From: Janthinobacterium rivuli
GTDB lineage: Bacteria > Pseudomonadota > Gammaproteobacteria > Burkholderiales > Burkholderiaceae_D
Assembly: GCF_029690045.1 (NCBI RefSeq)
Contig: NZ_CP121464.1
Coordinates: 930,001 to 994,000, forward strand
Reading direction: 5' to 3'
DNA length: 64,000 nucleotides
Below, piece by piece: positions 1-64,000 of this stretch (its first letter is position 1; every line of letters begins with the position of its first letter). Position numbers and translations under genes: made by a program. The notes beneath the pieces are model-generated. The model saw only the letters and a list, made by a program, of their open reading frames with translations. It was not told where the DNA came from and ran no database searches.

Positions 1-286
1 CCGTGCCCTGCGCCACGCTGGCGGCGCTGAGCGTGTAGGCGCCGGGCGCCAGGTCCGTGAGCGTGGTGCTCGCCGTCAGCGTCTTGCTGTACGACGCCGG
101 TCCCGTGACCGTGACGGCGCCCGCCACGCCGGCCGGCAAGCCGCCGAGGGTGACCGTCAGGCTGCCCGTGGTGGCGCCAGGTGCAGGGTGGTGCTGGCCG
201 CCGCCACAGGCGGCCAGCAGGGACAGGCAGCATGCCAGCAGCAGGGCCAGCCAGGGCCGGGGGAGGCGGAAAGGTAGATGGCGCAT
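1..286 (-). CDS. Secreted lipoprotein, N-terminal part (runs off left edge)
   Basis: Only the first 95 codons are in the window; the gene continues past position 1. The start codon is ATG at 286-284. The protein opens with a basic, hydrophobic signal peptide ending in a clear lipobox (Leu-Leu-Ala-Ala-Cys, then three Gly), so it should be lipid-anchored. After a short linker comes a Thr/Val/Gly-rich segment (GSLTVTLGGLPAGVAGAVTV and on) typical of small Ig-like or PEGA-like beta-sandwich domains in surface lipoproteins. It is divergent from the formaldehyde dehydrogenase gene. The function cannot be read from this piece. Confidence 0.75.
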   Translation of the reverse strand, partial: MRHLPFRLPRPWLALLLACCLSLLAACGGGQHHPAPGATTGSLTVTLGGLPAGVAGAVTVTGPASYSKTLTASTTLTDLAPGAYTLSAASVAQGT

Positions 287-360
287 GTCAGTCTCCTGCG
301 GGAATGACGCAACGGCTGATCGAGGGGATGTGCCAAGAATGCGCGTCTTTGTGGCGGGAA

Positions 361-378
361 GTTTGCGCTGGCGCAAAC
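361..378. promoter_or_regulatory. Perfect inverted repeat in the frmA / lipoprotein divergent region
   Basis: GTTTGCGC-TG-GCGCAAAC is a perfect 8-bp inverted repeat with a 2-bp spacer, the size expected of a dimeric repressor site. It is 75 bp from the lipoprotein start and 117 bp from the frmA start. No regulator gene lies beside it. A -10-like GATAAT at 457-462 could serve frmA. Operator function is inference only. Confidence 0.35.
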
Positions 379-494
379 GTGCGGCGGCATCGGACAAATG
401 CGCCGCGTTTTCAGACAAGCGCGGGGCCAGCTGTGCCACCGTGCCGGCAGCCGCCCGATAATGGCGCATCTGAAACCGAGCAGGAATGACACAC

Positions 495-1601
495 ATGAAA
501 ACCAAAGCCGCGATTGCCTGGAAAGCGGGCGCCCCGTTGACCATCGAAGAAGTCGACCTGGCCGGCCCGCGCGCCGGCGAAGTGCTGGTCGAGCTGAAAG
601 CCACGGGGATTTGCCATACCGATTACTACACCCTGTCCGGCGCCGATCCGGAAGGCATCTTCCCTGCCATTCTCGGCCATGAAGGCGCCGGCGTCGTCGT
701 CGACGTGGGCCCGGGCGTGACGACCCTGAAAAAGGACGACCACGTCATCCCGTTGTACACGCCGGAATGCCGCCAGTGCAAGTTCTGCCTGTCGCAAAAG
801 ACGAATCTGTGCCAGGCCATCCGTTCCACGCAGGGCCGCGGCCTGATGCCGGACGCCACCAGCCGCTTCTCGCTGAATGGCCAGCCGCTGTTCCATTACA
901 TGGGCACGTCGACCTTTTCGAATTACATTGTCGTGCCGGAAATCGCCCTGGCCAAGATCCGCGAAGATGCGCCGTTCGACAAGGTCTGCTACATCGGCTG
1001 CGGCGTGACGACGGGCGTGGGCGCCGTCCTGTTCTCGGCCAAGGTCGAGGCGGGCGCCAACGTGGCCGTGTTCGGCCTGGGCGGCATCGGCCTGAACGTG
1101 ATCCAGGCGGCGAAAATGGTCGGCGCCGATAAAATCATCGGCATCGACATCAACCCGGCGCGCCAGGCCATCGCGCGCAAGTTCGGCATGACGCATTTTA
1201 TCAACCCGAACGAGGTGGAAAACGTCGTTGACGCCATCGTGCAACTGACGGACGGCGGCGCCGACTACAGTTTCGAATGCGTGGGCAACACGACCCTGAT
1301 GCGCCAGGCGCTCGAATGCACGCACAAGGGCTGGGGCAAGTCCTTCATCATCGGCGTGGCGGCGGCGGGCCAGGAAATTTCCACGCGGCCATTCCAGCTG
1401 GTGACGGGACGCGAATGGCGCGGTTCGGCCTTCGGCGGCGCGCGCGGACGCACGGACGTGCCGAAGATCGTCGACTGGTATATGGAAGGCAAGCTCAACA
1501 TCGACGACCTGATCACGCATCGCTTGCCGCTCGAACGCATCAATGAAGGCTTCGACCTGATGAAGAGCGGCGAATCGATCCGTTCCGTCGTGTTGTACTA
1601 A
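495..1601 (+). CDS. frmA: S-(hydroxymethyl)glutathione dehydrogenase / class III alcohol dehydrogenase
   Basis: Zinc-dependent, NAD-linked enzyme that oxidises the glutathione adduct of formaldehyde to S-formylglutathione, the main cytosolic formaldehyde detoxification step; the class also reduces S-nitrosoglutathione. At 368 residues it matches the usual class III length. Visible signatures are the N-terminal MKTKAAIAWKAG, the zinc-enzyme stretch GHEGAGVV, the four-Cys structural zinc cluster (CRQCKFC followed by NLC, about residues 95-110) and the Rossmann motif GLGGIG near residue 200. I start at ATG 495 rather than the in-frame ATG 486, because AGGA at 482-485 lies about 9 bases upstream of 495. 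The usual partner, S-formylglutathione hydrolase, is not adjacent. Confidence 0.95.
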   Translation: MKTKAAIAWKAGAPLTIEEVDLAGPRAGEVLVELKATGICHTDYYTLSGADPEGIFPAILGHEGAGVVVDVGPGVTTLKKDDHVIPLYTPECRQCKFCLSQKTNLCQAIRSTQGRGLMPDATSRFSLNGQPLFHYMGTSTFSNYIVVPEIALAKIREDAPFDKVCYIGCGVTTGVGAVLFSAKVEAGANVAVFGLGGIGLNVIQAAKMVGADKIIGIDINPARQAIARKFGMTHFINPNEVENVVDAIVQLTDGGADYSFECVGNTTLMRQALECTHKGWGKSFIIGVAAAGQEISTRPFQLVTGREWRGSAFGGARGRTDVPKIVDWYMEGKLNIDDLITHRLPLERINEGFDLMKSGESIRSVVLY

Positions 1602-1718
1602 TCTTATCGGATGTACTCATTGCGCAACACTTGACGGACGGGGCAGGGCGGCACGCTGTACTTCGCTGCCTGCCCCTGCTAGTGTGAAGACATCACCGCC
1701 TTGCTTTGGGAGCCGTTC

Positions 1719-1952
1719 ATGTTTGCCACTGCCTACCTCGCCACCTTGCGCCGCATGCTGCCCGTCTTCCTCGGCGCTGCCCTGTCTTCCCTGCTGGCCT
1801 TGTGGTGGAGCAATGCCGCCAGCCTCGCCACGCCCGCCATCTGGCTGGCGCTGCTGGCCACGTATCTGCTGTGCGCACTGCTGTTTACGCCGCTGGCCCG
1901 GCAGAGCCGCCAACTGGCCGCACGCCACGTGCGTCACGGCAAGCCGCGCTGA
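1719..1952 (+). CDS. Small inner-membrane protein, two predicted helices
   Basis: A 77-residue protein starting at ATG 1719 behind GGGAG (1708-1712). It shows two hydrophobic segments, about residues 13-33 (MLPVFLGAALSSLLALWW) and 38-57 (AIWLALLATYLLCALLF), followed by a short basic tail (RQSRQLAARHVRHGKPR), which suggests a two-helix membrane protein with a cytoplasmic C-terminus. It ends four bases before the convergent GlxA-type regulator gene. I recognise no family and the function is unknown. Good codon usage and ribosome site favour a real gene. Confidence 0.6.
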   Translation: MFATAYLATLRRMLPVFLGAALSSLLALWWSNAASLATPAIWLALLATYLLCALLFTPLARQSRQLAARHVRHGKPR

Positions 1953-1956
1953 GGTC

Positions 1957-2961
1957 CTAGCGCGCCGTGCTGGAAAAACGTTCGCGGTAGTCGCGCGGCG
2001 TGATGGCGAGTTTCTTTTGAAACAGCCGGCGCAGCCTTTCCTCGCTATGCAAGCCCGCCTGCACGGCCACCTGTTTTAAGGAAGACACATTGTCTTCCAG
2101 CAAACGGCGCGCCACTTCGAAGCGGGCCGTGTCGATGAATTCCGTGGGGCTGGTACCCGTTTCGCGCTGGAACACGCGCGTAAAATTGCGCTCGCTCATG
2201 GCCAGCCTGGCCGCCAGCAGCGGCACAGTAAGCTCTTCTGCCAGGTGTTCCATGATCCAGCCCTGCAACTGGCGGATGGTGGGATGCGTCGTCATCTGGC
2301 TCGACAGGTGCACGGAAAACTGCGACTGGCCCCCGGGCCGCTTCAGATACACGACCAGGTCGCGCGCCACTTCCAGCGCGATATCGCGGCTGAAATCGTC
2401 TTCCACCAGGGCCAGGGCCAGGTCGATGCCGGCCGTCACGCCGGCCGACGTCCAGAATTTCCCTTCCCGCACGAAAATCGCATCGGCATTGACCTGTATC
2501 AATGGATAGCGCTGACGCAGGCTGTCCACGGCGCTCCAGTGCGTGGCGGCGCTCTTGCCGTCCAGCACACCGGCCTCGGCCAGGAAGAAGCAGCCCGTGC
2601 ACAGGGCCGCCAGGGTGTCGATGCGCGGCGCCGCCTCGGCCACCCAGGCGGCGAGGGCGGGGATGTCCTGCAAGACTTGCTCGACGTGGTGGCAGCCGAC
2701 GATGACGGCCAGGTCGGGCAGGCGGCTGGCATCGAGCGCCTTGCTGGCATGCAGCGACATCAGGGTGTCCGACTCGACCGGGCCGATGGCTGTCGACACG
2801 ATGCGCACGTCGTAGCCGCCGGGCAGATTGCGCAGGCGCAAATGGGTGTTGGCGTAGTCAAACACTTTCATGGCGCCGATGGCTTCGAGCGCCTTGAAGC
2901 CGGGATAGACGATGATGTCGACGGTGCGCAGGGGGAATTCTTTGGGGCTTTGCTTGATCAT
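1957..2961 (-). CDS. GlxA-type AraC family transcriptional regulator (DJ-1/PfpI domain + HTH)
   Basis: Cytosolic regulator of 334 residues. The N-terminal half is a DJ-1/PfpI (class I amidotransferase-like) domain, beginning TVDIIVYPGFKALEAIGAM and carrying the nucleophile-elbow stretch AALCTGCFFLAEAG. The C-terminal third is an AraC double helix-turn-helix, with LAMSERNFTRVFQRETGTSP and a second helix pair ending FQKKLAITPRDYRERF. Members of this group control amino-acid, choline or aldehyde metabolism; the ligand here is unknown. I use ATG 2961; the reading frame extends upstream only through non-ATG codons. No clear Shine-Dalgarno is visible. Neighbours give no clear target. Confidence 0.85.
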   Translation of the reverse strand: MIKQSPKEFPLRTVDIIVYPGFKALEAIGAMKVFDYANTHLRLRNLPGGYDVRIVSTAIGPVESDTLMSLHASKALDASRLPDLAVIVGCHHVEQVLQDIPALAAWVAEAAPRIDTLAALCTGCFFLAEAGVLDGKSAATHWSAVDSLRQRYPLIQVNADAIFVREGKFWTSAGVTAGIDLALALVEDDFSRDIALEVARDLVVYLKRPGGQSQFSVHLSSQMTTHPTIRQLQGWIMEHLAEELTVPLLAARLAMSERNFTRVFQRETGTSPTEFIDTARFEVARRLLEDNVSSLKQVAVQAGLHSEERLRRLFQKKLAITPRDYRERFSSTAR

Positions 2962-3076
2962 GCGATATGCGCGAGGGGGATAAATACTGCCATAATGCAA
3001 CAACAGCGATGGCGTAGGTTAGCATGAAATAACCGGCGCGCCCGCTGGCTCCCCACCCACCGGATTCCTCGATATC

Positions 3077-6022
3077 GTGCGCTTACTTCACATTTTTGCC
3101 GCCCTGACATTGCTGCTGGGCTCATCCCTTGCCCACGCGGCCACGCTCAACTTCAATGGCGGCGCCGTCAGCAACTGCAACCAGAGCCAGGATGGCTTGC
3201 AATACACGTGCACCTCGCTGGCGCTGACCTCCACCGACGTCATCGTCATCGGCAGCGCGTATGCCGTGACGGTCAACAGTTCGCTGGCGATGAGCTACAA
3301 CCAGGGCTTGACGATGAGCGGCAATGCCACGCTGACGGTCAAGGGCAATCTCGATATCAAGGAAATCAATCCGCCGAACCTGAAAGTCACGGGGGGCAAC
3401 CTGACAGCCGAGGGCGGCACTTTCCTCATGGGCGCGCAGGAACAGACCATCACGGCAAATGTTTCCGCCACGACCATCAAGATGGGCTCGAACAACGTCA
3501 AGGTGACGGGTAAGATCAGCGCCAAGGGCCCCGTGGAAATCGCCTCGGGTTCCGTCATCAACGGGCCGATCAGCGGCACCATCGTCAATATCCTGCCCGC
3601 CAGTACCCGCATCCAGGGCGATATCACGGCCAGCGTATCGCTGACCATCGGTTCCGGCAGCCAGGTGACGGGCAATCTGAAATCGCCGACGATCGACCTG
3701 AAGGCGTCCGGCCTGCTCGTCACGGGCGACGTGGACGCCAGCAATTCCCTGTCGATCGCCTCCGGCAATGGCATCAAGGGCAATGTGGACGCCGGCGAGG
3801 TGACGCTCGACTCGTCCAACGCCTATATCACGGGCAACGCCAAGGTCGACCACATCACCCTGGGCTGGCAGGGCCGGGTGCAGCAAACCATCACCTGCAA
3901 GGCATATACGCCATCGAACCCGTGCAGCTGCGTGACGAACAATAGCGGCTGGGCCTTCAATGAACCGATGGGGCCGAAATGCGGGCCCGGTACGCCGAGC
4001 GGACTGCACCATTTCCAGATCGAGCACCCGCTGACGGCGCTCACTTGCCAGGTGCCCACGGTGAAGGTAACAGCCTGCGCCGATGCCAGTTGCAGCGCGG
4101 TCTACAAAAATGGCGTGAATGTCACCGTCAGCCCGGGCGGCGAGTCGACGCCGATCGATACCAGCGGCGTCAACGCCAATGTCACGGTGCGCCAGACCAC
4201 GGTGGGCATCGCCACCCTCGGCCTGGTCAGCACGCCCGCCACGACGGGGGCGCTGGTGTGCAAGAGCGGCGGCAACACGAGCAATTGCCAGATCAGCTTT
4301 CTCTCCAGCGGCTTCCAGGTGAGCGGCATTCCGCGCTACGCGGAAGTGCCGTATAAATTGGAAATCAGCGCCTTGCAAGTATCACCCAACAATCCGACCG
4401 CTTGCGTGACCATGTTCGCCGGCCAGAACAAGGACTTGAACCTCACATGTGCGTACGGCAATCCGGACAAGGGGACATTGCCTGCGCGCATCTTTGACAG
4501 CGCCAAAAATAGCTATGTTGCCCTGGCGGCCAGCGACCAGAGCAGTTGCAGCGGGACGAGCACCAAGTTGAGAGTGACGTTCGACGCCGATGGCGTGGCC
4601 AAGCCGAACATGCTGTATGCCGATGCGGGAGCGCTGCTCCTGACGGCCTCTTACAAGCCCGATAGCGGCAGCGACAAAGGTTTGGACATGAGCGGCAGCG
4701 GCACGGTCATCGTGGCGCCGCAGCAATTCCTGTTGACGAAGCTGGCGCCGACGCAGCGCGCTGGCCTGGCGGCAACGCCTCTCGTGGCGGGGACACCCAT
4801 CACGTTATCGGCCGTCAACGCGCTCGGTGCCGTGACGAAGAACTTTGGCAACGAAAGCGGTGTCGCGGTGCAAAAAGTCGTGCTCGGCCGTAATCTGCTG
4901 GCGCCGGTCTACACAGACGTAAGCAATCCAGAAGTCGGCGGCGATCTCGATTTCGTGAAGAAAGGGGGCGTCATCGCGGCGCCGCCGCTGGTCTGGCCCG
5001 AAGTGGGCAAGATCAATTTCACGGCCGCGCTGCAATACGGTTATCTGGGCAGCGGCCTGACGTCGCCGGGGACGAGCGATGCCGTACTCTTTTATCCGCA
5101 CCACTTTGTGACGGAACTGGTGGTCAAGAAAGTGGACCTCCCGGGGGGGACGAAGACGGAGTTTCCTTTCCCGTGCAGCGCGCCGTTCGTGTGTGCCGGC
5201 GACCGTGCCGTGTATTCGCGCCAGCCTTTCGATCTGACCATCCGCGCCCAGACCTCGGGTGGCGTGGACACCAAGAATTTTGACGCCAGGAATGACGTCA
5301 TCAACAAAACGCAAGTGACGCTGGTCCCGTATGACGCGGCTACGGAGAAGAACAGCTATCCGCCCACGGCGCCATCGGGCAGCACGCTGACGGATGGGGC
5401 AAAAGCACCTGCGGCCGTGACGGGCGTACCCGTCAGCAGTTTCAGCAATGGCGTTGCCACGCGCTCCATCGCCTACAGTTTCCCTTCGGCCTATGCCGTG
5501 CCCAAAGAGCCAACGGCACTGGCATCGCCGACGGGGCTGCTGCTGCGCGCGACGTATGCCTACCCGGCGGCCGGTAATGTGAGCTCGGCACCGGCCGATG
5601 GCAAGGAAGCGCAGCTGACCGTGCTCACGGGCCGCCTGATGGTGCCGCATGACTACGGTTCCGAGCGCTATCCCGTGCGCCTGGCGGTACAGACGCAGTA
5701 CTGGGATGGCAAGACCTGGGTCACCAGTCTGCTGGACAGCATCAGTGCGTTCGACAACACGCTGGTGGTGTTTGCCAATTGCAAGAAAACCCTGGTATGC
5801 AAGGACTTTTTATTGCCCAATAACACTATTGTTACTTATACGGTCGACAAGGGCGTCTTGCCGCCAAATAGACGCCTGATCCTGGCGGCGCCCGGCGTCG
5901 GCAAGAGCGGCAGCGTCGATGTTTCCGTGCCCGGCATTGCGTACTTGCCCAGCACCGTGGGCACCGTCGTCTTTGGCGTCTTCAAGTCGGGCCCCGTGAT
6001 TTACCTGCGCGAGATGTATTAG
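3077..6022 (+). CDS. Large secreted DUF6701 (MshQ-like) surface protein
   Basis: A 981-residue exported protein with a signal peptide cut after SSLAHA (about residue 22). Residues about 25-270 form short repeated strands of the V-x-G-x-I/L-x-A type (GNLDIK, GKISAKGPVEI, GDITASVSLTI, GDVDASNSLSI), like a right-handed beta-helix or bactofilin-type stack. The C-terminal half has DUF6701 features seen in MSHA pilus protein MshQ: FPHHFVTEL-like (here YPHHFVTELVV), RQPFDLTIRAQ and a final RLMVPHDYGSERYPVRLAVQ block. No MSHA or other pilin genes are nearby, so it is an orphan. The start codon is GTG 3077 with only a weak ribosome site. A role in adhesion or pilus-tip display is inference. Confidence 0.75.
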   Translation: MRLLHIFAALTLLLGSSLAHAATLNFNGGAVSNCNQSQDGLQYTCTSLALTSTDVIVIGSAYAVTVNSSLAMSYNQGLTMSGNATLTVKGNLDIKEINPPNLKVTGGNLTAEGGTFLMGAQEQTITANVSATTIKMGSNNVKVTGKISAKGPVEIASGSVINGPISGTIVNILPASTRIQGDITASVSLTIGSGSQVTGNLKSPTIDLKASGLLVTGDVDASNSLSIASGNGIKGNVDAGEVTLDSSNAYITGNAKVDHITLGWQGRVQQTITCKAYTPSNPCSCVTNNSGWAFNEPMGPKCGPGTPSGLHHFQIEHPLTALTCQVPTVKVTACADASCSAVYKNGVNVTVSPGGESTPIDTSGVNANVTVRQTTVGIATLGLVSTPATTGALVCKSGGNTSNCQISFLSSGFQVSGIPRYAEVPYKLEISALQVSPNNPTACVTMFAGQNKDLNLTCAYGNPDKGTLPARIFDSAKNSYVALAASDQSSCSGTSTKLRVTFDADGVAKPNMLYADAGALLLTASYKPDSGSDKGLDMSGSGTVIVAPQQFLLTKLAPTQRAGLAATPLVAGTPITLSAVNALGAVTKNFGNESGVAVQKVVLGRNLLAPVYTDVSNPEVGGDLDFVKKGGVIAAPPLVWPEVGKINFTAALQYGYLGSGLTSPGTSDAVLFYPHHFVTELVVKKVDLPGGTKTEFPFPCSAPFVCAGDRAVYSRQPFDLTIRAQTSGGVDTKNFDARNDVINKTQVTLVPYDAATEKNSYPPTAPSGSTLTDGAKAPAAVTGVPVSSFSNGVATRSIAYSFPSAYAVPKEPTALASPTGLLLRATYAYPAAGNVSSAPADGKEAQLTVLTGRLMVPHDYGSERYPVRLAVQTQYWDGKTWVTSLLDSISAFDNTLVVFANCKKTLVCKDFLLPNNTIVTYTVDKGVLPPNRRLILAAPGVGKSGSVDVSVPGIAYLPSTVGTVVFGVFKSGPVIYLREMY

Positions 6023-6113
6023 CCTGAACCAAGGGCGGGGGCAGGCAGCGCGAAAAACCAGTAACATGCCTGGCTGTGGCATTTCCTCCCCCAACCTCAG
6101 ACTGGAGTTTTCT

Positions 6114-6812
6114 ATGAGCACAACTTCGCAGTGGATCGATATCGCCGGCCCGGACGGCAGCTTCCAGGCTTACCTGGCCGTGCCGCACGTGGGCAAGGGT
6201 CCCGCCATCATCCTGTTGCAGGAAATTTTCGGCGTCAACGAGCACATCCGCGCCGTGGCCGACCAGTACGCGGCCGATGGCTACGTGGTGCTGGTGCCCG
6301 ACCTGTTCTGGCGCGCCGGCGCACACATTGAGCTCGGCTATGACGCGGACGGCTGGAAGCGCGCCGTCGAACTGATGCAGGCAACCGACAATCCGCAGGC
6401 GGACGCCGATATCGCCGCCACCATCGCCGCCCTGCGCGCGCGCCCGGAAGTGACGGGCAAGCTCGCTTCCGTCGGCTACTGCTTCGGCGGCCGGTTGTCG
6501 TTCCAGGCGGCCGCGGCCGGCCTGGTTGACGCCGCCATCGCCTATTACGGCGGCGGCATCCAGAACAAGCTGGACCTGGCTGACAACATCAAGGTGCCGC
6601 TGCTCATGCATTTCGGCGGCCAGGACAGCCATATTCCGCCGGAAGCCGTGCAAAAGATCGCCGAGCGTTTCGAAGACCGGCAAGACGTGGAAATCCATAT
6701 CTACCCGGGCGCCGAGCACGGTTTCAATTGCACCCACCGCGACAGCTACCAGCAGCGCGCCGCCGCCCAGGCGCATGGTAATTCCCTGATTTTCTTGGCG
6801 GAAAATCTGTAA
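6114..6812 (+). CDS. Dienelactone hydrolase family protein
   Basis: Cytosolic alpha/beta hydrolase of 232 residues, the usual length for carboxymethylenebutenolidase, which opens dienelactones to maleylacetate in chlorocatechol-type pathways. The catalytic triad is visible: Cys in GYCFGGR (about residue 123), Asp in GGQDSHIP (about 172) and His in EHGFNC (about 204). The substrate-contacting LQEIFGVNEHIR stretch near residue 37 is also typical. The start is ATG 6114 behind TGGAG. No catechol or aromatic-ring genes are adjacent, so the real substrate is unknown and a general esterase role is possible. Confidence 0.88.
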   Translation: MSTTSQWIDIAGPDGSFQAYLAVPHVGKGPAIILLQEIFGVNEHIRAVADQYAADGYVVLVPDLFWRAGAHIELGYDADGWKRAVELMQATDNPQADADIAATIAALRARPEVTGKLASVGYCFGGRLSFQAAAAGLVDAAIAYYGGGIQNKLDLADNIKVPLLMHFGGQDSHIPPEAVQKIAERFEDRQDVEIHIYPGAEHGFNCTHRDSYQQRAAAQAHGNSLIFLAENL

Positions 6813-6952
6813 GACTGCCTCGCCAGACTGGCCAGCCGTTATTTTCCGCCCAGCAGCAAAGCCGCATGGGCGCTAAAATAGCGGCTGTGCCGGGCAACTC
6901 CGGCCGGCCGGGCGCGGCGCCCGGCAAACCTGGATGAGGAACCGAATTAAAG

Positions 6953-7369
6953 ATGGCCCAAGTAATTGTTTCTGTAACATTGGCGGCAAGCGCCGAAAGA
7001 GTGTGGGATTTTATCGGCGGCTTCCAGTCGCTGAATGAATGGTCGAGCTCCATAAAGACCAGCCTGTCCGAGCACGGCGGCAGAGTGCGCCGCCTGAAAA
7101 CCACGGACGGCGCCATCATCGCCGAACGCCTGCAAAGCTACAGCGAAGCGGACAAGAGCTACAGCTACACCATCGTCTCGGGCCCGATCCCCGTCAAGAA
7201 CTACCGTTCCACCCTGCGCGTCACGGGCGAACCGGGCGCGAATGAATGCGTGGCGGAATGGTCGAGCGAGTTCGACGCGGCCGAAGGCGTGGAAGAGGTC
7301 ATGGTGGGCGCGTTTCAGCATCTGTATGAGACGGCGTTTGTCGACCTGAAACGCATCATGGCGATTTGA
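6953..7369 (+). CDS. SRPBCC (START/Bet v1-like) family protein
   Basis: A 138-residue cytosolic protein of the polyketide cyclase/dehydratase-like SRPBCC superfamily, which binds small hydrophobic ligands in a helix-grip fold. Evidence is the N-terminal strand VIVSVTLAASAERVWDFIGGF, the WS-rich middle (SLNEWSSSI) and the long C-terminal helix VMVGAFQHLYETAFVDLKRI. These match the proteobacterial group often annotated as polyketide cyclase/dehydrase or lipid transport. Ligand and role are unknown. It stands alone, with a palindromic repeat just after the stop. Confidence 0.75.
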   Translation: MAQVIVSVTLAASAERVWDFIGGFQSLNEWSSSIKTSLSEHGGRVRRLKTTDGAIIAERLQSYSEADKSYSYTIVSGPIPVKNYRSTLRVTGEPGANECVAEWSSEFDAAEGVEEVMVGAFQHLYETAFVDLKRIMAI

Positions 7370-7375
7370 ACGCTC

Positions 7376-7476
7376 GTAGGTCGGATTAGCGGCAACGCCG
7401 CGTAATCCGACACCACCACCGGCGCCAACAATGTTGTCGGATTACGCGGGGCGATGCCCCGCTAATCCGACCTACG
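7376..7476. repeat. BIME-like pair of inverted REP hairpins
   Basis: Two hairpins in opposite orientation share the arm TCGGATTA...TAATCCGA: 7381-7410, and a second ending at 7471. The whole block is flanked by GTAGG/CCTAC, so it is itself a large palindrome. It lies between two genes that end towards each other, the usual place for REP elements. Related single hairpins are at 35509-35538 and, more loosely, 19131-19177. Confidence 0.85.
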
Positions 7477-7483
7477 CTTGACG

Positions 7484-9100
7484 TTACCGCTTTACCTTCC
7501 CAAACGCCTCACCCTTGTTCCATGTCGGCAAGTTCTTGTCGTTCGCCACTTCATAGCCCAGGTTCAAAGTAAATTGCGCCTGCTGCACCATGCCGGACAG
7601 ATCCCATGACGGCTTGTACTCGTCGGTGACCTGGTGGTAATCCTTTTTAAACGCCACCAGGCGCTCGCCTGAGGCTTTGGGCTCCTGGACGAAGTCGAAC
7701 GAACCGTCGCCGGAAAACACGGCCGAGCCCACGTTGAAGGCGGGTACGCCGGCCTTGGCGAACGCAAAATGGTCGGCCCGGTAAAAGGCGCCGGACAGGT
7801 CGGGGATGGTCGGCGCCAGGCGCAGGCCCATGCGCTTGGCCACCCTGGCGGCGCTCGCGTACAGGCTGCTGCGCTCGGCGCCGGCCACGCCGATGTCGTG
7901 CGTCTTGCCGACGAAGTTCATGCTGTCGAGGTTCAGGTCGGCGGCCGTCTTGGCCAGTGGCCATAATGGCGCGCGCGTGTAGGCCGTGCTGCCCAGCATG
8001 CCCGTTTCCTCGCCGGCCGGCCACAGGAAGATCTGCGTGCGGCGCGCCGGCTGTTTCACCGCCACTTGCGCCATGGCCAGCAAGGCCGCCGCGCCCGAGG
8101 CGTTGTCGATGGCGCCGTTGTAGATATGGTCGCTCTGGCCAGCGCGGACGCTGCCTTCGTCATCCTTGCCCAGATGGTCCCAATGGGCCGAGTAGATGAC
8201 GGCTTCATCCTTGAGTTTCGGATCCGTGCCCGGTACGATGCCGGCCACGTTGAATTGTTCGATGCTGCGGATCTGGCTGTTCAGTGCCACCTTGACCGTC
8301 GCGTTCAATGCGACGGGGCGAAATGCGCGCGTTTCCGCCTGTGCGCGCAAGGCGTCCAGGTCTTGCCCGCCCGCCTGGAACAGGGCGCGCGCCATGTCTT
8401 CCTGCAGCCAGCCTTCCATCGCATTGCCCGCGCCCGCCAGGTTGAAGCGCTCATGGCCGAAACCGTTGGCCGGCACCGACCACGGATACGACGCAGATGC
8501 CGTCGTGTGTATCAGCAGCACGCCGGCCGCGCCCTGGCGCAGCGCTTCCTCGTACTTGTAGACCCAGCGGCCGTAGTACGTGAGCGACTTGCCGGCGAAG
8601 CGCTGCGGTTCGGCGCTGGTCGGCTGCGGGTCGTTGACCATCATGATGACGAGTTTGCCCTTCAGGTCGGCGCCCTTGAAATCGTCCCAGTTTTCTTCCG
8701 GGGCGCGAATGCCGTAGCCGGCAAACACGACGGGCGCGTCGAACGCCACTGTCTGCTGGCCATTCGCCGCGCCAAAGACGATGTCCTGGCCGAAGGCGGG
8801 AGATAAAGTCTTGCCGCCCGCGCTGAAGGTGACTTTGCTCGATGGCAAGGCCTTGCTGCCGACGATGGTCAGTGCCTGGCGATACGTGCCATCCTTCAAC
8901 GGTTGCAGGCCGGCCACGGCCGCCTGCGTTTCCAGGTAGCGCACGGCCAGGTCGCCGCCGCGCTGGCCCGTGCCGCGTCCTTCCAGCAAATCGTCGGCCA
9001 GGAAGGACAGATGGGCGCGCAGGGGCGCTTCGGCAACGAGCGGTTGGGCGAGGGCGGCCGTGCTGAACAGGCTGGCGGCGAGGACGAGGGGAAAGCGCAT
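7484..9100 (-). CDS. Secreted M28 family zinc aminopeptidase
   Basis: A 538-residue exported peptidase. The signal peptide MRFPLVLAASLFSTAALAQ is followed by LSFLADDLLEGRGTG, typical of this group. Residues about 120-270 correspond to an inserted PA-like domain. The M28 metal ligands can be traced in order: His and Asp in SAHWDHLG and IDNASGAAALL, the catalytic Glu pair in PAGEETGMLGS, Asp in LNLDSMNF, and the last His in FYRADHFAF. The start at ATG 9100 has GGAG six bases upstream. It should remove N-terminal amino acids in the periplasm or outside the cell; specificity cannot be told. Confidence 0.9.
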   Translation of the reverse strand: MRFPLVLAASLFSTAALAQPLVAEAPLRAHLSFLADDLLEGRGTGQRGGDLAVRYLETQAAVAGLQPLKDGTYRQALTIVGSKALPSSKVTFSAGGKTLSPAFGQDIVFGAANGQQTVAFDAPVVFAGYGIRAPEENWDDFKGADLKGKLVIMMVNDPQPTSAEPQRFAGKSLTYYGRWVYKYEEALRQGAAGVLLIHTTASASYPWSVPANGFGHERFNLAGAGNAMEGWLQEDMARALFQAGGQDLDALRAQAETRAFRPVALNATVKVALNSQIRSIEQFNVAGIVPGTDPKLKDEAVIYSAHWDHLGKDDEGSVRAGQSDHIYNGAIDNASGAAALLAMAQVAVKQPARRTQIFLWPAGEETGMLGSTAYTRAPLWPLAKTAADLNLDSMNFVGKTHDIGVAGAERSSLYASAARVAKRMGLRLAPTIPDLSGAFYRADHFAFAKAGVPAFNVGSAVFSGDGSFDFVQEPKASGERLVAFKKDYHQVTDEYKPSWDLSGMVQQAQFTLNLGYEVANDKNLPTWNKGEAFGKVKR

Positions 9101-9234
9101 GACAACTCCAAAAGTGAATACGGGAAAGCAAAGCAGCGGCAATCTTACTCTACCGCAATGCTCCAGCGTAGCGCGCGGCGTGCGTGCGCCATTGCGGCCA
9201 CAATGGCTGCTGGTCCACCGACAAGGAGCGTTCC

Positions 9235-10116
9235 ATGACACCCCCTGACTTGCATTCAAACAATACCCTGCGTACCGCCGACGGCACATTGATCCACTAC
9301 AAGGACTGGGGCAGCGGCCCGCCCGTCGTCTTCAGCCACGGCTGGCCCTTGTCGTCCGACGCGTGGGAAGACCAGATGTTTTATCTGGCTTCGCACGGCT
9401 ACCGCGTCATCGCGCACGACCGGCGCGGCCACGGCCGTTCCAGCCAGCCGTTCGACGGCAACGACATGGATACCTATGCCGACGACTTGGCCGCCCTGAT
9501 CGCCGCGCTGGACTTGACGGGCGCCACCCTCGTCGGCCACTCGACGGGCGGCGGCGAAGTGGCGCGCTACATTGGCCGCCATGGCACCGGACGCTTGGCC
9601 GGCGCCGTGCTCGTGGGCGCCGTGCCGCCGCTGATGCTGCAAACGGCCGACAATCCGCTGGGCTTGCCGCTATCCGTTTTTGACGCCATCCGTGCCGGCG
9701 TGCAGGCCGACCGCAGCCAATTCTTCCGCGACTTGAGCGAGGCCTTCTATGGCTACAACCGGCCCGATGCGAAGCCCTCGCAGGGCGTGCGCGACGGTTT
9801 CTGGCGGCAAGGCATGCAGGCGGGCATGCCGGCCGCCTATCTGTGCATCAAGCAGTTTTCCGAGACGGATTTCACGGCTGACCTGGCCAAATTCGACGTG
9901 CCGACTCTGGTGATTCATGGCGACGACGACCAGATCGTGCCGATCGCCGCCTCGGCGCGGCGCACTGCCGAGCTCATCATCGGCAGCAAGCTGCTCGTGT
10001 ATGCGGGCGCGCCGCACGGCCTGGCGACGACGCACAAGGACAGGCTGAACGAGGACTTGCTGGAATTTTTGCGCCACTCGGTCGATGCGGCAAGCAATAT
10101 CGAGGCGCACCTGTAA
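9235..10116 (+). CDS. Alpha/beta hydrolase, non-haem chloroperoxidase-like
   Basis: A 293-residue cytosolic alpha/beta hydrolase similar to cofactor-free haloperoxidases and related esterases. It has the oxyanion block [16 protein letters not shown], the nucleophile elbow [12 protein letters not shown] (Ser about 107), the acid in HGDDDQIVP and the His in APHGLATTH. The helix pair after the elbow ([15 protein letters not shown]) is characteristic of this subfamily. ATG 9235 follows AAGGAG. The haloperoxidase activity of this family is usually a side reaction, so the true substrate remains unknown. Confidence 0.88.
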
Positions 10117-10316
10117 AACCGGCATATCCATTGCAAAACACATAATATTGTTTGATTTTTGCACCAATTGCGTGCGGATCGCCGATTTTTCTGCGTTTTA
10201 GAATGCAAAAAATGGCGTTCTGCCGCCTCGTTCCACCCGGTAAGGTCCAGTAAAGAGTAAACTAGCAGATACACTCTTTCGCATTGGGCGATTCGAGCGA
10301 ACTTGTGAGTGATTTC

Positions 10317-12476
10317 ATGTCTGATACACCAATTTCCTTATTTTCCGACCTTAACCTGAGCGAGCCGCTGATTCGCGCGCTCAAGGACGTCGGTTACGAA
10401 ACACCGTCGCCTATCCAGGCGGCCACGATTCCATTATTGCTCGCGAACCGCGACGTGCTGGGCCAGGCGCAAACAGGCACGGGTAAGACCGCCGCCTTCG
10501 CCTTGCCGATCCTGTCGCGCATCGATCTGAAACAAAGCTCACCCCAAGCCCTGGTCCTGGCACCGACGCGCGAACTGGCCATCCAGGTCGCCGAAGCGTT
10601 CCAGGTGTACGCCGCCCACATCCCCGGCTTCCACGTGTTGCCGATCTACGGCGGCCAAAGCTATGGCCCGCAGCTGTCGGCCCTGCGCCGCGGCGTGCAC
10701 GTCATCGTCGGCACCCCAGGCCGCGTCATCGATCACCTGGACAAGGGTTCGCTCGACTTGTCCAAGCTGAAAACCCTGGTGCTGGACGAAGCCGATGAAA
10801 TGCTGCGCATGGGCTTTATCGACGACGTCGAACGTATCTTGAAAGAAACCCCGGAAGGCCATCAAACGGCCCTGTTCTCGGCCACCATGCCTTCCGTCAT
10901 CAAGCGCATCGCCACGACCTATCTGATGAACCCGGCCGAAGTGACGGTCGCCGCCAAGACGGGCACGGCCGACAACATCCGCCAGCGCTACTGGCTGGTG
11001 TCGGGCATGCACAAGCTCGACGCGCTGACCCGCATCCTGGAAGCGGAAGCGTTTGACGGCATGATCATCTTTGCCCGCACCAAGCTGGGTACGGAAGAGC
11101 TGGCCGGCAAGCTGCAAGCGCGTGGCTTCTCGGCTGCCGCCATCAATGGCGACATCCAGCAAGCCCAGCGCGAGCGCACGATCCAGCAGTTGAAAGACGG
11201 CAAGATCGACATCCTCGTGGCAACCGACGTGGCCGCCCGCGGCCTGGACGTCGAGCGCATCAGCCACGTCGTCAACTACGACGTGCCGCACGATCCGGAA
11301 AGCTACACCCACCGCATCGGCCGCACGGGCCGCGCCGGCCGCAGCGGCGAAGCGATTTTGTTCATCACCCCGCGTGAAAAGAACTTGTTGAAAGCCATCG
11401 AACGCTCGACCCGCCAGCCGATCGGCATGCTGGAACTGCCGACGATCCAGGCCGTCAACGACGTGCGTATCGCCAAGTTCAAGGAGCAAATCAGCGAAAC
11501 CCTGGCCCTGGGCGAGCTGGAACAGTTCCAGTCGCTGATCGAGGATTTCGAGCGCGAGCAAAACATTCCCGCCATCGAAATCGCCGCCGCCCTGGCGAAG
11601 ATGGCGCGTGGCAATACGCCGCTGCTGCTGGACAAGAACAAGGCGCGCGAGCAAGCCACGTGGCAGGACGACCGTCCTGTGCGCCAAGACCGTTTTGAGC
11701 GCAACGACCGTCCGGAACGGGGCGACCGCTTCGACCGTAACGAGCGCAGCGACCGTGGCGAACGCCCGGCCTTCCCGAAAAAAGAACGCATTCAACGTCC
11801 AGCCGACGCCGGCATGCAGACCTTCCGCATTGAAGTCGGTCATCAGCATGGCGTAAAACCAGGCAATATCGTGGGCGCCATCGCCAACGAAGCGGGCATC
11901 GATTCGAAAAACATCGGCCGCATCGAAATCTATGACGACTACAGCGTCCTGGACTTGCCAGACAGCATGCCGAAAGAATTGCTGGACCAGCTGAAAACCG
12001 TGTGGGTCGCGGGCCAGCAGCTGCGCATCAGCCGTGACGGCGACGCGCCGGACCTGGCGCCGCCAGCCGCGCCACGCAAGCCGTTTGCCGCCAAGTCCGC
12101 GCCAGCGTTCAAGGATGCGCCAGCGGACGCGGGCGACGCAGCACCTGCACCGCGCGCGCCGAAGAAGGAACGTCCACGCCCGGGCGTGACGGCTTACCGC
12201 ATCGAAGTGGGCCGTGAGCACGCTGTGACGCCAAGCAACATCGTCGGCGCCATCGCCAACGAAGCGAACCTGGAAGCCAAGCATATCGGCCGCATCGATA
12301 TCTTTGACAACTACAGCGTGCTGGACCTGCCGGAAGGCATGCCGCCGGAAATCCTCGACCACCTGAAATCGGTCGTCGTTTCTGGCCAGAAACTGCGCAT
12401 CAGCCTCGACGATGGCACGACGGAGCGCAAGCCTGCGCCACCGCGTCCGAAGTCGCCGCGCAAAACGTTCAAGTAA
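10317..12476 (+). CDS. deaD: DEAD-box ATP-dependent RNA helicase with two DbpA-type RNA-binding domains
   Basis: A 719-residue helicase of the CsdA/DeaD group, which unwinds structured RNA in ribosome assembly and cold adaptation. It shows the Q motif (GYETPSPIQ), Walker A AQTGTGKT, DEAD in LVLDEADEMLRMGF, SAT, and the C-terminal motifs ARGLDVERI and HRIGRTGRAGR. After the core, a charged linker of Arg/Asp/Glu repeats (about residues 450-490) leads to two similar RNA-binding domains, about 500-575 and 623-697. Both share IEVG, NIVGAIANEA and YSVLDLP; E. coli DeaD has one. ATG 10317 is used; a GTG 10305 start is possible. About 200 bases of AT-richer leader precede it, as in cold-shock helicase genes. 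A terminator follows. Confidence 0.92.
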   Translation: MSDTPISLFSDLNLSEPLIRALKDVGYETPSPIQAATIPLLLANRDVLGQAQTGTGKTAAFALPILSRIDLKQSSPQALVLAPTRELAIQVAEAFQVYAAHIPGFHVLPIYGGQSYGPQLSALRRGVHVIVGTPGRVIDHLDKGSLDLSKLKTLVLDEADEMLRMGFIDDVERILKETPEGHQTALFSATMPSVIKRIATTYLMNPAEVTVAAKTGTADNIRQRYWLVSGMHKLDALTRILEAEAFDGMIIFARTKLGTEELAGKLQARGFSAAAINGDIQQAQRERTIQQLKDGKIDILVATDVAARGLDVERISHVVNYDVPHDPESYTHRIGRTGRAGRSGEAILFITPREKNLLKAIERSTRQPIGMLELPTIQAVNDVRIAKFKEQISETLALGELEQFQSLIEDFEREQNIPAIEIAAALAKMARGNTPLLLDKNKAREQATWQDDRPVRQDRFERNDRPERGDRFDRNERSDRGERPAFPKKERIQRPADAGMQTFRIEVGHQHGVKPGNIVGAIANEAGIDSKNIGRIEIYDDYSVLDLPDSMPKELLDQLKTVWVAGQQLRISRDGDAPDLAPPAAPRKPFAAKSAPAFKDAPADAGDAAPAPRAPKKERPRPGVTAYRIEVGREHAVTPSNIVGAIANEANLEAKHIGRIDIFDNYSVLDLPEGMPPEILDHLKSVVVSGQKLRISLDDGTTERKPAPPRPKSPRKTFK

Positions 12477-12530
12477 GCCATCCCCACGGGCGCCACGGCG
12501 CCTGTGTCGCGGATTGGAGACACATCCCTC

Positions 12531-12559
12531 ACTGGCGCGTTCGCGCCAGTTTTTATTTT
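12531..12559 (+). terminator. Intrinsic terminator after deaD
   Basis: The stem ACTGGCGCG (12531-12539) pairs with CGCGCCAGT (12542-12550), in practice with a TTCG-type loop, and is followed by TTTTATTTT. It lies 55 bases after the helicase stop codon. Confidence 0.85.
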
Positions 12560-12913
12560 CCCTCAAGAAATGAATATTGTTGCCGCGTTATTGTTGGCGG
12601 CAGGCGTCGCCATGCGCCGGCCATGACGGCAGTCTTCCTGCGTCTTTTTATCGGCACATACGCCGTATTTATCGCCTGCCGCGCAGATACATAATTTTTT
12701 ATTAATTATTGTGTGTGCGCGTAATTTGAATTTTGCATTCAATAAAATCAATAAAGTTGAATCAAAGTAAATTCTAAAAAATAAATGAATTGGTTTTTAT
12801 TAAATTATTTGACCAGTGTCACTGTCGCCGAAGCGATATATCAAGGGTGCTTGATGTGGTATATTGTTTTTATGTTTTTGTTATGCTAGTTGAAAAAAAA
12901 TAGAGGAGCGACG
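12560..12913. other. AT-rich intergenic region before the chemoreceptor gene
   Basis: About 350 bases, much richer in A/T than the surroundings, with no convincing gene. A 62-codon minus-strand frame (12563-12751) contains several Cys, but it starts at TTG with no ribosome site and I do not call it. A TATATT at about 12859 could be a -10 element for the chemoreceptor gene. I found no sigma-28 consensus. Confidence 0.5.
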
Positions 12914-14569
12914 ATGCGGGTCAATACGCCTATCACGCAAAATGAATACGTATTAAATGAAGGCATGACGATTGTTTCCACGACGGATTTACAGGGAAAC
13001 ATCAATTACGCTAATCAGTATTTCATTGAAGTCAGCGGTTTTTCAGAAATGGAACTGCTGGGTGCGCCACAGAATATCCTGCGTCATCCCGATATGCCGG
13101 CCGAAGCGTTTGCCGACCTGTGGGACACCATCAAGACGGGCATGCCGTGGACCGGCATGGTCAAGAACCGCTGCAAGAACGGTGATTTCTACTGGGTCTT
13201 CGCCAATATCACGCCCGTGATCGAAAACGGCCGCCCGATCGGTTATATGTCCGTGCGCACCAAGCCCTCGCGCGAGCAGATCAACGAAGCGGCAGCCCTG
13301 TATAAAAGTTTCAAAGACGGCAATACCTCCAAGCTGGCGATCCGCAATGGCCGCGTCGTGCGCCAGGGCTGGGTCGCCAAGCTGGCCGAATGGCGCAAGC
13401 TGACCCTGTCGCAAGACCTGGCCTTCCATTGCATCGTCTTTGGCGTGGTGCTGGCCATCCTCGGCTGCGCCGTGTGGAATATCGATGGAGACACAAGCAC
13501 GGCCACGCGCAGCTGGCTCAGCGGTGCCGCCGCCGCCGCCGTCGCGCTGATGCTGTATTTCTGGGCCCATCTGCACAATTCGCTCGTCGCTCCGCTGGGT
13601 GACGCCGTCACGATGGCGCGCAAGATGGCGGGCGGCGACTTGACGGGCGTCATCGACAAAGTGCGCGACGACGACATGGGCCAATTGATGGCGGCCTTGC
13701 GCCAGACCAACATCAACTTGCACAGCATCATCGGCGACGTGCGCGCCAACTTCGAGGATATCCGCATCACCACGGCCGAGATCGCCACGGGCAATATGGA
13801 CTTGTCCAGCCGCACGGAATCGCAGGCGTCCAGCCTGGAACAGACGGCGGCCAGCATGGAAGAGCTGACGTCCACCGTGCAGAACAGCGCCGACCACGTG
13901 GACACGGCCAACAAGCTGGCAGCGCAGGCGTCGACCGTCGCGGCCAAGGGCGGCACCATCGTCAGCGAAGTGGTCACCACGATGGACGAGATCAGCACCT
14001 CGTCGCGCAAGATTCTCGACATCATCGGCTTGATCGATGGCATCGCCTTCCAGACGAATATCCTCGCCTTGAACGCGGCCGTGGAAGCGGCCCGCGCGGG
14101 CGAGCATGGCCGCGGCTTTGCCGTCGTGGCCGGCGAAGTGCGCAGCCTGGCGCAGCGCTCGGCAACAGCGGCAAAAGAAGTGAAAAACCTGATCGACCAT
14201 TCGATCGCCACCGTGAATGCGGGCAGCGTGCTGACCAGCAATGCGGGCGCCACCATGACGGAAGTGATCGCCTCGGTGGCCCGCGTGACGGAAGTGATGG
14301 ACGAGATTTCCTCGACCACGCGCGAGCAGAACCAGGGCATCGGGCAAGTCAACCAGGCCGTCATCCACATGGATGGCATCACGCAGCAGAACGCGGCGCT
14401 GGTGGAGCAGGCGGCCGCGGCCGCCAGCAGCCTGGCGCAGCGCACCGAGAGCGTGGCCCAGTCGATCGGCATCTTCAAATTAAAGGCCTCGCCCAAGCGC
14501 AAGGCGGCCGGCGTGGGGCGTAGCGTGGGTGCGGGTGTGGCAGCAAGGGCGCTGTTAAAGGCCAGGTAG
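12914..14569 (+). CDS. Methyl-accepting chemotaxis protein with N-terminal PAS domain (Aer-like)
   Basis: A 551-residue chemoreceptor lacking a periplasmic sensor. Residues about 1-120 form a PAS domain like that of the redox/oxygen sensor Aer ([49 protein letters not shown]). Two hydrophobic segments follow (about 178-198 and 207-227), then a HAMP region and a long signalling coiled coil with the conserved hairpin [20 protein letters not shown]. It should couple cytoplasmic redox or energy state to CheA/CheW. The C-terminus is basic and lacks the CheR-binding pentapeptide. GAGGAG at 12903-12908 fixes the start at ATG 12914. No other chemotaxis genes are adjacent. Confidence 0.92.
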
Positions 14570-14578
14570 CAAAATGCT

Positions 14579-14644
14579 GGGGTCAGTCACTGCGTGATCG
14601 GAATGCTCCCCATTGGGGCGCATTCCCCCGTCGGGTCTGACCCC
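14579..14644. repeat. GGGGTCAG...CTGACCCC inverted-repeat element
   Basis: The outer arms GGGGTCA (14579-14585) and GGGTCTGACCCC (14633-14644) surround an inner hairpin built on GGAATGC..GCATTCC with CCCC/GGGG. A shorter relative is at 53473-53499. Both lie just after a gene end, so this is likely a dispersed intergenic repeat with terminator-like structure. Confidence 0.65.
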
Positions 14645-14666
14645 GGGTTTTGCCTGTGGGGTACTC

Positions 14667-14975
14667 TTACTGCTTCACCCGGTACACTTCCCCGCTGCGT
14701 ACTTTCTTCACCACCCCATCCCCGCCAAACAGAATCACGTACTCTCCCTGCGCGCCCGAGGCGGCCGGGTAGGTGTACATCCACACTTCATTGCCGCTGT
14801 CGAAACGGATGGACGTGCTCTCGCCCAGCGCGGCGCGTACTTGCTCGCGCGTGCTGATGCCTGCTTGCACCGTTTGCTCCAGCGTAGCGTAGGGCACATT
14901 CTTGCTCGCATGCAAGGCGCGCGTGCCGGAGCAGGCGGCCAGCAGCGCCAGCACGAAGACACTGAACCACTTCAT
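14667..14975 (-). CDS. Small lipoprotein, BamE/SmpA-like fold suspected
   Basis: A 102-residue protein with a lipoprotein signal peptide (VFVLALLAACSG; Cys about residue 15). The mature part has the pattern TLEQTVQAGISTREQVRAALGES...GNEVWMYTY...ILFGGDGVVKKV, which resembles the small alpha-beta BamE/SmpA-OmlA fold: a helix carrying TREQVRxxLG, then strands with W-Y. It is not BamE itself, since the characteristic residues differ. Its ATG overlaps the stop codon of the upstream exported-protein gene (ATGA), so the two are translationally coupled. An envelope role is inferred. Confidence 0.75.
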   Translation of the reverse strand: MKWFSVFVLALLAACSGTRALHASKNVPYATLEQTVQAGISTREQVRAALGESTSIRFDSGNEVWMYTYPAASGAQGEYVILFGGDGVVKKVRSGEVYRVKQ

Positions 14976-15760
14976 GGCGCCACCTCGTCCATGTAAGTAA
15001 ATTCCAGCAGGGTGTCGTCGGGCCAGCTGGCATCCCACAAGGGCGCGTAATACGTGCGGTCGAGCAAGACCTGGCAATCGCAGTAGGGCAGTGAGGCGGG
15101 GGTCTGCTCGCCGCCCGCGTACAGCATCGTGAACGGTAGCGTAACCCTGCGTTCGCCATGCACGAGGGTGACGCCGAACAGGGGGCGCTCCGTGAAGAAC
15201 AAATAGTTGCCGTCCGGCTCGGAACAGACCTTGTCCGTGCTATAGAGCATGCTGGACAGCCAGGCGATGATTTGCGGGTCGTTCGAGATCAGGCCCGAAT
15301 CCATGCCGGCGCGGCATTCCAGGCGCAAGTCGCCCAGGCGCCGCGTACCGGGCGGCAAGCCGGGCGTGATGACTTGCGCGCGCCAGCTCATGGTGGTGGC
15401 CTTGCGGTTGGCGATCAGCACGGCGTCTTCGCGCGCGGCCTGTGCATTGCGCACGGGGGCAAAGCTGTTGTCCTCGGCCAGGGGCAGGGGGATGCTGACG
15501 GTGTCGCCGGCGATGCGCAGCCGCACGCCCGTCATGTTCACACCGGGCTGGCGCGGTAGCAAGCGAAAGCGCAGCACTGCCTGCGGCGCCAGCGCATGGT
15601 CGCGTTCGAAGCGGTCCACGCCCTGCAGCATCTTGCGGTAGGATTTATCGACGGGGTCGCGCGTGGCGTCGACCTTGACTTGCGGCACGGGCGCGGTTTG
15701 CGCCAAGGCGACCGGGCCATGGAGCAGGCAGGCAAGCAGCAGGGAGAGATTAATACGCAT
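14972..15760 (-). CDS. Exported protein of unknown function
   Basis: A 262-residue protein with a cleavable signal peptide (MRINLSLLLACLLHGPVALAQ). The mature protein is mixed alpha/beta without a family signature I recognise. Notable are RFERDHALAPQAVLRFRLLPR, several paired Cys (LECRAG, DKVCSEP, YCDCQVLL) that could form disulphides, and aromatic-rich C-terminal strands (TYYAPLWDASWPDDTLLEFTY). It is followed by an overlapping lipoprotein gene, suggesting the pair works together in the periplasm. The function is unknown. Confidence 0.65.
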   Translation of the reverse strand: MRINLSLLLACLLHGPVALAQTAPVPQVKVDATRDPVDKSYRKMLQGVDRFERDHALAPQAVLRFRLLPRQPGVNMTGVRLRIAGDTVSIPLPLAEDNSFAPVRNAQAAREDAVLIANRKATTMSWRAQVITPGLPPGTRRLGDLRLECRAGMDSGLISNDPQIIAWLSSMLYSTDKVCSEPDGNYLFFTERPLFGVTLVHGERRVTLPFTMLYAGGEQTPASLPYCDCQVLLDRTYYAPLWDASWPDDTLLEFTYMDEVAP

Positions 15761-15820
15761 GGCTTGATGCTACGCTTTTTTGCGCGGCAGCCACGCACGC
15801 GTGAGTGTCTCAGTATTCGC

Positions 15821-16180
15821 TCAGTACTCGCTATATTTGCGCGCGTCGCCGCGTACCTGTTGCGCCGGGTATTTCTGTGCGTTCAGTGCCATCTTTTCCA
15901 GCACGGCAGAGTGCAGGTCGACGCCGCTCTTGTCGGCCAGGCGCACCAGGTACATCAGCACGTCGGCCAGCTCGTGGCGGATGCCCGTGCGTTTGGCATC
16001 GTCCAGTTCGGCGTCCGCGCCCGTGGGCAGCCACTGGTAGTGCTCGACCAGTTCCGCCACTTCCACGGACAGGGCCATGGCCAGATTTTTCGGCGTGTGG
16101 AACTGGTCCCAGTCGCGTTCGTCGGCAAAGGCGCGCAGGCGTGCACGGATATCAGACAGGCTGTCGGCCGGCGCGCTCAT
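15821..16180 (-). CDS. MazG-like nucleotide pyrophosphohydrolase (dCTPase/XTP3TPA type)
   Basis: A 119-residue all-alpha NTP pyrophosphohydrolase of the MazG-like group that hydrolyses non-canonical or excess (d)NTPs to monophosphates. Metal-binding acids appear as AMALSVEVAELVEHYQW (ExxE) and ELADVLMYLVRLAD (ExxD), with the opening RDWDQFHTPKNLA typical of the dCTPase / RS21-C6 subgroup. Its start overlaps the stop of the acetyltransferase gene (ATGA), so both are translated from one message. The role is inferred as nucleotide-pool cleaning. Confidence 0.88.
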   Translation of the reverse strand: MSAPADSLSDIRARLRAFADERDWDQFHTPKNLAMALSVEVAELVEHYQWLPTGADAELDDAKRTGIRHELADVLMYLVRLADKSGVDLHSAVLEKMALNAQKYPAQQVRGDARKYSEY

Positions 16181-16638
16181 GCCGCCGCCTGCAGTGGTTT
16201 TTCCATGAAGACACTGAACGGGTCGTCGGGATAGTCGCCGTACGGCCCGCGCCGCTGGTAGCCGTGGCGCGCGTACAGGGCGATGGCTTCGGGCTGGTGG
16301 ATGCCCGTCTCCAACGTCAGCAAGCGGCAGCCGCGCGCCAGCGCCTGCTCTTCCAGCAAGCTTAGCAGGCGCCTGGCCAGGCCCAGGCCGCGGCTGTCCG
16401 GGTGCACGTACATGCGCTTGACCTCGCCGAAATCGGGCGTGACGACGATGGCGCCGCAGGCGCGCGCGCGGCCATCGGCATCGCGGGCGACGGCAAACAG
16501 CAGGGTATCGGATGGCACCGATGCCAGGTCCAGCGAGTAGACGCACTCGGCCGGGTACAGGGTCTGTTGATAGGCATCAAGCTCGGCGATCAGGGTTTGC
16601 ACGTCGGCTTGCTGTGGCGATTCCAGGCGGATGGTCAT
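16177..16638 (-). CDS. GNAT family N-acetyltransferase
   Basis: A 153-residue acetyltransferase with the acetyl-CoA motif A, VKRMYVHPDSRGLGLARRLL (about residues 73-92; the R-x-x-G-x-G/A pyrophosphate loop reads RGLGLA). The C-terminal motif B follows with LTLETGIHQPEAIALYARHGY. The acceptor substrate is not predictable. It starts 35 bases after the P450 gene and overlaps the MazG-like gene by four bases. Confidence 0.88.
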   Translation of the reverse strand: MTIRLESPQQADVQTLIAELDAYQQTLYPAECVYSLDLASVPSDTLLFAVARDADGRARACGAIVVTPDFGEVKRMYVHPDSRGLGLARRLLSLLEEQALARGCRLLTLETGIHQPEAIALYARHGYQRRGPYGDYPDDPFSVFMEKPLQAAA

Positions 16639-16673
16639 GGGGAGGTCGAATGAATGGGACTTCCCCCATGGTA

Positions 16674-18116
16674 TCACTGCGGCCGCGCCAGGCGCATCGT
16701 CAAACCGATGGGCGACATCACAAAACCCATCAGCTCCTGCGCCTCGCCGCCATCGGGCGTGTCGACGCCGGCGATGTCGAAGCTGCCCAGCAGCATGGCC
16801 ATGGCGATCTTGATTTCCAGCAAAGCCAGATAGCGGCCGGGACAGGTACGCAAGCCCCCGCCAAACGGCATGGCGGCGCGCTTGTTGTTCGCCTCGGCGC
16901 TGCCCTCCAGCCAGCGCTCGGGCCGGAACGCTTGCGCGTCGGGAAAGTGTGCATCGGACACGCTGTCGTGGCGCATCACACACCACAGCATGCTGCCGGC
17001 GGGCACGGCCACGTCGCCCACCACCGTGTCGCGCAGCGCTTCGAGCGGAATGTAGGGCGCCACCGGTTTCAAGCGCATGGCCTCGCTGGCGCAGGCGCCC
17101 AGGTAGTCGAGGCTATCCATTTGCGCCACGCTGAACTGCGCCACGTCGGGCGCCAGGCGCCGCACTTCCTCGCGCGCCTTGGCCAGGCTGTGCGGATGGC
17201 GCTGCAGCAGATAGATGATCCAGGAAATCGTGTTGGCCGTCGTGTCTTCACCGGCCAGCAGCATGGTCAGCACATTGCCGGCCACGGCGCGGTCGTTCAC
17301 GCCGCTGTCCTTTTCGTCGGCGGCGGCGATCATGGCTTCGAGCAGGTTCGGTGGCCGCACGCGCCGCGCGGGGTCGTGCGCCATGCGTTCGCGCGCCTGC
17401 TGCACCAGTTGCGCCACGGCCACGTCCAGCGCTGCCACGTCGCGGTCCAGGCGCCGGTCGACGGGCAGTTTGACGTAGCGCCAGTACGGCAGCATCGACA
17501 GGCTGCGCCGTGCCACGGCCGGCAGGATGGCGTCCAGGTGGCGCTGGATCACGTCCTCGCCCGATTCCAGCGTGTTGACTTCGCTGCCGAAGGCCAGGCC
17601 GGCGATGATGTCGACCGTGTAGCGTTTCAGGTCGCCATCGAGGGCGATGGCCTGGCCTTGCGTGGCGGCATGCTGCCAGCGCCGCTGCAGGCGCTGCGCC
17701 ACCGTCACCAGCGCGGGGAAATATGCCTTGATGGCGCCCGGCGCCATGCCGGCCATGACCATGCGGCGCTGGTTGCGCCACTCGCTGCCCTCGGCCAGGA
17801 AGACGCCGGGGATGCCGCCCATTTCCACCGAAATCGTGTAGCTGCTGAGGGGGCGGCGGAAACCGTCCGGGCGGTCGCGCAGCACGGCGGCCACGGCCTC
17901 GCTGTCGGCCACCACCAGCACCAGGGTGCGGCCAAACCAGGCGCGCACGAAGGGGCCATAGCGGCGTACCCAGCCTTCCACGTCGCGGTGGATGCGCGGC
18001 AGTCTCACTTGCATGGCGTTGCCGATGATGGGCAAGGCGAATGGCCCCGGCAACTGGCGGATCTGGCGCAGGGTGGTGGCGGGTGCAGGTGCGGTGACGT
18101 GGTCGAGTGGTGGCAT
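16674..18116 (-). CDS. Cytochrome P450
   Basis: A 480-residue haem-thiolate monooxygenase. It shows the proline-rich N-terminal hinge (LPGPFALPIIGN), the I-helix oxygen-binding motif LLAGEDTTANT, the K-helix ExxR in EAMRLKP, the PERW motif, and the haem loop FGGGLRTCPGRYLA with the Cys ligand at about residue 425. No membrane anchor is seen, as expected for a soluble bacterial enzyme. AGGAG lies six bases before ATG 18116. No ferredoxin or reductase gene is adjacent, so electron partners are elsewhere. The substrate is unknown. The gene is divergent from an AraC regulator, with a set of 15-bp repeats between them. Confidence 0.95.
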   Translation of the reverse strand: MPPLDHVTAPAPATTLRQIRQLPGPFALPIIGNAMQVRLPRIHRDVEGWVRRYGPFVRAWFGRTLVLVVADSEAVAAVLRDRPDGFRRPLSSYTISVEMGGIPGVFLAEGSEWRNQRRMVMAGMAPGAIKAYFPALVTVAQRLQRRWQHAATQGQAIALDGDLKRYTVDIIAGLAFGSEVNTLESGEDVIQRHLDAILPAVARRSLSMLPYWRYVKLPVDRRLDRDVAALDVAVAQLVQQARERMAHDPARRVRPPNLLEAMIAAADEKDSGVNDRAVAGNVLTMLLAGEDTTANTISWIIYLLQRHPHSLAKAREEVRRLAPDVAQFSVAQMDSLDYLGACASEAMRLKPVAPYIPLEALRDTVVGDVAVPAGSMLWCVMRHDSVSDAHFPDAQAFRPERWLEGSAEANNKRAAMPFGGGLRTCPGRYLALLEIKIAMAMLLGSFDIAGVDTPDGGEAQELMGFVMSPIGLTMRLARPQ

Positions 18117-18177
18117 GGCAAGCTCCTGTTGTCGTGGAACGATGGCCTGACTGTAGCGCGCTTGCGCGCACGCGTCT

Positions 18178-18237
18178 TGAACGAATACGACATGAACGAA
18201 TATGGCAGGAACGAATACGACAGGAACGAATACGACA
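18178..18237. repeat. Four 15-bp direct repeats between P450 and araC-type gene
   Basis: Four adjoining units of exactly 15 bp: 18178-18192, 18193-18207, 18208-18222 and 18223-18237. The core is GAACGAATACGACA; units 3 and 4 are identical and unit 2 differs by two bases in the second half. They lie just upstream of the AraC-type gene's -10 box and 62 bp from the P450 start. The arrangement suits a multimeric regulator binding site. Confidence 0.75.
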
Positions 18238-18263
18238 GCGCGCGCGGCGCCGAAAATTGCCGG

Positions 18264-18269
18264 TACAAT
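18264..18269 (+). promoter_or_regulatory. -10 box TACAAT, probably giving a leaderless araC-type mRNA
   Basis: TACAAT ends seven bases before the ATG at 18277, so transcription would begin at or next to the start codon. There is no Shine-Dalgarno. The -35 position falls next to the 15-bp repeats, hinting at regulator-dependent activation. Inferred from spacing only. Confidence 0.4.
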
Positions 18270-18276
18270 CGTCGCC

Positions 18277-19134
18277 ATGCCTGCCGCCCCATCGCCCCTG
18301 ACCCGTTTGATCGCGCCGCGCACCGCGCTCGCTTCCTGCGTGCGCGCCTTCCTCGTGCGCGACACCACGCATTGCGCGCCGCTGCCGCCCGCGCAGCGCC
18401 TGAACCGCTTTCCCGCCACGCCCATGTGCTGCCTGCTGTGGACGGTCGCGGGCGACGTCGAGGCGGCCGCGCCCGCTCCCGACCTGCTGCACGTGCGCAT
18501 GCCGCCCGCCCTGTTCAGCGGGCCGCGCGGCTATCCCCTGGTCAGCTACAACCCCGGCCCCGTGCACTCGTTCATGGTGATGCTGTATCCGGCCGCCCTG
18601 CATGCGTTGACGGGCATCGACATGGCGGCCCTGTTCGACCAGGTGCGTCCGCTGGCACCGCTGTTCGACGCCGACTGGCTGGCCTTGTCCGACGCCGTGC
18701 TGGCCGCACCCGACGATGACGCGCGCATCGCGCTGGTGGAAGCATTCCTCGCGCCGCGCTGGGCGCTGGCGCGCAAGGGCGGCGACCATCCGGCCGGCGC
18801 CATCCAGGACTGGGTGCGCCGCCTGGGCGTGCAGGCGGCCTCGACGGGCCTGGCCAGCGGCGCGCGCAATATCGAGCGCCGCATCAAGGCCTGGGCCGGC
18901 CAGCCCATGCGCACCCTGCGCCGCATGCGCCGCGCGGAACAGTCGTTTCTCGACGCGCGAGAATCCATGCTGCAAGGCAATGCTTCCTGGACCGATATCG
19001 CCGCCGAGGGCGGTTACGCCGACCAGGCCCACCTGTGCCGCGAAGTGCGCGCCATCACGGGCCTGAGCCCCACGGAACTGGCGCGCGCCAGCCGCGAGGA
19101 TGAAAGTTATTGGGTCTACAGGATTTGGGCGTAA
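18277..19134 (+). CDS. AraC family transcriptional regulator
   Basis: A 285-residue DNA-binding protein. The C-terminal part carries an AraC-type double helix-turn-helix: GARNIERRIKAWAGQPMRTLRRMRR and, in the second helix pair, WTDIAAEGGYADQAHLCREVRAITGLSPTEL. The N-terminal domain (about 190 residues) resembles the DUF6597-type sensor of regulators that recognise small molecules; no ligand can be named. ATG 18277 is the only good in-frame start and probably yields a leaderless message. It is divergent from the P450 gene and therefore its likely regulator. Its stop codon lies inside a palindrome. Confidence 0.85.
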   Translation: MPAAPSPLTRLIAPRTALASCVRAFLVRDTTHCAPLPPAQRLNRFPATPMCCLLWTVAGDVEAAAPAPDLLHVRMPPALFSGPRGYPLVSYNPGPVHSFMVMLYPAALHALTGIDMAALFDQVRPLAPLFDADWLALSDAVLAAPDDDARIALVEAFLAPRWALARKGGDHPAGAIQDWVRRLGVQAASTGLASGARNIERRIKAWAGQPMRTLRRMRRAEQSFLDARESMLQGNASWTDIAAEGGYADQAHLCREVRAITGLSPTELARASREDESYWVYRIWA

Positions 19135-19177
19135 TCCGGCAACATCGTTGGCGCGGCCGGTGGTCATGCCGGATTAC
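19131..19177. repeat. Palindrome carrying the stop codons of both flanking genes
   Basis: GTAATCCGGCA (19131-19141) pairs with TGCCGGATTAC (19167-19177). The TAA of the AraC-type gene (19132-19134) sits in the left arm and the TAA of the convergent acetolactate synthase gene (19174-19176, minus strand) in the right arm. Related to the TAATCCGA REP hairpins at 7376 and 35509. Confidence 0.7.
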
Positions 19178-20925
19178 CGTTCGCTGTACACCTTGCCCTT
19201 GGACAGGGTCACTTCATGATGCCCCGCGCCCGGCGCCATCATGGGGAAGCAGTTTTCCTCGCCATGCACGCGTACGTCGAGGAAGTAGGGGCCGCTCGAT
19301 GCCAGGCAGGCCGCCAGTGCCGCATCGAGCTCCTCGCGCCGGCTCACCGTGTGCGCCTGCCAGCCGAAGGCGCGTGCCAGGGCAACGAAGTCGGGCAGCG
19401 CTGCCGTGTAGCTGTGGCTGTAGCGCTCGCCGTGATGCAGTTCCTGCCACTGGCGCACCATGCCCATGTAGCCATTGTTCGACAACACCACTTTCACGGG
19501 CAGGCGGTGCTGCACGGCCGTGGCCAGTTCCTGGATATTCATCAAAATCGACGCGTCGCCGCTGACGCACACGACGCATTTTCCCGGATGGGCGATCTGC
19601 GCGCCGATGGCGGCCGGCAAGCCATATCCCATGGTGCCGGCGCCACCCGAGGTGAGCCAGCGGCGCGGCTGCTCGAAGCGCAAATGCTGCGCCGCCCACA
19701 TCTGGTGCTGGCCCACGTCCGTGGAGACGATGGCGTCCTTGCCATCGAGCGCCGCCTGCAGCCGTCGCATCAGCGCCTGCGGCGCGATCACTTCCTGTGT
19801 GTCGTCGAAGGCCAAACTATGCTGCGCGCGCCAGCCATCGATGCGCTGCCACCACGGCTGGCGGTCGGCCAGCAAGCGGTCGCGCAGCTGCGCCAGCAAG
19901 GCCGCCAGCACGGGCGCGCAATCGCCGCGCAGGGCCACGTCGGCGCGCACCACTTTATGGATGGAGGCAGGGTCGATATCGATGTGGATGACCTTTGCGC
20001 CAGGACAGAAGGCGTCGAGCCGGCCCGTCACCCGGTCGTCGAAGCGGGCGCCGACGCAGACGATCAGGTCCGCGTGGTGCATGGCCAGGTTCGCTTCCAG
20101 CGTGCCGTGCATGCCCAGCATGCCGAGGAAGGCCGGGTGCGCGGCGGGAAAGGCGCCCAGGCCCAGCAGGGTCAAGGTGCATGGCGCGGCCGCCAGTTTC
20201 ACCAGTTGGCCGAAGGCGGCACAGGCATCGAGGCCGGAATTGATGAGGCCCCCGCCGCCATAGAACACGGGCTGGCGCGCGCCGGCGATCAGGCTGGCGG
20301 CTTGCTCGATATCGGCCGCCTCGGGCAGGGGAGCAGGGACGGCTGCGACGGATGGCGGCGGCGTGTGGTCCGCAACGGGCGCCAGTTGCATATCCTTGGG
20401 AAAATCGATCAGCACGGGACCGGGCCGCCCTTGCGTGGCTTGCGCGTACGCTTCGTGCACGACGGCCGCTGTCTCGTCGGCCGCGCGGATTTGCCGGTTC
20501 CACTTGGTGACGGGGCGCGAAATGCCCAGCGCGTCGCATTCCTGGAAGGCGTTCGTGCCGATGCTGGTAGTGGCCACCTGGCCGCTGATGCAGATGACGG
20601 GAACCGAATCGCACAGGGCGTCGAGCAAGCCCGTGGTGGTATTGCTCATGCCGGGGCCGGACGTGACGAAGACGACGCCGGGCCGGCCCGTGCTGCGCGC
20701 ATAACCCTCGGCCGCGTGCACGGCCGCCTGCTCGTGGCGCACCAGCACGTGGCGCAAGCGCGGTTGCGCGTGCAGCGCATCGTACAGGGGCAGCACGGCG
20801 CCGCCCGGATAGCCGAAGACGGTGTCGACACCCAGGGCCAGCAGGGTGTCGATCAGGGTGCTGGCGCCGTTGCGCGGCGCAAGATCGTGGGCGGGAGCGA
20901 GGAGGGGAGCGGGATCGGGTTTCAT
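19174..20925 (-). CDS. Acetolactate synthase large (catalytic) subunit-like, ThDP enzyme
   Basis: A 583-residue thiamine-diphosphate enzyme with the acetohydroxyacid synthase plan. The N-terminal ThDP domain carries the catalytic Glu in RHEQAAVHAAEGYARSTG. The central FAD-type domain has GARFDDRVTGRLD. The C-terminal ThDP/Mg domain has GDASILMNIQEL and the later NNGYMGMVRQWQ. It would condense two pyruvates, or pyruvate and 2-ketobutyrate, in branched-chain amino-acid synthesis. No regulatory small subunit (IlvN/IlvH) or ilvC lies beside it, so this is probably an accessory isozyme. It is divergent from an Lrp-type regulator whose predicted box lies in the shared promoter. Confidence 0.9.
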   Translation of the reverse strand: MKPDPAPLLAPAHDLAPRNGASTLIDTLLALGVDTVFGYPGGAVLPLYDALHAQPRLRHVLVRHEQAAVHAAEGYARSTGRPGVVFVTSGPGMSNTTTGLLDALCDSVPVICISGQVATTSIGTNAFQECDALGISRPVTKWNRQIRAADETAAVVHEAYAQATQGRPGPVLIDFPKDMQLAPVADHTPPPSVAAVPAPLPEAADIEQAASLIAGARQPVFYGGGGLINSGLDACAAFGQLVKLAAAPCTLTLLGLGAFPAAHPAFLGMLGMHGTLEANLAMHHADLIVCVGARFDDRVTGRLDAFCPGAKVIHIDIDPASIHKVVRADVALRGDCAPVLAALLAQLRDRLLADRQPWWQRIDGWRAQHSLAFDDTQEVIAPQALMRRLQAALDGKDAIVSTDVGQHQMWAAQHLRFEQPRRWLTSGGAGTMGYGLPAAIGAQIAHPGKCVVCVSGDASILMNIQELATAVQHRLPVKVVLSNNGYMGMVRQWQELHHGERYSHSYTAALPDFVALARAFGWQAHTVSRREELDAALAACLASSGPYFLDVRVHGEENCFPMMAPGAGHHEVTLSKGKVYSER

Positions 20926-20980
20926 GTATCTATTTTCTGCTTGCCCCGGCAGAAAAGGCTGCTGGTTTTCTCGTATAGAA

Positions 20981-21004
20981 TGCTTATTTAAGCAAAATTT
21001 GCTG
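20981..21004. promoter_or_regulatory. Lrp-like operator in the divergent promoter
   Basis: Two overlapping palindromes: TGCTTA-TT-TAAGCA (20981-20994) and AGCAAA-A-TTTGCT (20991-21003). The stretch AAGCAAAATTTGCTG agrees at 13 of 15 positions with the enterobacterial Lrp consensus YAGHAWATTWTDCTR. It lies 21-44 bases before the Lrp-type gene and about 56-79 before the synthase start, well placed to control both. Confidence 0.6.
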
Positions 21005-21024
21005 TGAAATAAGGATATGACAGA

Positions 21025-21486
21025 ATGAAGCTCGATAAATTCGATCTCGCCATCCTGACGGCCCTGCAGCAGGATGCCCGCATCAGCCTGCACGAGCTGA
21101 GCGCCAAGGTGGGCCTGACCTCGTCGCCATGCTGGGCGCGCATCAAGCGCATGGAAGACGATGGCGTCATCGAAGGCTACACGGTGAACGTCAACGCGGC
21201 CAAGGTGGGGCTGGCCGACACCGTCATCGTGCAAGTCACGCTGGACGACCATTCCGACCAGGCCCTGTTCGAATTCGGCCACGCGCTGGCCATGATCCCG
21301 GAAGTGCTGGAAGCGTTCCTTGTTTCCGGCGACTACGATTACTATTTGCGCATTGCGGTGAGCGACACGCGCGACTATGAACGGCTGCTGCGCGAGCGCC
21401 TGTATAAAATTCCCGGCATCCGCCACAGCAAATCGAGCTTTGTCTTGCGCCAGCTCAAACAGAGTTACTTGCCCTTGCAGCGTTAG
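21025..21486 (+). CDS. Lrp/AsnC family transcriptional regulator
   Basis: A 153-residue feast/famine regulator. The N-terminal winged helix reads LDKFDLAILTALQQDARISLHELSAKVGLTSSPCWARIKRME; the C-terminal RAM/ligand domain has VLEAFLVSGDYDYYLRIAV. Such proteins form octamers that wrap DNA and respond to amino acids, commonly leucine or alanine. It is divergent from an acetolactate synthase gene, and the intergenic Lrp-like box suggests it regulates that gene and itself. Confidence 0.92.
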   Translation: MKLDKFDLAILTALQQDARISLHELSAKVGLTSSPCWARIKRMEDDGVIEGYTVNVNAAKVGLADTVIVQVTLDDHSDQALFEFGHALAMIPEVLEAFLVSGDYDYYLRIAVSDTRDYERLLRERLYKIPGIRHSKSSFVLRQLKQSYLPLQR

Positions 21487-21579
21487 TTCCCCGCACGGCG
21501 GGAGTTTTTCCCTAGTTCATCGATGGTGGCTGTCCGATACTGGACAGACATAAAAACCATGATAAAACTGGGGACCCGC

Positions 21580-24066
21580 ATGAAACTGACTTTATTCGCC
21601 GCCGCGGCCATGGCGCTGTGCCAGGCGCAGGCTGCCGAGCCTGCTGGTGCAAGCCTGGCCGCCTCGGGTGACTTGCCCACCGTCATCATCACGGGCAGCA
21701 TGCCGCTGCCCACCGTGGAGCAGGCGAGTGACACGTTCGCCGCGCCCGTGCAGACGGCCAGCGCGCAGCAGATCGCCTCCAGCGGCGCGCTGGACTTATC
21801 CGCCTTTCTGCGCCGCAACTTGGGCAGCGTGGTTGTGAACGAGGTGCAGAACAATCCGTTCCAGCCCGACGTCAGCTACCGCGGCTATACGGCGTCACCG
21901 TTGCTGGGCACGCCGCAAGGACTCTCTGTGTACCTCGACGGCATGCGGCTGAACCAGCCGTTTGGCGACGTCGTCAGCTGGGATTTGATACCGCGCATGG
22001 CCATCAAATCGCTGACCCTGATGCCGGGCTCGAATCCATTGTTCGGCCTCAACACCCTGGGCGGCGCGCTGGCCCTGCAGACCAAGGATGGCCGCAGCAA
22101 TTCCGGCACCGCCGTCGAGGCGCGCCTGGGTTCCGATCAACGCCGCGGTGTCGAGTTCGAACATGGCGGCAGCAATGCGCAAGGCTGGCACTGGTATGTG
22201 ACGGGCAACCGTTTCAAGGAAGATGGCTGGCGCGACGATTCCCCGTCCGACGTGCGCCAGCTGTTCGGCAAGCTCGGCTGGAGCGATGCGCGCACGGACA
22301 TTGCCGCCACCGTGGCCCACGCGGACAATGCGCTGACGGGCAACGGCTTGCAGGAACAGCGCCTGCTGGCGCGCGATTACCGCAGCGTCTACACCAAGCC
22401 GGACTTGACGCAAAACAGGTCGACCTTGCTGAACCTGACGGGCAAACACCAGGCCAGCGCTGCCTTGCTCTTGTCCGGCAATGTCTACTACCGCAAGATC
22501 GACACGCACACCTACAACGGCGACCTGAACGACGAGTCGCTCGACCAGTCCATCTATCAGCCCGGCGCGGCCGAACGGGCCGCCCTGGCGGCGGCCGGCT
22601 ACACGGGCTTTCCCGCCAGCGGGGCGAATGCGGGCAATACGCCGTTTCCGAAATGGCGTTGCATAGCCAACGTGCTGCTGAACGACGAGCCGGCCGAAAA
22701 ATGCAATGGCATGATCAACCGCAGCCATACGCAGCAGGAAAACTACGGTTTTTCGGGCCAGTTCACGGCGCTGGCCGACCTGGCGGGATCGCGCCATGCC
22801 GTCACGGCCGGCGCCGCCTTCGACACGAGTCACGCCACCTTTCGCCAGACCAGCCAGTTCGGCTACCTGAACCCGGACCGCGGCATCACGCCCGTGGACT
22901 TCTTTGCCGACGGCACGCAGATCGGCGACGACGGCACGCCAGTGGATAACCGGGTCGACTTGAGCGGGCGCATGCGCACCTGGAGCGTGTATGCGAGCGA
23001 CAGCATTGCGCTCAAGCAAGACTTGACCCTGACTGTTTCCGGACGCTACAACCGCAGCACCGTGCGCAACCGCGACGCCATCACGCCGGGCGGCGGCAGC
23101 GGTTCGCTCGATGGCGACCACCGCTTCAGCCGCTTCAATCCCGCCATCGGCCTGGCCTATGCGCCGGCTGCGGGCGTGAGCGCCTACCTTGGCTACAACG
23201 AAGGCAGCCGCACGCCGACGGCCATCGAGCTTGGCTGCGCCGACCCGGAAAACCCGTGCCGCCTGCCCAACGCCATGGCCGGCGACCCGCCCTTGAAACA
23301 GGTGGTGACGAAGACGTGGGAAGCGGGCGTGCGCGGCCAGTGGGGCGAGCTGGCGCGCTGGAGCGCGGGCCTGTTCCGCGCGGAAAACCACGACGATATC
23401 CTGTTCGTCGCCGACAACCAGGCCGGTTTCGGCTACTTCAAAAATTTCGGCAAGACGCGCCACCAGGGGGTGGAGCTGGCGCTGGACGGCAAGGCGGGTG
23501 CGCTGGACTTCGGCGTCAATTACACGTGGTTGCAGGCGACGTATCAAAGCCGGGAGACGGTCAACGGCAGTGCCAACAGCAGCAGCGACGCGGACGCGCC
23601 CGGCCTCGAAGGCAATATCGCGATTACGCCGGGCAAGCGCATTCCTTTGACACCGAGCCATATTTTCAAAGCGCACGTGGATTACGAGGGCGGGCGCGAC
23701 TGGACGGTGGGCCTGGCCATGACGGCCGTCTCCAGCGCGTATGCGCGCGGCAATGAAAACAATGCGCACCAGGCGGGCGGCCCAGCGTACCTGGGCGCGG
23801 GCAAGAGCGGCGGCTACGCCGTGGTCGAGCTGAACGGCAAGTACCAGCTGACGCCGCAGCTGAGCGTGTTCGCCCAGGTGAATAACCTGTTCAACCGCAA
23901 CTATGCGACGGCGGCCCAGCTGGGCGCGACGGGTTTCGACGCCAACGGCAATTTCGCCGCCCGGCCACTGCCGGCCGTGAACGGCGAATATCCGATGGTC
24001 AACGCGACCTTTTATGCGGCTGGCGCGCCGCGCAGCGTGAATGCGGGCTTGCGCTACGTGTTTTAA
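21580..24066 (+). CDS. TonB-dependent outer-membrane receptor
   Basis: An 828-residue outer-membrane receptor. A signal peptide ([20 protein letters not shown]) is followed by a TonB-box-like TVIITGS. The plug domain ([56 protein letters not shown]) precedes a long 22-strand-type barrel with FLNRNY-like C-terminal motifs ([15 protein letters not shown]) and a terminal LRYVF ending in Phe. The plug resembles receptors described for cobalamin, siderophores or sugars; the ligand is not clear. ATG 21580 is chosen for GGGGA upstream and the immediate signal peptide; ATG 21559 is in frame. Its stop overlaps that of the convergent response-regulator gene. Confidence 0.93.
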
Positions 24067-24722
24067 GGGTGGATCTGTTCGATGACGCCGTTGCGCAGAG
24101 CAAGATGGACGAGGGCGGCGGGGCCGGGCACGTCGAGCTTTTCCCTGATGCAAGTCTGGTGGTTGGCCACCGTCTTGCTGCTCAGGTGCAGCAGGCGGGC
24201 GCAGTCGGCGGCGCTGCGGCCTTCGGCCAGCAGGCGGAAGATTTCGAATTCGCGCTGGCTCAGGCTGCTCAAACGTTCCGCCTCCCTGCGGGCCGTGCCT
24301 TGCAGCACGTCAGGCGCGCTGTGCGGATCGAGGTAGCGCCGGCCCGCATGGGCGGCGCGCACGGCGTCGACCAGGTGTTCCGGGTCGGCCTGCTTGCTGA
24401 CGAAGCCGCAGGCGCCGCCGTCAAACGCGCGCGCGATCAGCTGCGGCGTGTCGTGCATGGTAAACACCAGCACGCGGGCGCCGGCGTCGCGGGCGAGCAG
24501 CTTGCGCAGCAATTCCAGGCCGCCGATGCCGGGCATGGACAAATCCGTCACGCAGACGTCGGGCGCGTGCTCCAGGTGCAAACCATATGCGGTTTCACCG
24601 TTGCCCGCCTCGGCCACGACGGTGATATCGCCGCCCTGTTCCAGCAGGCGCCGGTAGCCCGTGCGCACCACCGGGTGGTCGTCGACCAGCATCACGCGGA
24701 TCGGGGTCATGGCCGCGTTCAT
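24063..24722 (-). CDS. NarL/FixJ-type response regulator
   Basis: A 219-residue regulator. The N-terminal receiver ([20 protein letters not shown]) has the phospho-acceptor Asp in [13 protein letters not shown]; the C-terminal LuxR-type helix-turn-helix reads [35 protein letters not shown]. The start used (ATG 24722) overlaps the histidine-kinase stop (ATGA), giving translational coupling; the inner ATG 24710 is an alternative. It pairs with the kinase upstream. Likely targets are its own operon and perhaps the divergent PEP-CTERM/subtilase operon. Confidence 0.92.
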
Positions 24723-25627
24723 GCTGCGCACCGTGCCGCCAGGGCCACTTCGATGCGCAAGCCGTTGCCCAGCGCGCTGATCCAGCGGATATGGCCGCGC
24801 AGGCCGGCCACTCTTTCGCGCATGCCCAGCATGCCGAAGCCATCTGCTGGCGTCTTGTCCGTGCATAAACCGCGGCCATTGTCTTCGATGGCCAGGTGCA
24901 GCACGCCGTGCGCATCGGCGCGCAGTTCCACCGTGGCCCGGTCGGCGCCCGCGTGGCGCGCCACGTTCGTCAAGCCTTCCTGCACCAGGCGGTAGATGGC
25001 GGTGGCGGTGCTGTCGTCGAGGCTGTCGGGGATGGCCTGCGGCGCGAAATGGCAGGCGATGCCGTGCTGCTGGGCCCAGCTGTCGCACAGCGCCTGCAGG
25101 GCCGGCGCCAGGCCCAGGCTGTCGAGCACGGGCGGGCGCAGCCGGCGCAACATGGTGCGCACCATCGCGTGCAGTGCTTCCGACGAGCGCGCGATGCTGG
25201 CGGCGCACGCCTGCACGTTCGCCTGGTCGCCCTCGCGCGCGCGCAGGATGTAGCTGGCGGCGGCGCGGATGGCCGTGCAGTCTTGTCCCACTTCATCGTG
25301 CAGCTCGCGCGCCAGCGCGCAGCGCTCCTCTTCCTGCGCGCGCAGCAGACGCTGCGTGAGGGCGCGGTTTTGCGCCAGCAGCAGCGCCACCTGGCGTCCG
25401 CGCCGCACGGCGAAGCCAGCCAGCGCCAGCGCCAGCACCAGCAGGCTCAGAGCCAGTTCATCGAGTTGCCAGTGCTCCTGGCGCCAGAGTGACTGCGTCA
25501 GCCGTTCGGCCAGATCCAGCCTGGCGGCCAGCAGGAAAAAAGCCAGCGCCAGCGTACAGCACAGCAGGAGGCGCCAGGCCTGCCGCGTGTTCGAGCGGCC
25601 GCTGCCGGCCAGTTGGTAGTGTTCCAT
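24719..25627 (-). CDS. Sensor histidine kinase, NarX/DegS (HisKA_3) type
   Basis: A 302-residue inner-membrane sensor. Two hydrophobic segments (about residues 18-36 and 55-73) flank only about 20 periplasmic residues, so it may sense the membrane or an internal signal. The HisKA_3 box LARELHDEVGQDCTAIR holds the phospho-His. The ATPase part shows the N-box EGLTNVARHAGA and the G-boxes DNGRGL and GFGMLGMRERV. GGGAG precedes ATG 25627. It is followed by its response regulator, with overlapping codons. Confidence 0.92.
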   Translation of the reverse strand: MEHYQLAGSGRSNTRQAWRLLLCCTLALAFFLLAARLDLAERLTQSLWRQEHWQLDELALSLLVLALALAGFAVRRGRQVALLLAQNRALTQRLLRAQEEERCALARELHDEVGQDCTAIRAAASYILRAREGDQANVQACAASIARSSEALHAMVRTMLRRLRPPVLDSLGLAPALQALCDSWAQQHGIACHFAPQAIPDSLDDSTATAIYRLVQEGLTNVARHAGADRATVELRADAHGVLHLAIEDNGRGLCTDKTPADGFGMLGMRERVAGLRGHIRWISALGNGLRIEVALAARCAA

Positions 25628-26062
25628 GATGCTGCTCCCTGAGCACGGTCGATCTTCTTGTTGTGCAAGCTTCATGCCATCGGCACAGGGGCAGAAGGGG
25701 CGGATCGCCGGGGCGGCGGGGACAGGCAAGTGTTCCAGGATGGAACAGGTGTACCGCGATGTGACGGGGATGACGACGCGGCAGGCGCGGTTTTCGAGCT
25801 TATCCGAAGTCGTGCCGGCGCGCTGGCGCATGCGCCTGCAGTGCGAAGCATTGTTGTTCAAATGTAACGTTGAGATTCCTCAAACTTTCATAGATAAAAC
25901 AAAACAAAGTTTCGCGGAGTTAGATAAAAAATAAATAAATGATATTAAAAATATGCTATTTGTTTTATACGATTTGCTATATTTGTTGACACTTTTGTGA
26001 AAAAGCTGAAAGCGGGCGCCAGACCTGCCGACCTATCTATCCACAACAATCAAGGGAATAGA
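25628..26062. promoter_or_regulatory. Divergent control region between the two-component system and the PEP-CTERM operon
   Basis: A 435-base gap, GC-rich on the kinase side and very AT-rich from about 25860 to 25995. It contains the palindrome at 25731-25747, a 7-bp inverted repeat AAACTTT/AAAGTTT (25882-25912), and TTGACA at 25986-25991 as a possible -35 without a good -10. A 102-codon plus-strand frame here looks non-coding. Confidence 0.45.
25731..25747. promoter_or_regulatory. Perfect palindrome TGTTCCA-GGA-TGGAACA
   Basis: A 7-bp perfect inverted repeat with a 3-bp spacer, 104 bases upstream of the kinase start. The half-site AGTGTTCCA recurs at 25618-25626, overlapping the kinase start codon. 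A NarL-type dimer site fits; the binding protein is inferred. Confidence 0.45.
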
Positions 26063-26878
26063 ATGCATCGTTCATCACATGCGCGGGTATCGCCCGCCAC
26101 CGCCAATACATCCGCTACCCGCGGTCGCGCCACCATCCTTGCCGCGCTGGCCACCTTGTCCGTGCTGGCCTCGGCGCCGGCCATGGCCGGTGTCCTGACC
26201 TTCGACAACTTGCGCCCCGACGTGTATGAAAGCGGCCAGACGCTCAATACGTCGAGCTACAACCTGCTGTTCCTGGCCGATCCGACCACGGCGGCCGGCG
26301 GCGGCGTCAGCGGCGTGGGCGCCATCCTCGATGGCCGCGCGGGTTCGTCATGCGATATCGCCGCCTGCCCGCAGGGCGCCACCGGCAACTACCTGGCTAT
26401 CCTCAACGATGGCGGCGTGAACTTCGCGCGTGCCGACCACCAGGCATTCACCCTGGCCGGTTTCGATTATTCCTTCATCGCGCCTGTCTCCGGCTTGCCG
26501 AACCAGAATTGGGGCCAGCTGCAGCTGAGCGGCACCCTCAGCGACGGCCAGGTGATCAGCACCTCGCTGGCGTTTCCCGGCCAGGGCAGCGATGGCAATT
26601 ACTTTTTCCAGAGCGCTTCCCTGCTGGGCGGTTTCAGCAACTACGCGTTTACGGGCCTGACCTTCAATGCCTGCATTTTCAATGACACGGGCGCATGCAG
26701 CAATTCCATCGATTTTCCCGCCTTTAACCAGGGGCAGTTTGCGCTCGACAATATCAATGTCAGCGCCGTGCCGGAACCGTCGACCTACATGCTGATGCTG
26801 GCCGGCCTGGGCGCCATCGGCATGCTGTCGCGCCGCCGCAGCGGCAAGTTCGCCGCTGCCAACGTGCAAGGAGCGTGA
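26063..26878 (+). CDS. PEP-CTERM sorting domain protein
   Basis: A 271-residue exported protein. A long N-region leads to the signal hydrophobic stretch ATLSVLASAPAMA. The mature part is a beta-rich domain with a disulphide-capable CDIAAC segment. At the C-terminus, VPEPSTYMLMLAGLGAIGMLSRRR is the full PEP-CTERM signal (VPEPS, transmembrane helix, Arg cluster) that exosortase recognises, usually for delivery into an exopolysaccharide matrix. No exosortase gene is in the window. AAGGGA precedes ATG 26063. The stop is one base before the subtilase gene, so the two form an operon. Confidence 0.92.
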   Translation: MHRSSHARVSPATANTSATRGRATILAALATLSVLASAPAMAGVLTFDNLRPDVYESGQTLNTSSYNLLFLADPTTAAGGGVSGVGAILDGRAGSSCDIAACPQGATGNYLAILNDGGVNFARADHQAFTLAGFDYSFIAPVSGLPNQNWGQLQLSGTLSDGQVISTSLAFPGQGSDGNYFFQSASLLGGFSNYAFTGLTFNACIFNDTGACSNSIDFPAFNQGQFALDNINVSAVPEPSTYMLMLAGLGAIGMLSRRRSGKFAAANVQGA

Positions 26879-26879
26879 G

Positions 26880-30044
<3,165 letters not shown>

Positions 30045-30067
30045 ACCGTTCATTGTGTGAACGCAAG

Positions 30068-30093
30068 GCGTGCCTCCGGGCACGCTTTTTTTT
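30068..30093 (+). terminator. Intrinsic terminator after the subtilase gene
   Basis: GCGTGCC (30068-30074), loop TCCG, GGCACGC (30079-30085), then eight T. The IS copy is inserted at the end of this T-tract, so the stem and most of the tract are intact. Confidence 0.9.
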
Positions 30094-30094
30094 A

Positions 30095-31157
30095 GGCTCT
30101 GTCATCGGCAAGTAGGGAAATGTCGGAATCTTCCTGTGGCCGTGCTGTCTGACTCTGCATACTCACCTCACAGGGAGCAGAAGATCATGCGGCCAGCCGA
30201 ATGGATCAGTTTTATCGCGCAGTTTGCTCATTTGAGCCAGCGCCAGCGCCAAGCGGGCATTGCCCTGCTGCGAGGTAACTCTCCACACGACGCGACCGTC
30301 GCGCTGCTGGAAAGTGTGGCGCAGTTGCGATTGGCCTGTCCCGCCTGCCACTCGGTGCACTTGCACCGGCACGGCCATGCGCACGGCCTGCAGCGCTACC
30401 GCTGCGTGCCCTGCGGTCGCACCTTCAATGCACTCACCGGCACGCCGTTGGCCCGCTTGCGCCATAAAACCTTGTGGCTCGACTACACCGATTGCCTGCT
30501 GGCATCGGATTCCGTGCGCAAGGCGGCGTTACAGTTAGGCGTGCACCGCAACACCACGTTCCGCTGGCGCCACCGGTTTTTGTCGTTGGCAAAAACGGAC
30601 CGGCCGCATGGTCTGCATGGTATCGCCGAGGCAGACGAGCTATATCTGCTGGAATCGGAAAAGGGATCCAGAAACATGACGCGTCCAGCCCGCTGCCGGG
30701 GAGGCCATGCCCACCAGCGTGGCATTTCCAATGAACAGGTTTGCATCCTGGTGGCGCGCGACCGCACGGGGCAGACGCTCGATTTTGTCACGGGAAAAGG
30801 GGCATTGACGAAAGCGCAGCTGCATCATTGCTTGTTACCCGTTATCGACAAGGACGTGCTGCTGGTGACCGATGGCCACGCCGCCTACCGGGCCTTTGCG
30901 AGGGAAGCGGGCATCAGCCACCAGGCCGTCAACTTGCGCGCCGGTATCCGCGTGCAGGGCGCCGCCCACGTGCAGAACGTCAACGCGTATCACAGCCGAT
31001 TGCGTGAGTGGCTGCAGCCCTTTCACGGCGTGGCGACGCGCTACTTGCCGAACTACCTGGGATGGCGCTGGATCCTCGACGCCAGGCGCATCCGTTCACC
31101 AGAAACATTATTGAAAGCAACGCTGGGAGCATTCCCTCATCTGACGGTGACATAGCC
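30095..31157 (+). mobile_element. IS1595-family-like insertion sequence, copy 1
   Basis: A 1063-bp element. The left end GGCTCTGTCATCGGCAAGT and the reverse complement of the right end (GGCTATGTCACCGTCAGAT) are imperfect inverted repeats. It is flanked by an 8-bp target duplication TTTTTTTA (30087-30094 and 31158-31165), the size known for IS1595-type elements. It encodes one transposase whose stop codon lies within the right repeat. It is complete and looks capable of moving. Confidence 0.92.
30187..31155 (+). CDS. IS1595-type transposase (ISXO2-like DDE), copy 1
   Basis: A 322-residue transposase. The N-terminal zinc ribbon is CPACHS...CVPCGRTFN (about residues 51-80). A helix-turn-helix-like segment follows (SVRKAALQLGVHRNTTFRWRHRFL). 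The ISXO2-like DDE/DDN core starts at EADELYLLESEKGSRN and continues through LLVTDGHAAYRAF and HVQNVNAYHSRLREWL. The start is ATG 30187 behind CAGGGAGCAGAAG. It differs from copy 2 at 17 residues by my count. Confidence 0.92.
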   Translation: MRPAEWISFIAQFAHLSQRQRQAGIALLRGNSPHDATVALLESVAQLRLACPACHSVHLHRHGHAHGLQRYRCVPCGRTFNALTGTPLARLRHKTLWLDYTDCLLASDSVRKAALQLGVHRNTTFRWRHRFLSLAKTDRPHGLHGIAEADELYLLESEKGSRNMTRPARCRGGHAHQRGISNEQVCILVARDRTGQTLDFVTGKGALTKAQLHHCLLPVIDKDVLLVTDGHAAYRAFAREAGISHQAVNLRAGIRVQGAAHVQNVNAYHSRLREWLQPFHGVATRYLPNYLGWRWILDARRIRSPETLLKATLGAFPHLTVT

Positions 31158-31272
31158 TTTTTTTATGCACGCACCCCCGTTCGGGAGGAATAGCACTTGC
31201 ATGGCGGTAACGCCAACGGTATCTTGTCGGATAGCCATGGCTTTGTGCCCTGGCATTCTTGGGGAGTCGCGC

Positions 31273-31890
31273 GTGACCAGTTTCCGCACCAATACCGACC
31301 GCCTGCTGGAAGTGCGCCTGCAGGATGAAAAAGTGCTGGCGATTGCCGGCGCGATGGTCGCCTACACGGGCGCCATCAAGTTTGAAAAGTCCCTGCTTGG
31401 TGGCGAGGGCCTCTTCGGCGCGCTCAAGCGCAAGGTGACGAACGAAGGCATGCAGGTGATGCAGGCCGCCGGCACGGGCACCGTGTTTTTCGCGCAGAAT
31501 GCGGCCGAGATCACCGTCATGGCGCTGGCCGGCGAAAAGCTGACCATCGAAAGCAGCAGCCTGCTGGCCTACGACACGAGCCTGAAGACGGGCACCAGCT
31601 TTGCCGGCTTGCGCGGCGCCAGCTCGGGGCAGGGCCTGTTTTCCACCACCGTCGAAGGCCACGGCAACCTGGCCGTCATTTCGCGCGGCAACCTGATCAT
31701 GCTGGAAGTGACGCCGGCGCACCCGCTGCGCGTGGACCCGGACGCTTTTGTCGGCTTCAAGGGCGATATCCGCCAGGAATTCGTTTTTGATGTCAACTGG
31801 CGCACGATGATCGGCCAGAGCTCGGGCGAATCGTACCAGCACAAATTCACAGGCCAGGGCGTGGTGTTCATCCAGCCCGCCGAACGTTAA
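31273..31890 (+). CDS. AIM24 family protein, first of three
   Basis: A 205-residue protein of the AIM24 / TIGR00266 family, known from mitochondria and bacteria without an agreed biochemical role. It shows the family's beta-rich pattern: RLLEVRLQDEKVLAIAGAMVAYTG, GTVFFAQNAAEITVMAL, the mid Gly-rich SSGQGLFSTTVEGHGNLAVIS and the terminal GESYQHKFTGQGVVFIQPAER. I take GTG 31273, placed six bases after GGGGAG; the open frame extends upstream without a good site. It is the first of three adjacent paralogues, and the IS ends 115 bases upstream. Confidence 0.85.
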   Translation: MTSFRTNTDRLLEVRLQDEKVLAIAGAMVAYTGAIKFEKSLLGGEGLFGALKRKVTNEGMQVMQAAGTGTVFFAQNAAEITVMALAGEKLTIESSSLLAYDTSLKTGTSFAGLRGASSGQGLFSTTVEGHGNLAVISRGNLIMLEVTPAHPLRVDPDAFVGFKGDIRQEFVFDVNWRTMIGQSSGESYQHKFTGQGVVFIQPAER

Positions 31891-31907
31891 GTTAGCGAGG
31901 ACCCGCG

Positions 31908-32549
31908 ATGCCTGTCTATCAGCAGATCAATGAAAAAATGCTCGAGGTCAAACTCGGCAATGAAGAAGTGTTCGCGCGCAAGGGCGCCATGGTGTCTTAC
32001 CAGGGCGACGTGGCGTTCAGCCGCTCCTTCCTGGCCGGCCAGGGCGTGCAAAGCCTGGCCATGCGCGCCGTCACGAACGAGGGCTACGCCATGATGTCGG
32101 CGCGTGGCACGGGCAGCGTGTTTTATGCTCAGGGCGGCCTGTTCGTCACCATCGTCCCCGTGCGCGGCGAAACTTTCTATGTGGAAAGCGATTCTCTGCT
32201 GGCCTTCGATGCGCGCCTGACGGCCGGCACCATGTTCCTTGGTAACCAGGGCGGCGTGCAGGGCGTGGTGCGCGGCATGGCTTCCGGCCAGGGTCTGTTC
32301 ACCACCACCTTGCAAGGCACGGGCGACGTGGCGATTTTGTCCGACGGTAACGCCATCGGCTTGCCCGTCACGCCGGATGTGCCCGTGTTTGTCGACCCGC
32401 AAGCGTATATCGGCCACACGGGCCAGCTGAGCTCGACCATCGTCACGGACCTGAACTGGAAAACTTTCGTCGGCCAGGCGTCCGGCGAATCGTACCAGGT
32501 GAAGTTTACGGGCCAGGGCACGGTCTACATCCAAGCGAGCGAAAGGTAA
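31908..32549 (+). CDS. AIM24 family protein, second of three
   Basis: A 213-residue paralogue of the preceding gene, sharing KLGNEEVFARKGAMVSYQGDVAF, GSVFYAQGGLFVTIVPV, ASGQGLFTTTLQGTGDVAIL and the end GESYQVKFTGQGTVYIQASER. No signal peptide or membrane segment is seen. It follows by 17 bases and is only three bases before the third copy, so all three are one operon. The paralogues probably form a mixed complex; that is inference. Confidence 0.85.
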   Translation: MPVYQQINEKMLEVKLGNEEVFARKGAMVSYQGDVAFSRSFLAGQGVQSLAMRAVTNEGYAMMSARGTGSVFYAQGGLFVTIVPVRGETFYVESDSLLAFDARLTAGTMFLGNQGGVQGVVRGMASGQGLFTTTLQGTGDVAILSDGNAIGLPVTPDVPVFVDPQAYIGHTGQLSSTIVTDLNWKTFVGQASGESYQVKFTGQGTVYIQASER

Positions 32550-32552
32550 GCC

Positions 32553-33290
32553 ATGACGATTTACAACCCCGATACCTTGCCGAAGAACGATAACCTGAAC
32601 CGTTTTTCGTATGTCATCGACGTCAAGGAACAGATCTTCATTCGCAAGGGCAAGATGATTGCCTTCTATGGCGAGCTGCGCTTCGAAGCCATGGGCAGCA
32701 GCGTGCTCGACCTGATCGTGCGCAACGCCTTCAACGCGCCGAAATACATCCACCACTTTGTCGTGGCGCAAGGCCAGGGGCAATTGATTTTGGGCGACAA
32801 CGGCAACGACCTGGCGTGCTACGACCTGGACAACGCCAACATGACCATCCGCGCGAAAAACCTGCTGGGTTTCACGAAGGACGTGATTTGCCAGGAATCG
32901 ACCTTGCCCGGCTATCTGACGATGATCGGCACGGGCAAAGTGATCGCCTCGTCGAACGGCCCCGTGCATTTCCTCGAGTTGCCGTGCCGCGTGGACGAGC
33001 AGGCCGTGCTGGGCTGGGCCGATTGCCCCAGCCCCTCGTACCACTACGATTACGCCCACGTGCAGGGCTGGGCCTCGGCCGCCGGCGCGCTCACGGGTTT
33101 TACCCTGTCGGGCGAGGAAAAGCAGATCGACTTCACGGGCGCCGGCACGGTGCTGGTGCAGTCGTCCGAGCTGGACGTGACGGGCAGTTCCGCCCTGATG
33201 CAGCTGCTGGCGCAATTGCCGATGCTGGGCAAGGAAGACCTGGGGACCTTGAGTCTTTCTGTCCAGCAGCAGATGAAGCAGGAACGTTAA
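32553..33290 (+). CDS. AIM24 family protein, third and most divergent
   Basis: A 245-residue member with extra N-terminal sequence. It shares IDVKEQIFIRKGKMIAFYGELRFEA, LPGYLTMIGTGKVIASSNGPVHF and the closing KQIDFTGAGTVLVQSSEL with its neighbours but has lost the GESYQ motif, and it ends in a helical tail (QLLAQLPMLGKEDLGTLSLSVQQQMKQER). The divergence suggests a distinct job within the same unit. It ends one base short of the convergent enoyl-CoA hydratase gene. Confidence 0.82.
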   Translation: MTIYNPDTLPKNDNLNRFSYVIDVKEQIFIRKGKMIAFYGELRFEAMGSSVLDLIVRNAFNAPKYIHHFVVAQGQGQLILGDNGNDLACYDLDNANMTIRAKNLLGFTKDVICQESTLPGYLTMIGTGKVIASSNGPVHFLELPCRVDEQAVLGWADCPSPSYHYDYAHVQGWASAAGALTGFTLSGEEKQIDFTGAGTVLVQSSELDVTGSSALMQLLAQLPMLGKEDLGTLSLSVQQQMKQER

Positions 33291-33291
33291 G

Positions 33292-34092
33292 CTATTTGAC
33301 GGTCGCCCAGCCGGGCGGCCGCTTTTCCAGGAAGGCGCTGACGCCTTCCTCCGCATCCTCTTCCATCATATTGCGCGCCATCACGTCGCCCGCATACGCA
33401 TACGCGTCGTCCAGCGGCAGCTGGCGCTGCCGGTAGAACATCTGCTTGCCGTAGCGGATGGCCGTCGGACTTTTCGCCATGATCTGCTGCGCCAGGCGCG
33501 CCACGGCGTCGTCGAGCGCCGCGTCGGCCACCGTTTCGTTGATCAGGCCCCAGTCGGCGGCCGTGTCGGCGTCGATGAAGCGGCCCGTCACCAGCATGTC
33601 GAAGGCCCGCTTGGGCGACACATTGCGCGACAGGGCCACGGATGGCGTGGCGCAAAACAGGCCCACGTTGATGCCGGAGACGGCAAAGCGCGCGGACGCG
33701 CCCGCCACGGCCAGGTCGCAGCTGGCGACCAGCTGGCAGCCGGCCGCCGTGGCGATGCCATGCACGCGGGCAATCACGGGCACGGGCAAGGTTTGAATGG
33801 CTTGCATCACGCGCGAGCATTGCGCGAACAGGGTTTGATAATACGCAAGCTGGCGCGTGGTCTGCATCTGGCGCAAATCGTGGCCCGCGCAAAAGGCCTT
33901 GCCTTCGGCGGCCAGCACCACGCAGCGCACGTGCGGCTGCTGCGCGATGGCATCGAAGGCCTCTTGCAGCGCGGTCAGCATGGCTTCCGACAGGGCATTG
34001 AATTGCAGCGGACGGTTCAGGCGCAGGGTGACGAGGCCACCCTCGTCTTCGCGCAGCACCAGCGGCGCTTGCGTGTCATGTGTTGCGGTCAT
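33292..34092 (-). CDS. Enoyl-CoA hydratase/isomerase (crotonase) family protein
   Basis: A 266-residue crotonase-fold enzyme. It has the CoA-binding / oxyanion segments VVLAAEGKAFCAGHDLRQM and HGIATAAGCQLVASCDLAVAGASARF. The C-terminal helices read RQLPLDDAYAYAGDVMARNM and FLEKRPPGW. It resembles the ECHDC3 group. The usual second catalytic Glu is not obvious in the SVALSRNVSPKRAFDML stretch, so classical hydratase activity is uncertain. No other beta-oxidation gene is adjacent. The substrate is unknown. Confidence 0.88.
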   Translation of the reverse strand: MTATHDTQAPLVLREDEGGLVTLRLNRPLQFNALSEAMLTALQEAFDAIAQQPHVRCVVLAAEGKAFCAGHDLRQMQTTRQLAYYQTLFAQCSRVMQAIQTLPVPVIARVHGIATAAGCQLVASCDLAVAGASARFAVSGINVGLFCATPSVALSRNVSPKRAFDMLVTGRFIDADTAADWGLINETVADAALDDAVARLAQQIMAKSPTAIRYGKQMFYRQRQLPLDDAYAYAGDVMARNMMEEDAEEGVSAFLEKRPPGWATVK

Positions 34093-34134
34093 GCGGTCTC
34101 CAGTGGCCTGATGGCCTTTTTTTATGGAAAAATC

Positions 34135-34764
34135 TTATTTGGCGGCATTCACGCTGCCGATGCCGGCGATCGACTTGTGCACGATCTTCGGCTTGCCGTA
34201 ATAGGTCAGTTCACCCATGCCGCGCACCACGGCGTTCAGTTCGCCCGAGGAATACACCTTGACGGAGCCGATGCCTTCGAAATTGACGTCGACGTTTTTC
34301 GCCAGCAAGGCTTTCGTATCGACTTCGCCCACGCCTTGCGCCTTCAGGCGCAGCCAGTCGACCTGGCCATCGGCGGCCAGGCGGCCCGCGCCCTTGTAGC
34401 TGATGTCGACTCTTGGGCCATTGAGCTTGGTCAATATCTTCTCGCCCGCGCCTTCCGCGATCAGCTTGCGCAAGGTGGGCATGGTGATGATGATGCGCGG
34501 GTCGCCCTCGGTCTTCTTGATGTCCTTGTCCTTCATGGAAATTTTCAGCTCGCCATCGACCACTTCCGTGATCACGCCGCTGAGGAATTTCTGGTCGCCG
34601 CGCAGCAGCAGGGTCTGCTCTTTGCCCGATTCGACTTCGATGCTGATGGGGCCGCGGATGTCGATGGCGTTGAAGGCGGCTACCGTGCGGGTTTGCTCGT
34701 CGGCATGCGCGAGAGTGGACAGGCAGGCGAGGGACAGGACTGACAACAGGAACAGAGGGCGCAT
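34135..34764 (-). CDS. Exported DUF2807 (GIN domain) protein
   Basis: A 209-residue protein with signal peptide MRPLFLLSVLSLACLSTLAHA. The remainder is a repetitive parallel beta-helix of the DUF2807 / GIN type: FNAIDIRGPISIEVESG, LRKLIAEGAGEKI, VDISYKGAGRLAADG, VDVNFEGIGSVKVYSSG, ending SIAGIGSVNAAK. Such proteins are found in the periplasm or on the surface and have no settled function; adhesion-like roles have been suggested. It is transcribed alone. Confidence 0.85.
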   Translation of the reverse strand: MRPLFLLSVLSLACLSTLAHADEQTRTVAAFNAIDIRGPISIEVESGKEQTLLLRGDQKFLSGVITEVVDGELKISMKDKDIKKTEGDPRIIITMPTLRKLIAEGAGEKILTKLNGPRVDISYKGAGRLAADGQVDWLRLKAQGVGEVDTKALLAKNVDVNFEGIGSVKVYSSGELNAVVRGMGELTYYGKPKIVHKSIAGIGSVNAAK

Positions 34765-34939
34765 GGCGGTTTCCTTGAGTAGTTGATCAGTGTATTCTAT
34801 TGTGCAACATCTCCATTGGGGAGAAATTTGCGATGAACTGCACAAATCGCGGCGCGGATGACACGGCGCCGCCGGCCAGCCGCGCGCCCGGCAAGGCGCC
34901 GTTGGGCTATGCTGTGGCGTACCGCGTCCTGGAGACCAG

Positions 34940-35497
34940 ATGAAAAATTACCACAAAGAAGATTATCCCGTCGCCGATATCCGGCGCTTCCTCGAACCGG
35001 GGCCGGTGGTGCTGGTCAGTTCAACGTGGCAGGGCGAAAGCGACGTCATGACCATGGCCTGGCACATGCTGATGGAATTCACGCCATCCTTGCTGGGCTG
35101 CTTCATTTCCGACGCGAACCACAGCTATGAAATGATCAAGCGCAGCATGGAGTGCGTGATCAACCTGCCCACGGCCGACATGGTCGACCAGGTCGTCGCC
35201 ATCGGCAACTGCAGCGGCGAAGACACGGACAAGTTCACGGCCTTCGGCCTGACGCCCCAGCCGGCCGAGCAGGTGGGCGCGCCCCTGATCGCCGAGTGCT
35301 ACGCCAACTTCGAATGCAAGCTGGCGCAGGTGTCGGGCAATCCGAAAGGCGGCTTCTTCATCTTCGAGTGCGTGAAAGCCCACGTGGCTACGTCGCCCAA
35401 GCTGCCGGAAACCCTGCATTACCGCGGCAACGGCGAGTTCATGGTGTCGGGCCGCACGATCAGCCGCAAGAGCCTGATGAAGCCGGAGATGTTGTAG
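34940..35497 (+). CDS. Flavin reductase-like (FMN-binding) family protein
   Basis: A 185-residue FMN-binding split-barrel protein similar to flavoredoxin and the reductase components of two-component monooxygenases. Typical elements are PGPVVLVSSTWQGESDVMTMAWHM (FMN-contact loop), SYEMIKRSMECVINLP and GAPLIAECYANFECKL. CTGGAG precedes ATG 34940. No monooxygenase gene is adjacent. The stop codon TAG is the beginning of a REP-type repeat. Confidence 0.85.
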   Translation: MKNYHKEDYPVADIRRFLEPGPVVLVSSTWQGESDVMTMAWHMLMEFTPSLLGCFISDANHSYEMIKRSMECVINLPTADMVDQVVAIGNCSGEDTDKFTAFGLTPQPAEQVGAPLIAECYANFECKLAQVSGNPKGGFFIFECVKAHVATSPKLPETLHYRGNGEFMVSGRTISRKSLMKPEML

Positions 35498-35540
35498 GTC
35501 GGCGTAGGTCGGATTAGGCGCAAGGCGCCGTAATCCGACA
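35495..35540. repeat. REP hairpin after the flavin reductase gene
   Basis: The hairpin TCGGATTAGGCGC-AAG-GCGCCGTAATCCGA spans 35509-35538, preceded by two copies of GTAGGTCGG. It has the same arm as the BIME at 7376-7476. The first GTAGG supplies the TAG stop codon of the upstream gene. Confidence 0.8.
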
Positions 35541-35557
35541 CCACCGTTGGCCGATGA

Positions 35558-36901
<1,344 letters not shown>

Positions 36902-36948
36902 CAGAATTCCATGGAGGTAATCGGTTATTTGGGCAACTATCATCGCAG

Positions 36949-36974
36949 ATTTCGCACGAAAATGGTGCGGAAAT
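36949..36974. promoter_or_regulatory. Near-perfect inverted repeat upstream of gdhA
   Basis: ATTTCGCAC (36949-36957) faces GTGCGGAAAT (36965-36974), an inverted repeat broken by one extra G, 48 bases upstream of the gdhA start. It could be an operator. The gap 36902-37077 otherwise shows only promoter-like, AT-richer sequence. Confidence 0.3.
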
Positions 36975-37069
36975 TTGGTTTTGAGGGGTTTCTGCTACAT
37001 TGCGGGGCGTATTTTCCAGCTGGCCGGTCCGTCAAAACAGGCAGTGGTCTGGTGGGGAAGTTGACCGAA

Positions 37070-37101
37070 AAAACAAAAATGCCAGCGTAAGCGCTGGCGT
37101 T
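37070..37101 (-). terminator. Intrinsic terminator of the sulfotransferase-glycosyltransferase operon
   Basis: On the minus strand, AACGCCAGC...GCTGGCATT forms the stem (37079-37101), followed by a T-rich run from the A-tract at 37067-37079. It lies directly after the glycosyltransferase stop. Confidence 0.85.
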
Positions 37102-37108
37102 GCCGTCC

Positions 37109-38098
37109 TTACGTCGGATGTCCGGAGCGTTCCGTGCGCGGTTCCGGCACGGGTGTTTCTTTGCCGATAAGGACCTGCATGGCGCGCTGCCGCAGTGCGT
37201 AGCGCCGACTGTGCGGAGCCCGGCATGCAATGGTATCGAGCAGGAAATAGCAAACGGAACGCAGGCCGGGTGCCGGGCGCGGCACGCTGGCGCGCCAGTA
37301 GCGTACGGCCGCCGAGATGCCGGTATGACCCAGCAGGGAACGCAGATTGTTCAGCAGGCGCGCGCAGCGGACCCGCTTCGCCAGCGCCGGCGCCAGCCGC
37401 TCGAGATAGGGCGCGACAATGGCGTCGATATTCAGGAAATGCTCGAGCTTGCGCGCCGGCGCCGTCATCTGCGGATGATGCTGCCGATAATGCAGCAGGA
37501 TATTGGTGCTGTAGCGGATGGACATGCCGGCGCTCAGGCAGCGTATCCAGTAATCGTAAGCGGCACCTTCCCGTATCTGTTCGTTGAAGGGCCCCATGCG
37601 GGAAAGTAATTTTTTGCTGAGCAGCACGCCGGATGGCTGAATAGGCGAGCCCAGCAGACAGGCCGGCCAGGAGGCAAACTGGCGTGGCGTCGCCCAGGGC
37701 GCAGGCGCGCCGGCGTCGCTGCGCAGAGTGGCGATCTGCGATGCCCACACCACCGCGTCCGGTGTTTCGGATGCTTGCGCCTGGCTAAGTTGTTCGGCCA
37801 GTTTTTCAGGGCGCCAGATGTCGTCATCGTCAATGAATGCCACCCATGCAGAGCGCACCGCGGCCACGCCCGTATTCCGGGCCGCCGCCAGTCCCTTGCC
37901 GGCATTCGGCAGGACGGTCACTTGCGGGTAGGTTTGCCGGACGTAGGCGGCCGTGCCATCGCTGCTGGCGTCATCGATCAGCAAGATTTCTTGCGCGGGC
38001 CGGGACTGGGCCAGCAAGGACTGCAAGGTGGCGTCGAGAAATCCCCGCGACCAGCCGTTCCTGGTGCAAATGATGACACTGACTGCCGCTGCGCTCAT
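37109..38098 (-). CDS. Glycosyltransferase family 2
   Basis: A 329-residue GT-A fold enzyme that transfers a sugar from an activated nucleotide donor. It has the N-terminal SVIICTRNG, the nucleotide-binding LLIDDASSDGT, the metal-binding DxD as FIDDDDIW and the acceptor-side REGAAYDYWIRCLSAG. The C-terminal third is basic and Arg-rich without membrane helices. It is the last gene of the four-gene operon, and its ATG overlaps the preceding stop (ATGA). Donor and acceptor are unknown; the context points to a sulfated, pyruvylated product. Confidence 0.9.
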   Translation of the reverse strand: MSAAAVSVIICTRNGWSRGFLDATLQSLLAQSRPAQEILLIDDASSDGTAAYVRQTYPQVTVLPNAGKGLAAARNTGVAAVRSAWVAFIDDDDIWRPEKLAEQLSQAQASETPDAVVWASQIATLRSDAGAPAPWATPRQFASWPACLLGSPIQPSGVLLSKKLLSRMGPFNEQIREGAAYDYWIRCLSAGMSIRYSTNILLHYRQHHPQMTAPARKLEHFLNIDAIVAPYLERLAPALAKRVRCARLLNNLRSLLGHTGISAAVRYWRASVPRPAPGLRSVCYFLLDTIACRAPHSRRYALRQRAMQVLIGKETPVPEPRTERSGHPT

Positions 38099-39396
38099 GT
38101 CGCCACGGCCGCAGGCGGCGCAACACGGATGCGTACGGCTGCGCCGTCTTGCCGGACTTCATACGGTTGCAGTGTCAATGACGGGCACGATGATTTTCCT
38201 GTTTGCAAGTCGAACGAGATGGCACAGGCCGGGCAATACACTTTATCGCTGTCACATCCGCCGTCGGCCAGGTCCACGCCGTAATGCGGGCAGGCCGCGT
38301 CGTAGGCGCGGGTGCCGTCGCTGGTGTGTACCAGCATGATGCGATACGGCGCGGCATCGACGATGATGCGCTGCGTGTCCGGCCCGGCGGCAGGCAGTTG
38401 GCCATGTATGAGGCCGCTTGTCTGGTCGAGCTGGCCAGCGATGACGGGAACGGCAGGCGGCGTCTGCACGGGCGCGCTTGTAACGGGCGCGCCGAAGTTG
38501 TCTTCGCGTTGCAGATGCAGGACTTCATCATGGCCCTGCTCGATATCGGCGGCCCGGCGCCAGAATTCGCGCGAATAAAAGCAGGCGGGATCGAACGTTG
38601 GCCTGGAAGCGTTCAGGCGCATGGAAATGGCCACGCGCGTGGCGTCGGTTGTATTCAGATGCGTGCCGTGCAGCACTTCAGGATCGAAGACCAGCATCTC
38701 GCCTGCTGCCAGGGGCAGGTAGGTGGGCACGGGCAGGCGGTAGCCCGCTTGCAGGTAGAGCGTGCGCCGCTCGCAGGGCAGCGGGACGTTGGCCAATTCC
38801 GGATACAGCACCATGCCCGCTTGCGCCGGCACTTCACCGATGGCCCACCAGATATTGCGCCCGTCGCGGGAGTGGCCGGCCCAGCTATCGATGTGCGGAC
38901 CATGCGCCCAGGCGGCGGGCGGGTGGCCGCGGTGATACGCTTTCGGTGCATACACGGGGTCGATGACCTTGCGCGTCTGGAATTTGTCGCGCACGCTAGC
39001 GCTGAGCCTGCCAATGCCGGGATTTTCGCTCGATGGATTGGTCTTGCGGGCCACTTCATAAGGGAAGTTGATGCGCAGGATCAAATAGTCGTCCACATAG
39101 AAATCGCCATCCCAGCCCAGGACCTGGCGTCCGACGGCCGTTGCCATGGCCAGCAAGGGCTGGCGCAAGCGCTCCAGTACCTGGTTGCGCAAGGACGCCA
39201 CATCGTCGGTGTCGATGACTTCGTGCAGCCGCTCGATGCCATGCTGGCGCAGCAGCTGGGCCGCAGCGGCGCCCTTCATTTGTCCGACCGTGGAAATGAG
39301 TTCGCTGAGCACGCGCTCGGTCATCGACTCCCAGGATGAGAGGTCGCGGACGTGGCATTTGAGCCACACGCCCTGGGACGAGGATGGCAAGTTCAT
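38095..39396 (-). CDS. Fusion of PhyH-type 2-oxoglutarate oxygenase and Rieske-like domain with Cys in place of the last His
   Basis: A 433-residue protein. Residues about 50-290 look like a phytanoyl-CoA dioxygenase-type Fe(II)/2-oxoglutarate oxygenase: HID in HGPHIDSWAG, the distal His in LHGTHLN and the 2-oxoglutarate Arg in TRVAISMRL. After a Pro/Val-rich linker (about 305-340) comes a Rieske-ferredoxin-like domain (about 345-433) with CPHYGVDL then, 17 residues on, CPACAISFDL. A standard Rieske site would have CPxH at the second position, so the predicted ligands are three Cys and one His. GGAG lies before ATG 39396. It is third in the operon. An oxidative tailoring step with a built-in electron-transfer domain is my inference. 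Confidence 0.75.
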   Translation of the reverse strand: MNLPSSSQGVWLKCHVRDLSSWESMTERVLSELISTVGQMKGAAAAQLLRQHGIERLHEVIDTDDVASLRNQVLERLRQPLLAMATAVGRQVLGWDGDFYVDDYLILRINFPYEVARKTNPSSENPGIGRLSASVRDKFQTRKVIDPVYAPKAYHRGHPPAAWAHGPHIDSWAGHSRDGRNIWWAIGEVPAQAGMVLYPELANVPLPCERRTLYLQAGYRLPVPTYLPLAAGEMLVFDPEVLHGTHLNTTDATRVAISMRLNASRPTFDPACFYSREFWRRAADIEQGHDEVLHLQREDNFGAPVTSAPVQTPPAVPVIAGQLDQTSGLIHGQLPAAGPDTQRIIVDAAPYRIMLVHTSDGTRAYDAACPHYGVDLADGGCDSDKVYCPACAISFDLQTGKSSCPSLTLQPYEVRQDGAAVRIRVAPPAAVAT

Positions 39397-39397
39397 C

Positions 39398-40438
39398 TCA
39401 TTGCTCCGTTGCCAGGGTGCGCAAGGTCTGCAAGCCGCGCAGCGTGATCTGCCGCAACTCCTGTATCAGCGGCAGGGCATCCTGGCGGGCGCGGTGATAT
39501 TGCGCGGCCGAGCGTGCGCGGTCCATGATGGCGCTCACGCAGTCGCCACTTTGCATCAGATCGACATCCCACGACGCCATGCCGATGGTCGACAGCATCG
39601 AGCGGCCCCGTTCGTCATACGACAGATTGATGCTGTGCGAACCCATTGCCAGGCACGGCAGGAAGCCATGCAGGCGGTAGCTGACGTGCAGCTTGCAGGT
39701 GCGCAGCGCCTCGATGTACCGGCCGACCTCGTCAAAGTACATGGGCGACGCTTCCGGGAAACCGGCAGCGAATTCGAGATCGATGTAGTCATGGCAGGCC
39801 AGATAAACCGGTTGCGCATATTCGGCACGCAGGGCGGCAATCAGGCGGCGCAGGTCTTCTGCGATGCGCCACTGCAAGGTGGCAGGAACGCTCATGCGCA
39901 TGGGGTGGCGGATGGAAATGATCACGCCGCCCGTGGCCGCTTCGCCTTCGGCATTCGGCGGCAAGTACAGCGTGGGGCAGCCTCCGACCGTCACCTTGGC
40001 GCCAAGGTCGGCGAGGATTTCTTGCGAACCCGTGTCGCGCACCATGGCCACCTTGGCGTGCTCGACCAAGTGCCGTATCGCAGTCGGGCTGAGCGCATCG
40101 GTGCGGTCTTCCATTTGCCCGTCCCGCCCCGTGATGCGGCCGTGGGACAGGCCCATCAGCATCATCGGCCGGCGCAAGGCATTGACGGCCTGGACATCAT
40201 AGGACAGCTGGCCGTTTTCAAACAGATTCCCGCCGCCCACGATGACGGCGTCGGCGAGACGGTTCATGTCATAGATCTGGCGCGCTACCAGGCCGCCAAA
40301 CTGCGGTCCCTTCAAGGCGGGAATGCTGACGACATTGGTGGCTGCTCCGAACACTTCGTAGAGGAGCTCGGCGGTAGCGTAGCCGATGAGATCGTTGCCG
40401 ATGTTGCGCGTGGTGGGCCGCACCATAAAGATATTCAA
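39398..40438 (-). CDS. Polysaccharide pyruvyl transferase family protein
   Basis: A 346-residue protein of the family that adds a pyruvate ketal to glycan sugars from phosphoenolpyruvate, or acts as a related GT-B-like enzyme. Features are MVRPTTRNIGNDLIGYATAELL at the N-terminus, ADAVIVGGGNLFENG, VIISIRHPMRM and the C-terminal KLHVSYRLHGFLPCLAMGSHSINLSYDERG. I keep the TTG start at 40438 because AAGGA sits six bases upstream; the alternative ATG 40426 would be too far. It is second in the operon, with the next start codon one base after its stop. Confidence 0.85.
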   Translation of the reverse strand: MNIFMVRPTTRNIGNDLIGYATAELLYEVFGAATNVVSIPALKGPQFGGLVARQIYDMNRLADAVIVGGGNLFENGQLSYDVQAVNALRRPMMLMGLSHGRITGRDGQMEDRTDALSPTAIRHLVEHAKVAMVRDTGSQEILADLGAKVTVGGCPTLYLPPNAEGEAATGGVIISIRHPMRMSVPATLQWRIAEDLRRLIAALRAEYAQPVYLACHDYIDLEFAAGFPEASPMYFDEVGRYIEALRTCKLHVSYRLHGFLPCLAMGSHSINLSYDERGRSMLSTIGMASWDVDLMQSGDCVSAIMDRARSAAQYHRARQDALPLIQELRQITLRGLQTLRTLATEQ

Positions 40439-40493
40439 TGTTCGTCCTTCTTGTTCTGTGTGTTTAACGAGGTGGCGAGGCCGGGGACGCGGA

Positions 40494-41294
40494 CTAGCCG
40501 CGTGCCGCGAGTTCTTCGATGAGTGCGCGAAAGCGCGATTTCAGTTCCGGATCGCCCGGGTAGGCGCCCTGATCCACGTCCAGCATGCGCTGGGCGCTTG
40601 CCGCATCGGCGCTGACGCCGAGCAAACCGGCAATCTCATTGATCAGCGTCAGATCGTGCCGGTTGACACGTTCGGTACTGATGACGAGCGGTTCGATACC
40701 CCGTTGCCTGAACCAGCTCTGCCAAAGTTGTTCATCCTCGGCAATGAGCTGCATGGCCTTGCGCGCCGCCAGTTTCAGGCGCCAGGTCGAGTAATTTTTT
40801 GTCACCGTGGCGGCTTCGAAACCCCAGCGCCCCGTGACCATGCAGGTCGCCAGGGACGCTGCCTGGGCGAGTTTGTTGTCGCGGATCAAATGAATGACCG
40901 TTGCGCCTTCGAACAGGGCAGCAAAATCGTGAGCATGGGGCCACTTTTGAATCTGGGGAAACTGGATATTCGACGCGAACACGCCATTCGCGGAACGCCT
41001 GGCATACATATGCGCCAGGTAATCCTGTTTCTTGATCTGCCAACGCTCCGTCAGCGCCTGTATGCTGTTGTCATTGAAATATTCCAGCGGCACGCCCATG
41101 CCCGCGCCGAGCAACAGGCGGGCCAGTCGCTTGCTCGATGCGCGAGGCGCAGCGCAGACCAGCAGTTTTTTATCGGGCAGCGACGATGACGTTGTATCGT
41201 AGGCGAGCGCACGCATTTCAGCGGGTGTAGGGCGCGTGTTGCTGGTCCATACTGACCTGGCATTCGCCAACGGAGTGGGGAGACGTTCATTCAT
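40494..41294 (-). CDS. Stf0-type sulfotransferase
   Basis: A 266-residue cytosolic enzyme similar to Stf0, which sulfates trehalose in mycobacteria using PAPS. The 5'-phosphosulfate loop reads CAAPRASSKRLARLLLGAGM, followed by PLEYFND; the 3'-phosphate region includes VIHLIRDNKLAQAASL. The C-terminus has VISTERVNRHDLTLINEIAGLLGV. The first gene of the operon, it is transcribed from an AT-rich region with an inverted repeat. The GC content is visibly lower than that of flanking genes. The acceptor is unknown. Confidence 0.82.
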   Translation of the reverse strand: MNERLPTPLANARSVWTSNTRPTPAEMRALAYDTTSSSLPDKKLLVCAAPRASSKRLARLLLGAGMGVPLEYFNDNSIQALTERWQIKKQDYLAHMYARRSANGVFASNIQFPQIQKWPHAHDFAALFEGATVIHLIRDNKLAQAASLATCMVTGRWGFEAATVTKNYSTWRLKLAARKAMQLIAEDEQLWQSWFRQRGIEPLVISTERVNRHDLTLINEIAGLLGVSADAASAQRMLDVDQGAYPGDPELKSRFRALIEELAARG

Positions 41295-41341
41295 GAGTGG
41301 CGGAGAGGCTGACTGAGCCTTGTTGCGTGCGATAGGATGCG

Positions 41342-41383
41342 TTTAAAGCAAAAATTACTTTCTTGAAATTATGTTGCTTTAAA
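41342..41383. promoter_or_regulatory. Perfect 10-bp inverted repeat upstream of the sulfotransferase operon
   Basis: TTTAAAGCAA (41342-41351) and TTGCTTTAAA (41374-41383) are exact reverse complements, 22 bp apart, 48-90 bases before the sulfotransferase start. This is the only AT-rich promoter-like stretch of the operon (about 41335-41450). A regulator site is likely; the protein is unknown. Confidence 0.5.
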
Positions 41384-41490
41384 ATACTATCTCACTTCAT
41401 GCCCTTTCATTCATAAAGTTGTATTTTATTTATGTACTCTGTCTCCCTCCAGCAACTAGTGGTGGCTGGTAGCAAGCTGAGCGGCCCATA

Positions 41491-41525
41491 AACGACAACG
41501 CCAGCCCGCAGGCTGGCGTTGTCGT
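41491..41525. terminator. Long perfect hairpin between the DUF819 gene and the operon promoter
   Basis: ACGACAACGCCAGCC (41492-41506), loop CGCA, GGCTGGCGTTGTCGT (41511-41525): a 15-bp perfect stem just after the DUF819 stop. A T-tract is weak, so termination strength is uncertain. Confidence 0.65.
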
Positions 41526-41544
41526 CACTATGCTGCCAGGAGCG

Positions 41545-42792
41545 TCACCCCGCCATGCTGCGCAAGATCAAGCCCGTGATGTAGGCGCCGTAGGTGCCCA
41601 GCGCGTAGCCGAGCACGGCCAGCAGCACGCCGACGGGGGCCAGGGCCGGGTGGAAGGCGCTGGCGATGACGGGGGCGGAAGCGGCGCCGCCGATGTTCGC
41701 CTGCGAGCCGACGGCCATGAAGAACAGCGGTGCGCGGATCAGCTTGGCGACGAGCAGCATCAGGCCGCCATGCACGGCGATCCAGATCAGACCCAGCAGG
41801 AACAGGAAAGGCTTGTCGAACAGGGCTTTCAAGTCCATGTGCATGCCGATGGTGGCCACCAGCACGTACAGCATGGCAGAGCCGATGGTCGAGGCGCCCG
41901 CGCCTTCCAGGCTGCGCGCTTTGGTAAAGCTCAGCAGCAAGCCGAAGGTGGTGGCGAGCACGACGATCCAGAAGAAGTTCGACGTCAGGCTGTAATCCTG
42001 CAAGCGCCATGCGGCGGGCAGGGTGTTGATCCAGCTGATGATGGGGCCGGCAAGGAAATGCGACAGGCCCGTCACGCCCAGGCCCACGCCGAGGATGATC
42101 ATGATGTCGGTGAGGGTGGCGATGCGCGCGTGTTGCGTGCGGTAGCTTTCGATGCTGTCCTTGAGCGCATTGATGGCCGTCAAATCGGCGCCGGTCCAGC
42201 GGTCGAAGGCGCCCGCGCGGCCGGCCAGGAACAACAGCACGGCCGTCCAGACGTTGGCCACCAGCACGTCGACGGCGACGAACTGGCCAAACAGCGTGGC
42301 GTCCACTTCAAACACTTCCTTCATGGCCGCCTGGTTGGCGCCGCCGCCTATCCACGAGCCGGCGACGGTCGTCATGCCGCGCCACGTATCGCCCGCCACT
42401 GTTTCCGGGTGGATCAAACGCAGCGCCTCGAACGAGACGAGGGCGCCCAGCATGACGCCCAGCGTGCCCGTCAAAAACATGATGATGGCCTTGGGGCCGA
42501 GGCGAATGATGCCGCCGAAATCGATGGCCACGCACAGCAGCACCAGCGCGCTGGGCAGCAGGTAATCGCGCGCCACGGCGTACAGGCCGGAAGAGTTGCC
42601 ATCGATGACGCCGAAGGTGTTGAGCAGTGCCGGGATCAGATAGCACATCAGCAGGGAAGGAATGTACGTGTAGAACTTTTTCCAGAAGCCGTCGGGGCGG
42701 GAGGCGCTCCAGAAGACGGCCCCCAGGGTCATGGCGAGCAGGCCGAGGACGACGGCGTCATTGGTGATCAGGGCAGGTGTGGCAGGTGGCAT
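41545..42792 (-). CDS. DUF819 family multi-pass membrane protein
   Basis: A 415-residue inner-membrane protein with about ten hydrophobic segments. It fits the DUF819 (YjcL-type) family: ITNDAVVLGLLAMTLGAVFW at the start, GSWIGGGANQAAMKEVF in the middle and AVGSQANIGGAASAPVIASAFHPALAPVGVLLAVLGYALGTY near the end. The two Gly/Asn-rich re-entrant-like motifs recall transporters such as GltS/CPA; substrate not established. It is a single gene. Confidence 0.85.
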   Translation of the reverse strand: MPPATPALITNDAVVLGLLAMTLGAVFWSASRPDGFWKKFYTYIPSLLMCYLIPALLNTFGVIDGNSSGLYAVARDYLLPSALVLLCVAIDFGGIIRLGPKAIIMFLTGTLGVMLGALVSFEALRLIHPETVAGDTWRGMTTVAGSWIGGGANQAAMKEVFEVDATLFGQFVAVDVLVANVWTAVLLFLAGRAGAFDRWTGADLTAINALKDSIESYRTQHARIATLTDIMIILGVGLGVTGLSHFLAGPIISWINTLPAAWRLQDYSLTSNFFWIVVLATTFGLLLSFTKARSLEGAGASTIGSAMLYVLVATIGMHMDLKALFDKPFLFLLGLIWIAVHGGLMLLVAKLIRAPLFFMAVGSQANIGGAASAPVIASAFHPALAPVGVLLAVLGYALGTYGAYITGLILRSMAG

Positions 42793-42975
42793 CGGGGATT
42801 CCGGTGAACGTGTCAGGGACGCACGGGATGCCGATCAGGCCCCCGGGCGCGGGTGGCTGTATCGTATAGCAATGTTGAAGCCTAAACAAATTGTTTAAGC
42901 GGTGCTCTGCGGATTTTTTCTTGTCAAATCAAACACTTGGAAACTGCTACGCCACCTGGCGCAGCAGACTGGCGG

Positions 42976-44337
42976 TTACAAATAGCGCGCCAGCAAGGCC
43001 TTGTCGAGAGCACCGTCGAGTTCGATGCGCACGAAGTGGCCGCTGCCGGGCGCCACCTGGATCTCGCTGCCGTCGTCGCTGAGCATGCGGGTAATGGTGA
43101 AGTCGCGGTTGCCGCCCGGATGCACGGCCTCGATGCGGTCGCCCACGGCAAAGCGGTTTTTCACGTCCACCCGCGCCCAGCCGTCCGTCACGCCCAGCAC
43201 GTCGCCCACGTACTGGCTGCGGTCGGCCTCGGACGCGCCGCGCATGTAGTTCTGGTGCGTCTGGGTATGATGGCGCTGGTAAAAACCATCCGTGTAGCCG
43301 CGGTTGGCCAGGCCTTGCAGCTGGCCCAGCAGGCCAATGTCGAAGGGCTTGCCCGCGACGGCGTCATCGATGGCCTGGCGGTAGACTTGCGCCGTGCGCG
43401 CCGCGTAGTACAGCGACTTGGTGCGGCCCTCGACTTTCAGCGAATCGACGCCGATTTTCACCAGGCGCTCGATGTGCTCGACGGCGCGCAAGTCCTTCGA
43501 ATTCATGATGTAGGTGCCGTGCTCGTCTTCGAGTATCGGCATCAACTGGCCCGGACGCTGGGCTTCTTCGATGAAGTATGGCTGGTCGGCCAGCGGGTGG
43601 CGCGGCTGCTGGTGCAGGGCGGAAAACGCGTTATTGTCGGCCTCGGCCAGCGCCTGGTGAAATTCCAGCGGCACCACCTGCATGCCGCCCAGGTCGCCGC
43701 TGGCGTCTTCGGTGGCATTTTTCACCTTGTAATCCCAGCGGCAGGAATTCGTGCACGTGCCCTGGTTCGGGTCGCGGTGATTGAAGTAGCCTGACAGCAG
43801 ACAGCGGCCCGAATAGGCGATGCACAGGGCGCCGTGGACGAATACTTCCAGTTCCATTTCCGGGCAGCGCTGGCGGATTTCCTCGATTTCGTCGAGCGAC
43901 AGCTCGCGCGACAAAATCACGCGCGTCAAGCCCATGCGGTGCCAGAACTTCACGTCGGCCCAGTTGACGGCGTTCGCCTGCACGGACAGGTGCACGGGAA
44001 TCTCCGGCCACTTGTCGCGCACCATCATGATCAGGCCGGGATCGGCCATGATCAGCGCGTCGGGGCGCATGGCGATCACCGGTTCCATGTCGCGCAAATA
44101 GGTTTTCAGCTTGGCGTTGTGGGCGAAGATATTGCTGGCGACAAAGAATTGCTTGCCACGTGCATGCGCGCCATCAATTCCTTCCTGCAAGGCTTGCAAA
44201 GTCGAAAAGTCGTTATTGCGCACGCGCAAGCTGTAGCGCGGCTGGCCCGCGTAGACGGCGTCGGCGCCAAAGTCGAAGGCGGCGTGCATCTTGGCCAGGG
44301 AGCCGGCAGGCAGGAGGAGTTCGGGAGCGTGGCGCAT
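42976..44337 (-). CDS. trhP: tRNA 5-hydroxyuridine modification protein TrhP (YegQ), U32 peptidase-like
   Basis: A 453-residue U32-family protein, the same length as E. coli YegQ/TrhP. This protein uses prephenate for hydroxylation of uridine 34 in tRNAs. Landmarks are ELLLPAGSLAKMHAAFDFGADAVYAG, RVILSRELSLDEIEEI and the Cys-rich iron-sulfur region FVHGALCIAYSGRCLLSGYF with GTCTNSCRWDYKV. KVEGRTKSLYY follows, and the C-terminal domain shows RDFTITRML. It is a single gene, as often found. Confidence 0.93.
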   Translation of the reverse strand: MRHAPELLLPAGSLAKMHAAFDFGADAVYAGQPRYSLRVRNNDFSTLQALQEGIDGAHARGKQFFVASNIFAHNAKLKTYLRDMEPVIAMRPDALIMADPGLIMMVRDKWPEIPVHLSVQANAVNWADVKFWHRMGLTRVILSRELSLDEIEEIRQRCPEMELEVFVHGALCIAYSGRCLLSGYFNHRDPNQGTCTNSCRWDYKVKNATEDASGDLGGMQVVPLEFHQALAEADNNAFSALHQQPRHPLADQPYFIEEAQRPGQLMPILEDEHGTYIMNSKDLRAVEHIERLVKIGVDSLKVEGRTKSLYYAARTAQVYRQAIDDAVAGKPFDIGLLGQLQGLANRGYTDGFYQRHHTQTHQNYMRGASEADRSQYVGDVLGVTDGWARVDVKNRFAVGDRIEAVHPGGNRDFTITRMLSDDGSEIQVAPGSGHFVRIELDGALDKALLARYL

Positions 44338-44466
44338 GGAAGATGGGCAAAGCCGGCGATCTTATGCTGGCTGGCCCCATATTGCATTGCCTAACGTCAA
44401 GAAATTGCACTAATTCGACACCATGGGAATGCATTTTCCTGCGTCGAAACAGACGGTCGTTTTTAA

Positions 44467-45408
44467 CTAACATACGCGTGTAATTTGTGTCGCGAGAGCT
44501 GGCCAGAGCGATAGTTTATGAGTAATGAATGATTTGAATCGGTACTGCTCCGGTTTGCTCGACGCTAATATCTCTCCTGCTTTTGCCTTCCACATACCGA
44601 AGACTACAACCTCATCACCAGTATTGAGTTTTGCCAGCCAGTCAGCATTCTCGCACCAGACACTGGCTTCGACGCCGATACCAATTTCCGGATCATTGGC
44701 ATCCGCAAGGTATTTGTTTTTTGTGAGGTTCAATACATTGCTTGTTTGATTCTTGCCTATGCCAATGCGCTTCGATTTGACCGTGCCATGCAAGGCGATA
44801 GGGTGTTGTACTGTATTGCGTATCGCATTTCTGTAGGCATCAAGATGGCGCTCTGTCTCGAAATAGAAATGAGACCATGGTACGGTCGTGTTACCTTCGA
44901 ATATCAATTCCAGATACATCGCAATCTCTTCGTCCTCATCGCAGAGTGCACGTAATTGCAGCACACGCTTGGCCGAGTTGATATAGGCGGGAAGTTTTCC
45001 TCGTGAACTTTCAAATGTTTTGCTACTGCCGTTTGCAGATTTTTCGTCACTATTCGTTGCTTTTTTGCTCAATTCTGACAATGCGTCTCTGATCATGACT
45101 AGGCGCAGACGGTATTGGCCATTGCGGATGCTTTCAAAGAGGCCCGTCGATTCGTTTGCTATCGATTTGACCTTGTCGTTGATGGCATGCTTGCATCCTT
45201 CTGCATGATGGCCGCCAGGAAGCAAACGGAAATAAGCAGATACCAGATAAGGTTTGTCGTCCCGCTCCCGTGTATGTGCATTCTGATGGGTGACGTGAAC
45301 AGAGCAATGGGAGCAACGAAGGGGCTCCGTGCCTTTTCCCTTCGAATAAATTTCGGCGGTCCATTCAATGCCAGCACTATCGAGTGCTGTGTTCATTTTG
45401 ATACCCAT
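44467..45408 (-). CDS. AT-richer orphan gene, possible zinc-binding N-terminus
   Basis: A 313-residue protein I cannot assign. The N-terminus has CSHC (about residues 32-35), several His, then YFRLLPGGHHAEGCKH near residue 60-75. This spacing resembles the zinc-ribbon/HFRH start of CoiA-like proteins, but only weakly. The middle is helical and Lys/Ser-rich (SKKATNSDEKSANGSSKTFESS); the C-terminal part (GIGVEASVWCENADWLAKLNTGDEVVVFGMW) could be an OB-like fold. AAGGAA precedes ATG 45408. Base composition is clearly more A/T-rich than the neighbouring trhP and fadE genes, suggesting transfer. Confidence 0.7.
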   Translation of the reverse strand: MGIKMNTALDSAGIEWTAEIYSKGKGTEPLRCSHCSVHVTHQNAHTRERDDKPYLVSAYFRLLPGGHHAEGCKHAINDKVKSIANESTGLFESIRNGQYRLRLVMIRDALSELSKKATNSDEKSANGSSKTFESSRGKLPAYINSAKRVLQLRALCDEDEEIAMYLELIFEGNTTVPWSHFYFETERHLDAYRNAIRNTVQHPIALHGTVKSKRIGIGKNQTSNVLNLTKNKYLADANDPEIGIGVEASVWCENADWLAKLNTGDEVVVFGMWKAKAGEILASSKPEQYRFKSFITHKLSLWPALATQITRVC

Positions 45409-45588
45409 TACAGTTCCTTTTGTTGGCCTCGAGCAATCATTCTAGCTGCCACCTTGAGAATTGTGCCCCTGGGTATGTCGCTAAAGGAATCCTTGAGTTG
45501 GCTTTCAACATAAAAACCGGCGCAGTCGGGCAATTAGACTATTTGTCCGCATCATTAGTGCCCAATAGCCAGAAAGAAGATTTTCCAG

Positions 45589-47973
45589 TTAGGCGGCACG
45601 GTTTTCACCAGCAGGAGATTCTCCACCAAGGACATGCACGATCGGGCTGGTGTCACTGCCATGTGCCTGTCGCATCGTCTCCGGCGCAAAATCGTCGACC
45701 TGTATCAAGCCGTCGACCAAACGCGCATATTCCAGCAAGGTATTGTGCTCTTGGCAGCTGACCGAGCCTGCGGCCTTGGCCGTCGCCAGCCACTGTTGCA
45801 TGGCGGACAGGCTTTGCGGCAGGTGCCGCAGGGCCGCGCCTTCGGGCGTGTCCTTCAGGCGTTTTTCGATGTGCAGGACGTCGGGCAGCAGGGCCAGCGC
45901 CCGCTCGGCGCAAGCCACGGGATCTGCCGCGTCGCTGGCCACATGGCCGTCGGCCAGCAGGCGCTCGCGGTCGGCGCCCGGCGTTTGCAGGGCCAGCGCC
46001 ACTTCACTGCCCAGTTCGTCGGAAGGCGGACGATGGGGCAGGCCAAACGGGAACAGCAGGGTGCGCAGCAGCATGGCCAGCACGCGCGCCGGGAAATTGT
46101 CGAGCACGCCCGTCAAACCCTGCTGCGCCTTGACCAGCGCATCCTGCAGCGACCAGTGCACATAGGGCAGATCGGGCTCGGGCCGGCCATCATCCTCGTA
46201 GCGTTTCAGCACGGACGAGGCCAGGTACAGTTGCGCCAGCACGTCGCCCAGCCGGGCGGACAGCCGTTCGCGGCGCTTGAGTTCGCCGCCGAGCACGAAC
46301 ATCGACATATCCGTCATGACGGCAAACGCCGTCGACAGCCGCGTCAACGCGCGGTAATAGGGCGCCAGTGCGGGCGCACCGGCGTCGGGCACGCCCGCCA
46401 GGCGCGCGCCGCCCAGCCCGTACCACAATCCCCTGGCCAGGTTGCTCAGCACAAAGCCCACGTGGCCAAAGAAGGCGGAGTCGAAATCGCGCAGAGCCTT
46501 GCGGCCGTCGCTTTCGCTGACGGCGGCCATTTCCCTGAGCACATATGGATGGGCGCGGATGGCGCCCTGGCCGAAGATGATCAGGCTGCGCGTGAGGATG
46601 TTGGCGCCTTCGACCGTGATGGCGATGGGGATTTGCTGGTAGGCGCTGGCGAGGAAATTGTTGGGGCCCACGCAGATGCCCTTGCCGCCGAGAATGTCCA
46701 TGCCGTCATTGACGAGCGCGCGTCCCCGTTCCGTGACGTGATATTTGACGATGGCGGAAATGACGGCCGGCTTCTCGCCCAGGTCGACGGCGTGCGCGGC
46801 CAAGGTGCGGGCCGCATCCATCAGGTACAGGTTGGCGCCCATGCGGGCCAGCGCTTCCTGCACCCCTTCGAACTTGCCGATCGGCATGTTGAACTGGCGC
46901 CGCACGGCCGCATACGCGCCGGTGCCGCGCACGGCCATCTTGCCCATGCCCACGCTGGACGAGGGCAGAGAGATTGCGCGCCCGGCCGCCAGGCATTCCA
47001 TCAGCATGCGCCATCCTTTCCCCACTTGCGCCTGGCCGCCGATGACCCAGTCGATGGGGATGAAGACATCGGTGCCGGACGTGGGGCCGTTCTGGAAGGC
47101 GGCATTCAATGGGTGGTGACGGCGGCCGATCACCACGCCGTCGTGGCTGGCGGGGATCAGCGCGCAGGTGATGCCGGGCGCATCGTTGTCGGACAGCAGA
47201 TGCTCGGGATCGCTGGTCTGGAATGCCAGGCCCAGCAAGGTCGCCACGGGCGTCAGGGTGATGTAGCGCTTGTTCCACGTGAGGCGGAAACCCAGGGTGG
47301 CGCGGCCCTCATGCATGCCCATGCACACCACGCCCAGGTCGGGGATGGCGGCCGCATCGGAACCCGCGTACGGGCTGGTCAGGGCAAAGCAGGGAATCTC
47401 CGTGCCGGCGGCCAAGCGCGGCAGATAATGGTTTTTCTGTTCTTCGGTGCCGTAGTGTAACAACAGTTCAGCCGGCCCCAGCGAATTGGGCACCATTACG
47501 GTCACGGCCAGCGCCGAGCAGCGGCTCGACAATTTCATGACCACTTGAGAATGCATGTAGGCGGAGAACTGCTTGCCGCCGTACTGCTTCGGGATGATCA
47601 TTCCGAGGAAACCCTGGCTTTTCATGTAGTCCCAGGCTTGCGGCGGCAAATCCTGCGCCTGCTGCGTTTCCCAGTCGTTGACCAGTTCACACAGCCGCTC
47701 GACGTCATGCTCAAGAAAGTGACGCTCTTCGGCCGTGAGCGAGGCGCGGCCATAGCCCAGCAATTTTGGCCAGTCGGGCTTGCCGGAAAACAGCTCGGCA
47801 TCCCACCACGTGGTGCCCGCTTCGAGCGCGTCGCGTTCCGTGTCGGACATCGTCGGCAAAATACGCTTGAACAGGGCCAGCAAGTGTGGAGCAAGCAGGG
47901 CGCGGCGCACGGGGCCGGGCGCGAACAGTGCAACCAGGCCCAGCAGGGCCAGCATCAATATGATCGTCAGCAT
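45589..47973 (-). CDS. fadE: Acyl-CoA dehydrogenase FadE
   Basis: Catalyses the first, FAD-dependent step of fatty-acid beta-oxidation. At 794 residues it has the long FadE form: an N-terminal membrane segment (MLTIILMLALLGLVALFAPG), the acyl-CoA dehydrogenase core (GMIIPKQYGGKQFSAY, CFALTSPYAGSDAAAIPD, MDILGGKGICVGPNN, QIPIAITVEGANILTRSLIIFGQGAIRAHP) and the extra C-terminal DUF1974 domain. GGGAG lies before ATG 47973. The 180 bases after its stop show no gene. Confidence 0.95.
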   Translation of the reverse strand: MLTIILMLALLGLVALFAPGPVRRALLAPHLLALFKRILPTMSDTERDALEAGTTWWDAELFSGKPDWPKLLGYGRASLTAEERHFLEHDVERLCELVNDWETQQAQDLPPQAWDYMKSQGFLGMIIPKQYGGKQFSAYMHSQVVMKLSSRCSALAVTVMVPNSLGPAELLLHYGTEEQKNHYLPRLAAGTEIPCFALTSPYAGSDAAAIPDLGVVCMGMHEGRATLGFRLTWNKRYITLTPVATLLGLAFQTSDPEHLLSDNDAPGITCALIPASHDGVVIGRRHHPLNAAFQNGPTSGTDVFIPIDWVIGGQAQVGKGWRMLMECLAAGRAISLPSSSVGMGKMAVRGTGAYAAVRRQFNMPIGKFEGVQEALARMGANLYLMDAARTLAAHAVDLGEKPAVISAIVKYHVTERGRALVNDGMDILGGKGICVGPNNFLASAYQQIPIAITVEGANILTRSLIIFGQGAIRAHPYVLREMAAVSESDGRKALRDFDSAFFGHVGFVLSNLARGLWYGLGGARLAGVPDAGAPALAPYYRALTRLSTAFAVMTDMSMFVLGGELKRRERLSARLGDVLAQLYLASSVLKRYEDDGRPEPDLPYVHWSLQDALVKAQQGLTGVLDNFPARVLAMLLRTLLFPFGLPHRPPSDELGSEVALALQTPGADRERLLADGHVASDAADPVACAERALALLPDVLHIEKRLKDTPEGAALRHLPQSLSAMQQWLATAKAAGSVSCQEHNTLLEYARLVDGLIQVDDFAPETMRQAHGSDTSPIVHVLGGESPAGENRAA

Positions 47974-48046
47974 GCGATATCTCCCTGTGTAATGAGGACA
48001 GGGTAGTCCGATGCGGCCGATGTTACTGTGCGGTACAGCGCATACG

Positions 48047-48077
48047 CACAACGCCAACCGCAGGGGTTGGCGCTGTG
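48047..48077. terminator. Hairpin between fadE and the repeat lipoprotein gene
   Basis: CACAACGCCAACC (48047-48059), loop of five, GGTTGGCGCTGTG (48065-48077), with one mismatch. There is no strong T-tract. It belongs to the same AACGCCA...TGGCGTT hairpin family as those at 41492, 50783, 62388 and 63585. Confidence 0.55.
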
Positions 48078-48096
48078 GTGTGAAGCGTGAGGCGTA

Positions 48097-48206
48097 TTAG
48101 CGTTGTGGCACGACAATCACCGTGTCGCCCGCCTTGCCTTTGGCGCCAGTGTCGCACCGGCAGGGCCGATAACGACTGGTACTACGGCGGGCGCTGCCTG
48201 ACCCGC
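48097..48206 (-). pseudogene. Possible decayed 3' end of the repeat lipoprotein gene
   Basis: Directly after the TAA at 48209-48207, the same frame stays open with coding-like sequence (AGQAAPAVVPVVIGPAGATL). A one-base shift then leads to TGAKGKAGDTVIVVPQR and a TAA at 48099-48097. This looks like a lost C-terminal tail with one stop and one frameshift. It could also be chance. Confidence 0.3.
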
Positions 48207-50543
48207 TTATTTGACGGTGAAACTCTGGTTGTAGCCGCCATTCGTACTCGTATAGCCCAATACATCACCGAAAGCCAGCGAGCTGATTAGCCATGCGCCC
48301 GCTTTGGCGCCTGCGGGGATCCTGACCGTCGAACTGAAGGTGGCATGCTTCGCATCGCCGGATGCCAGCACCCATGTGCTGTCGATGCGGGTGCCGCCGA
48401 TATCGGCGAGGTTGTACCAGGAGGTGCCGGGCAGGGCGTTGAGATTGACCCCGGTGGCATCTGTCACGGTCACCGTGGCCGTCACCAGTTGGCTTGCCTG
48501 GGAGGCATCAACGATGCTGGGGGTGACGGTGATGGCTGACACGGCGGGGCCCGCCGTGTCGCTGAGTCCATCGTTTTGCACGGTGAAACTCTGGCTGTAG
48601 CCGCCATTCGTACTCGTATAGCCCAATACGTCACTGAACGATGTCGCACCAACCAGCCATGCGCCCGCTTTGGCACCGGCTGGGATCGTCACCGTCGAAC
48701 TGAAAGTGGCATGCTTCGCGTCGCCGGAGGCCAGTACCCATTTGCTATTGATGCGGGTGCCGCCGATATCGGCGATGCTGTGCCAATAGGGGGAGGGCAG
48801 ATCTTTGAGATTGATTCCGGTGTCGTCTGTCACGGTCACCGTGGCCGTCACGCGTTGGCTCGCCTGCGAGACGTCAACGGTGCTGGGATTGACGGTGATG
48901 GCTGACACGACGGGGCCCGACGTGTCGTTGTCTCCATCGTTTTGCACGGTGAAACTCTGGCTGTAGCCGCCATTCGTACTCGTATAGCCCAATACGTCAC
49001 GGAACGATGTCGCACCAACCAGCCATGCGCCCGCTTTGGCGCCGGCGGGGATCGTCACCGTGGAACTGAAGGTGGCATGCTTCGCGTCGCCGGAGGCCAG
49101 CACCCATTTGCTGTCGATGCGGGTGCCGCCGATATCGGCGATGCTGTGCCAATAGGGGTGGGGCAGGGCGTTGAGATTGATGCCGGTGGCATCTGTCACG
49201 GTCACCGTGGCCGTCACGCGTTGGCTTGCCTGCGAGACGTCGACGGTGGCGGGGGTGACGGTGATGGCTGACACGGAGGGGCCCGACGTGTCGACGGTGC
49301 TGGCGCTGACAGTGACCGTTGCATCCGCACTGTTCGCTTTGCCATCGTTGACGATGAGTTTGGCGACATACAAGCCGGAGGCATCGGCGGTAAAGGTGGT
49401 CCTGGCCGCGCTGACAGAGGACAAGGTGGCCGTGCTGTTCGCCGGTTTTTCCGTCAGCATCCAGGCAAACGTCAACACATCGCCATTGGCATCCGAGCTG
49501 GCGCTGCCATCGAGTTCGACCACGCTGCCGGACAAGACATTCTGCGCGTAGCCTGCGTTCGCAACCGGCGCCGCATTGGCTACACTGGCCGTAATGCTGA
49601 CTGCCGCGGCGTTGCTGCTGACCTTGCCGTCGTTGACGATGACGCTGGCAACATAGGTGCCAGCCACATCCGCCGTAAAAGTGGGTCTGGCGGAGGTCGG
49701 CGACGCCAAGCTTGCCGTGCTGCCTGCCGGTTTGGATTGCAGGGTCCACGCATAGCTGAGTGTACGGCCGGCATCTGCCGAGCTGGCGCTGCCATCGAGA
49801 GTAACGACAGTGCCCGTCACCACGCTTTGTACCGGCCCGGCCTGGGCGACAGGGGGGACTGCGGCAATATCGGCGATGACTTGCTTGATGGTGTCTGGAT
49901 TGCTGATCTTGGCCAGCGCGGTCACGACCTGGGTAAGCTGGGCGGCATTGATTTTTATTCTGAGCGCATCGAGAAGCCTGTCCTGCGCATCGCCGCCGGC
50001 CGGGTTGCCTTGCGTCGCCGCTTTCAATGGTGTGGAAAGGAAATCAGCGAGCGGGGTCGTGTCGACGACACCGCTCAGTACCGCAGCCACGTCAGCCTGC
50101 GCTGCTTTCACCGCAGTGCTATTGATCTTGCTGCCGGCAATAGCGGAGTCAAAAGCGGCGAAGAAGACCGCGGGTTCGTTCCCCAATACCCGCGCCGTCA
50201 GCATTTCGGTCAGTGGCGTGATATTGGCAGTGGCGGCGTTGCCGCTTCCCAGTACGAGCGTGTGTAATTTGGAGCCATCAGCCGGATCGGTGATCTGGAG
50301 CAGGCACGGCAGTTGGCCACCGGCGGCGGCAAGGCTGTAGCTGCCGTCGGCCAGCGTCGTGGTGTTGCCTGTGCCCGTCTGGCATTTGGCAGTAATCATG
50401 GCGCCAGCAATTGCTTTCCCCGTTGCGGCAGTGCCGTTGACGGTTAACTCTGCCGGGCTAGCAGGGGCCGGTGAGGCGCCGCTACCGCCGCCGCCGCATG
50501 CAACGAGCATGCACGAACCAAGCATAATTGCCAAAGTCTTCAT
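48207..50543 (-). CDS. Large surface lipoprotein with two PKD-like and three near-identical C-terminal repeats
   Basis: A 778-residue exported lipoprotein. The signal peptide ends in the lipobox MLVACGGGG. Next is a carboxypeptidase-regulatory-like domain (GTAATGKAIAGAMITAKCQTG) and a helical segment (about 105-220). Two PKD/REJ-type domains follow (PPVAQAGPVQSVVTGTVVTL; APVANAGYAQNVLSGSVVEL). From about residue 410 there are three copies of a roughly 122-residue unit (GPSVSAITVTPATVDVSQAS ... DVLGYTSTNGGYSQSFTVQ). The architecture suggests adhesion or polymer binding at the cell surface. It is transcribed alone. Confidence 0.8.
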   Translation of the reverse strand: MKTLAIMLGSCMLVACGGGGSGASPAPASPAELTVNGTAATGKAIAGAMITAKCQTGTGNTTTLADGSYSLAAAGGQLPCLLQITDPADGSKLHTLVLGSGNAATANITPLTEMLTARVLGNEPAVFFAAFDSAIAGSKINSTAVKAAQADVAAVLSGVVDTTPLADFLSTPLKAATQGNPAGGDAQDRLLDALRIKINAAQLTQVVTALAKISNPDTIKQVIADIAAVPPVAQAGPVQSVVTGTVVTLDGSASSADAGRTLSYAWTLQSKPAGSTASLASPTSARPTFTADVAGTYVASVIVNDGKVSSNAAAVSITASVANAAPVANAGYAQNVLSGSVVELDGSASSDANGDVLTFAWMLTEKPANSTATLSSVSAARTTFTADASGLYVAKLIVNDGKANSADATVTVSASTVDTSGPSVSAITVTPATVDVSQASQRVTATVTVTDATGINLNALPHPYWHSIADIGGTRIDSKWVLASGDAKHATFSSTVTIPAGAKAGAWLVGATSFRDVLGYTSTNGGYSQSFTVQNDGDNDTSGPVVSAITVNPSTVDVSQASQRVTATVTVTDDTGINLKDLPSPYWHSIADIGGTRINSKWVLASGDAKHATFSSTVTIPAGAKAGAWLVGATSFSDVLGYTSTNGGYSQSFTVQNDGLSDTAGPAVSAITVTPSIVDASQASQLVTATVTVTDATGVNLNALPGTSWYNLADIGGTRIDSTWVLASGDAKHATFSSTVRIPAGAKAGAWLISSLAFGDVLGYTSTNGGYNQSFTVK
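48208..49305. repeat. Three tandem 366-bp coding repeats
   Basis: Nearly identical units lie at about 49305-48940, 48939-48574 and 48573-48208. The exact 366-bp period is seen, for example, in the repeated TTGCACGGTGAAACTCTGGC at 48575-48595 and 48941-48961. The two inner units are closest to each other; the last (C-terminal) unit has diverged most. Confidence 0.85.
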
Positions 50544-50782
50544 CGAATCTATCCATTTTCAATTTTTAAAGTGATGCCATGTGGCGTCACGCTCAAACGG
50601 CCAAGCTCTTGCCGGAGTCAGTCTGTTAAGGGAAATTATATATCTTTAAGCAATAGTTCATGCCTTGAAATTGAAGGCGATGCAGCTGAAGGGAGTGAGG
50701 GATGGATTTTTTCAAGCGGCGCGCAGCGCTGCGCGGTTGCAGCGTGACTGGCGACAGGCTGGATGCGAACAATTCAGCAAAC
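50544..50782. other. Intergenic region without a gene
   Basis: About 240 bases between the repeat lipoprotein start and the tRNA terminator. It is moderately AT-rich near 50560-50660 (promoter side of the lipoprotein gene). I see no ORF with coding character. Confidence 0.5.
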
Positions 50783-50811
50783 AAAAAAGCCAACCCGAAG
50801 GTTGGCTTTTT
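50783..50811. terminator. Bidirectional intrinsic terminator next to tRNA-Phe
   Basis: A-tract, GCCAACC (50789-50795), loop CGAA, GGTTGGC (50800-50806), T-tract. It is downstream of tRNA-Phe on the minus strand. Confidence 0.85.
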
Positions 50812-50831
50812 GCTATGTGTTGCTGAATTCT

Positions 50832-50907
50832 TGGTGGCCCGGGGCGGAATCGAACCACCGACACAAGGATTTTCAATCCTCTGCTCTACCGACTGAGCTA
50901 CCAGGCC
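50832..50907 (-). tRNA. tRNA-Phe (anticodon GAA)
   Basis: A 76-base tRNA including an encoded CCA. The acceptor stem GGCCTGG pairs with CCGGGCC. The D-loop has AGCTCAGTCGGTAGAGC, and the anticodon stem-loop is GAGGA-TTGAAAA-TCCTT with anticodon GAA. The T-arm is GGTGGTTCGATTCCGCC. A -10 box precedes it and a terminator follows. Confidence 0.97.
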
Positions 50908-50917
50908 AAGGCGGCGA

Positions 50918-50923
50918 ATTATA
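50918..50923 (-). promoter_or_regulatory. -10 box TATAAT of tRNA-Phe
   Basis: A perfect TATAAT on the minus strand, ending 11 bases before the mature tRNA 5' end. The -35 region is weak (GGTCAG at 17-bp spacing). Confidence 0.7.
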
Positions 50924-51026
50924 GCAGAAAGACTTTCCACCTGACCAGAGCTGGCTGTGTTCAAATGCAACAGATGGCCAAAACATGGTGTTTTGGCATC
51001 CTTGTATGACCTGAAGGGATGTGGCG

Positions 51027-51797
51027 ATGCAGCGACGTATTGGAGTGCAGGGCCTGGCGGTGGCGGGCTTGTTCAGTTTGTTGTGCGGTACGGCGCGGGC
51101 CGACGGGCTGGCCGAGCTGAATGCGGCGCTGTCGCGCTTGCAGGGCCAGATGCCGATCAAGGCGCAGGTCGAATCGAAATCCTGGCGCCGCGAGGGCGAG
51201 GGCAAGGCGGCGGAAGAGGATAGCGGCCAGGCCACTGTCACTGTCGAGGGCGGGCCGGCGGGCTTGCAGGTGCTCTACGGCAAGGAGTTGCTGGCGAAAG
51301 TGGAGGCCGAGCAGCGCGCCAGGGTGAAGGATCCGAAGGTCAAGACGCCGATCGGCTTTGCGCTGGGGGAAATGAAGGCGACGGAACTGCGTTCCATGGT
51401 GTCGGCGGCGGATGCCTTGTCGCGCGAGATCGAGGAGGCCGTGTTCAGCGGCGAAAAAATGGATAGCTACAAGGGCAAGCCAGCGCGGCTGCTCAGCTTT
51501 ACCTTGTCGCTCGACAAAGTGCCTGAGAAAGACCGCAAGTATGTGAAGAAGTTCGACGGCGGCCTCGATGTGTGGATCGCCGCGGACGGCACGCCGCTGG
51601 CCAGCCATTTCCACTTTGACGTGAGCGGGCGCGCCTTTGTCGTCATCAGCTTTACGCAAAAGACGGACGAGACGCGCCAATATGGTGTCAGCGGCGACCA
51701 TTTATTGTTGCTGCGCAAGGAGAGCAAGAATGCCATGTCGGGCGCGGGCGAGAAAGTGGAAAGCAAGATCGTCAAGACCTTGCTGCTGCAGCCCTGA
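51027..51797 (+). CDS. Exported protein of unknown function (periplasmic)
   Basis: A 256-residue protein with a signal peptide (VAGLFSLLCGTARA). The mature protein begins with a helical region (LAELNAALSRLQGQMPIKAQVE) followed by beta-rich sequence (SGQATVTVEGGPAGLQVLYGKELL) and a C-terminal half (DVWIAADGTPLASHFHFDVSGRAFVVISF). The last part recalls LolA/DUF2092-like sheets, but I do not assign a family. AAGGGA precedes ATG 51027. It stands alone beside the tRNA gene. Confidence 0.7.
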   Translation: MQRRIGVQGLAVAGLFSLLCGTARADGLAELNAALSRLQGQMPIKAQVESKSWRREGEGKAAEEDSGQATVTVEGGPAGLQVLYGKELLAKVEAEQRARVKDPKVKTPIGFALGEMKATELRSMVSAADALSREIEEAVFSGEKMDSYKGKPARLLSFTLSLDKVPEKDRKYVKKFDGGLDVWIAADGTPLASHFHFDVSGRAFVVISFTQKTDETRQYGVSGDHLLLLRKESKNAMSGAGEKVESKIVKTLLLQP

Positions 51798-51817
51798 CAT
51801 GTTGCAGTAGCACTCGA

Positions 51818-52258
51818 TTACATGGCGGCGCTGCCGCCCAGGCCGCTCTTTTGCAGCACGCAGCGCCCTGCTTCGCAGGTGGCGCCCGGATCCGTGACGA
51901 TGGAGCAGGTGGACATCATGCCGTCCGCCTGCTGCTGCTTGCGGCTTGCTTCGGCTTGCGCCTGTGCCAGTGCCTTGAGTTTCTTGCCGTCATTGCTTTT
52001 GCTGGACCAGGCCAGGTAGCGCTCGGGGCCGCCGCAAGCCTTGGCGCCGATGGCGATGGTCTGGCATTGCTGGGTGGAATCGCAGGCGGCGGCGCCCACT
52101 TCCGCCTGGATTTGCGCCAGCAAGCCGGCATTGCCGGGGGCGGGCGGCGCATCATCTTGCGTGGGGGCGCTGCCGCAGGCGCTGGCGGCCAGCAGCAGGA
52201 AGCTGGCGCACGCGGCGCGCAGCAGGGGCAACAGGGTAGGGTAGGTTGGCGTTTGCAT
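51818..52258 (-). CDS. Small lipoprotein of unknown function
   Basis: A 146-residue protein with a lipoprotein signal (ASFLLLAASACGS; Cys about residue 28). The mature part has five further Cys spaced as ACDSTQQCQTIAIGAKACGG, STCSIVTD and ATCEAGRCV, suggesting disulphides in the periplasm or on the surface. The central QTIAIGAKACGGPERYLAWSS stretch is known from proteobacterial hypothetical lipoproteins. It is convergent with the preceding exported-protein gene. Confidence 0.7.
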   Translation of the reverse strand: MQTPTYPTLLPLLRAACASFLLLAASACGSAPTQDDAPPAPGNAGLLAQIQAEVGAAACDSTQQCQTIAIGAKACGGPERYLAWSSKSNDGKKLKALAQAQAEASRKQQQADGMMSTCSIVTDPGATCEAGRCVLQKSGLGGSAAM

Positions 52259-52466
52259 GTCCTTATCATGTGCCAGGCTTGCGTAAATGGCAAGCGCGAT
52301 TCGCGCCTGGCCAGAACCTTGATCCCGGTCATTTCCATTGTCAACCCGTCAAAGTTAATATAAATCAACATCCAACCAGCGATGTACGGGTGGCAACCGG
52401 GCCGGTGCGCTGCATTCCCGCGCCGGCGCGCGCCGCCGATTCGGGAATGTTTCCAGGAGTTAGACT

Positions 52467-53462
52467 ATGCGCCGCACCCTCTCACCCTTCCTCTTCATCA
52501 CCAGCCTGGCCTTTGGCGGCGTCCTGCATGCCGCCGAAAAGGAACCGATCCAGCCGATTACTGCCGCCAAGGTGGCCAATCCAGCCATGGTCGAGCTGGG
52601 CAAGAAACTGTTTTTCGATCCGCGCCTGTCGCGCTCGGGCTTTATTTCCTGCAACAGCTGCCACAACCTGAGCATGGGCGGCACGGACAATATCAAGACC
52701 TCGATAGGCCACAACTGGCAGCGCGGGCCCATCAATTCGCCTACCGTGCTCAATTCCAGCATGAACGTGGCGCAATTCTGGGATGGCCGCGCCAAGGATT
52801 TGCAGGAGCAGGCGGGCGGCCCCATCGCCAATCCCGGCGAGATGGCTTTTACGCACGAGCTGGCCATCGACGTGCTGGCCTCGATTCCCGCCTACCGCGC
52901 GGAATTCAGACAAGTGTTTGGCCAGGATAAATTGACCATCGAGCAAGTCACGCGCGCCATCGCCGCCTTTGAAGAGGTGCTGGTGACGCCCGGTTCCCGT
53001 TTCGATCAATGGCTGTCGGGCAAGAAAAGCGCGTTGACGAAAGACGAGCTGGCCGGCTACCAGCTGTTCAAATCGAGCGGCTGCATCGCCTGTCATAACG
53101 GCCCCGCCGTGGGCGGCAATACTTTCCAGAAGATGGGTGTCGTCGAGCCGTACAAGACGGCGATGACGGCGCAAGGGCGCTCGGCCGTGACGGGCAAGGA
53201 TGCCGACCGTTTCAATTTCAAGGTACCGACCCTGCGCAACGTGGAGCTGACGTATCCCTATTTCCACGATGGCGAAGCGGCGACCCTGACGCAAGCCGTC
53301 GACGTGATGGGCCGTTTGCAACTGGGCCGCACCTTTACGCCCGACGAGAACGCCAGGCTGGTGGCGTTCCTGAAAACCCTGACGGGCAAGCAGCCGCACA
53401 TCGTGCTGCCGATCTTGCCGCCATCGAGCGACACTACGCCGCGGCCGGTGCCGTTTGACTGA
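52467..53462 (+). CDS. Di-haem cytochrome c peroxidase (CcpA/MauG family)
   Basis: A 331-residue periplasmic protein with a signal peptide (FITSLAFGGVLHA) and two c-type haem sites, CNSCH (residues 62-66) and CIACH (206-210). It matches bacterial cytochrome c peroxidases in length and in KLFFDPRLSRSGFISCNSCH, the central INSPTVLNSSMNVAQFWDGRA and the C-terminal PTLRNVELTYPYFHDGEAATL. It reduces hydrogen peroxide with electrons from small cytochromes, or acts as a MauG-type oxidase. It is a single gene. Confidence 0.93.
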   Translation: MRRTLSPFLFITSLAFGGVLHAAEKEPIQPITAAKVANPAMVELGKKLFFDPRLSRSGFISCNSCHNLSMGGTDNIKTSIGHNWQRGPINSPTVLNSSMNVAQFWDGRAKDLQEQAGGPIANPGEMAFTHELAIDVLASIPAYRAEFRQVFGQDKLTIEQVTRAIAAFEEVLVTPGSRFDQWLSGKKSALTKDELAGYQLFKSSGCIACHNGPAVGGNTFQKMGVVEPYKTAMTAQGRSAVTGKDADRFNFKVPTLRNVELTYPYFHDGEAATLTQAVDVMGRLQLGRTFTPDENARLVAFLKTLTGKQPHIVLPILPPSSDTTPRPVPFD

Positions 53463-53472
53463 GTGCTTGCCT

Positions 53473-53499
53473 GGGGTCAGACCCGGCGGGTCTGACCCC
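53473..53499. repeat. GGGGTCAGACCC inverted repeat
   Basis: GGGGTCAGACCC (53473-53484), three bases, GGGTCTGACCCC (53488-53499): a perfect 12-bp inverted repeat between the convergent peroxidase and peptidase genes. The same sequence forms the arms of the element at 14579-14644. Confidence 0.8.
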
Positions 53500-53507
53500 G
53501 ACACCAG

Positions 53508-55898
53508 TTACTTCAACGTACGCTGGAACAACTGGTAAATCCGGCGGTACTCGTCATACCACGCTTCCGGCTGCACGAAACCGTGGCGCTCCATCGGGTA
53601 GCTGGCCATTTCCCAGTTATCCTTTTTCAGCTCGATCAAGCGTTGCGACAGACGCACGGAGTCCTGGTAAAACACGTTGTCGTCGATCATGCCATGGGCG
53701 ATCAGGAGGTTGCCCGTCAGTTTGTCCGCGTATTCGATCGGTGACGAAATTTTATACGCTTGCGGGTCGACGTCCGGCGTGTTCAGGATATTTGCCGTGT
53801 ATTCGTGGTTGTAGGTGGTCCAGTCCGTCACGGGACGCAGCGCGGCGCCCGATTTGAAGATGTCCGGTGCACGCATCAGGGCCATCAGGCTCATGAAGCC
53901 ACCATAGCTGCCGCCATAGATGCCCACGTTCCGGATGTCGCCCTGGTGCTGCTGCGCCAGCCAGTTGGCGCCGTCGATAAAATCTTCCAGTTCCGGGTGG
54001 CCCATCTGGCGGTAGATGGCCGTGCGCCAGGCGCTGCCGTAGCCGAGCGAGGCGCGGTAGTCGACGTCGAGCACAATGTAACCCTGCTCGACCAGCAGGT
54101 TGTGGAACATCTGTTCGCGGAAATACACGGGATAGCGCTCGGTGACATTCTGCAGGTAGCCGGCGCCGTGCGCGAACATGACGATCGGATAGCGCTTGCC
54201 CGCTTCCAGCTGCTTTGGCCGGTACAACTTGGCCCAGATCGGCGCCGCGCCATGCGTGGACGGCACTTGCACCAGTTCCGGCATGACCCAGCTGCGCGCC
54301 TTGAAGGCGTCGCTGCGCGTATCGGTCAGGATGTTCGCCTTGCCGCCAGAGACAGAAACGCTGGCCAGCTGGGCCGGCATATAGCTGGTGGAATAGCGCA
54401 GCAGCAGCTTGCCGTTGTCGGGCGACAGGCCGAAGTTTTCCACGCCTTTCAAATTCGTCACTTCGCGCGCGCCGCCCTCTTTCGCCGTGCTGGCGCACAC
54501 TTCATACGTGCCGGGCGCTTGCCGGTTGCACATAAAATACGCGTTCTTGCCGTCGCGGCTCCATTCGACGGAGCTCACTTCCCACTGGCCGCTGGTCAGC
54601 GCGCGCGCCGGGGCCGCGCCCGTTTTCGCGTACAGGTGGGCGTAGCCGCTTTCCTCGGACAGATACCACAGGGTGGCGTTGTCGGGCAGCCAGCCGAATT
54701 CCTCGGCGCGGCGGTTGACCCAGGCCGTATCGCTGATGCGGTGCACGGGCACGAGGGCGCCGTTGGCCAGGTCGACGTTGGCGAGCCAGCCATCCTTGTT
54801 GTCGATGGCGCGGATGCGCACGGCGACCTTGCTGCCGTCATCGGTCCAGGCGATGCCGTCGCGCTGGGCGTCGATGCGCACGGCACGGTTGCCTTTCAAC
54901 GGCGGCAGTTTCTGTTCGGCGCGCAAGGCCGCCAGCGGGTCGGTGGCGATGCCGGGCAGGCTGTCAAAAGCGATCTCGCGCACCTGGCCCGTGCGCAGGT
55001 CGGCCAGCTTCAGGCTTTGCGCGATCGGCATGTTGCGGCCCACGCGCGTGCGCTCGTCGTCCGCTTCCGGGTAGCCCGTTTCCGTGACGTAGCGCGCCAG
55101 TTTGCCCAGCTTGCCCTTTTCGGCGGCCTTGTCTTGCGTGACGAACAGCAGCCAGCGGCCATCCGGCGACAGGGCGCTGCCGGAAATGGTGACTTTTTCT
55201 CCCAGGTAGATCGGTTCCGGCGCGCGCGTGGCGTCCAGGCGGCGCTCTTCATGGCGGCGTTCGCGGCTCGCGTCGCGGTCTTCCTTCTGGCGCGCCAGGT
55301 TGACGATCAGGCGCAGTTGCAATTCGCGCAGGGCGTCCGCTTCCGGCTTGGCGTCCGGGTCCTTGGCCGCGCGCAGCAGGGCGACGGGAGCGCTCAGGCG
55401 CTCCGCGCGGCTCCAGCTGAACCAGTCGGTGCCGCTGCGGTATTGCACGGCGCCGCCGTCGGCGGAATATTGCGGGTCGCTGATGGCGGAGACGCCGCGC
55501 GTGATTTGCGTCAAGGCGCCGTTCTTCAGGTCGCGCTCGAACAAGTCGCCGTTGCGCAGCAGGATGGCGCGCGTGCCGGCCCGGTTGACGACCATTTGCT
55601 GGCCATCGAGGTTGGCCAGCTGCGCATCGTCGACCTGCTTGCCGCTATTGAGTTTCGCGTTCGCGCCTGGCAATTGATACGTGTCGCGCAGGGGCGAGCC
55701 GAGGCGTTTTTGCTTGTAGTAGAGCTGGCCATTCCAGCCCCACCATGCCGCTTCGACGGGCGTGCCGATCCAGTCGGGATCGGCCATGGCCTGGTCCAGC
55801 GTGATCGGCGTGGGCGCGGTGGCGGTGGAGGACGGGGCCGCATGGGCGGCGGGCAGCAGAGAGAGCAGCAGCGGCAGCAGAGGTAGAACCAGACGCAT
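53508..55898 (-). CDS. Exported S9 family prolyl oligopeptidase / DPP-IV-like peptidase
   Basis: A 796-residue peptidase with a signal peptide (MRLVLPLLPLLLSLLPAAHA), a beta-propeller region (about 60-520) and a C-terminal alpha/beta hydrolase. The triad is Ser in YGGSYGGFMS, Asp in HGMIDDNVF and His in MERHGF. The propeller segment LARQKEDRDASRERRHEERR is an unusual charged insertion. It cleaves peptides, probably after proline or alanine, in the periplasm; exact specificity is unknown. Confidence 0.92.
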   Translation of the reverse strand: MRLVLPLLPLLLSLLPAAHAAPSSTATAPTPITLDQAMADPDWIGTPVEAAWWGWNGQLYYKQKRLGSPLRDTYQLPGANAKLNSGKQVDDAQLANLDGQQMVVNRAGTRAILLRNGDLFERDLKNGALTQITRGVSAISDPQYSADGGAVQYRSGTDWFSWSRAERLSAPVALLRAAKDPDAKPEADALRELQLRLIVNLARQKEDRDASRERRHEERRLDATRAPEPIYLGEKVTISGSALSPDGRWLLFVTQDKAAEKGKLGKLARYVTETGYPEADDERTRVGRNMPIAQSLKLADLRTGQVREIAFDSLPGIATDPLAALRAEQKLPPLKGNRAVRIDAQRDGIAWTDDGSKVAVRIRAIDNKDGWLANVDLANGALVPVHRISDTAWVNRRAEEFGWLPDNATLWYLSEESGYAHLYAKTGAAPARALTSGQWEVSSVEWSRDGKNAYFMCNRQAPGTYEVCASTAKEGGAREVTNLKGVENFGLSPDNGKLLLRYSTSYMPAQLASVSVSGGKANILTDTRSDAFKARSWVMPELVQVPSTHGAAPIWAKLYRPKQLEAGKRYPIVMFAHGAGYLQNVTERYPVYFREQMFHNLLVEQGYIVLDVDYRASLGYGSAWRTAIYRQMGHPELEDFIDGANWLAQQHQGDIRNVGIYGGSYGGFMSLMALMRAPDIFKSGAALRPVTDWTTYNHEYTANILNTPDVDPQAYKISSPIEYADKLTGNLLIAHGMIDDNVFYQDSVRLSQRLIELKKDNWEMASYPMERHGFVQPEAWYDEYRRIYQLFQRTLK

Positions 55899-55990
55899 CG
55901 GGGATCGCTTTAATCAAAGGGGATGGTGAAGGTACAGGCTATGAGGCCGGTATTCTAGCGGAGGAGTTTCGTGCAGGAAATGTCGGAAAG

Positions 55991-58252
55991 CTAAGCTTGA
56001 CGCTGGGTCAGCCAGACGAGAAAGTCGGCTAGCGGCATGGGCCGCGCATACAGATAGCCTTGCAAGCCATCGCAATCGTGGGCGAGCAGGAAATCGGCCT
56101 GCTCCTGCGTTTCCACGCCTTCGGCCACGACGCGCAAGCCCAGGTGGCGCGCCATGGCCAGGATCGCTTGCACGATGGCCGTGTCGCGCGCATCGCGCGG
56201 TGTGTCGTCGATGAAGCGCTTGTCGATTTTGAGTTCATACAGCGGCATCGAGGTCAGGTAGGCGAGGCTGGAATAGCCGGTGCCGAAATCGTCGATGGAA
56301 AAGCGGATGCCCAGGGCCGCCAGCTCGCGCATGCGCGCCAGCGAGGCGTCGCGCTGGTCGATCAGCAAACCCTCCGTCAGTTCCAGGATCAGGGCGCCGG
56401 CCGGCGTGCCGTGTTCGGCCAGCGCCGCCTGCACGCGGGCGGCGAAATCGGGCTGGCGAAACTGCGCCGGACTGACATTCACCGACAGGGCGACGGGCTG
56501 CCCGGCCCGCGCCAGCATGGTCGCCGCGCGGCACGCTTCGCGCAGGGCCCAGTGCCCGAGCTTGACGATCAGTCCCGATTCCTCGGCGATGGGAATGAAC
56601 ACGCCAGGCGCGATGTATGTGCCGTCCGCTTGCGGCCAGCGCATCAGCAATTCGGCGCCCGTCACCCGGCCGTGGCGGTCGACCTGCGGCTGCACGTGCA
56701 TGCATAATTGACTGGCATCGAGGGCGCGCGCCAGCGCCCGTTCCAGGGTCAGGCGGCGCTCCACGCCCGCCTGCATGGCCGCTTCAAAGAAGGCGATGCC
56801 GTTGCGTCCTTCCGCTTTGGCGCGGTACATGGCGATGTCCGCTTCGCGCAGCAGGTCGTGCGCCTGCTGGCCCGCTTTCGGCAGCAGGGTCACGCCGATG
56901 CTGGCGCTGCAATGATAGGACTGCCCGTCGATATCGAAGTCGCGCGCGATGGCGGCGCGGATTTTCTCGGCCACCTGGGCTGCCGCGCGGGCGGCGCTGT
57001 CCAGGTCATCGGCCAGGTGCGCCAGCAGCACGACGAATTCGTCGCCGCCGATGCGCGCCACCGTGTCGGCCTTGCGCATCAGCTGCGCCAGCCGTTCGCC
57101 CGCCAGGCGCAGCAGCGCGTCGCCGGTGGCGTGACCGCGCGCGTCGTTGATGTGCTTAAAGTGGTCGAGGTCGATGAACATCAGCGCGCTGATGGACTGG
57201 TCGCGCGGTGCGGCGGCCAGCAGGTGAGCGATGCGGTCCATCAGCAGGCGCCGGTTGGGCAGGCCCGTCAGCACGTCGTAGAAGGCCAGGCGGTGGATGT
57301 CCGCTTCCGATTTCTTGCGCTCGTCGATTTCGCGCTCGACGGCCACCCAGTGCGTCTGCTTGCCGTCCGCATCCGTGAACGGCACCAGTTCCGCTTCCAC
57401 CCAGTACGCCTTGCCGGCCTTGTTGTAATTCAGCAATTCCGCCCTGGCCGGCTGGGCCTGGGCCATGGCGGCGGCGATGCGCGCCAGTTCGTCCGTATCG
57501 GTGGCGTCGCCTTGCTGGAACAGCAGGCTGCGGCCCAGCACCTCGGCGCGCGCATAGCCGCTGCTGCGCTCGAAGGCGTCGTTGACGAAGATGATGCGCG
57601 TGGCCGATACCGTGCCGGAGTCGGGGGCATCGCTCACTTCGGCGATCATCACCATGTCGTTCAGGCGGGCCAGCGCCGTGGCCGTCAAGCGCAGGTCGGC
57701 GTTCAGCTGCGACAGGGCCTGGCTGCTGCGTTCCAGGTGGCGCAGCAGGAAGGCGCAGGACAGGGTCAGCACGGCGGCGATGAACAGGAAGTTCAGGGCC
57801 ACGATCAGCGCGCGCAGCACGGGGGAGTCGGGCACGCCCTGCACGTGCAGGGCGACGTCGGGATGCAGGCCGAGGACAAAGATGGTCAGCGACGTCAGGG
57901 CCAGGGTCGACAAGGCGGGCCGCATCCCCAGCAGCAGGGCCGCCAGCACGGGCATGAGCATCATGTAGATCTGGCTGACGGGGCCGATTTTCAGGAGCAG
58001 GCCCACGCCCACCAGGTAGGCGATGATGAGAAATTGCCACACGCGCCAGCGGTAGGGCATGGCGCGCCAATGCCAGATGAGGCCGATCCAGCCGATGGCC
58101 AGCACGTCGAGGATGACTATGGACCAGATAGCTTCGCGCGCGGCCAGCAGGGCGCTGGGAATGGCAGTGACGATGCCCAGCAGCAGCACCGCCTGCAGCA
58201 GGCGCGCAAAAATCTGTCCGCGCCAGTGCGCGAGATCGTTTGACGCGGCCAC
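55991..58252 (-). CDS. Membrane-bound PAS-GGDEF-EAL cyclic-di-GMP enzyme
   Basis: A 753-residue protein with six or so N-terminal membrane segments (about 15-170), a PAS domain (about 190-310), a diguanylate cyclase domain (DIHRLAFYDVLTGLPNRRLLMD; active site RIGGDEFVVLL) and an EAL phosphodiesterase domain. The latter shows AELLMRWPQ in place of EAL, with DDFGTGYSS, YELKIDKRFI and EGVETQEQ intact. It may make or degrade c-di-GMP, and with both sites kept it is probably bifunctional or switchable by the PAS signal. GTG 58252 follows AAAGGA. Confidence 0.9.
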   Translation of the reverse strand: MAASNDLAHWRGQIFARLLQAVLLLGIVTAIPSALLAAREAIWSIVILDVLAIGWIGLIWHWRAMPYRWRVWQFLIIAYLVGVGLLLKIGPVSQIYMMLMPVLAALLLGMRPALSTLALTSLTIFVLGLHPDVALHVQGVPDSPVLRALIVALNFLFIAAVLTLSCAFLLRHLERSSQALSQLNADLRLTATALARLNDMVMIAEVSDAPDSGTVSATRIIFVNDAFERSSGYARAEVLGRSLLFQQGDATDTDELARIAAAMAQAQPARAELLNYNKAGKAYWVEAELVPFTDADGKQTHWVAVEREIDERKKSEADIHRLAFYDVLTGLPNRRLLMDRIAHLLAAAPRDQSISALMFIDLDHFKHINDARGHATGDALLRLAGERLAQLMRKADTVARIGGDEFVVLLAHLADDLDSAARAAAQVAEKIRAAIARDFDIDGQSYHCSASIGVTLLPKAGQQAHDLLREADIAMYRAKAEGRNGIAFFEAAMQAGVERRLTLERALARALDASQLCMHVQPQVDRHGRVTGAELLMRWPQADGTYIAPGVFIPIAEESGLIVKLGHWALREACRAATMLARAGQPVALSVNVSPAQFRQPDFAARVQAALAEHGTPAGALILELTEGLLIDQRDASLARMRELAALGIRFSIDDFGTGYSSLAYLTSMPLYELKIDKRFIDDTPRDARDTAIVQAILAMARHLGLRVVAEGVETQEQADFLLAHDCDGLQGYLYARPMPLADFLVWLTQRQA

Positions 58253-58340
58253 GCTGCCGTCCTTTCACCAGTGAGCTCTGCTGCCGAGCTGAGCAGTATG
58301 GTAAAAATATTACGCGGTATCTTTCAGCATGTCATCTTGA

Positions 58341-59168
58341 TCATTCGGCATGATTGACGGCGCGACCACCTTCCGCTGCCGGCCAGTAGTGGCTATCGGG
58401 CGTGTCGCGCGCGCCGAAGATGGCCTGGCCGACGCGCACGACGGTGGCGCCTTCTTCAATGGCGATTTCATAATCGCCGGACATGCCCATCGACAGTTCG
58501 TCGAGGCCGATGCCATGCGGGACGTCCTGGCGCAGCCGGTCGCGCAGTGTGCGCAGCAGCACGAAGCAGCGGCGCACGCGCACGGCTTCCGCCGACAACA
58601 GCGCCAGGGTCATGAGACCGCGCACGCGCAGCGCCGGGAAGGCGGGCAGCTGGCGCAGGAAAGCGGCCACCTCGTCCGGCGGCAAGCCGTATTTGCTGGC
58701 TTCGCCCGAGGTGTTCACTTGCACGAACACATCGAGTCCGCGCCCTTCCGCTTGCAGGCGCCGCTCCAGCGCCTCGGCCACGCGCAGGCTGTCGAGGGCC
58801 TGGAATTCGCTGGCAAAGCGCGCCACCAGCTTGGCCTTGTTGGTCTGCAAATGGCCGATCACCGACCATTGCAGGTCGGCCAGGTCCGCCATCGCTTCCC
58901 ACTTGCGGCCCGCCTCCTGCGGCTTGTTTTCTCCCAGCATGCGGCAACCGGCGGCGTACGCCAGGCGCAGGCTCGCTTCGGGCTTGGTCTTGCTGACGGG
59001 CAGCAGGCGCACGCCGGCCGGGTCGCGCCCGACCCGCTGGCACGCGGCCGCCATGCGCGCATGCACCGCCGCCAGATTGCGGCGGAAATCGTCTACCGAC
59101 ACGGCTTGCGGCCAGCGCCCATGCCGCTCATGCATGGTGGGAGTGAGCAAGGGGATGTCGTTGTGCAT
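58341..59168 (-). CDS. YggS/PLPBP family PLP-binding protein
   Basis: A 275-residue cytosolic protein of the alanine-racemase-like YggS family, which binds pyridoxal phosphate and keeps vitamin B6 and amino-acid balance. The PLP Lys is in LPVSKTKP. GENKPQEAGRKWEAM, LQWSVIGHLQTNKA, VNTSGEASKYG and LSMGMSGDYEIAIEEGATVVRVG are typical. The N-terminus is about 25 residues longer than usual; the inner ATG at 59135 is an alternative start. It is divergent from a MocR regulator, itself a PLP-binding type. Confidence 0.93.
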   Translation of the reverse strand: MHNDIPLLTPTMHERHGRWPQAVSVDDFRRNLAAVHARMAAACQRVGRDPAGVRLLPVSKTKPEASLRLAYAAGCRMLGENKPQEAGRKWEAMADLADLQWSVIGHLQTNKAKLVARFASEFQALDSLRVAEALERRLQAEGRGLDVFVQVNTSGEASKYGLPPDEVAAFLRQLPAFPALRVRGLMTLALLSAEAVRVRRCFVLLRTLRDRLRQDVPHGIGLDELSMGMSGDYEIAIEEGATVVRVGQAIFGARDTPDSHYWPAAEGGRAVNHAE

Positions 59169-59232
59169 GTGTCAGCCTTGTATTCGCCTTTTATTAGCGG
59201 CAGGAGTCGCCGCAGTGGTATATTATTGTCCT

Positions 59233-60564
59233 ATGCCAAAATATATCATGTCTGAGACTATCGTGAAAATCACAGGGAAAACCGCGGCGGAGCTGTTCGA
59301 CAGCATCCGCGCGCTGACGCAGGCGGGAGAATTGGCGCCGGGCCAGGAGCTGCCCACCGTGCGCGAGCTGGCCGCCGCCTTGGGCGTCAACCGCAATACC
59401 GTGTCGCTGGCGTACCAGCGCCTGGTGACGGCCGGCATCGCGGTCACGCAAGGGCGTCTGGGCACGGCCATCCGCGCGCAGCGCGATCCGGGCGAGCAGG
59501 AAGGCTTGCTGCCCGGCTCGCCGCTGGCCGACCTGGGCGGCGGTAACCCGAACCTTGCCTGGTTGCCTGATGTCGGCGCGGCCCTGGCGCGCAAGCCATA
59601 CCGCCCGCGCCTGTATGGCGAGGCTACCGTCGATCCGGAACTGGAAGCCCTGGCGCGGCGCTGGATGGCCGGCGACTGCCCCGAGGGCCACGACATCACC
59701 CTGACGAATGGGGCGGTGGACGCGGTCGAGCGCCTCCTGGGTGCGTATCTGGTCGCGGGCGACAAGGTGGCCGTGGAAGACCCATGTTTCATCAGCAGCA
59801 TCAACACCTTGCGCAGCGCCGGGCTGCACGCCGTTGGCGTGGCGGTCGATGTCGAGGGCATGCAGGCCGGGGCGCTGGAACGGGCGCTGGCGCAAGGCGC
59901 GCAAGCCGTCATCGTGACGCCGCGCGCGCACAATCCGACCGGGTGCAGCCTGAGCGCGGCGCGCGCGGCCCAGCTGCGCGCCGTGCTGGCCGCTTACCCG
60001 CACGTGCTGGTGATCGTCGACGACCATTTCTCGCTGCTGTCCGTCGCCGGCTACCAGGATGTGATTCCGCCTGCAGCCCGGCGCTGGGCGCTGATCCGTT
60101 CAGTGTCGAAGATCTTCGGCCCCGACCTGCGCCTGGCCGTTGTCGCCAGCGACGGGCCGACCGCCCAGCGCCTGCGTCTGCGCCTGGCGCCCGGCACGAA
60201 CTGGGTCAGCCATCTCTTGCAGGATGCCGTGAGCGCCTGCCTGTCGTCGCCCGACGTGTCCGCGCAAGTGGTCCTGGCCCGCGCCGACTATGCGCGCCGC
60301 CGCGACATGGTGGCGGCGGCGCTGGCGGCGCACGGCCTGGTCTGCGCCAGTCCCGCCGATGGCCTGAACCTGTGGCTGCCACTGCCGGATAGCAGCCAAG
60401 CGGCCGTGCTGGCGCTGGCCCGGCATGGCTGGCTGGTGCGCGGCGGCGAAGCCTTCGGCGTGCAGGTGTTGACGCAGGGATTGCGGATCACCGTGTCGAC
60501 CATCGATGAAGCTGGCGCGCAGGCGTTCGCCGCGGTGCTGGCCCAGGTGCTGGGCCAGCCATAG
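59233..60564 (+). CDS. MocR-type (GntR HTH + aminotransferase-like) regulator, PtsJ-like
   Basis: A 443-residue regulator. The winged helix (GKTAAELFDSIRALTQAGELAPGQELPTVRELAAALGVNRNTVSLAY) is followed by a fold-type I aminotransferase-like domain with NPTG (HNPTG), VDDHF and the PLP Lys in SVSKIFGPDLRL. PLP, or the aldimine, acts as effector. It resembles Salmonella PtsJ, which controls pyridoxal-kinase genes, and its divergent neighbour is a YggS protein, which supports a role in B6 homeostasis. The start is uncertain: ATG 59233 or 59248, neither with a Shine-Dalgarno. A TATATT at 59219-59224 would give a nearly leaderless message. Confidence 0.88.
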   Translation: MPKYIMSETIVKITGKTAAELFDSIRALTQAGELAPGQELPTVRELAAALGVNRNTVSLAYQRLVTAGIAVTQGRLGTAIRAQRDPGEQEGLLPGSPLADLGGGNPNLAWLPDVGAALARKPYRPRLYGEATVDPELEALARRWMAGDCPEGHDITLTNGAVDAVERLLGAYLVAGDKVAVEDPCFISSINTLRSAGLHAVGVAVDVEGMQAGALERALAQGAQAVIVTPRAHNPTGCSLSAARAAQLRAVLAAYPHVLVIVDDHFSLLSVAGYQDVIPPAARRWALIRSVSKIFGPDLRLAVVASDGPTAQRLRLRLAPGTNWVSHLLQDAVSACLSSPDVSAQVVLARADYARRRDMVAAALAAHGLVCASPADGLNLWLPLPDSSQAAVLALARHGWLVRGGEAFGVQVLTQGLRITVSTIDEAGAQAFAAVLAQVLGQP

Positions 60565-60597
60565 TTTTTTAATTCCTCGCCACAGAAAGGGAACATC

Positions 60598-61317
60598 ATG
60601 AAAGTCCATTTCATCGTGCATGAAGCGTTCGAGGCGCCGGGCGCCTATGAGACATGGGTGCGCGAGCGCGGCCACCAGGCTACGTATTCCCGCGTCCATG
60701 CCCATGAACCGCTGCCCGGCTCCATCGCGGACATCGACCTGCTGGTCGTCATGGGCGGGCCGCAGTCGCCGTCGACGACGCGCGAGGAATGCCCGCATTT
60801 CGACGCCGCAGCCGAACAGGCCCTGATAGCCGCCTGTGCCGCCGCAGACAAGGCCGTCGTCGGCGTTTGCCTGGGCGCGCAGCTGATCGGCGCAGCCCTG
60901 GGAGCGCGCCATGCGCACAGCCCAGAAAAGGAGATCGGCAAGTTCCCCATCGTGCTGACGGCAGACGGAAAGGTGAACGACAAGTTCAAGCATGTCGGCG
61001 ATGTCCTGGAAAGCGGGCATTGGCATAGCGACATGCCGGGGCTGACCGACAGCGCGAAGGTCATCGCCTATAGCCAGGGCTGCCCCCGCCAGATCATCGA
61101 ATACGGCAATCTGGTATACGGCTTCCAGTGCCATATGGAGTTCACGCCGGAGGTGGTCGAGCTGCTGATCGCCGCGGCAGAAACGGAACTGGCCACGCTC
61201 GCGTCCCACCGCTTCGTGCAGCAGCCAGCCACCTTGCGCGTCCACGACTGGCAAGCCATGAACGGCCAGCTGTTTGTTTTCCTTGACCGGCTGATGCAGG
61301 CGTACGCAGCGCAATAA
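60598..61317 (+). CDS. Class I glutamine amidotransferase family protein
   Basis: A 239-residue cytosolic protein of the GMP-synthase-like class I GATase family. The nucleophile elbow is VGVCLGAQLIG (Cys about residue 90), the triad's His and Glu are in FQCHMEFTPE, and LLVVMGGPQSPSTT is the oxyanion loop. No synthetase domain is attached, as in many stand-alone GATases, some of which hydrolyse gamma-glutamyl compounds. AAGGGA precedes ATG 60598. The IS copy 2 begins five bases after its stop. Confidence 0.88.
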   Translation: MKVHFIVHEAFEAPGAYETWVRERGHQATYSRVHAHEPLPGSIADIDLLVVMGGPQSPSTTREECPHFDAAAEQALIAACAAADKAVVGVCLGAQLIGAALGARHAHSPEKEIGKFPIVLTADGKVNDKFKHVGDVLESGHWHSDMPGLTDSAKVIAYSQGCPRQIIEYGNLVYGFQCHMEFTPEVVELLIAAAETELATLASHRFVQQPATLRVHDWQAMNGQLFVFLDRLMQAYAAQ

Positions 61318-61321
61318 AAAA

Positions 61322-62381
61322 GGCTCTGTCATCGGCAAGTAGGGGAAATGCCGGAATCTTCCTGTGACCGTGCTGTCTGACTCTGCATACCCACCCTGCA
61401 GGAGCAGATCATGCGGCCAGCCGAATGGATCACCTTGATTGCGCAGTTTGCTCAGCTGAGCCAACGCCAGCGGCAGGCAGGCATTGCCCTGTTGCGTGGC
61501 AACTCTCCACAAGACGCGACCGTCGCGCTGCTAGAAAGTGTGGCCCAACCGCGATTGGCCTGTCCCGCTTGCCATTCAGACCAATTGCACCGGCATGGCC
61601 ATGCGCACGGTTTGCAGCGCTACCGCTGCATGTCCTGCGGCCGCACCTTCAATGCCTTGACTGGCACGCCGCTGGCCCGCTTGCGCCACAAGGCGCTGTG
61701 GCTCGACTACGCCGATTGCCTTCTGGCATCGGATTCCGTGCGCAAGGCGGCGTTACAGCTGGGCGTACACCGTAACACTACGTTCCGCTGGCGCCACCGG
61801 TTTTTGTCGTTGGCAAAGACGGACAGACCGCATGGTCTGCACGGCATTGCCGAAGCCGACGAGTTATATCTGCTGGAATCGGAAAAGGGATCCAGAAACA
61901 TGACGCGTCCGGCGCGCCGCCGGGGCGACCATGCCTACAAGCGCGGCATTTCCAATGAACAGGTCTGCATCCTGGTGGCGCGCGACCGCACGGGGCAGAC
62001 GCTCGATTTTGTCACGGGAAAAGGGGCGTTGACGAAAGCGCAGCTGCATCATTGCTTGTTACCCGTTATCGACAAGGACGTGCTGCTGGTGACCGATGGC
62101 CATGCCGCCTACCGGGCCTTTGCGAGGGAAGCGGGCATCAGCCACCAGGCCGTCAACTTGCGCGCCGGCATCCGCGTGCAGGGCGCCGCCCATGTGCAGA
62201 ACGTCAATGCCTATCACAGCCGTTTGCGGCAATGGCTGGGTCCGTTTCATGGCGTGGCGACGCGCTACCTGCCGAACTACCTGGGATGGCGCTGGATACT
62301 CGACGCCAGGCGTATCCGCTCACCGGAAACGTTATTGAAAGCAACGCTGGGCGCATTCCCACATTTGACGGTGACATAGCC
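61322..62381 (+). mobile_element. IS1595-family-like insertion sequence, copy 2
   Basis: A 1060-bp element with the same ends as copy 1 (GGCTCTGTCATCGGCAAGT left, GGTGACATAGCC right). It is flanked by its own 8-bp target duplication ATAAAAAA (61314-61321 and 62382-62389). It is inserted in the A-tract of the psiF terminator, i.e. a T-tract on the minus strand. Not a recent copy of the first: the transposases differ at 17 residues. Confidence 0.92.
61411..62379 (+). CDS. IS1595-type transposase (ISXO2-like DDE), copy 2
   Basis: A 322-residue transposase. Copy 1 and copy 2 are identical over residues about 102-190 and most of the C-terminal half. The 17 differences cluster in the N-terminal 101 residues, the RRRGDHAYKRG stretch and LRQWLGPF. 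The zinc ribbon (CPACHS...CMSCGRTFN) and the DDE core are intact, so it should be functional. ATG 61411 follows GCAGGAG. Confidence 0.92.
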   Translation: MRPAEWITLIAQFAQLSQRQRQAGIALLRGNSPQDATVALLESVAQPRLACPACHSDQLHRHGHAHGLQRYRCMSCGRTFNALTGTPLARLRHKALWLDYADCLLASDSVRKAALQLGVHRNTTFRWRHRFLSLAKTDRPHGLHGIAEADELYLLESEKGSRNMTRPARRRGDHAYKRGISNEQVCILVARDRTGQTLDFVTGKGALTKAQLHHCLLPVIDKDVLLVTDGHAAYRAFAREAGISHQAVNLRAGIRVQGAAHVQNVNAYHSRLRQWLGPFHGVATRYLPNYLGWRWILDARRIRSPETLLKATLGAFPHLTVT

Positions 62382-62383
62382 AT

Positions 62384-62410
62384 AAAAAACGCCAGCATGA
62401 TGCTGGCGTT
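62384..62410 (-). terminator. Intrinsic terminator of psiF, split from neighbour by the IS
   Basis: AACGCCAGCA (62388-62397), loop, TGCTGGCGTT (62401-62410), with the A-tract 62384-62389 acting as T-tract on the minus strand. The IS lies directly beyond, and the tract is preserved by the target duplication. Confidence 0.85.
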
Positions 62411-62431
62411 GTGGGGCAAGCAGCGAGGCGC

Positions 62432-62737
62432 TTATTTCTTCGGCGCGCTCAGGCATTCCTTCATGAAGGCCTTGCGGGCATCGCCCTTCATGTCCTTGGC
62501 GTCGACATTGCACGCTTTCATCTTGTTTTGCTGTGTCATGGCCGGTGCCGGCTTGGCGCTCAGGCATTCCTTCATGAAGGCCTTGCGCTCATCGCCTTTC
62601 TTGCCGGCGGCATCCGCATTGCAGGTCGTCATTTTTGACTGTTGCGCCGTCTTGGCGACGGGCGCCGCTTCCGGTGCGGCGGCAAAGGCGGTGCTGGCAA
62701 ACGCGGCGGCGATGCAGAGGGCGATTAATTGTTTCAT
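62432..62737 (-). CDS. PsiF repeat family exported protein
   Basis: A 101-residue protein with a signal peptide (IALCIAAAFASTAFA) and two PsiF repeats, each with MxxCNxxA, then GDxRKAFMKECLS: about residues 36-60 and 73-96. PsiF is a phosphate-starvation-induced periplasmic protein in E. coli without known function. AAGGA precedes ATG 62737. The gene is transcribed alone and ends in its own terminator. Confidence 0.92.
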   Translation of the reverse strand: MKQLIALCIAAAFASTAFAAAPEAAPVAKTAQQSKMTTCNADAAGKKGDERKAFMKECLSAKPAPAMTQQNKMKACNVDAKDMKGDARKAFMKECLSAPKK

Positions 62738-63002
62738 GGTAAATCCTTGTAGGCGCAGTCGGTGGAAGGGGACGTGCAATCGGCAGGTAATGCCGATATG
62801 CAGAACGTAACTAACTATAGGACATTTATCAACAAAATTTCCACTCGAGTGTGTCTTTTTGTTACTGGCAGGTACAAGGCGCTCCCTGGCTGGCCCGGGC
62901 AGCCATGTTGCGGCGGCAGCGCCCCTGTTTTTTGCTATGCTAGCGTCTTTCCACCGGCCGATGCCGCTGCCTTGGCCGGCGCACCCTCAATACGGAGTAG
63001 TT

Positions 63003-63542
63003 ATGGTCTCGTTGCAAGAGCAGTTTTTAAAGGCCGGCCTGGTCGACAAGAAGAAGGTCAAGCTGGCCAACCAGGACAAGAGCAAGCAAAAAAAGGACGA
63101 GCGCAAGAGCGGCACGCAAAGCGTCGACGAAGTGCGCCTGGCCGCGCTCGAGACGCAGCGCAAGAACGCGGAACGCGCGCGCGAACTGAACGCCCAGCGC
63201 GACGCGGCCGCCAACCAGAAAGCCATCGTGGCGCAGATCGCGCAAATGGTGCAAAAAAACCGCCAGAGCAAGGGCAACAACGGCGACGTGCCGTATAACT
63301 TCACGTTCAACAACAAGATCGAGCGCATCTACGTGACGGCCGCCGTGCAGGCCCACCTGGTGGCGGGCCGCCTGGTGATCATCTGCCTGGGCGGCGCCGT
63401 GGAACTGGTGCCGCGCATCATCGCCGACAAGATCGCCGAACGCGACCCGGCCATCGTCGTGCGCGTCAAGCAGGCCAGCACGGAAGTGGATGAGGACGAT
63501 CCGTATGCGGCGTTCCAGATTCCCGATGATTTGATGTGGTAA
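63003..63542 (+). CDS. DUF2058 family protein (YaiL-like)
   Basis: A 179-residue cytosolic protein of the DUF2058 family. The N-terminus SLQEQFLKAGLVDKKKVKLANQDK is the family signature, followed by a long, highly charged coiled-coil-like helix (about 25-85) and a small C-terminal domain (NFTFNNKIERIYVTAAVQAHLVAGRLVIICL ... DDPYAAFQIPDDLMW). It may bind nucleic acids; function is unproven. CGGAG precedes ATG 63003. Confidence 0.9.
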   Translation: MVSLQEQFLKAGLVDKKKVKLANQDKSKQKKDERKSGTQSVDEVRLAALETQRKNAERARELNAQRDAAANQKAIVAQIAQMVQKNRQSKGNNGDVPYNFTFNNKIERIYVTAAVQAHLVAGRLVIICLGGAVELVPRIIADKIAERDPAIVVRVKQASTEVDEDDPYAAFQIPDDLMW

Positions 63543-63584
63543 GAACGACGGGGCTGGCCGCAGCCGGCAGCCTTGCTCGATTCA

Positions 63585-63618
63585 ATAAAAACGCCAACCC
63601 GAAGGTTGGCGTTTTTAT
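63585..63618. terminator. Bidirectional intrinsic terminator
   Basis: ATAAAAACGCCAACC (63585-63599), loop CGAA, GGTTGGCGTTTTTAT (63604-63618), a perfect 15-bp stem with A- and T-tracts. It ends the DUF2058 gene and probably the partial gene to the right. Confidence 0.9.
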
Positions 63619-63697
63619 TGGCGCGGCAAATTCTGTTACCCGGCGCAAGCAAGGCACGGGGAGATGCAAGGCTAGGCCGGTATCTGGACAGTTGCCA

Positions 63698-64000
63698 TTA
63701 CTGCGCTGCGGGCGCGCTTCTCTCATTCGTGGCTTGCCTGGCAGCAGGCAGGCCAAATGACGCTGGTAATCGCCCCAGGATTTCGCCAGTGATGCCGGAG
63801 TAAAAAACGATGCCCAAGATATTCCCAGTAAGAAATACTCTATCTGTCGTAGTCACGTCGATTTGTTGTGGTGTTGAATCGGACGACTCGTAGTCGTAGG
63901 CAATGTAAGGCGATGCCAGCTGCATCACGATCATCGCCTTCAAGACCGGCAATTCTTTTGCCGCGACGGCATTTTCCAGCGTAAACTGGAATGCAGGTTT
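63698..64000 (-). CDS. C-terminal part of an unrecognised protein (runs off right edge)
   Basis: The frame is open from position 64000 to the stop at 63698; 100 residues are visible. Sequence such as KAMIVMQLASPYIAYDYESS and RVFLTGNILGIVFYSGITGEILG is beta-rich with a short hydrophobic stretch, followed by a likely disordered tail. Base composition is less GC-rich than the neighbours. The start lies outside the window. No family is recognised. Confidence 0.6.
   Translation of the reverse strand, partial: KPAFQFTLENAVAAKELPVLKAMIVMQLASPYIAYDYESSDSTPQQIDVTTTDRVFLTGNILGIVFYSGITGEILGRLPASFGLPAARQATNERSAPAAQ

Follow-up and report, generated by a model that had tools for sequence, protein, structure and literature searches.

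A PhyH-type oxygenase fused to a Rieske-fold domain with cysteine at the fourth-ligand position in Janthinobacterium rivuli

Introduction

The Rieske centre is the textbook 2Cys-2His cluster, in which the two histidines set the potential and the proton coupling. In the window, the 64,000-nucleotide stretch of Janthinobacterium rivuli DNA analysed here, which lies within a 6.33-Mb single-contig genome, a first-pass annotation described a PhyH oxygenase fused to a Rieske-like domain in which a cysteine stands where the second of these histidines is expected. Is this cysteine a private feature of one copy or a trait of a family, which metal centre would such a domain hold, and what would it do behind an oxygenase?

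Results

A single protein combines a PhyH-type oxygenase and a Rieske fold

The gene, its domains and the residues on which the argument turns are listed below. Counts out of 121 and 124 refer to the Cys set and to its sister set of fused proteins, both defined in the following sections.

38095..39396, minus strand: PhyH Fe/2OG oxygenase with a C-terminal Rieske-fold domain, P0001 (ORF of 433 aa; Pfam; model; dN/dS)
38482..39396, minus strand: oxygenase domain, about residues 1-305 (limits by eye)
38119..38445, minus strand: Rieske-fold domain, about residues 318-426 (Pfam, Foldseek, profile search; limits by eye)
38893..38895, minus strand: H168 codon, predicted first Fe ligand of HxD...H (kept in 121/121 and 124/124)
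38887..38889, minus strand: D170 codon, predicted Fe ligand (kept in 121/121 and 124/124)
38668..38670, minus strand: H243 codon, predicted Fe ligand (kept in 121/121 and 124/124)
38635..38637, minus strand: R254 codon, expected 2-oxoglutarate anchor (kept in 121/121 and 124/124)
38290..38292, minus strand: C369 codon, predicted cluster ligand position 1 (Cys in 120/121)
38284..38286, minus strand: H371 codon, predicted cluster ligand position 2 (His in 117/121)
38233..38235, minus strand: C388 codon, predicted cluster ligand position 3 (Cys in 120/121)
38224..38226, minus strand: C391 codon, Cys replacing the fourth-ligand His (Cys in 119/121; His in 124/124 of the sister set)

The reading frame starts with ATG and runs through 433 codons with no internal stop. 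Both domains of the first-pass annotation were recovered above the Pfam curated cut-offs, Rieske (PF00355) with 28 bits against 20.3 over residues 351-401 and PhyH (PF05721) with 23.6 bits against 22 over residues 163-255. The oxygenase part has the PhyH-family fold and carries the HxD...H facial triad and distal arginine of PhyH-type Fe/2OG oxygenases; the role of R254 as the 2-oxoglutarate anchor is presumed from homology to human PhyH. The PhyH domain is predicted to catalyse 2OG-dependent oxidation of a substrate.

An AlphaFold2 model of the 433-aa protein, built with 110 of the 121 rows of the Cys set (alignment A2), was confident (pLDDT 94.1, pTM 0.91). Compared by Foldseek with Rieske ferredoxins, the predicted model matched 5bok at 2.7 Å over 101 columns, and 4p1b, 4p1c and 1vm9 at 1.7 Å over 84-85 columns (85 for 1vm9). 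Furthermore, the best match of a profile made from 13 CPxC domains was 5bok, the ferredoxin of 3-nitrotoluene dioxygenase (E 5e-10). The PDB match table spans the oxygenase part only (residues 1-294), and the Rieske fold is assigned from Foldseek, Pfam and the profile search. Structure modelling, which the first-pass annotation had suggested as a check on the cluster, went part of the way, giving a confident model with the Rieske ferredoxin fold.

Cysteine at position 391 is kept in nearly all relatives compared

In agreement with the first-pass annotation, the sequence shows C369-P-H371 and, further on, C388-P-A-C391, H371 and C388 being 17 positions apart, and C391 occupies the histidine column in alignments with solved Rieske ferredoxins. 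The strict Rieske ligand pattern, C-x-H...C-x-x-H with two Cys and two His, is not found in the query; since C391 replaces a histidine, we regard the domain as a Rieske fold outside the strict definition of a Rieske protein. Two further Rieske domains of the same genome (Pfam model, E 0.001) are canonical, with CRH...CPLH and CTH...CPCH.

To gather homologues, the 7997 candidates sharing most words with the query were scored, and the best 120 of 192 matches plus the query formed the Cys set of 121 fused proteins. C-H-C-C was the ligand set in 114 of them, the others having C-V-C-C (3), C-Y-C-C (1), W-H-C-C (1), C-H-C-H (1) or a disrupted CPxC loop (1). The rest of the Rieske signature was also retained, with P370 and G379 in 121/121, P389 and G400 in 120 and F395 in 119, as were H168, D170, H243 and R254 in all 121 (best 120 of 192 plus query). 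Comparison of the window copy with three other Janthinobacterium copies gave dN/dS values of 0.108, 0.122 and 0.155. A private mutation or sequencing error is ruled out by these values (0.108-0.155) together with Cys-391 in 119/121. CPxH in the homologues would have told against the first-pass annotation; with 119/121 showing Cys instead, Cys at 391 is a fixed trait of the protein family, beyond a single copy.

The first histidine appears dispensable: H371 is missing in 4/121 (Val in three, Tyr in one), and by eye these losses fall at three places of the careful tree described below (P0047; P0045; P0007 with P0009). No other conserved histidine that could substitute for the fourth-ligand His was found in the domain among the 121 aligned proteins. 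C381 was considered as a stand-in for H371, being present in 4/4 His-less members and 22/115 others (Fisher p 0.0019). We dropped this candidate and discounted the association because C381 is frequent among the closest relatives regardless (21 of the first 48).

A free-standing CPxC ferredoxin family appears unlikely. The 13 CPxC domains, searched alone, gave 18 matches at E 1e-6, with CPxC in 8 and canonical C-x-x-H in 10. The contigs that carry the 8 CPxC matches measure 533-2519 bases, and these matches are probably fragments of fusions; P0248 retains the end of an oxygenase, and P0246 (2519 bases) is the likeliest exception.

A sister set has the same architecture and canonical ligands

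A second homologue search started from six seeds, all with His: P0101, which was picked for this residue, and five distant fusions that had been taken from genome matches before their ligands were inspected. The best 120 of 184 matches, one seed included, and the four other genome seeds made up 124 proteins. Each of the two main searches scored about 8,000 candidates and may have missed forms intermediate between the sets. The ligand set was C-H-C-H in 124/124, with equivalents of H168, D170, H243 and R254 likewise in 124/124. Eleven members of the sister set that were compared with the query are 26-32% identical to it, and members such as P0122 and P0127 share its domain order and oxygenase residues, their motif being CPGH (Gly at the third place in 120/124) instead of CP[AG]C. 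The fusion, which the first-pass annotation had found odd, is therefore shared by proteins with canonical ligands, and the joining of oxygenase and Rieske domain probably predates the Cys swap.

In a quick tree of 80 of the 245 rows (45 Cys, 35 His), for which the stretch surrounding the fourth ligand was masked, this ligand needs two changes, and 0/500 label shuffles were as low. The quick tree flagged long branches for P0123 to P0126, and these were left out of a careful tree of 49 of the 245 rows, which was rooted by midpoint only and had the fourth-ligand loop masked. In the careful tree a branch with 100/100 support divides 16 canonical rows from the other 33, of which 32 have Cys and 1 has His. 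This sole His protein, P0101, may have reverted, as the quick tree has it, or may be an early branch that retained His; the careful tree allows either. With the root placed by midpoint only, we take His to be ancestral because the distant fusions and Rieske proteins at large carry it.

When 119 Cys proteins were compared with 118 His proteins (P0101 and P0090, and P0122 to P0126 and P0150, respectively, having been dropped), the residue carried by 70% or more of the members differed between the two sets at 49 further positions. Position 367 is Arg in 118/118 of the His set and Ala in 95/119 of the Cys set. The sets also differ near the oxygenase ligands in the sequence, at positions 163 (Trp/Arg) and 246 (His/Gln), which suggests that they may act on different substrates. 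C404 (codon 38185-38187) is Cys in 117/118 canonical fusions and in 65/121 of the Cys set.

The gene belongs to a four-gene cassette with a probable glycan role

The other genes of the cassette and the site at its end are as follows.

40494..41294, minus strand: Stf0-type sulfotransferase, first gene (Pfam PF09037, 51.4 bits)
39398..40438, minus strand: polysaccharide pyruvyl transferase, second gene, TTG start as listed mechanically (Pfam PF04230, 74.1 bits)
37109..38098, minus strand: family 2 glycosyltransferase, fourth gene (Pfam PF00535, 92.5 bits)
37081..37098, minus strand: terminator-like hairpin and T tail just past the last gene (consensus match only)

The oxygenase gene is the third of these four minus-strand genes, which, with mechanically assigned starts, are spaced by 55 bases, by 1 base and then by a 4-base overlap between the oxygenase stop and the glycosyltransferase start. 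Terminator-like sites numbered 6 in 36900-41600 against 3.7 expected in shuffles. Similar GC-rich hairpins flank the cassette, at 37073-37106 after the last gene and at 41492-41525 after the DUF819 gene. By Pfam, none of the four cassette genes encodes a reductase or ferredoxin, and PADLOC gave no defence-system match for any of them. The sulfo-, pyruvyl- and glycosyltransferases suggest that the cassette probably serves a surface glycan and point to a glycan as the likely substrate of the oxygenase; for the Cys clade, gene neighbours were examined in Janthinobacterium.

Comparison of 28 genomes that have the flanking DUF819 gene placed the cassette (37109-41294) between the DUF819 and glutamate dehydrogenase genes in 4. 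In 22/28 these two genes lie 151-1008 bases apart and the cassette is absent, while the stretch compared held no dehydrogenase gene in 2/28. This pattern suggests that the cassette is mobile or frequently lost. In one genome, an opposite-strand ABC transporter gene (L002, 10336-12186) stands between the cassette and the dehydrogenase gene. Only Janthinobacterium sp. LM6 and sp. 344 returned the locus among named genome contigs, with 92% and 88% identity over the best protein segment.

The Cys clade occurs in 4 of 40 Janthinobacterium genomes and was not found in the wider samples

The Cys-clade gene was found in 4/40 genomes of the genus, J. rivuli included. None was found outside the genus in samples of 195 family, 399 order and 398 phylum genomes, or in samples of 48 and 385 genomes from two other classes; in all of these but the 48-genome sample, 4 to 9 candidates were scored per genome, at which depth a copy may be missed. 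Organism names were available for 9 of the 120 relatives (best 120 of 192), of which 7 are alphaproteobacterial (Caulobacter twice, Methylorubrum, Bradyrhizobium, Hyphomonadaceae, Xanthobacteraceae and one unclassified) and 2 are from Acidobacteriota and Aminicenantes. Given the mostly alphaproteobacterial named relatives and the lack of copies in the family and order samples, the gene was likely transferred into Janthinobacterium. A plasmid search with the query gave one weak match (28.3% over 53%), and a phage search with P0101, the only protein tried, gave none. A 20-genome probe returned four matches to the Rieske part only (E 2.9e-12 to 6.4e-11), three of which (L009-L011) read as short separate Rieske-type proteins.

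Distant fusions occurred once in the phylum sample and four times in the 385-genome sample, with the canonical His in 5/5. Among 19 neighbouring proteins chosen by position and tested with Pfam, glycosyltransferase, polysaccharide flippase or NeuB-type genes were found near 4/5 of these fusions. A cytochrome b561 gene (L016, 6597-7355), whose product is a possible electron donor, adjoins one of these four canonical PhyH-Rieske fusions, in a polysaccharide-type cluster. Furthermore, DAO-type FAD oxidoreductase genes lie near two distant fusions (L018, 9791-10933; L019, 7830-9077), directly upstream in L019, where this was the sole finding among the Pfam-tested neighbours.

Discussion

Each half of the protein has familiar counterparts. 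The Rieske-type ferredoxins of bacterial oxygenases (5bok, 1vm9, 2qpz; PF00355) share the fold, the loop signature and three of the four ligand positions with the query, but have His where it has C391, and the query domain sits behind an Fe/2OG oxygenase. Rieske non-heme ring-hydroxylating oxygenases combine an N-terminal Rieske domain with a C-terminal catalytic domain of its own fold; the query, in contrast, has the reverse order and a PhyH-type catalytic domain, and does not belong among them. The PhyH-type Fe/2OG oxygenases PtlH, MysH, human PhyH, EvdO2 and EctD share the fold of the oxygenase part at 12-18% identity and presumably also its HxD...H...R set; none of them is known to have a Rieske domain. 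The best NCBIfam match, on the oxygenase part, is TIGR04324 (sporadic carbohydrate cluster 2OG-Fe(II) oxygenase), a model of 248 positions without a Rieske part, and its 38.2 bits fall below the curated cut-off of 150, which places the query outside that family. In the open-access literature searched we recognised no description of a Rieske domain with a natural Cys-for-His swap, nor of PhyH and Rieske domains fused; subscription literature lay outside this scope and may hold earlier reports.

Three Cys and one His also ligate [2Fe-2S] clusters in nature in mitoNEET/CDGSH proteins, IscR and IscU, whose folds differ from the Rieske fold. The query shows no C-x-C...CDGSH-type motif by eye, and Pfam to E 0.1 returned only Rieske and PhyH. 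The ligand order of CDGSH proteins is given as C-x-C...C-D-G-S-H in PMC5859297. Natural 3Cys-1His clusters had at first been attributed to mitoNEET-type proteins alone; one review names E. coli IscU, IscR and yeast Fra2-Grx3 besides mitoNEET (PMC9737848). An engineered Rieske fold has also borne such a cluster: PMC2946596 describes the H64C mutant of the archaeal Rieske ferredoxin ARF of Sulfolobus, in which a low-potential 3Cys-1His [2Fe-2S] cluster assembles, and the H44C mutant, altered at the first His, in which assembly fails. ARF H64C has the same type of fold and the same His-to-Cys position as C391, but it is a man-made, unfused single mutant, whereas the query is natural and fused.

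Our preferred reading, to which we give a probability of about 0.5, is an Fe/2OG oxygenase acting on a surface glycan with its own electron-transfer domain of Rieske fold and a 3Cys-1His [2Fe-2S] centre. Instead, a rubredoxin- or zinc-ribbon-like C-x-H...C-x-x-C site could bind one metal ion, a structural zinc or a mononuclear iron, in a domain that stabilises the protein or docks a partner. Zinc knuckles often have the form CPxC, here CP[AG]C, which counts for such a site, as do the slightly better retention of the three Cys (119-120/121) than of the His (117/121) and the lack of an electron-transfer partner in the four-gene cassette. According to PMC2946596, Rieske cluster loops resemble those of rubredoxins and zinc ribbons, and an ARF triple mutant became rubredoxin-like; in the same account, however, H64C alone gave [2Fe-2S] and the mononuclear site took two further changes. 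Moreover, 3Cys-1His CDGSH domains were initially called zinc-binding and, as PMC5859297 relates, proved to hold [2Fe-2S], and the Rieske fold of the predicted model and the loop signature are retained. Because ARF tolerates H64C and fails with H44C, and the family keeps the first His in 117/121, [2Fe-2S] is favoured over zinc, by about 70 to 25 in our estimate; we infer this cofactor by homology and from the engineered precedent, and consider a zinc or single-iron site unlikely, yet a serious contender.

A labile 3Cys-1His [2Fe-2S] cluster might also serve as a switch that senses oxidants or iron supply and gates the oxygenase without passing electrons to its iron. Oxygenases of this class need no electron donor to function, which would suit such a role, and PMC9737848 and PMC11138216 describe the clusters of mitoNEET and IscR as solvent-accessible or labile and engaged in transfer or sensing. 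The canonical ligands of the sister set (124/124) speak against it, their usual job being electron transfer, and nothing in our analysis ties the enzyme to regulation; we consider this role improbable. Still further down we place a decayed domain that has lost its cofactor and is drifting. Proteins with a missing ligand do occur among the 121 (CVCC 3, CYCC 1, WHCC 1, disrupted CPxC loop 1), but drift would not leave 119/121 with the same Cys, the three Cys are near-invariant, and dN/dS over the gene is 0.11-0.16, which leaves decay with very little credit.

In the preferred reading of an oxygenase with its own [2Fe-2S] domain, the enzyme would act oxidatively on a cell-surface sugar or on a glycan intermediate linked to a carrier. 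C369 and C388 would bind the inner iron of the cluster, and H371 and C391 the outer iron. The swap would remove one of two protonatable His ligands and should lower the reduction potential, since Rieske potentials of -150 to +400 mV, according to PMC11138216, exceed those of [2Fe-2S] ferredoxins, and a lower potential was reported for mutant ARF. With its lower potential, a centre of this kind would match a stronger reductant, for example a flavin reductase. Single electrons might then pass from a cellular reductase through the Rieske-fold domain to the oxygenase iron, a path that, with its purpose, we offer as speculation. The most likely purpose would be to keep or return the iron at Fe(II) after unproductive turnover, in place of ascorbate; alternatively, the reaction may have an electron count other than that of plain hydroxylation. 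Against the preferred reading stand the loss of H371 in 4/121, the likeness of CPxC to a zinc knuckle and the lack of a reductase or ferredoxin gene in the cassette; Fe/2OG oxygenases, moreover, normally turn over without an electron partner. Only tentatively, then, with the odds somewhat against it, do we propose that in this Rieske fold a low-potential 3Cys-1His [2Fe-2S] centre of natural origin feeds electrons to an Fe/2OG oxygenase within one polypeptide, possibly for surface-sugar chemistry beyond that of ordinary 2OG oxygenases.

Nature appears to have made the ligand change that chemists once engineered. The Cys subfamily, standing beside a His sister set of the same architecture, provides a ready-made test of the role of the second His, and it raises the question of why an electron donor would be built into a kind of oxygenase that can ordinarily do without one. 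If the proposal is true, the family would represent a cofactor ligation new to the Rieske fold, joined to an oxygenase that has its reduction built in.
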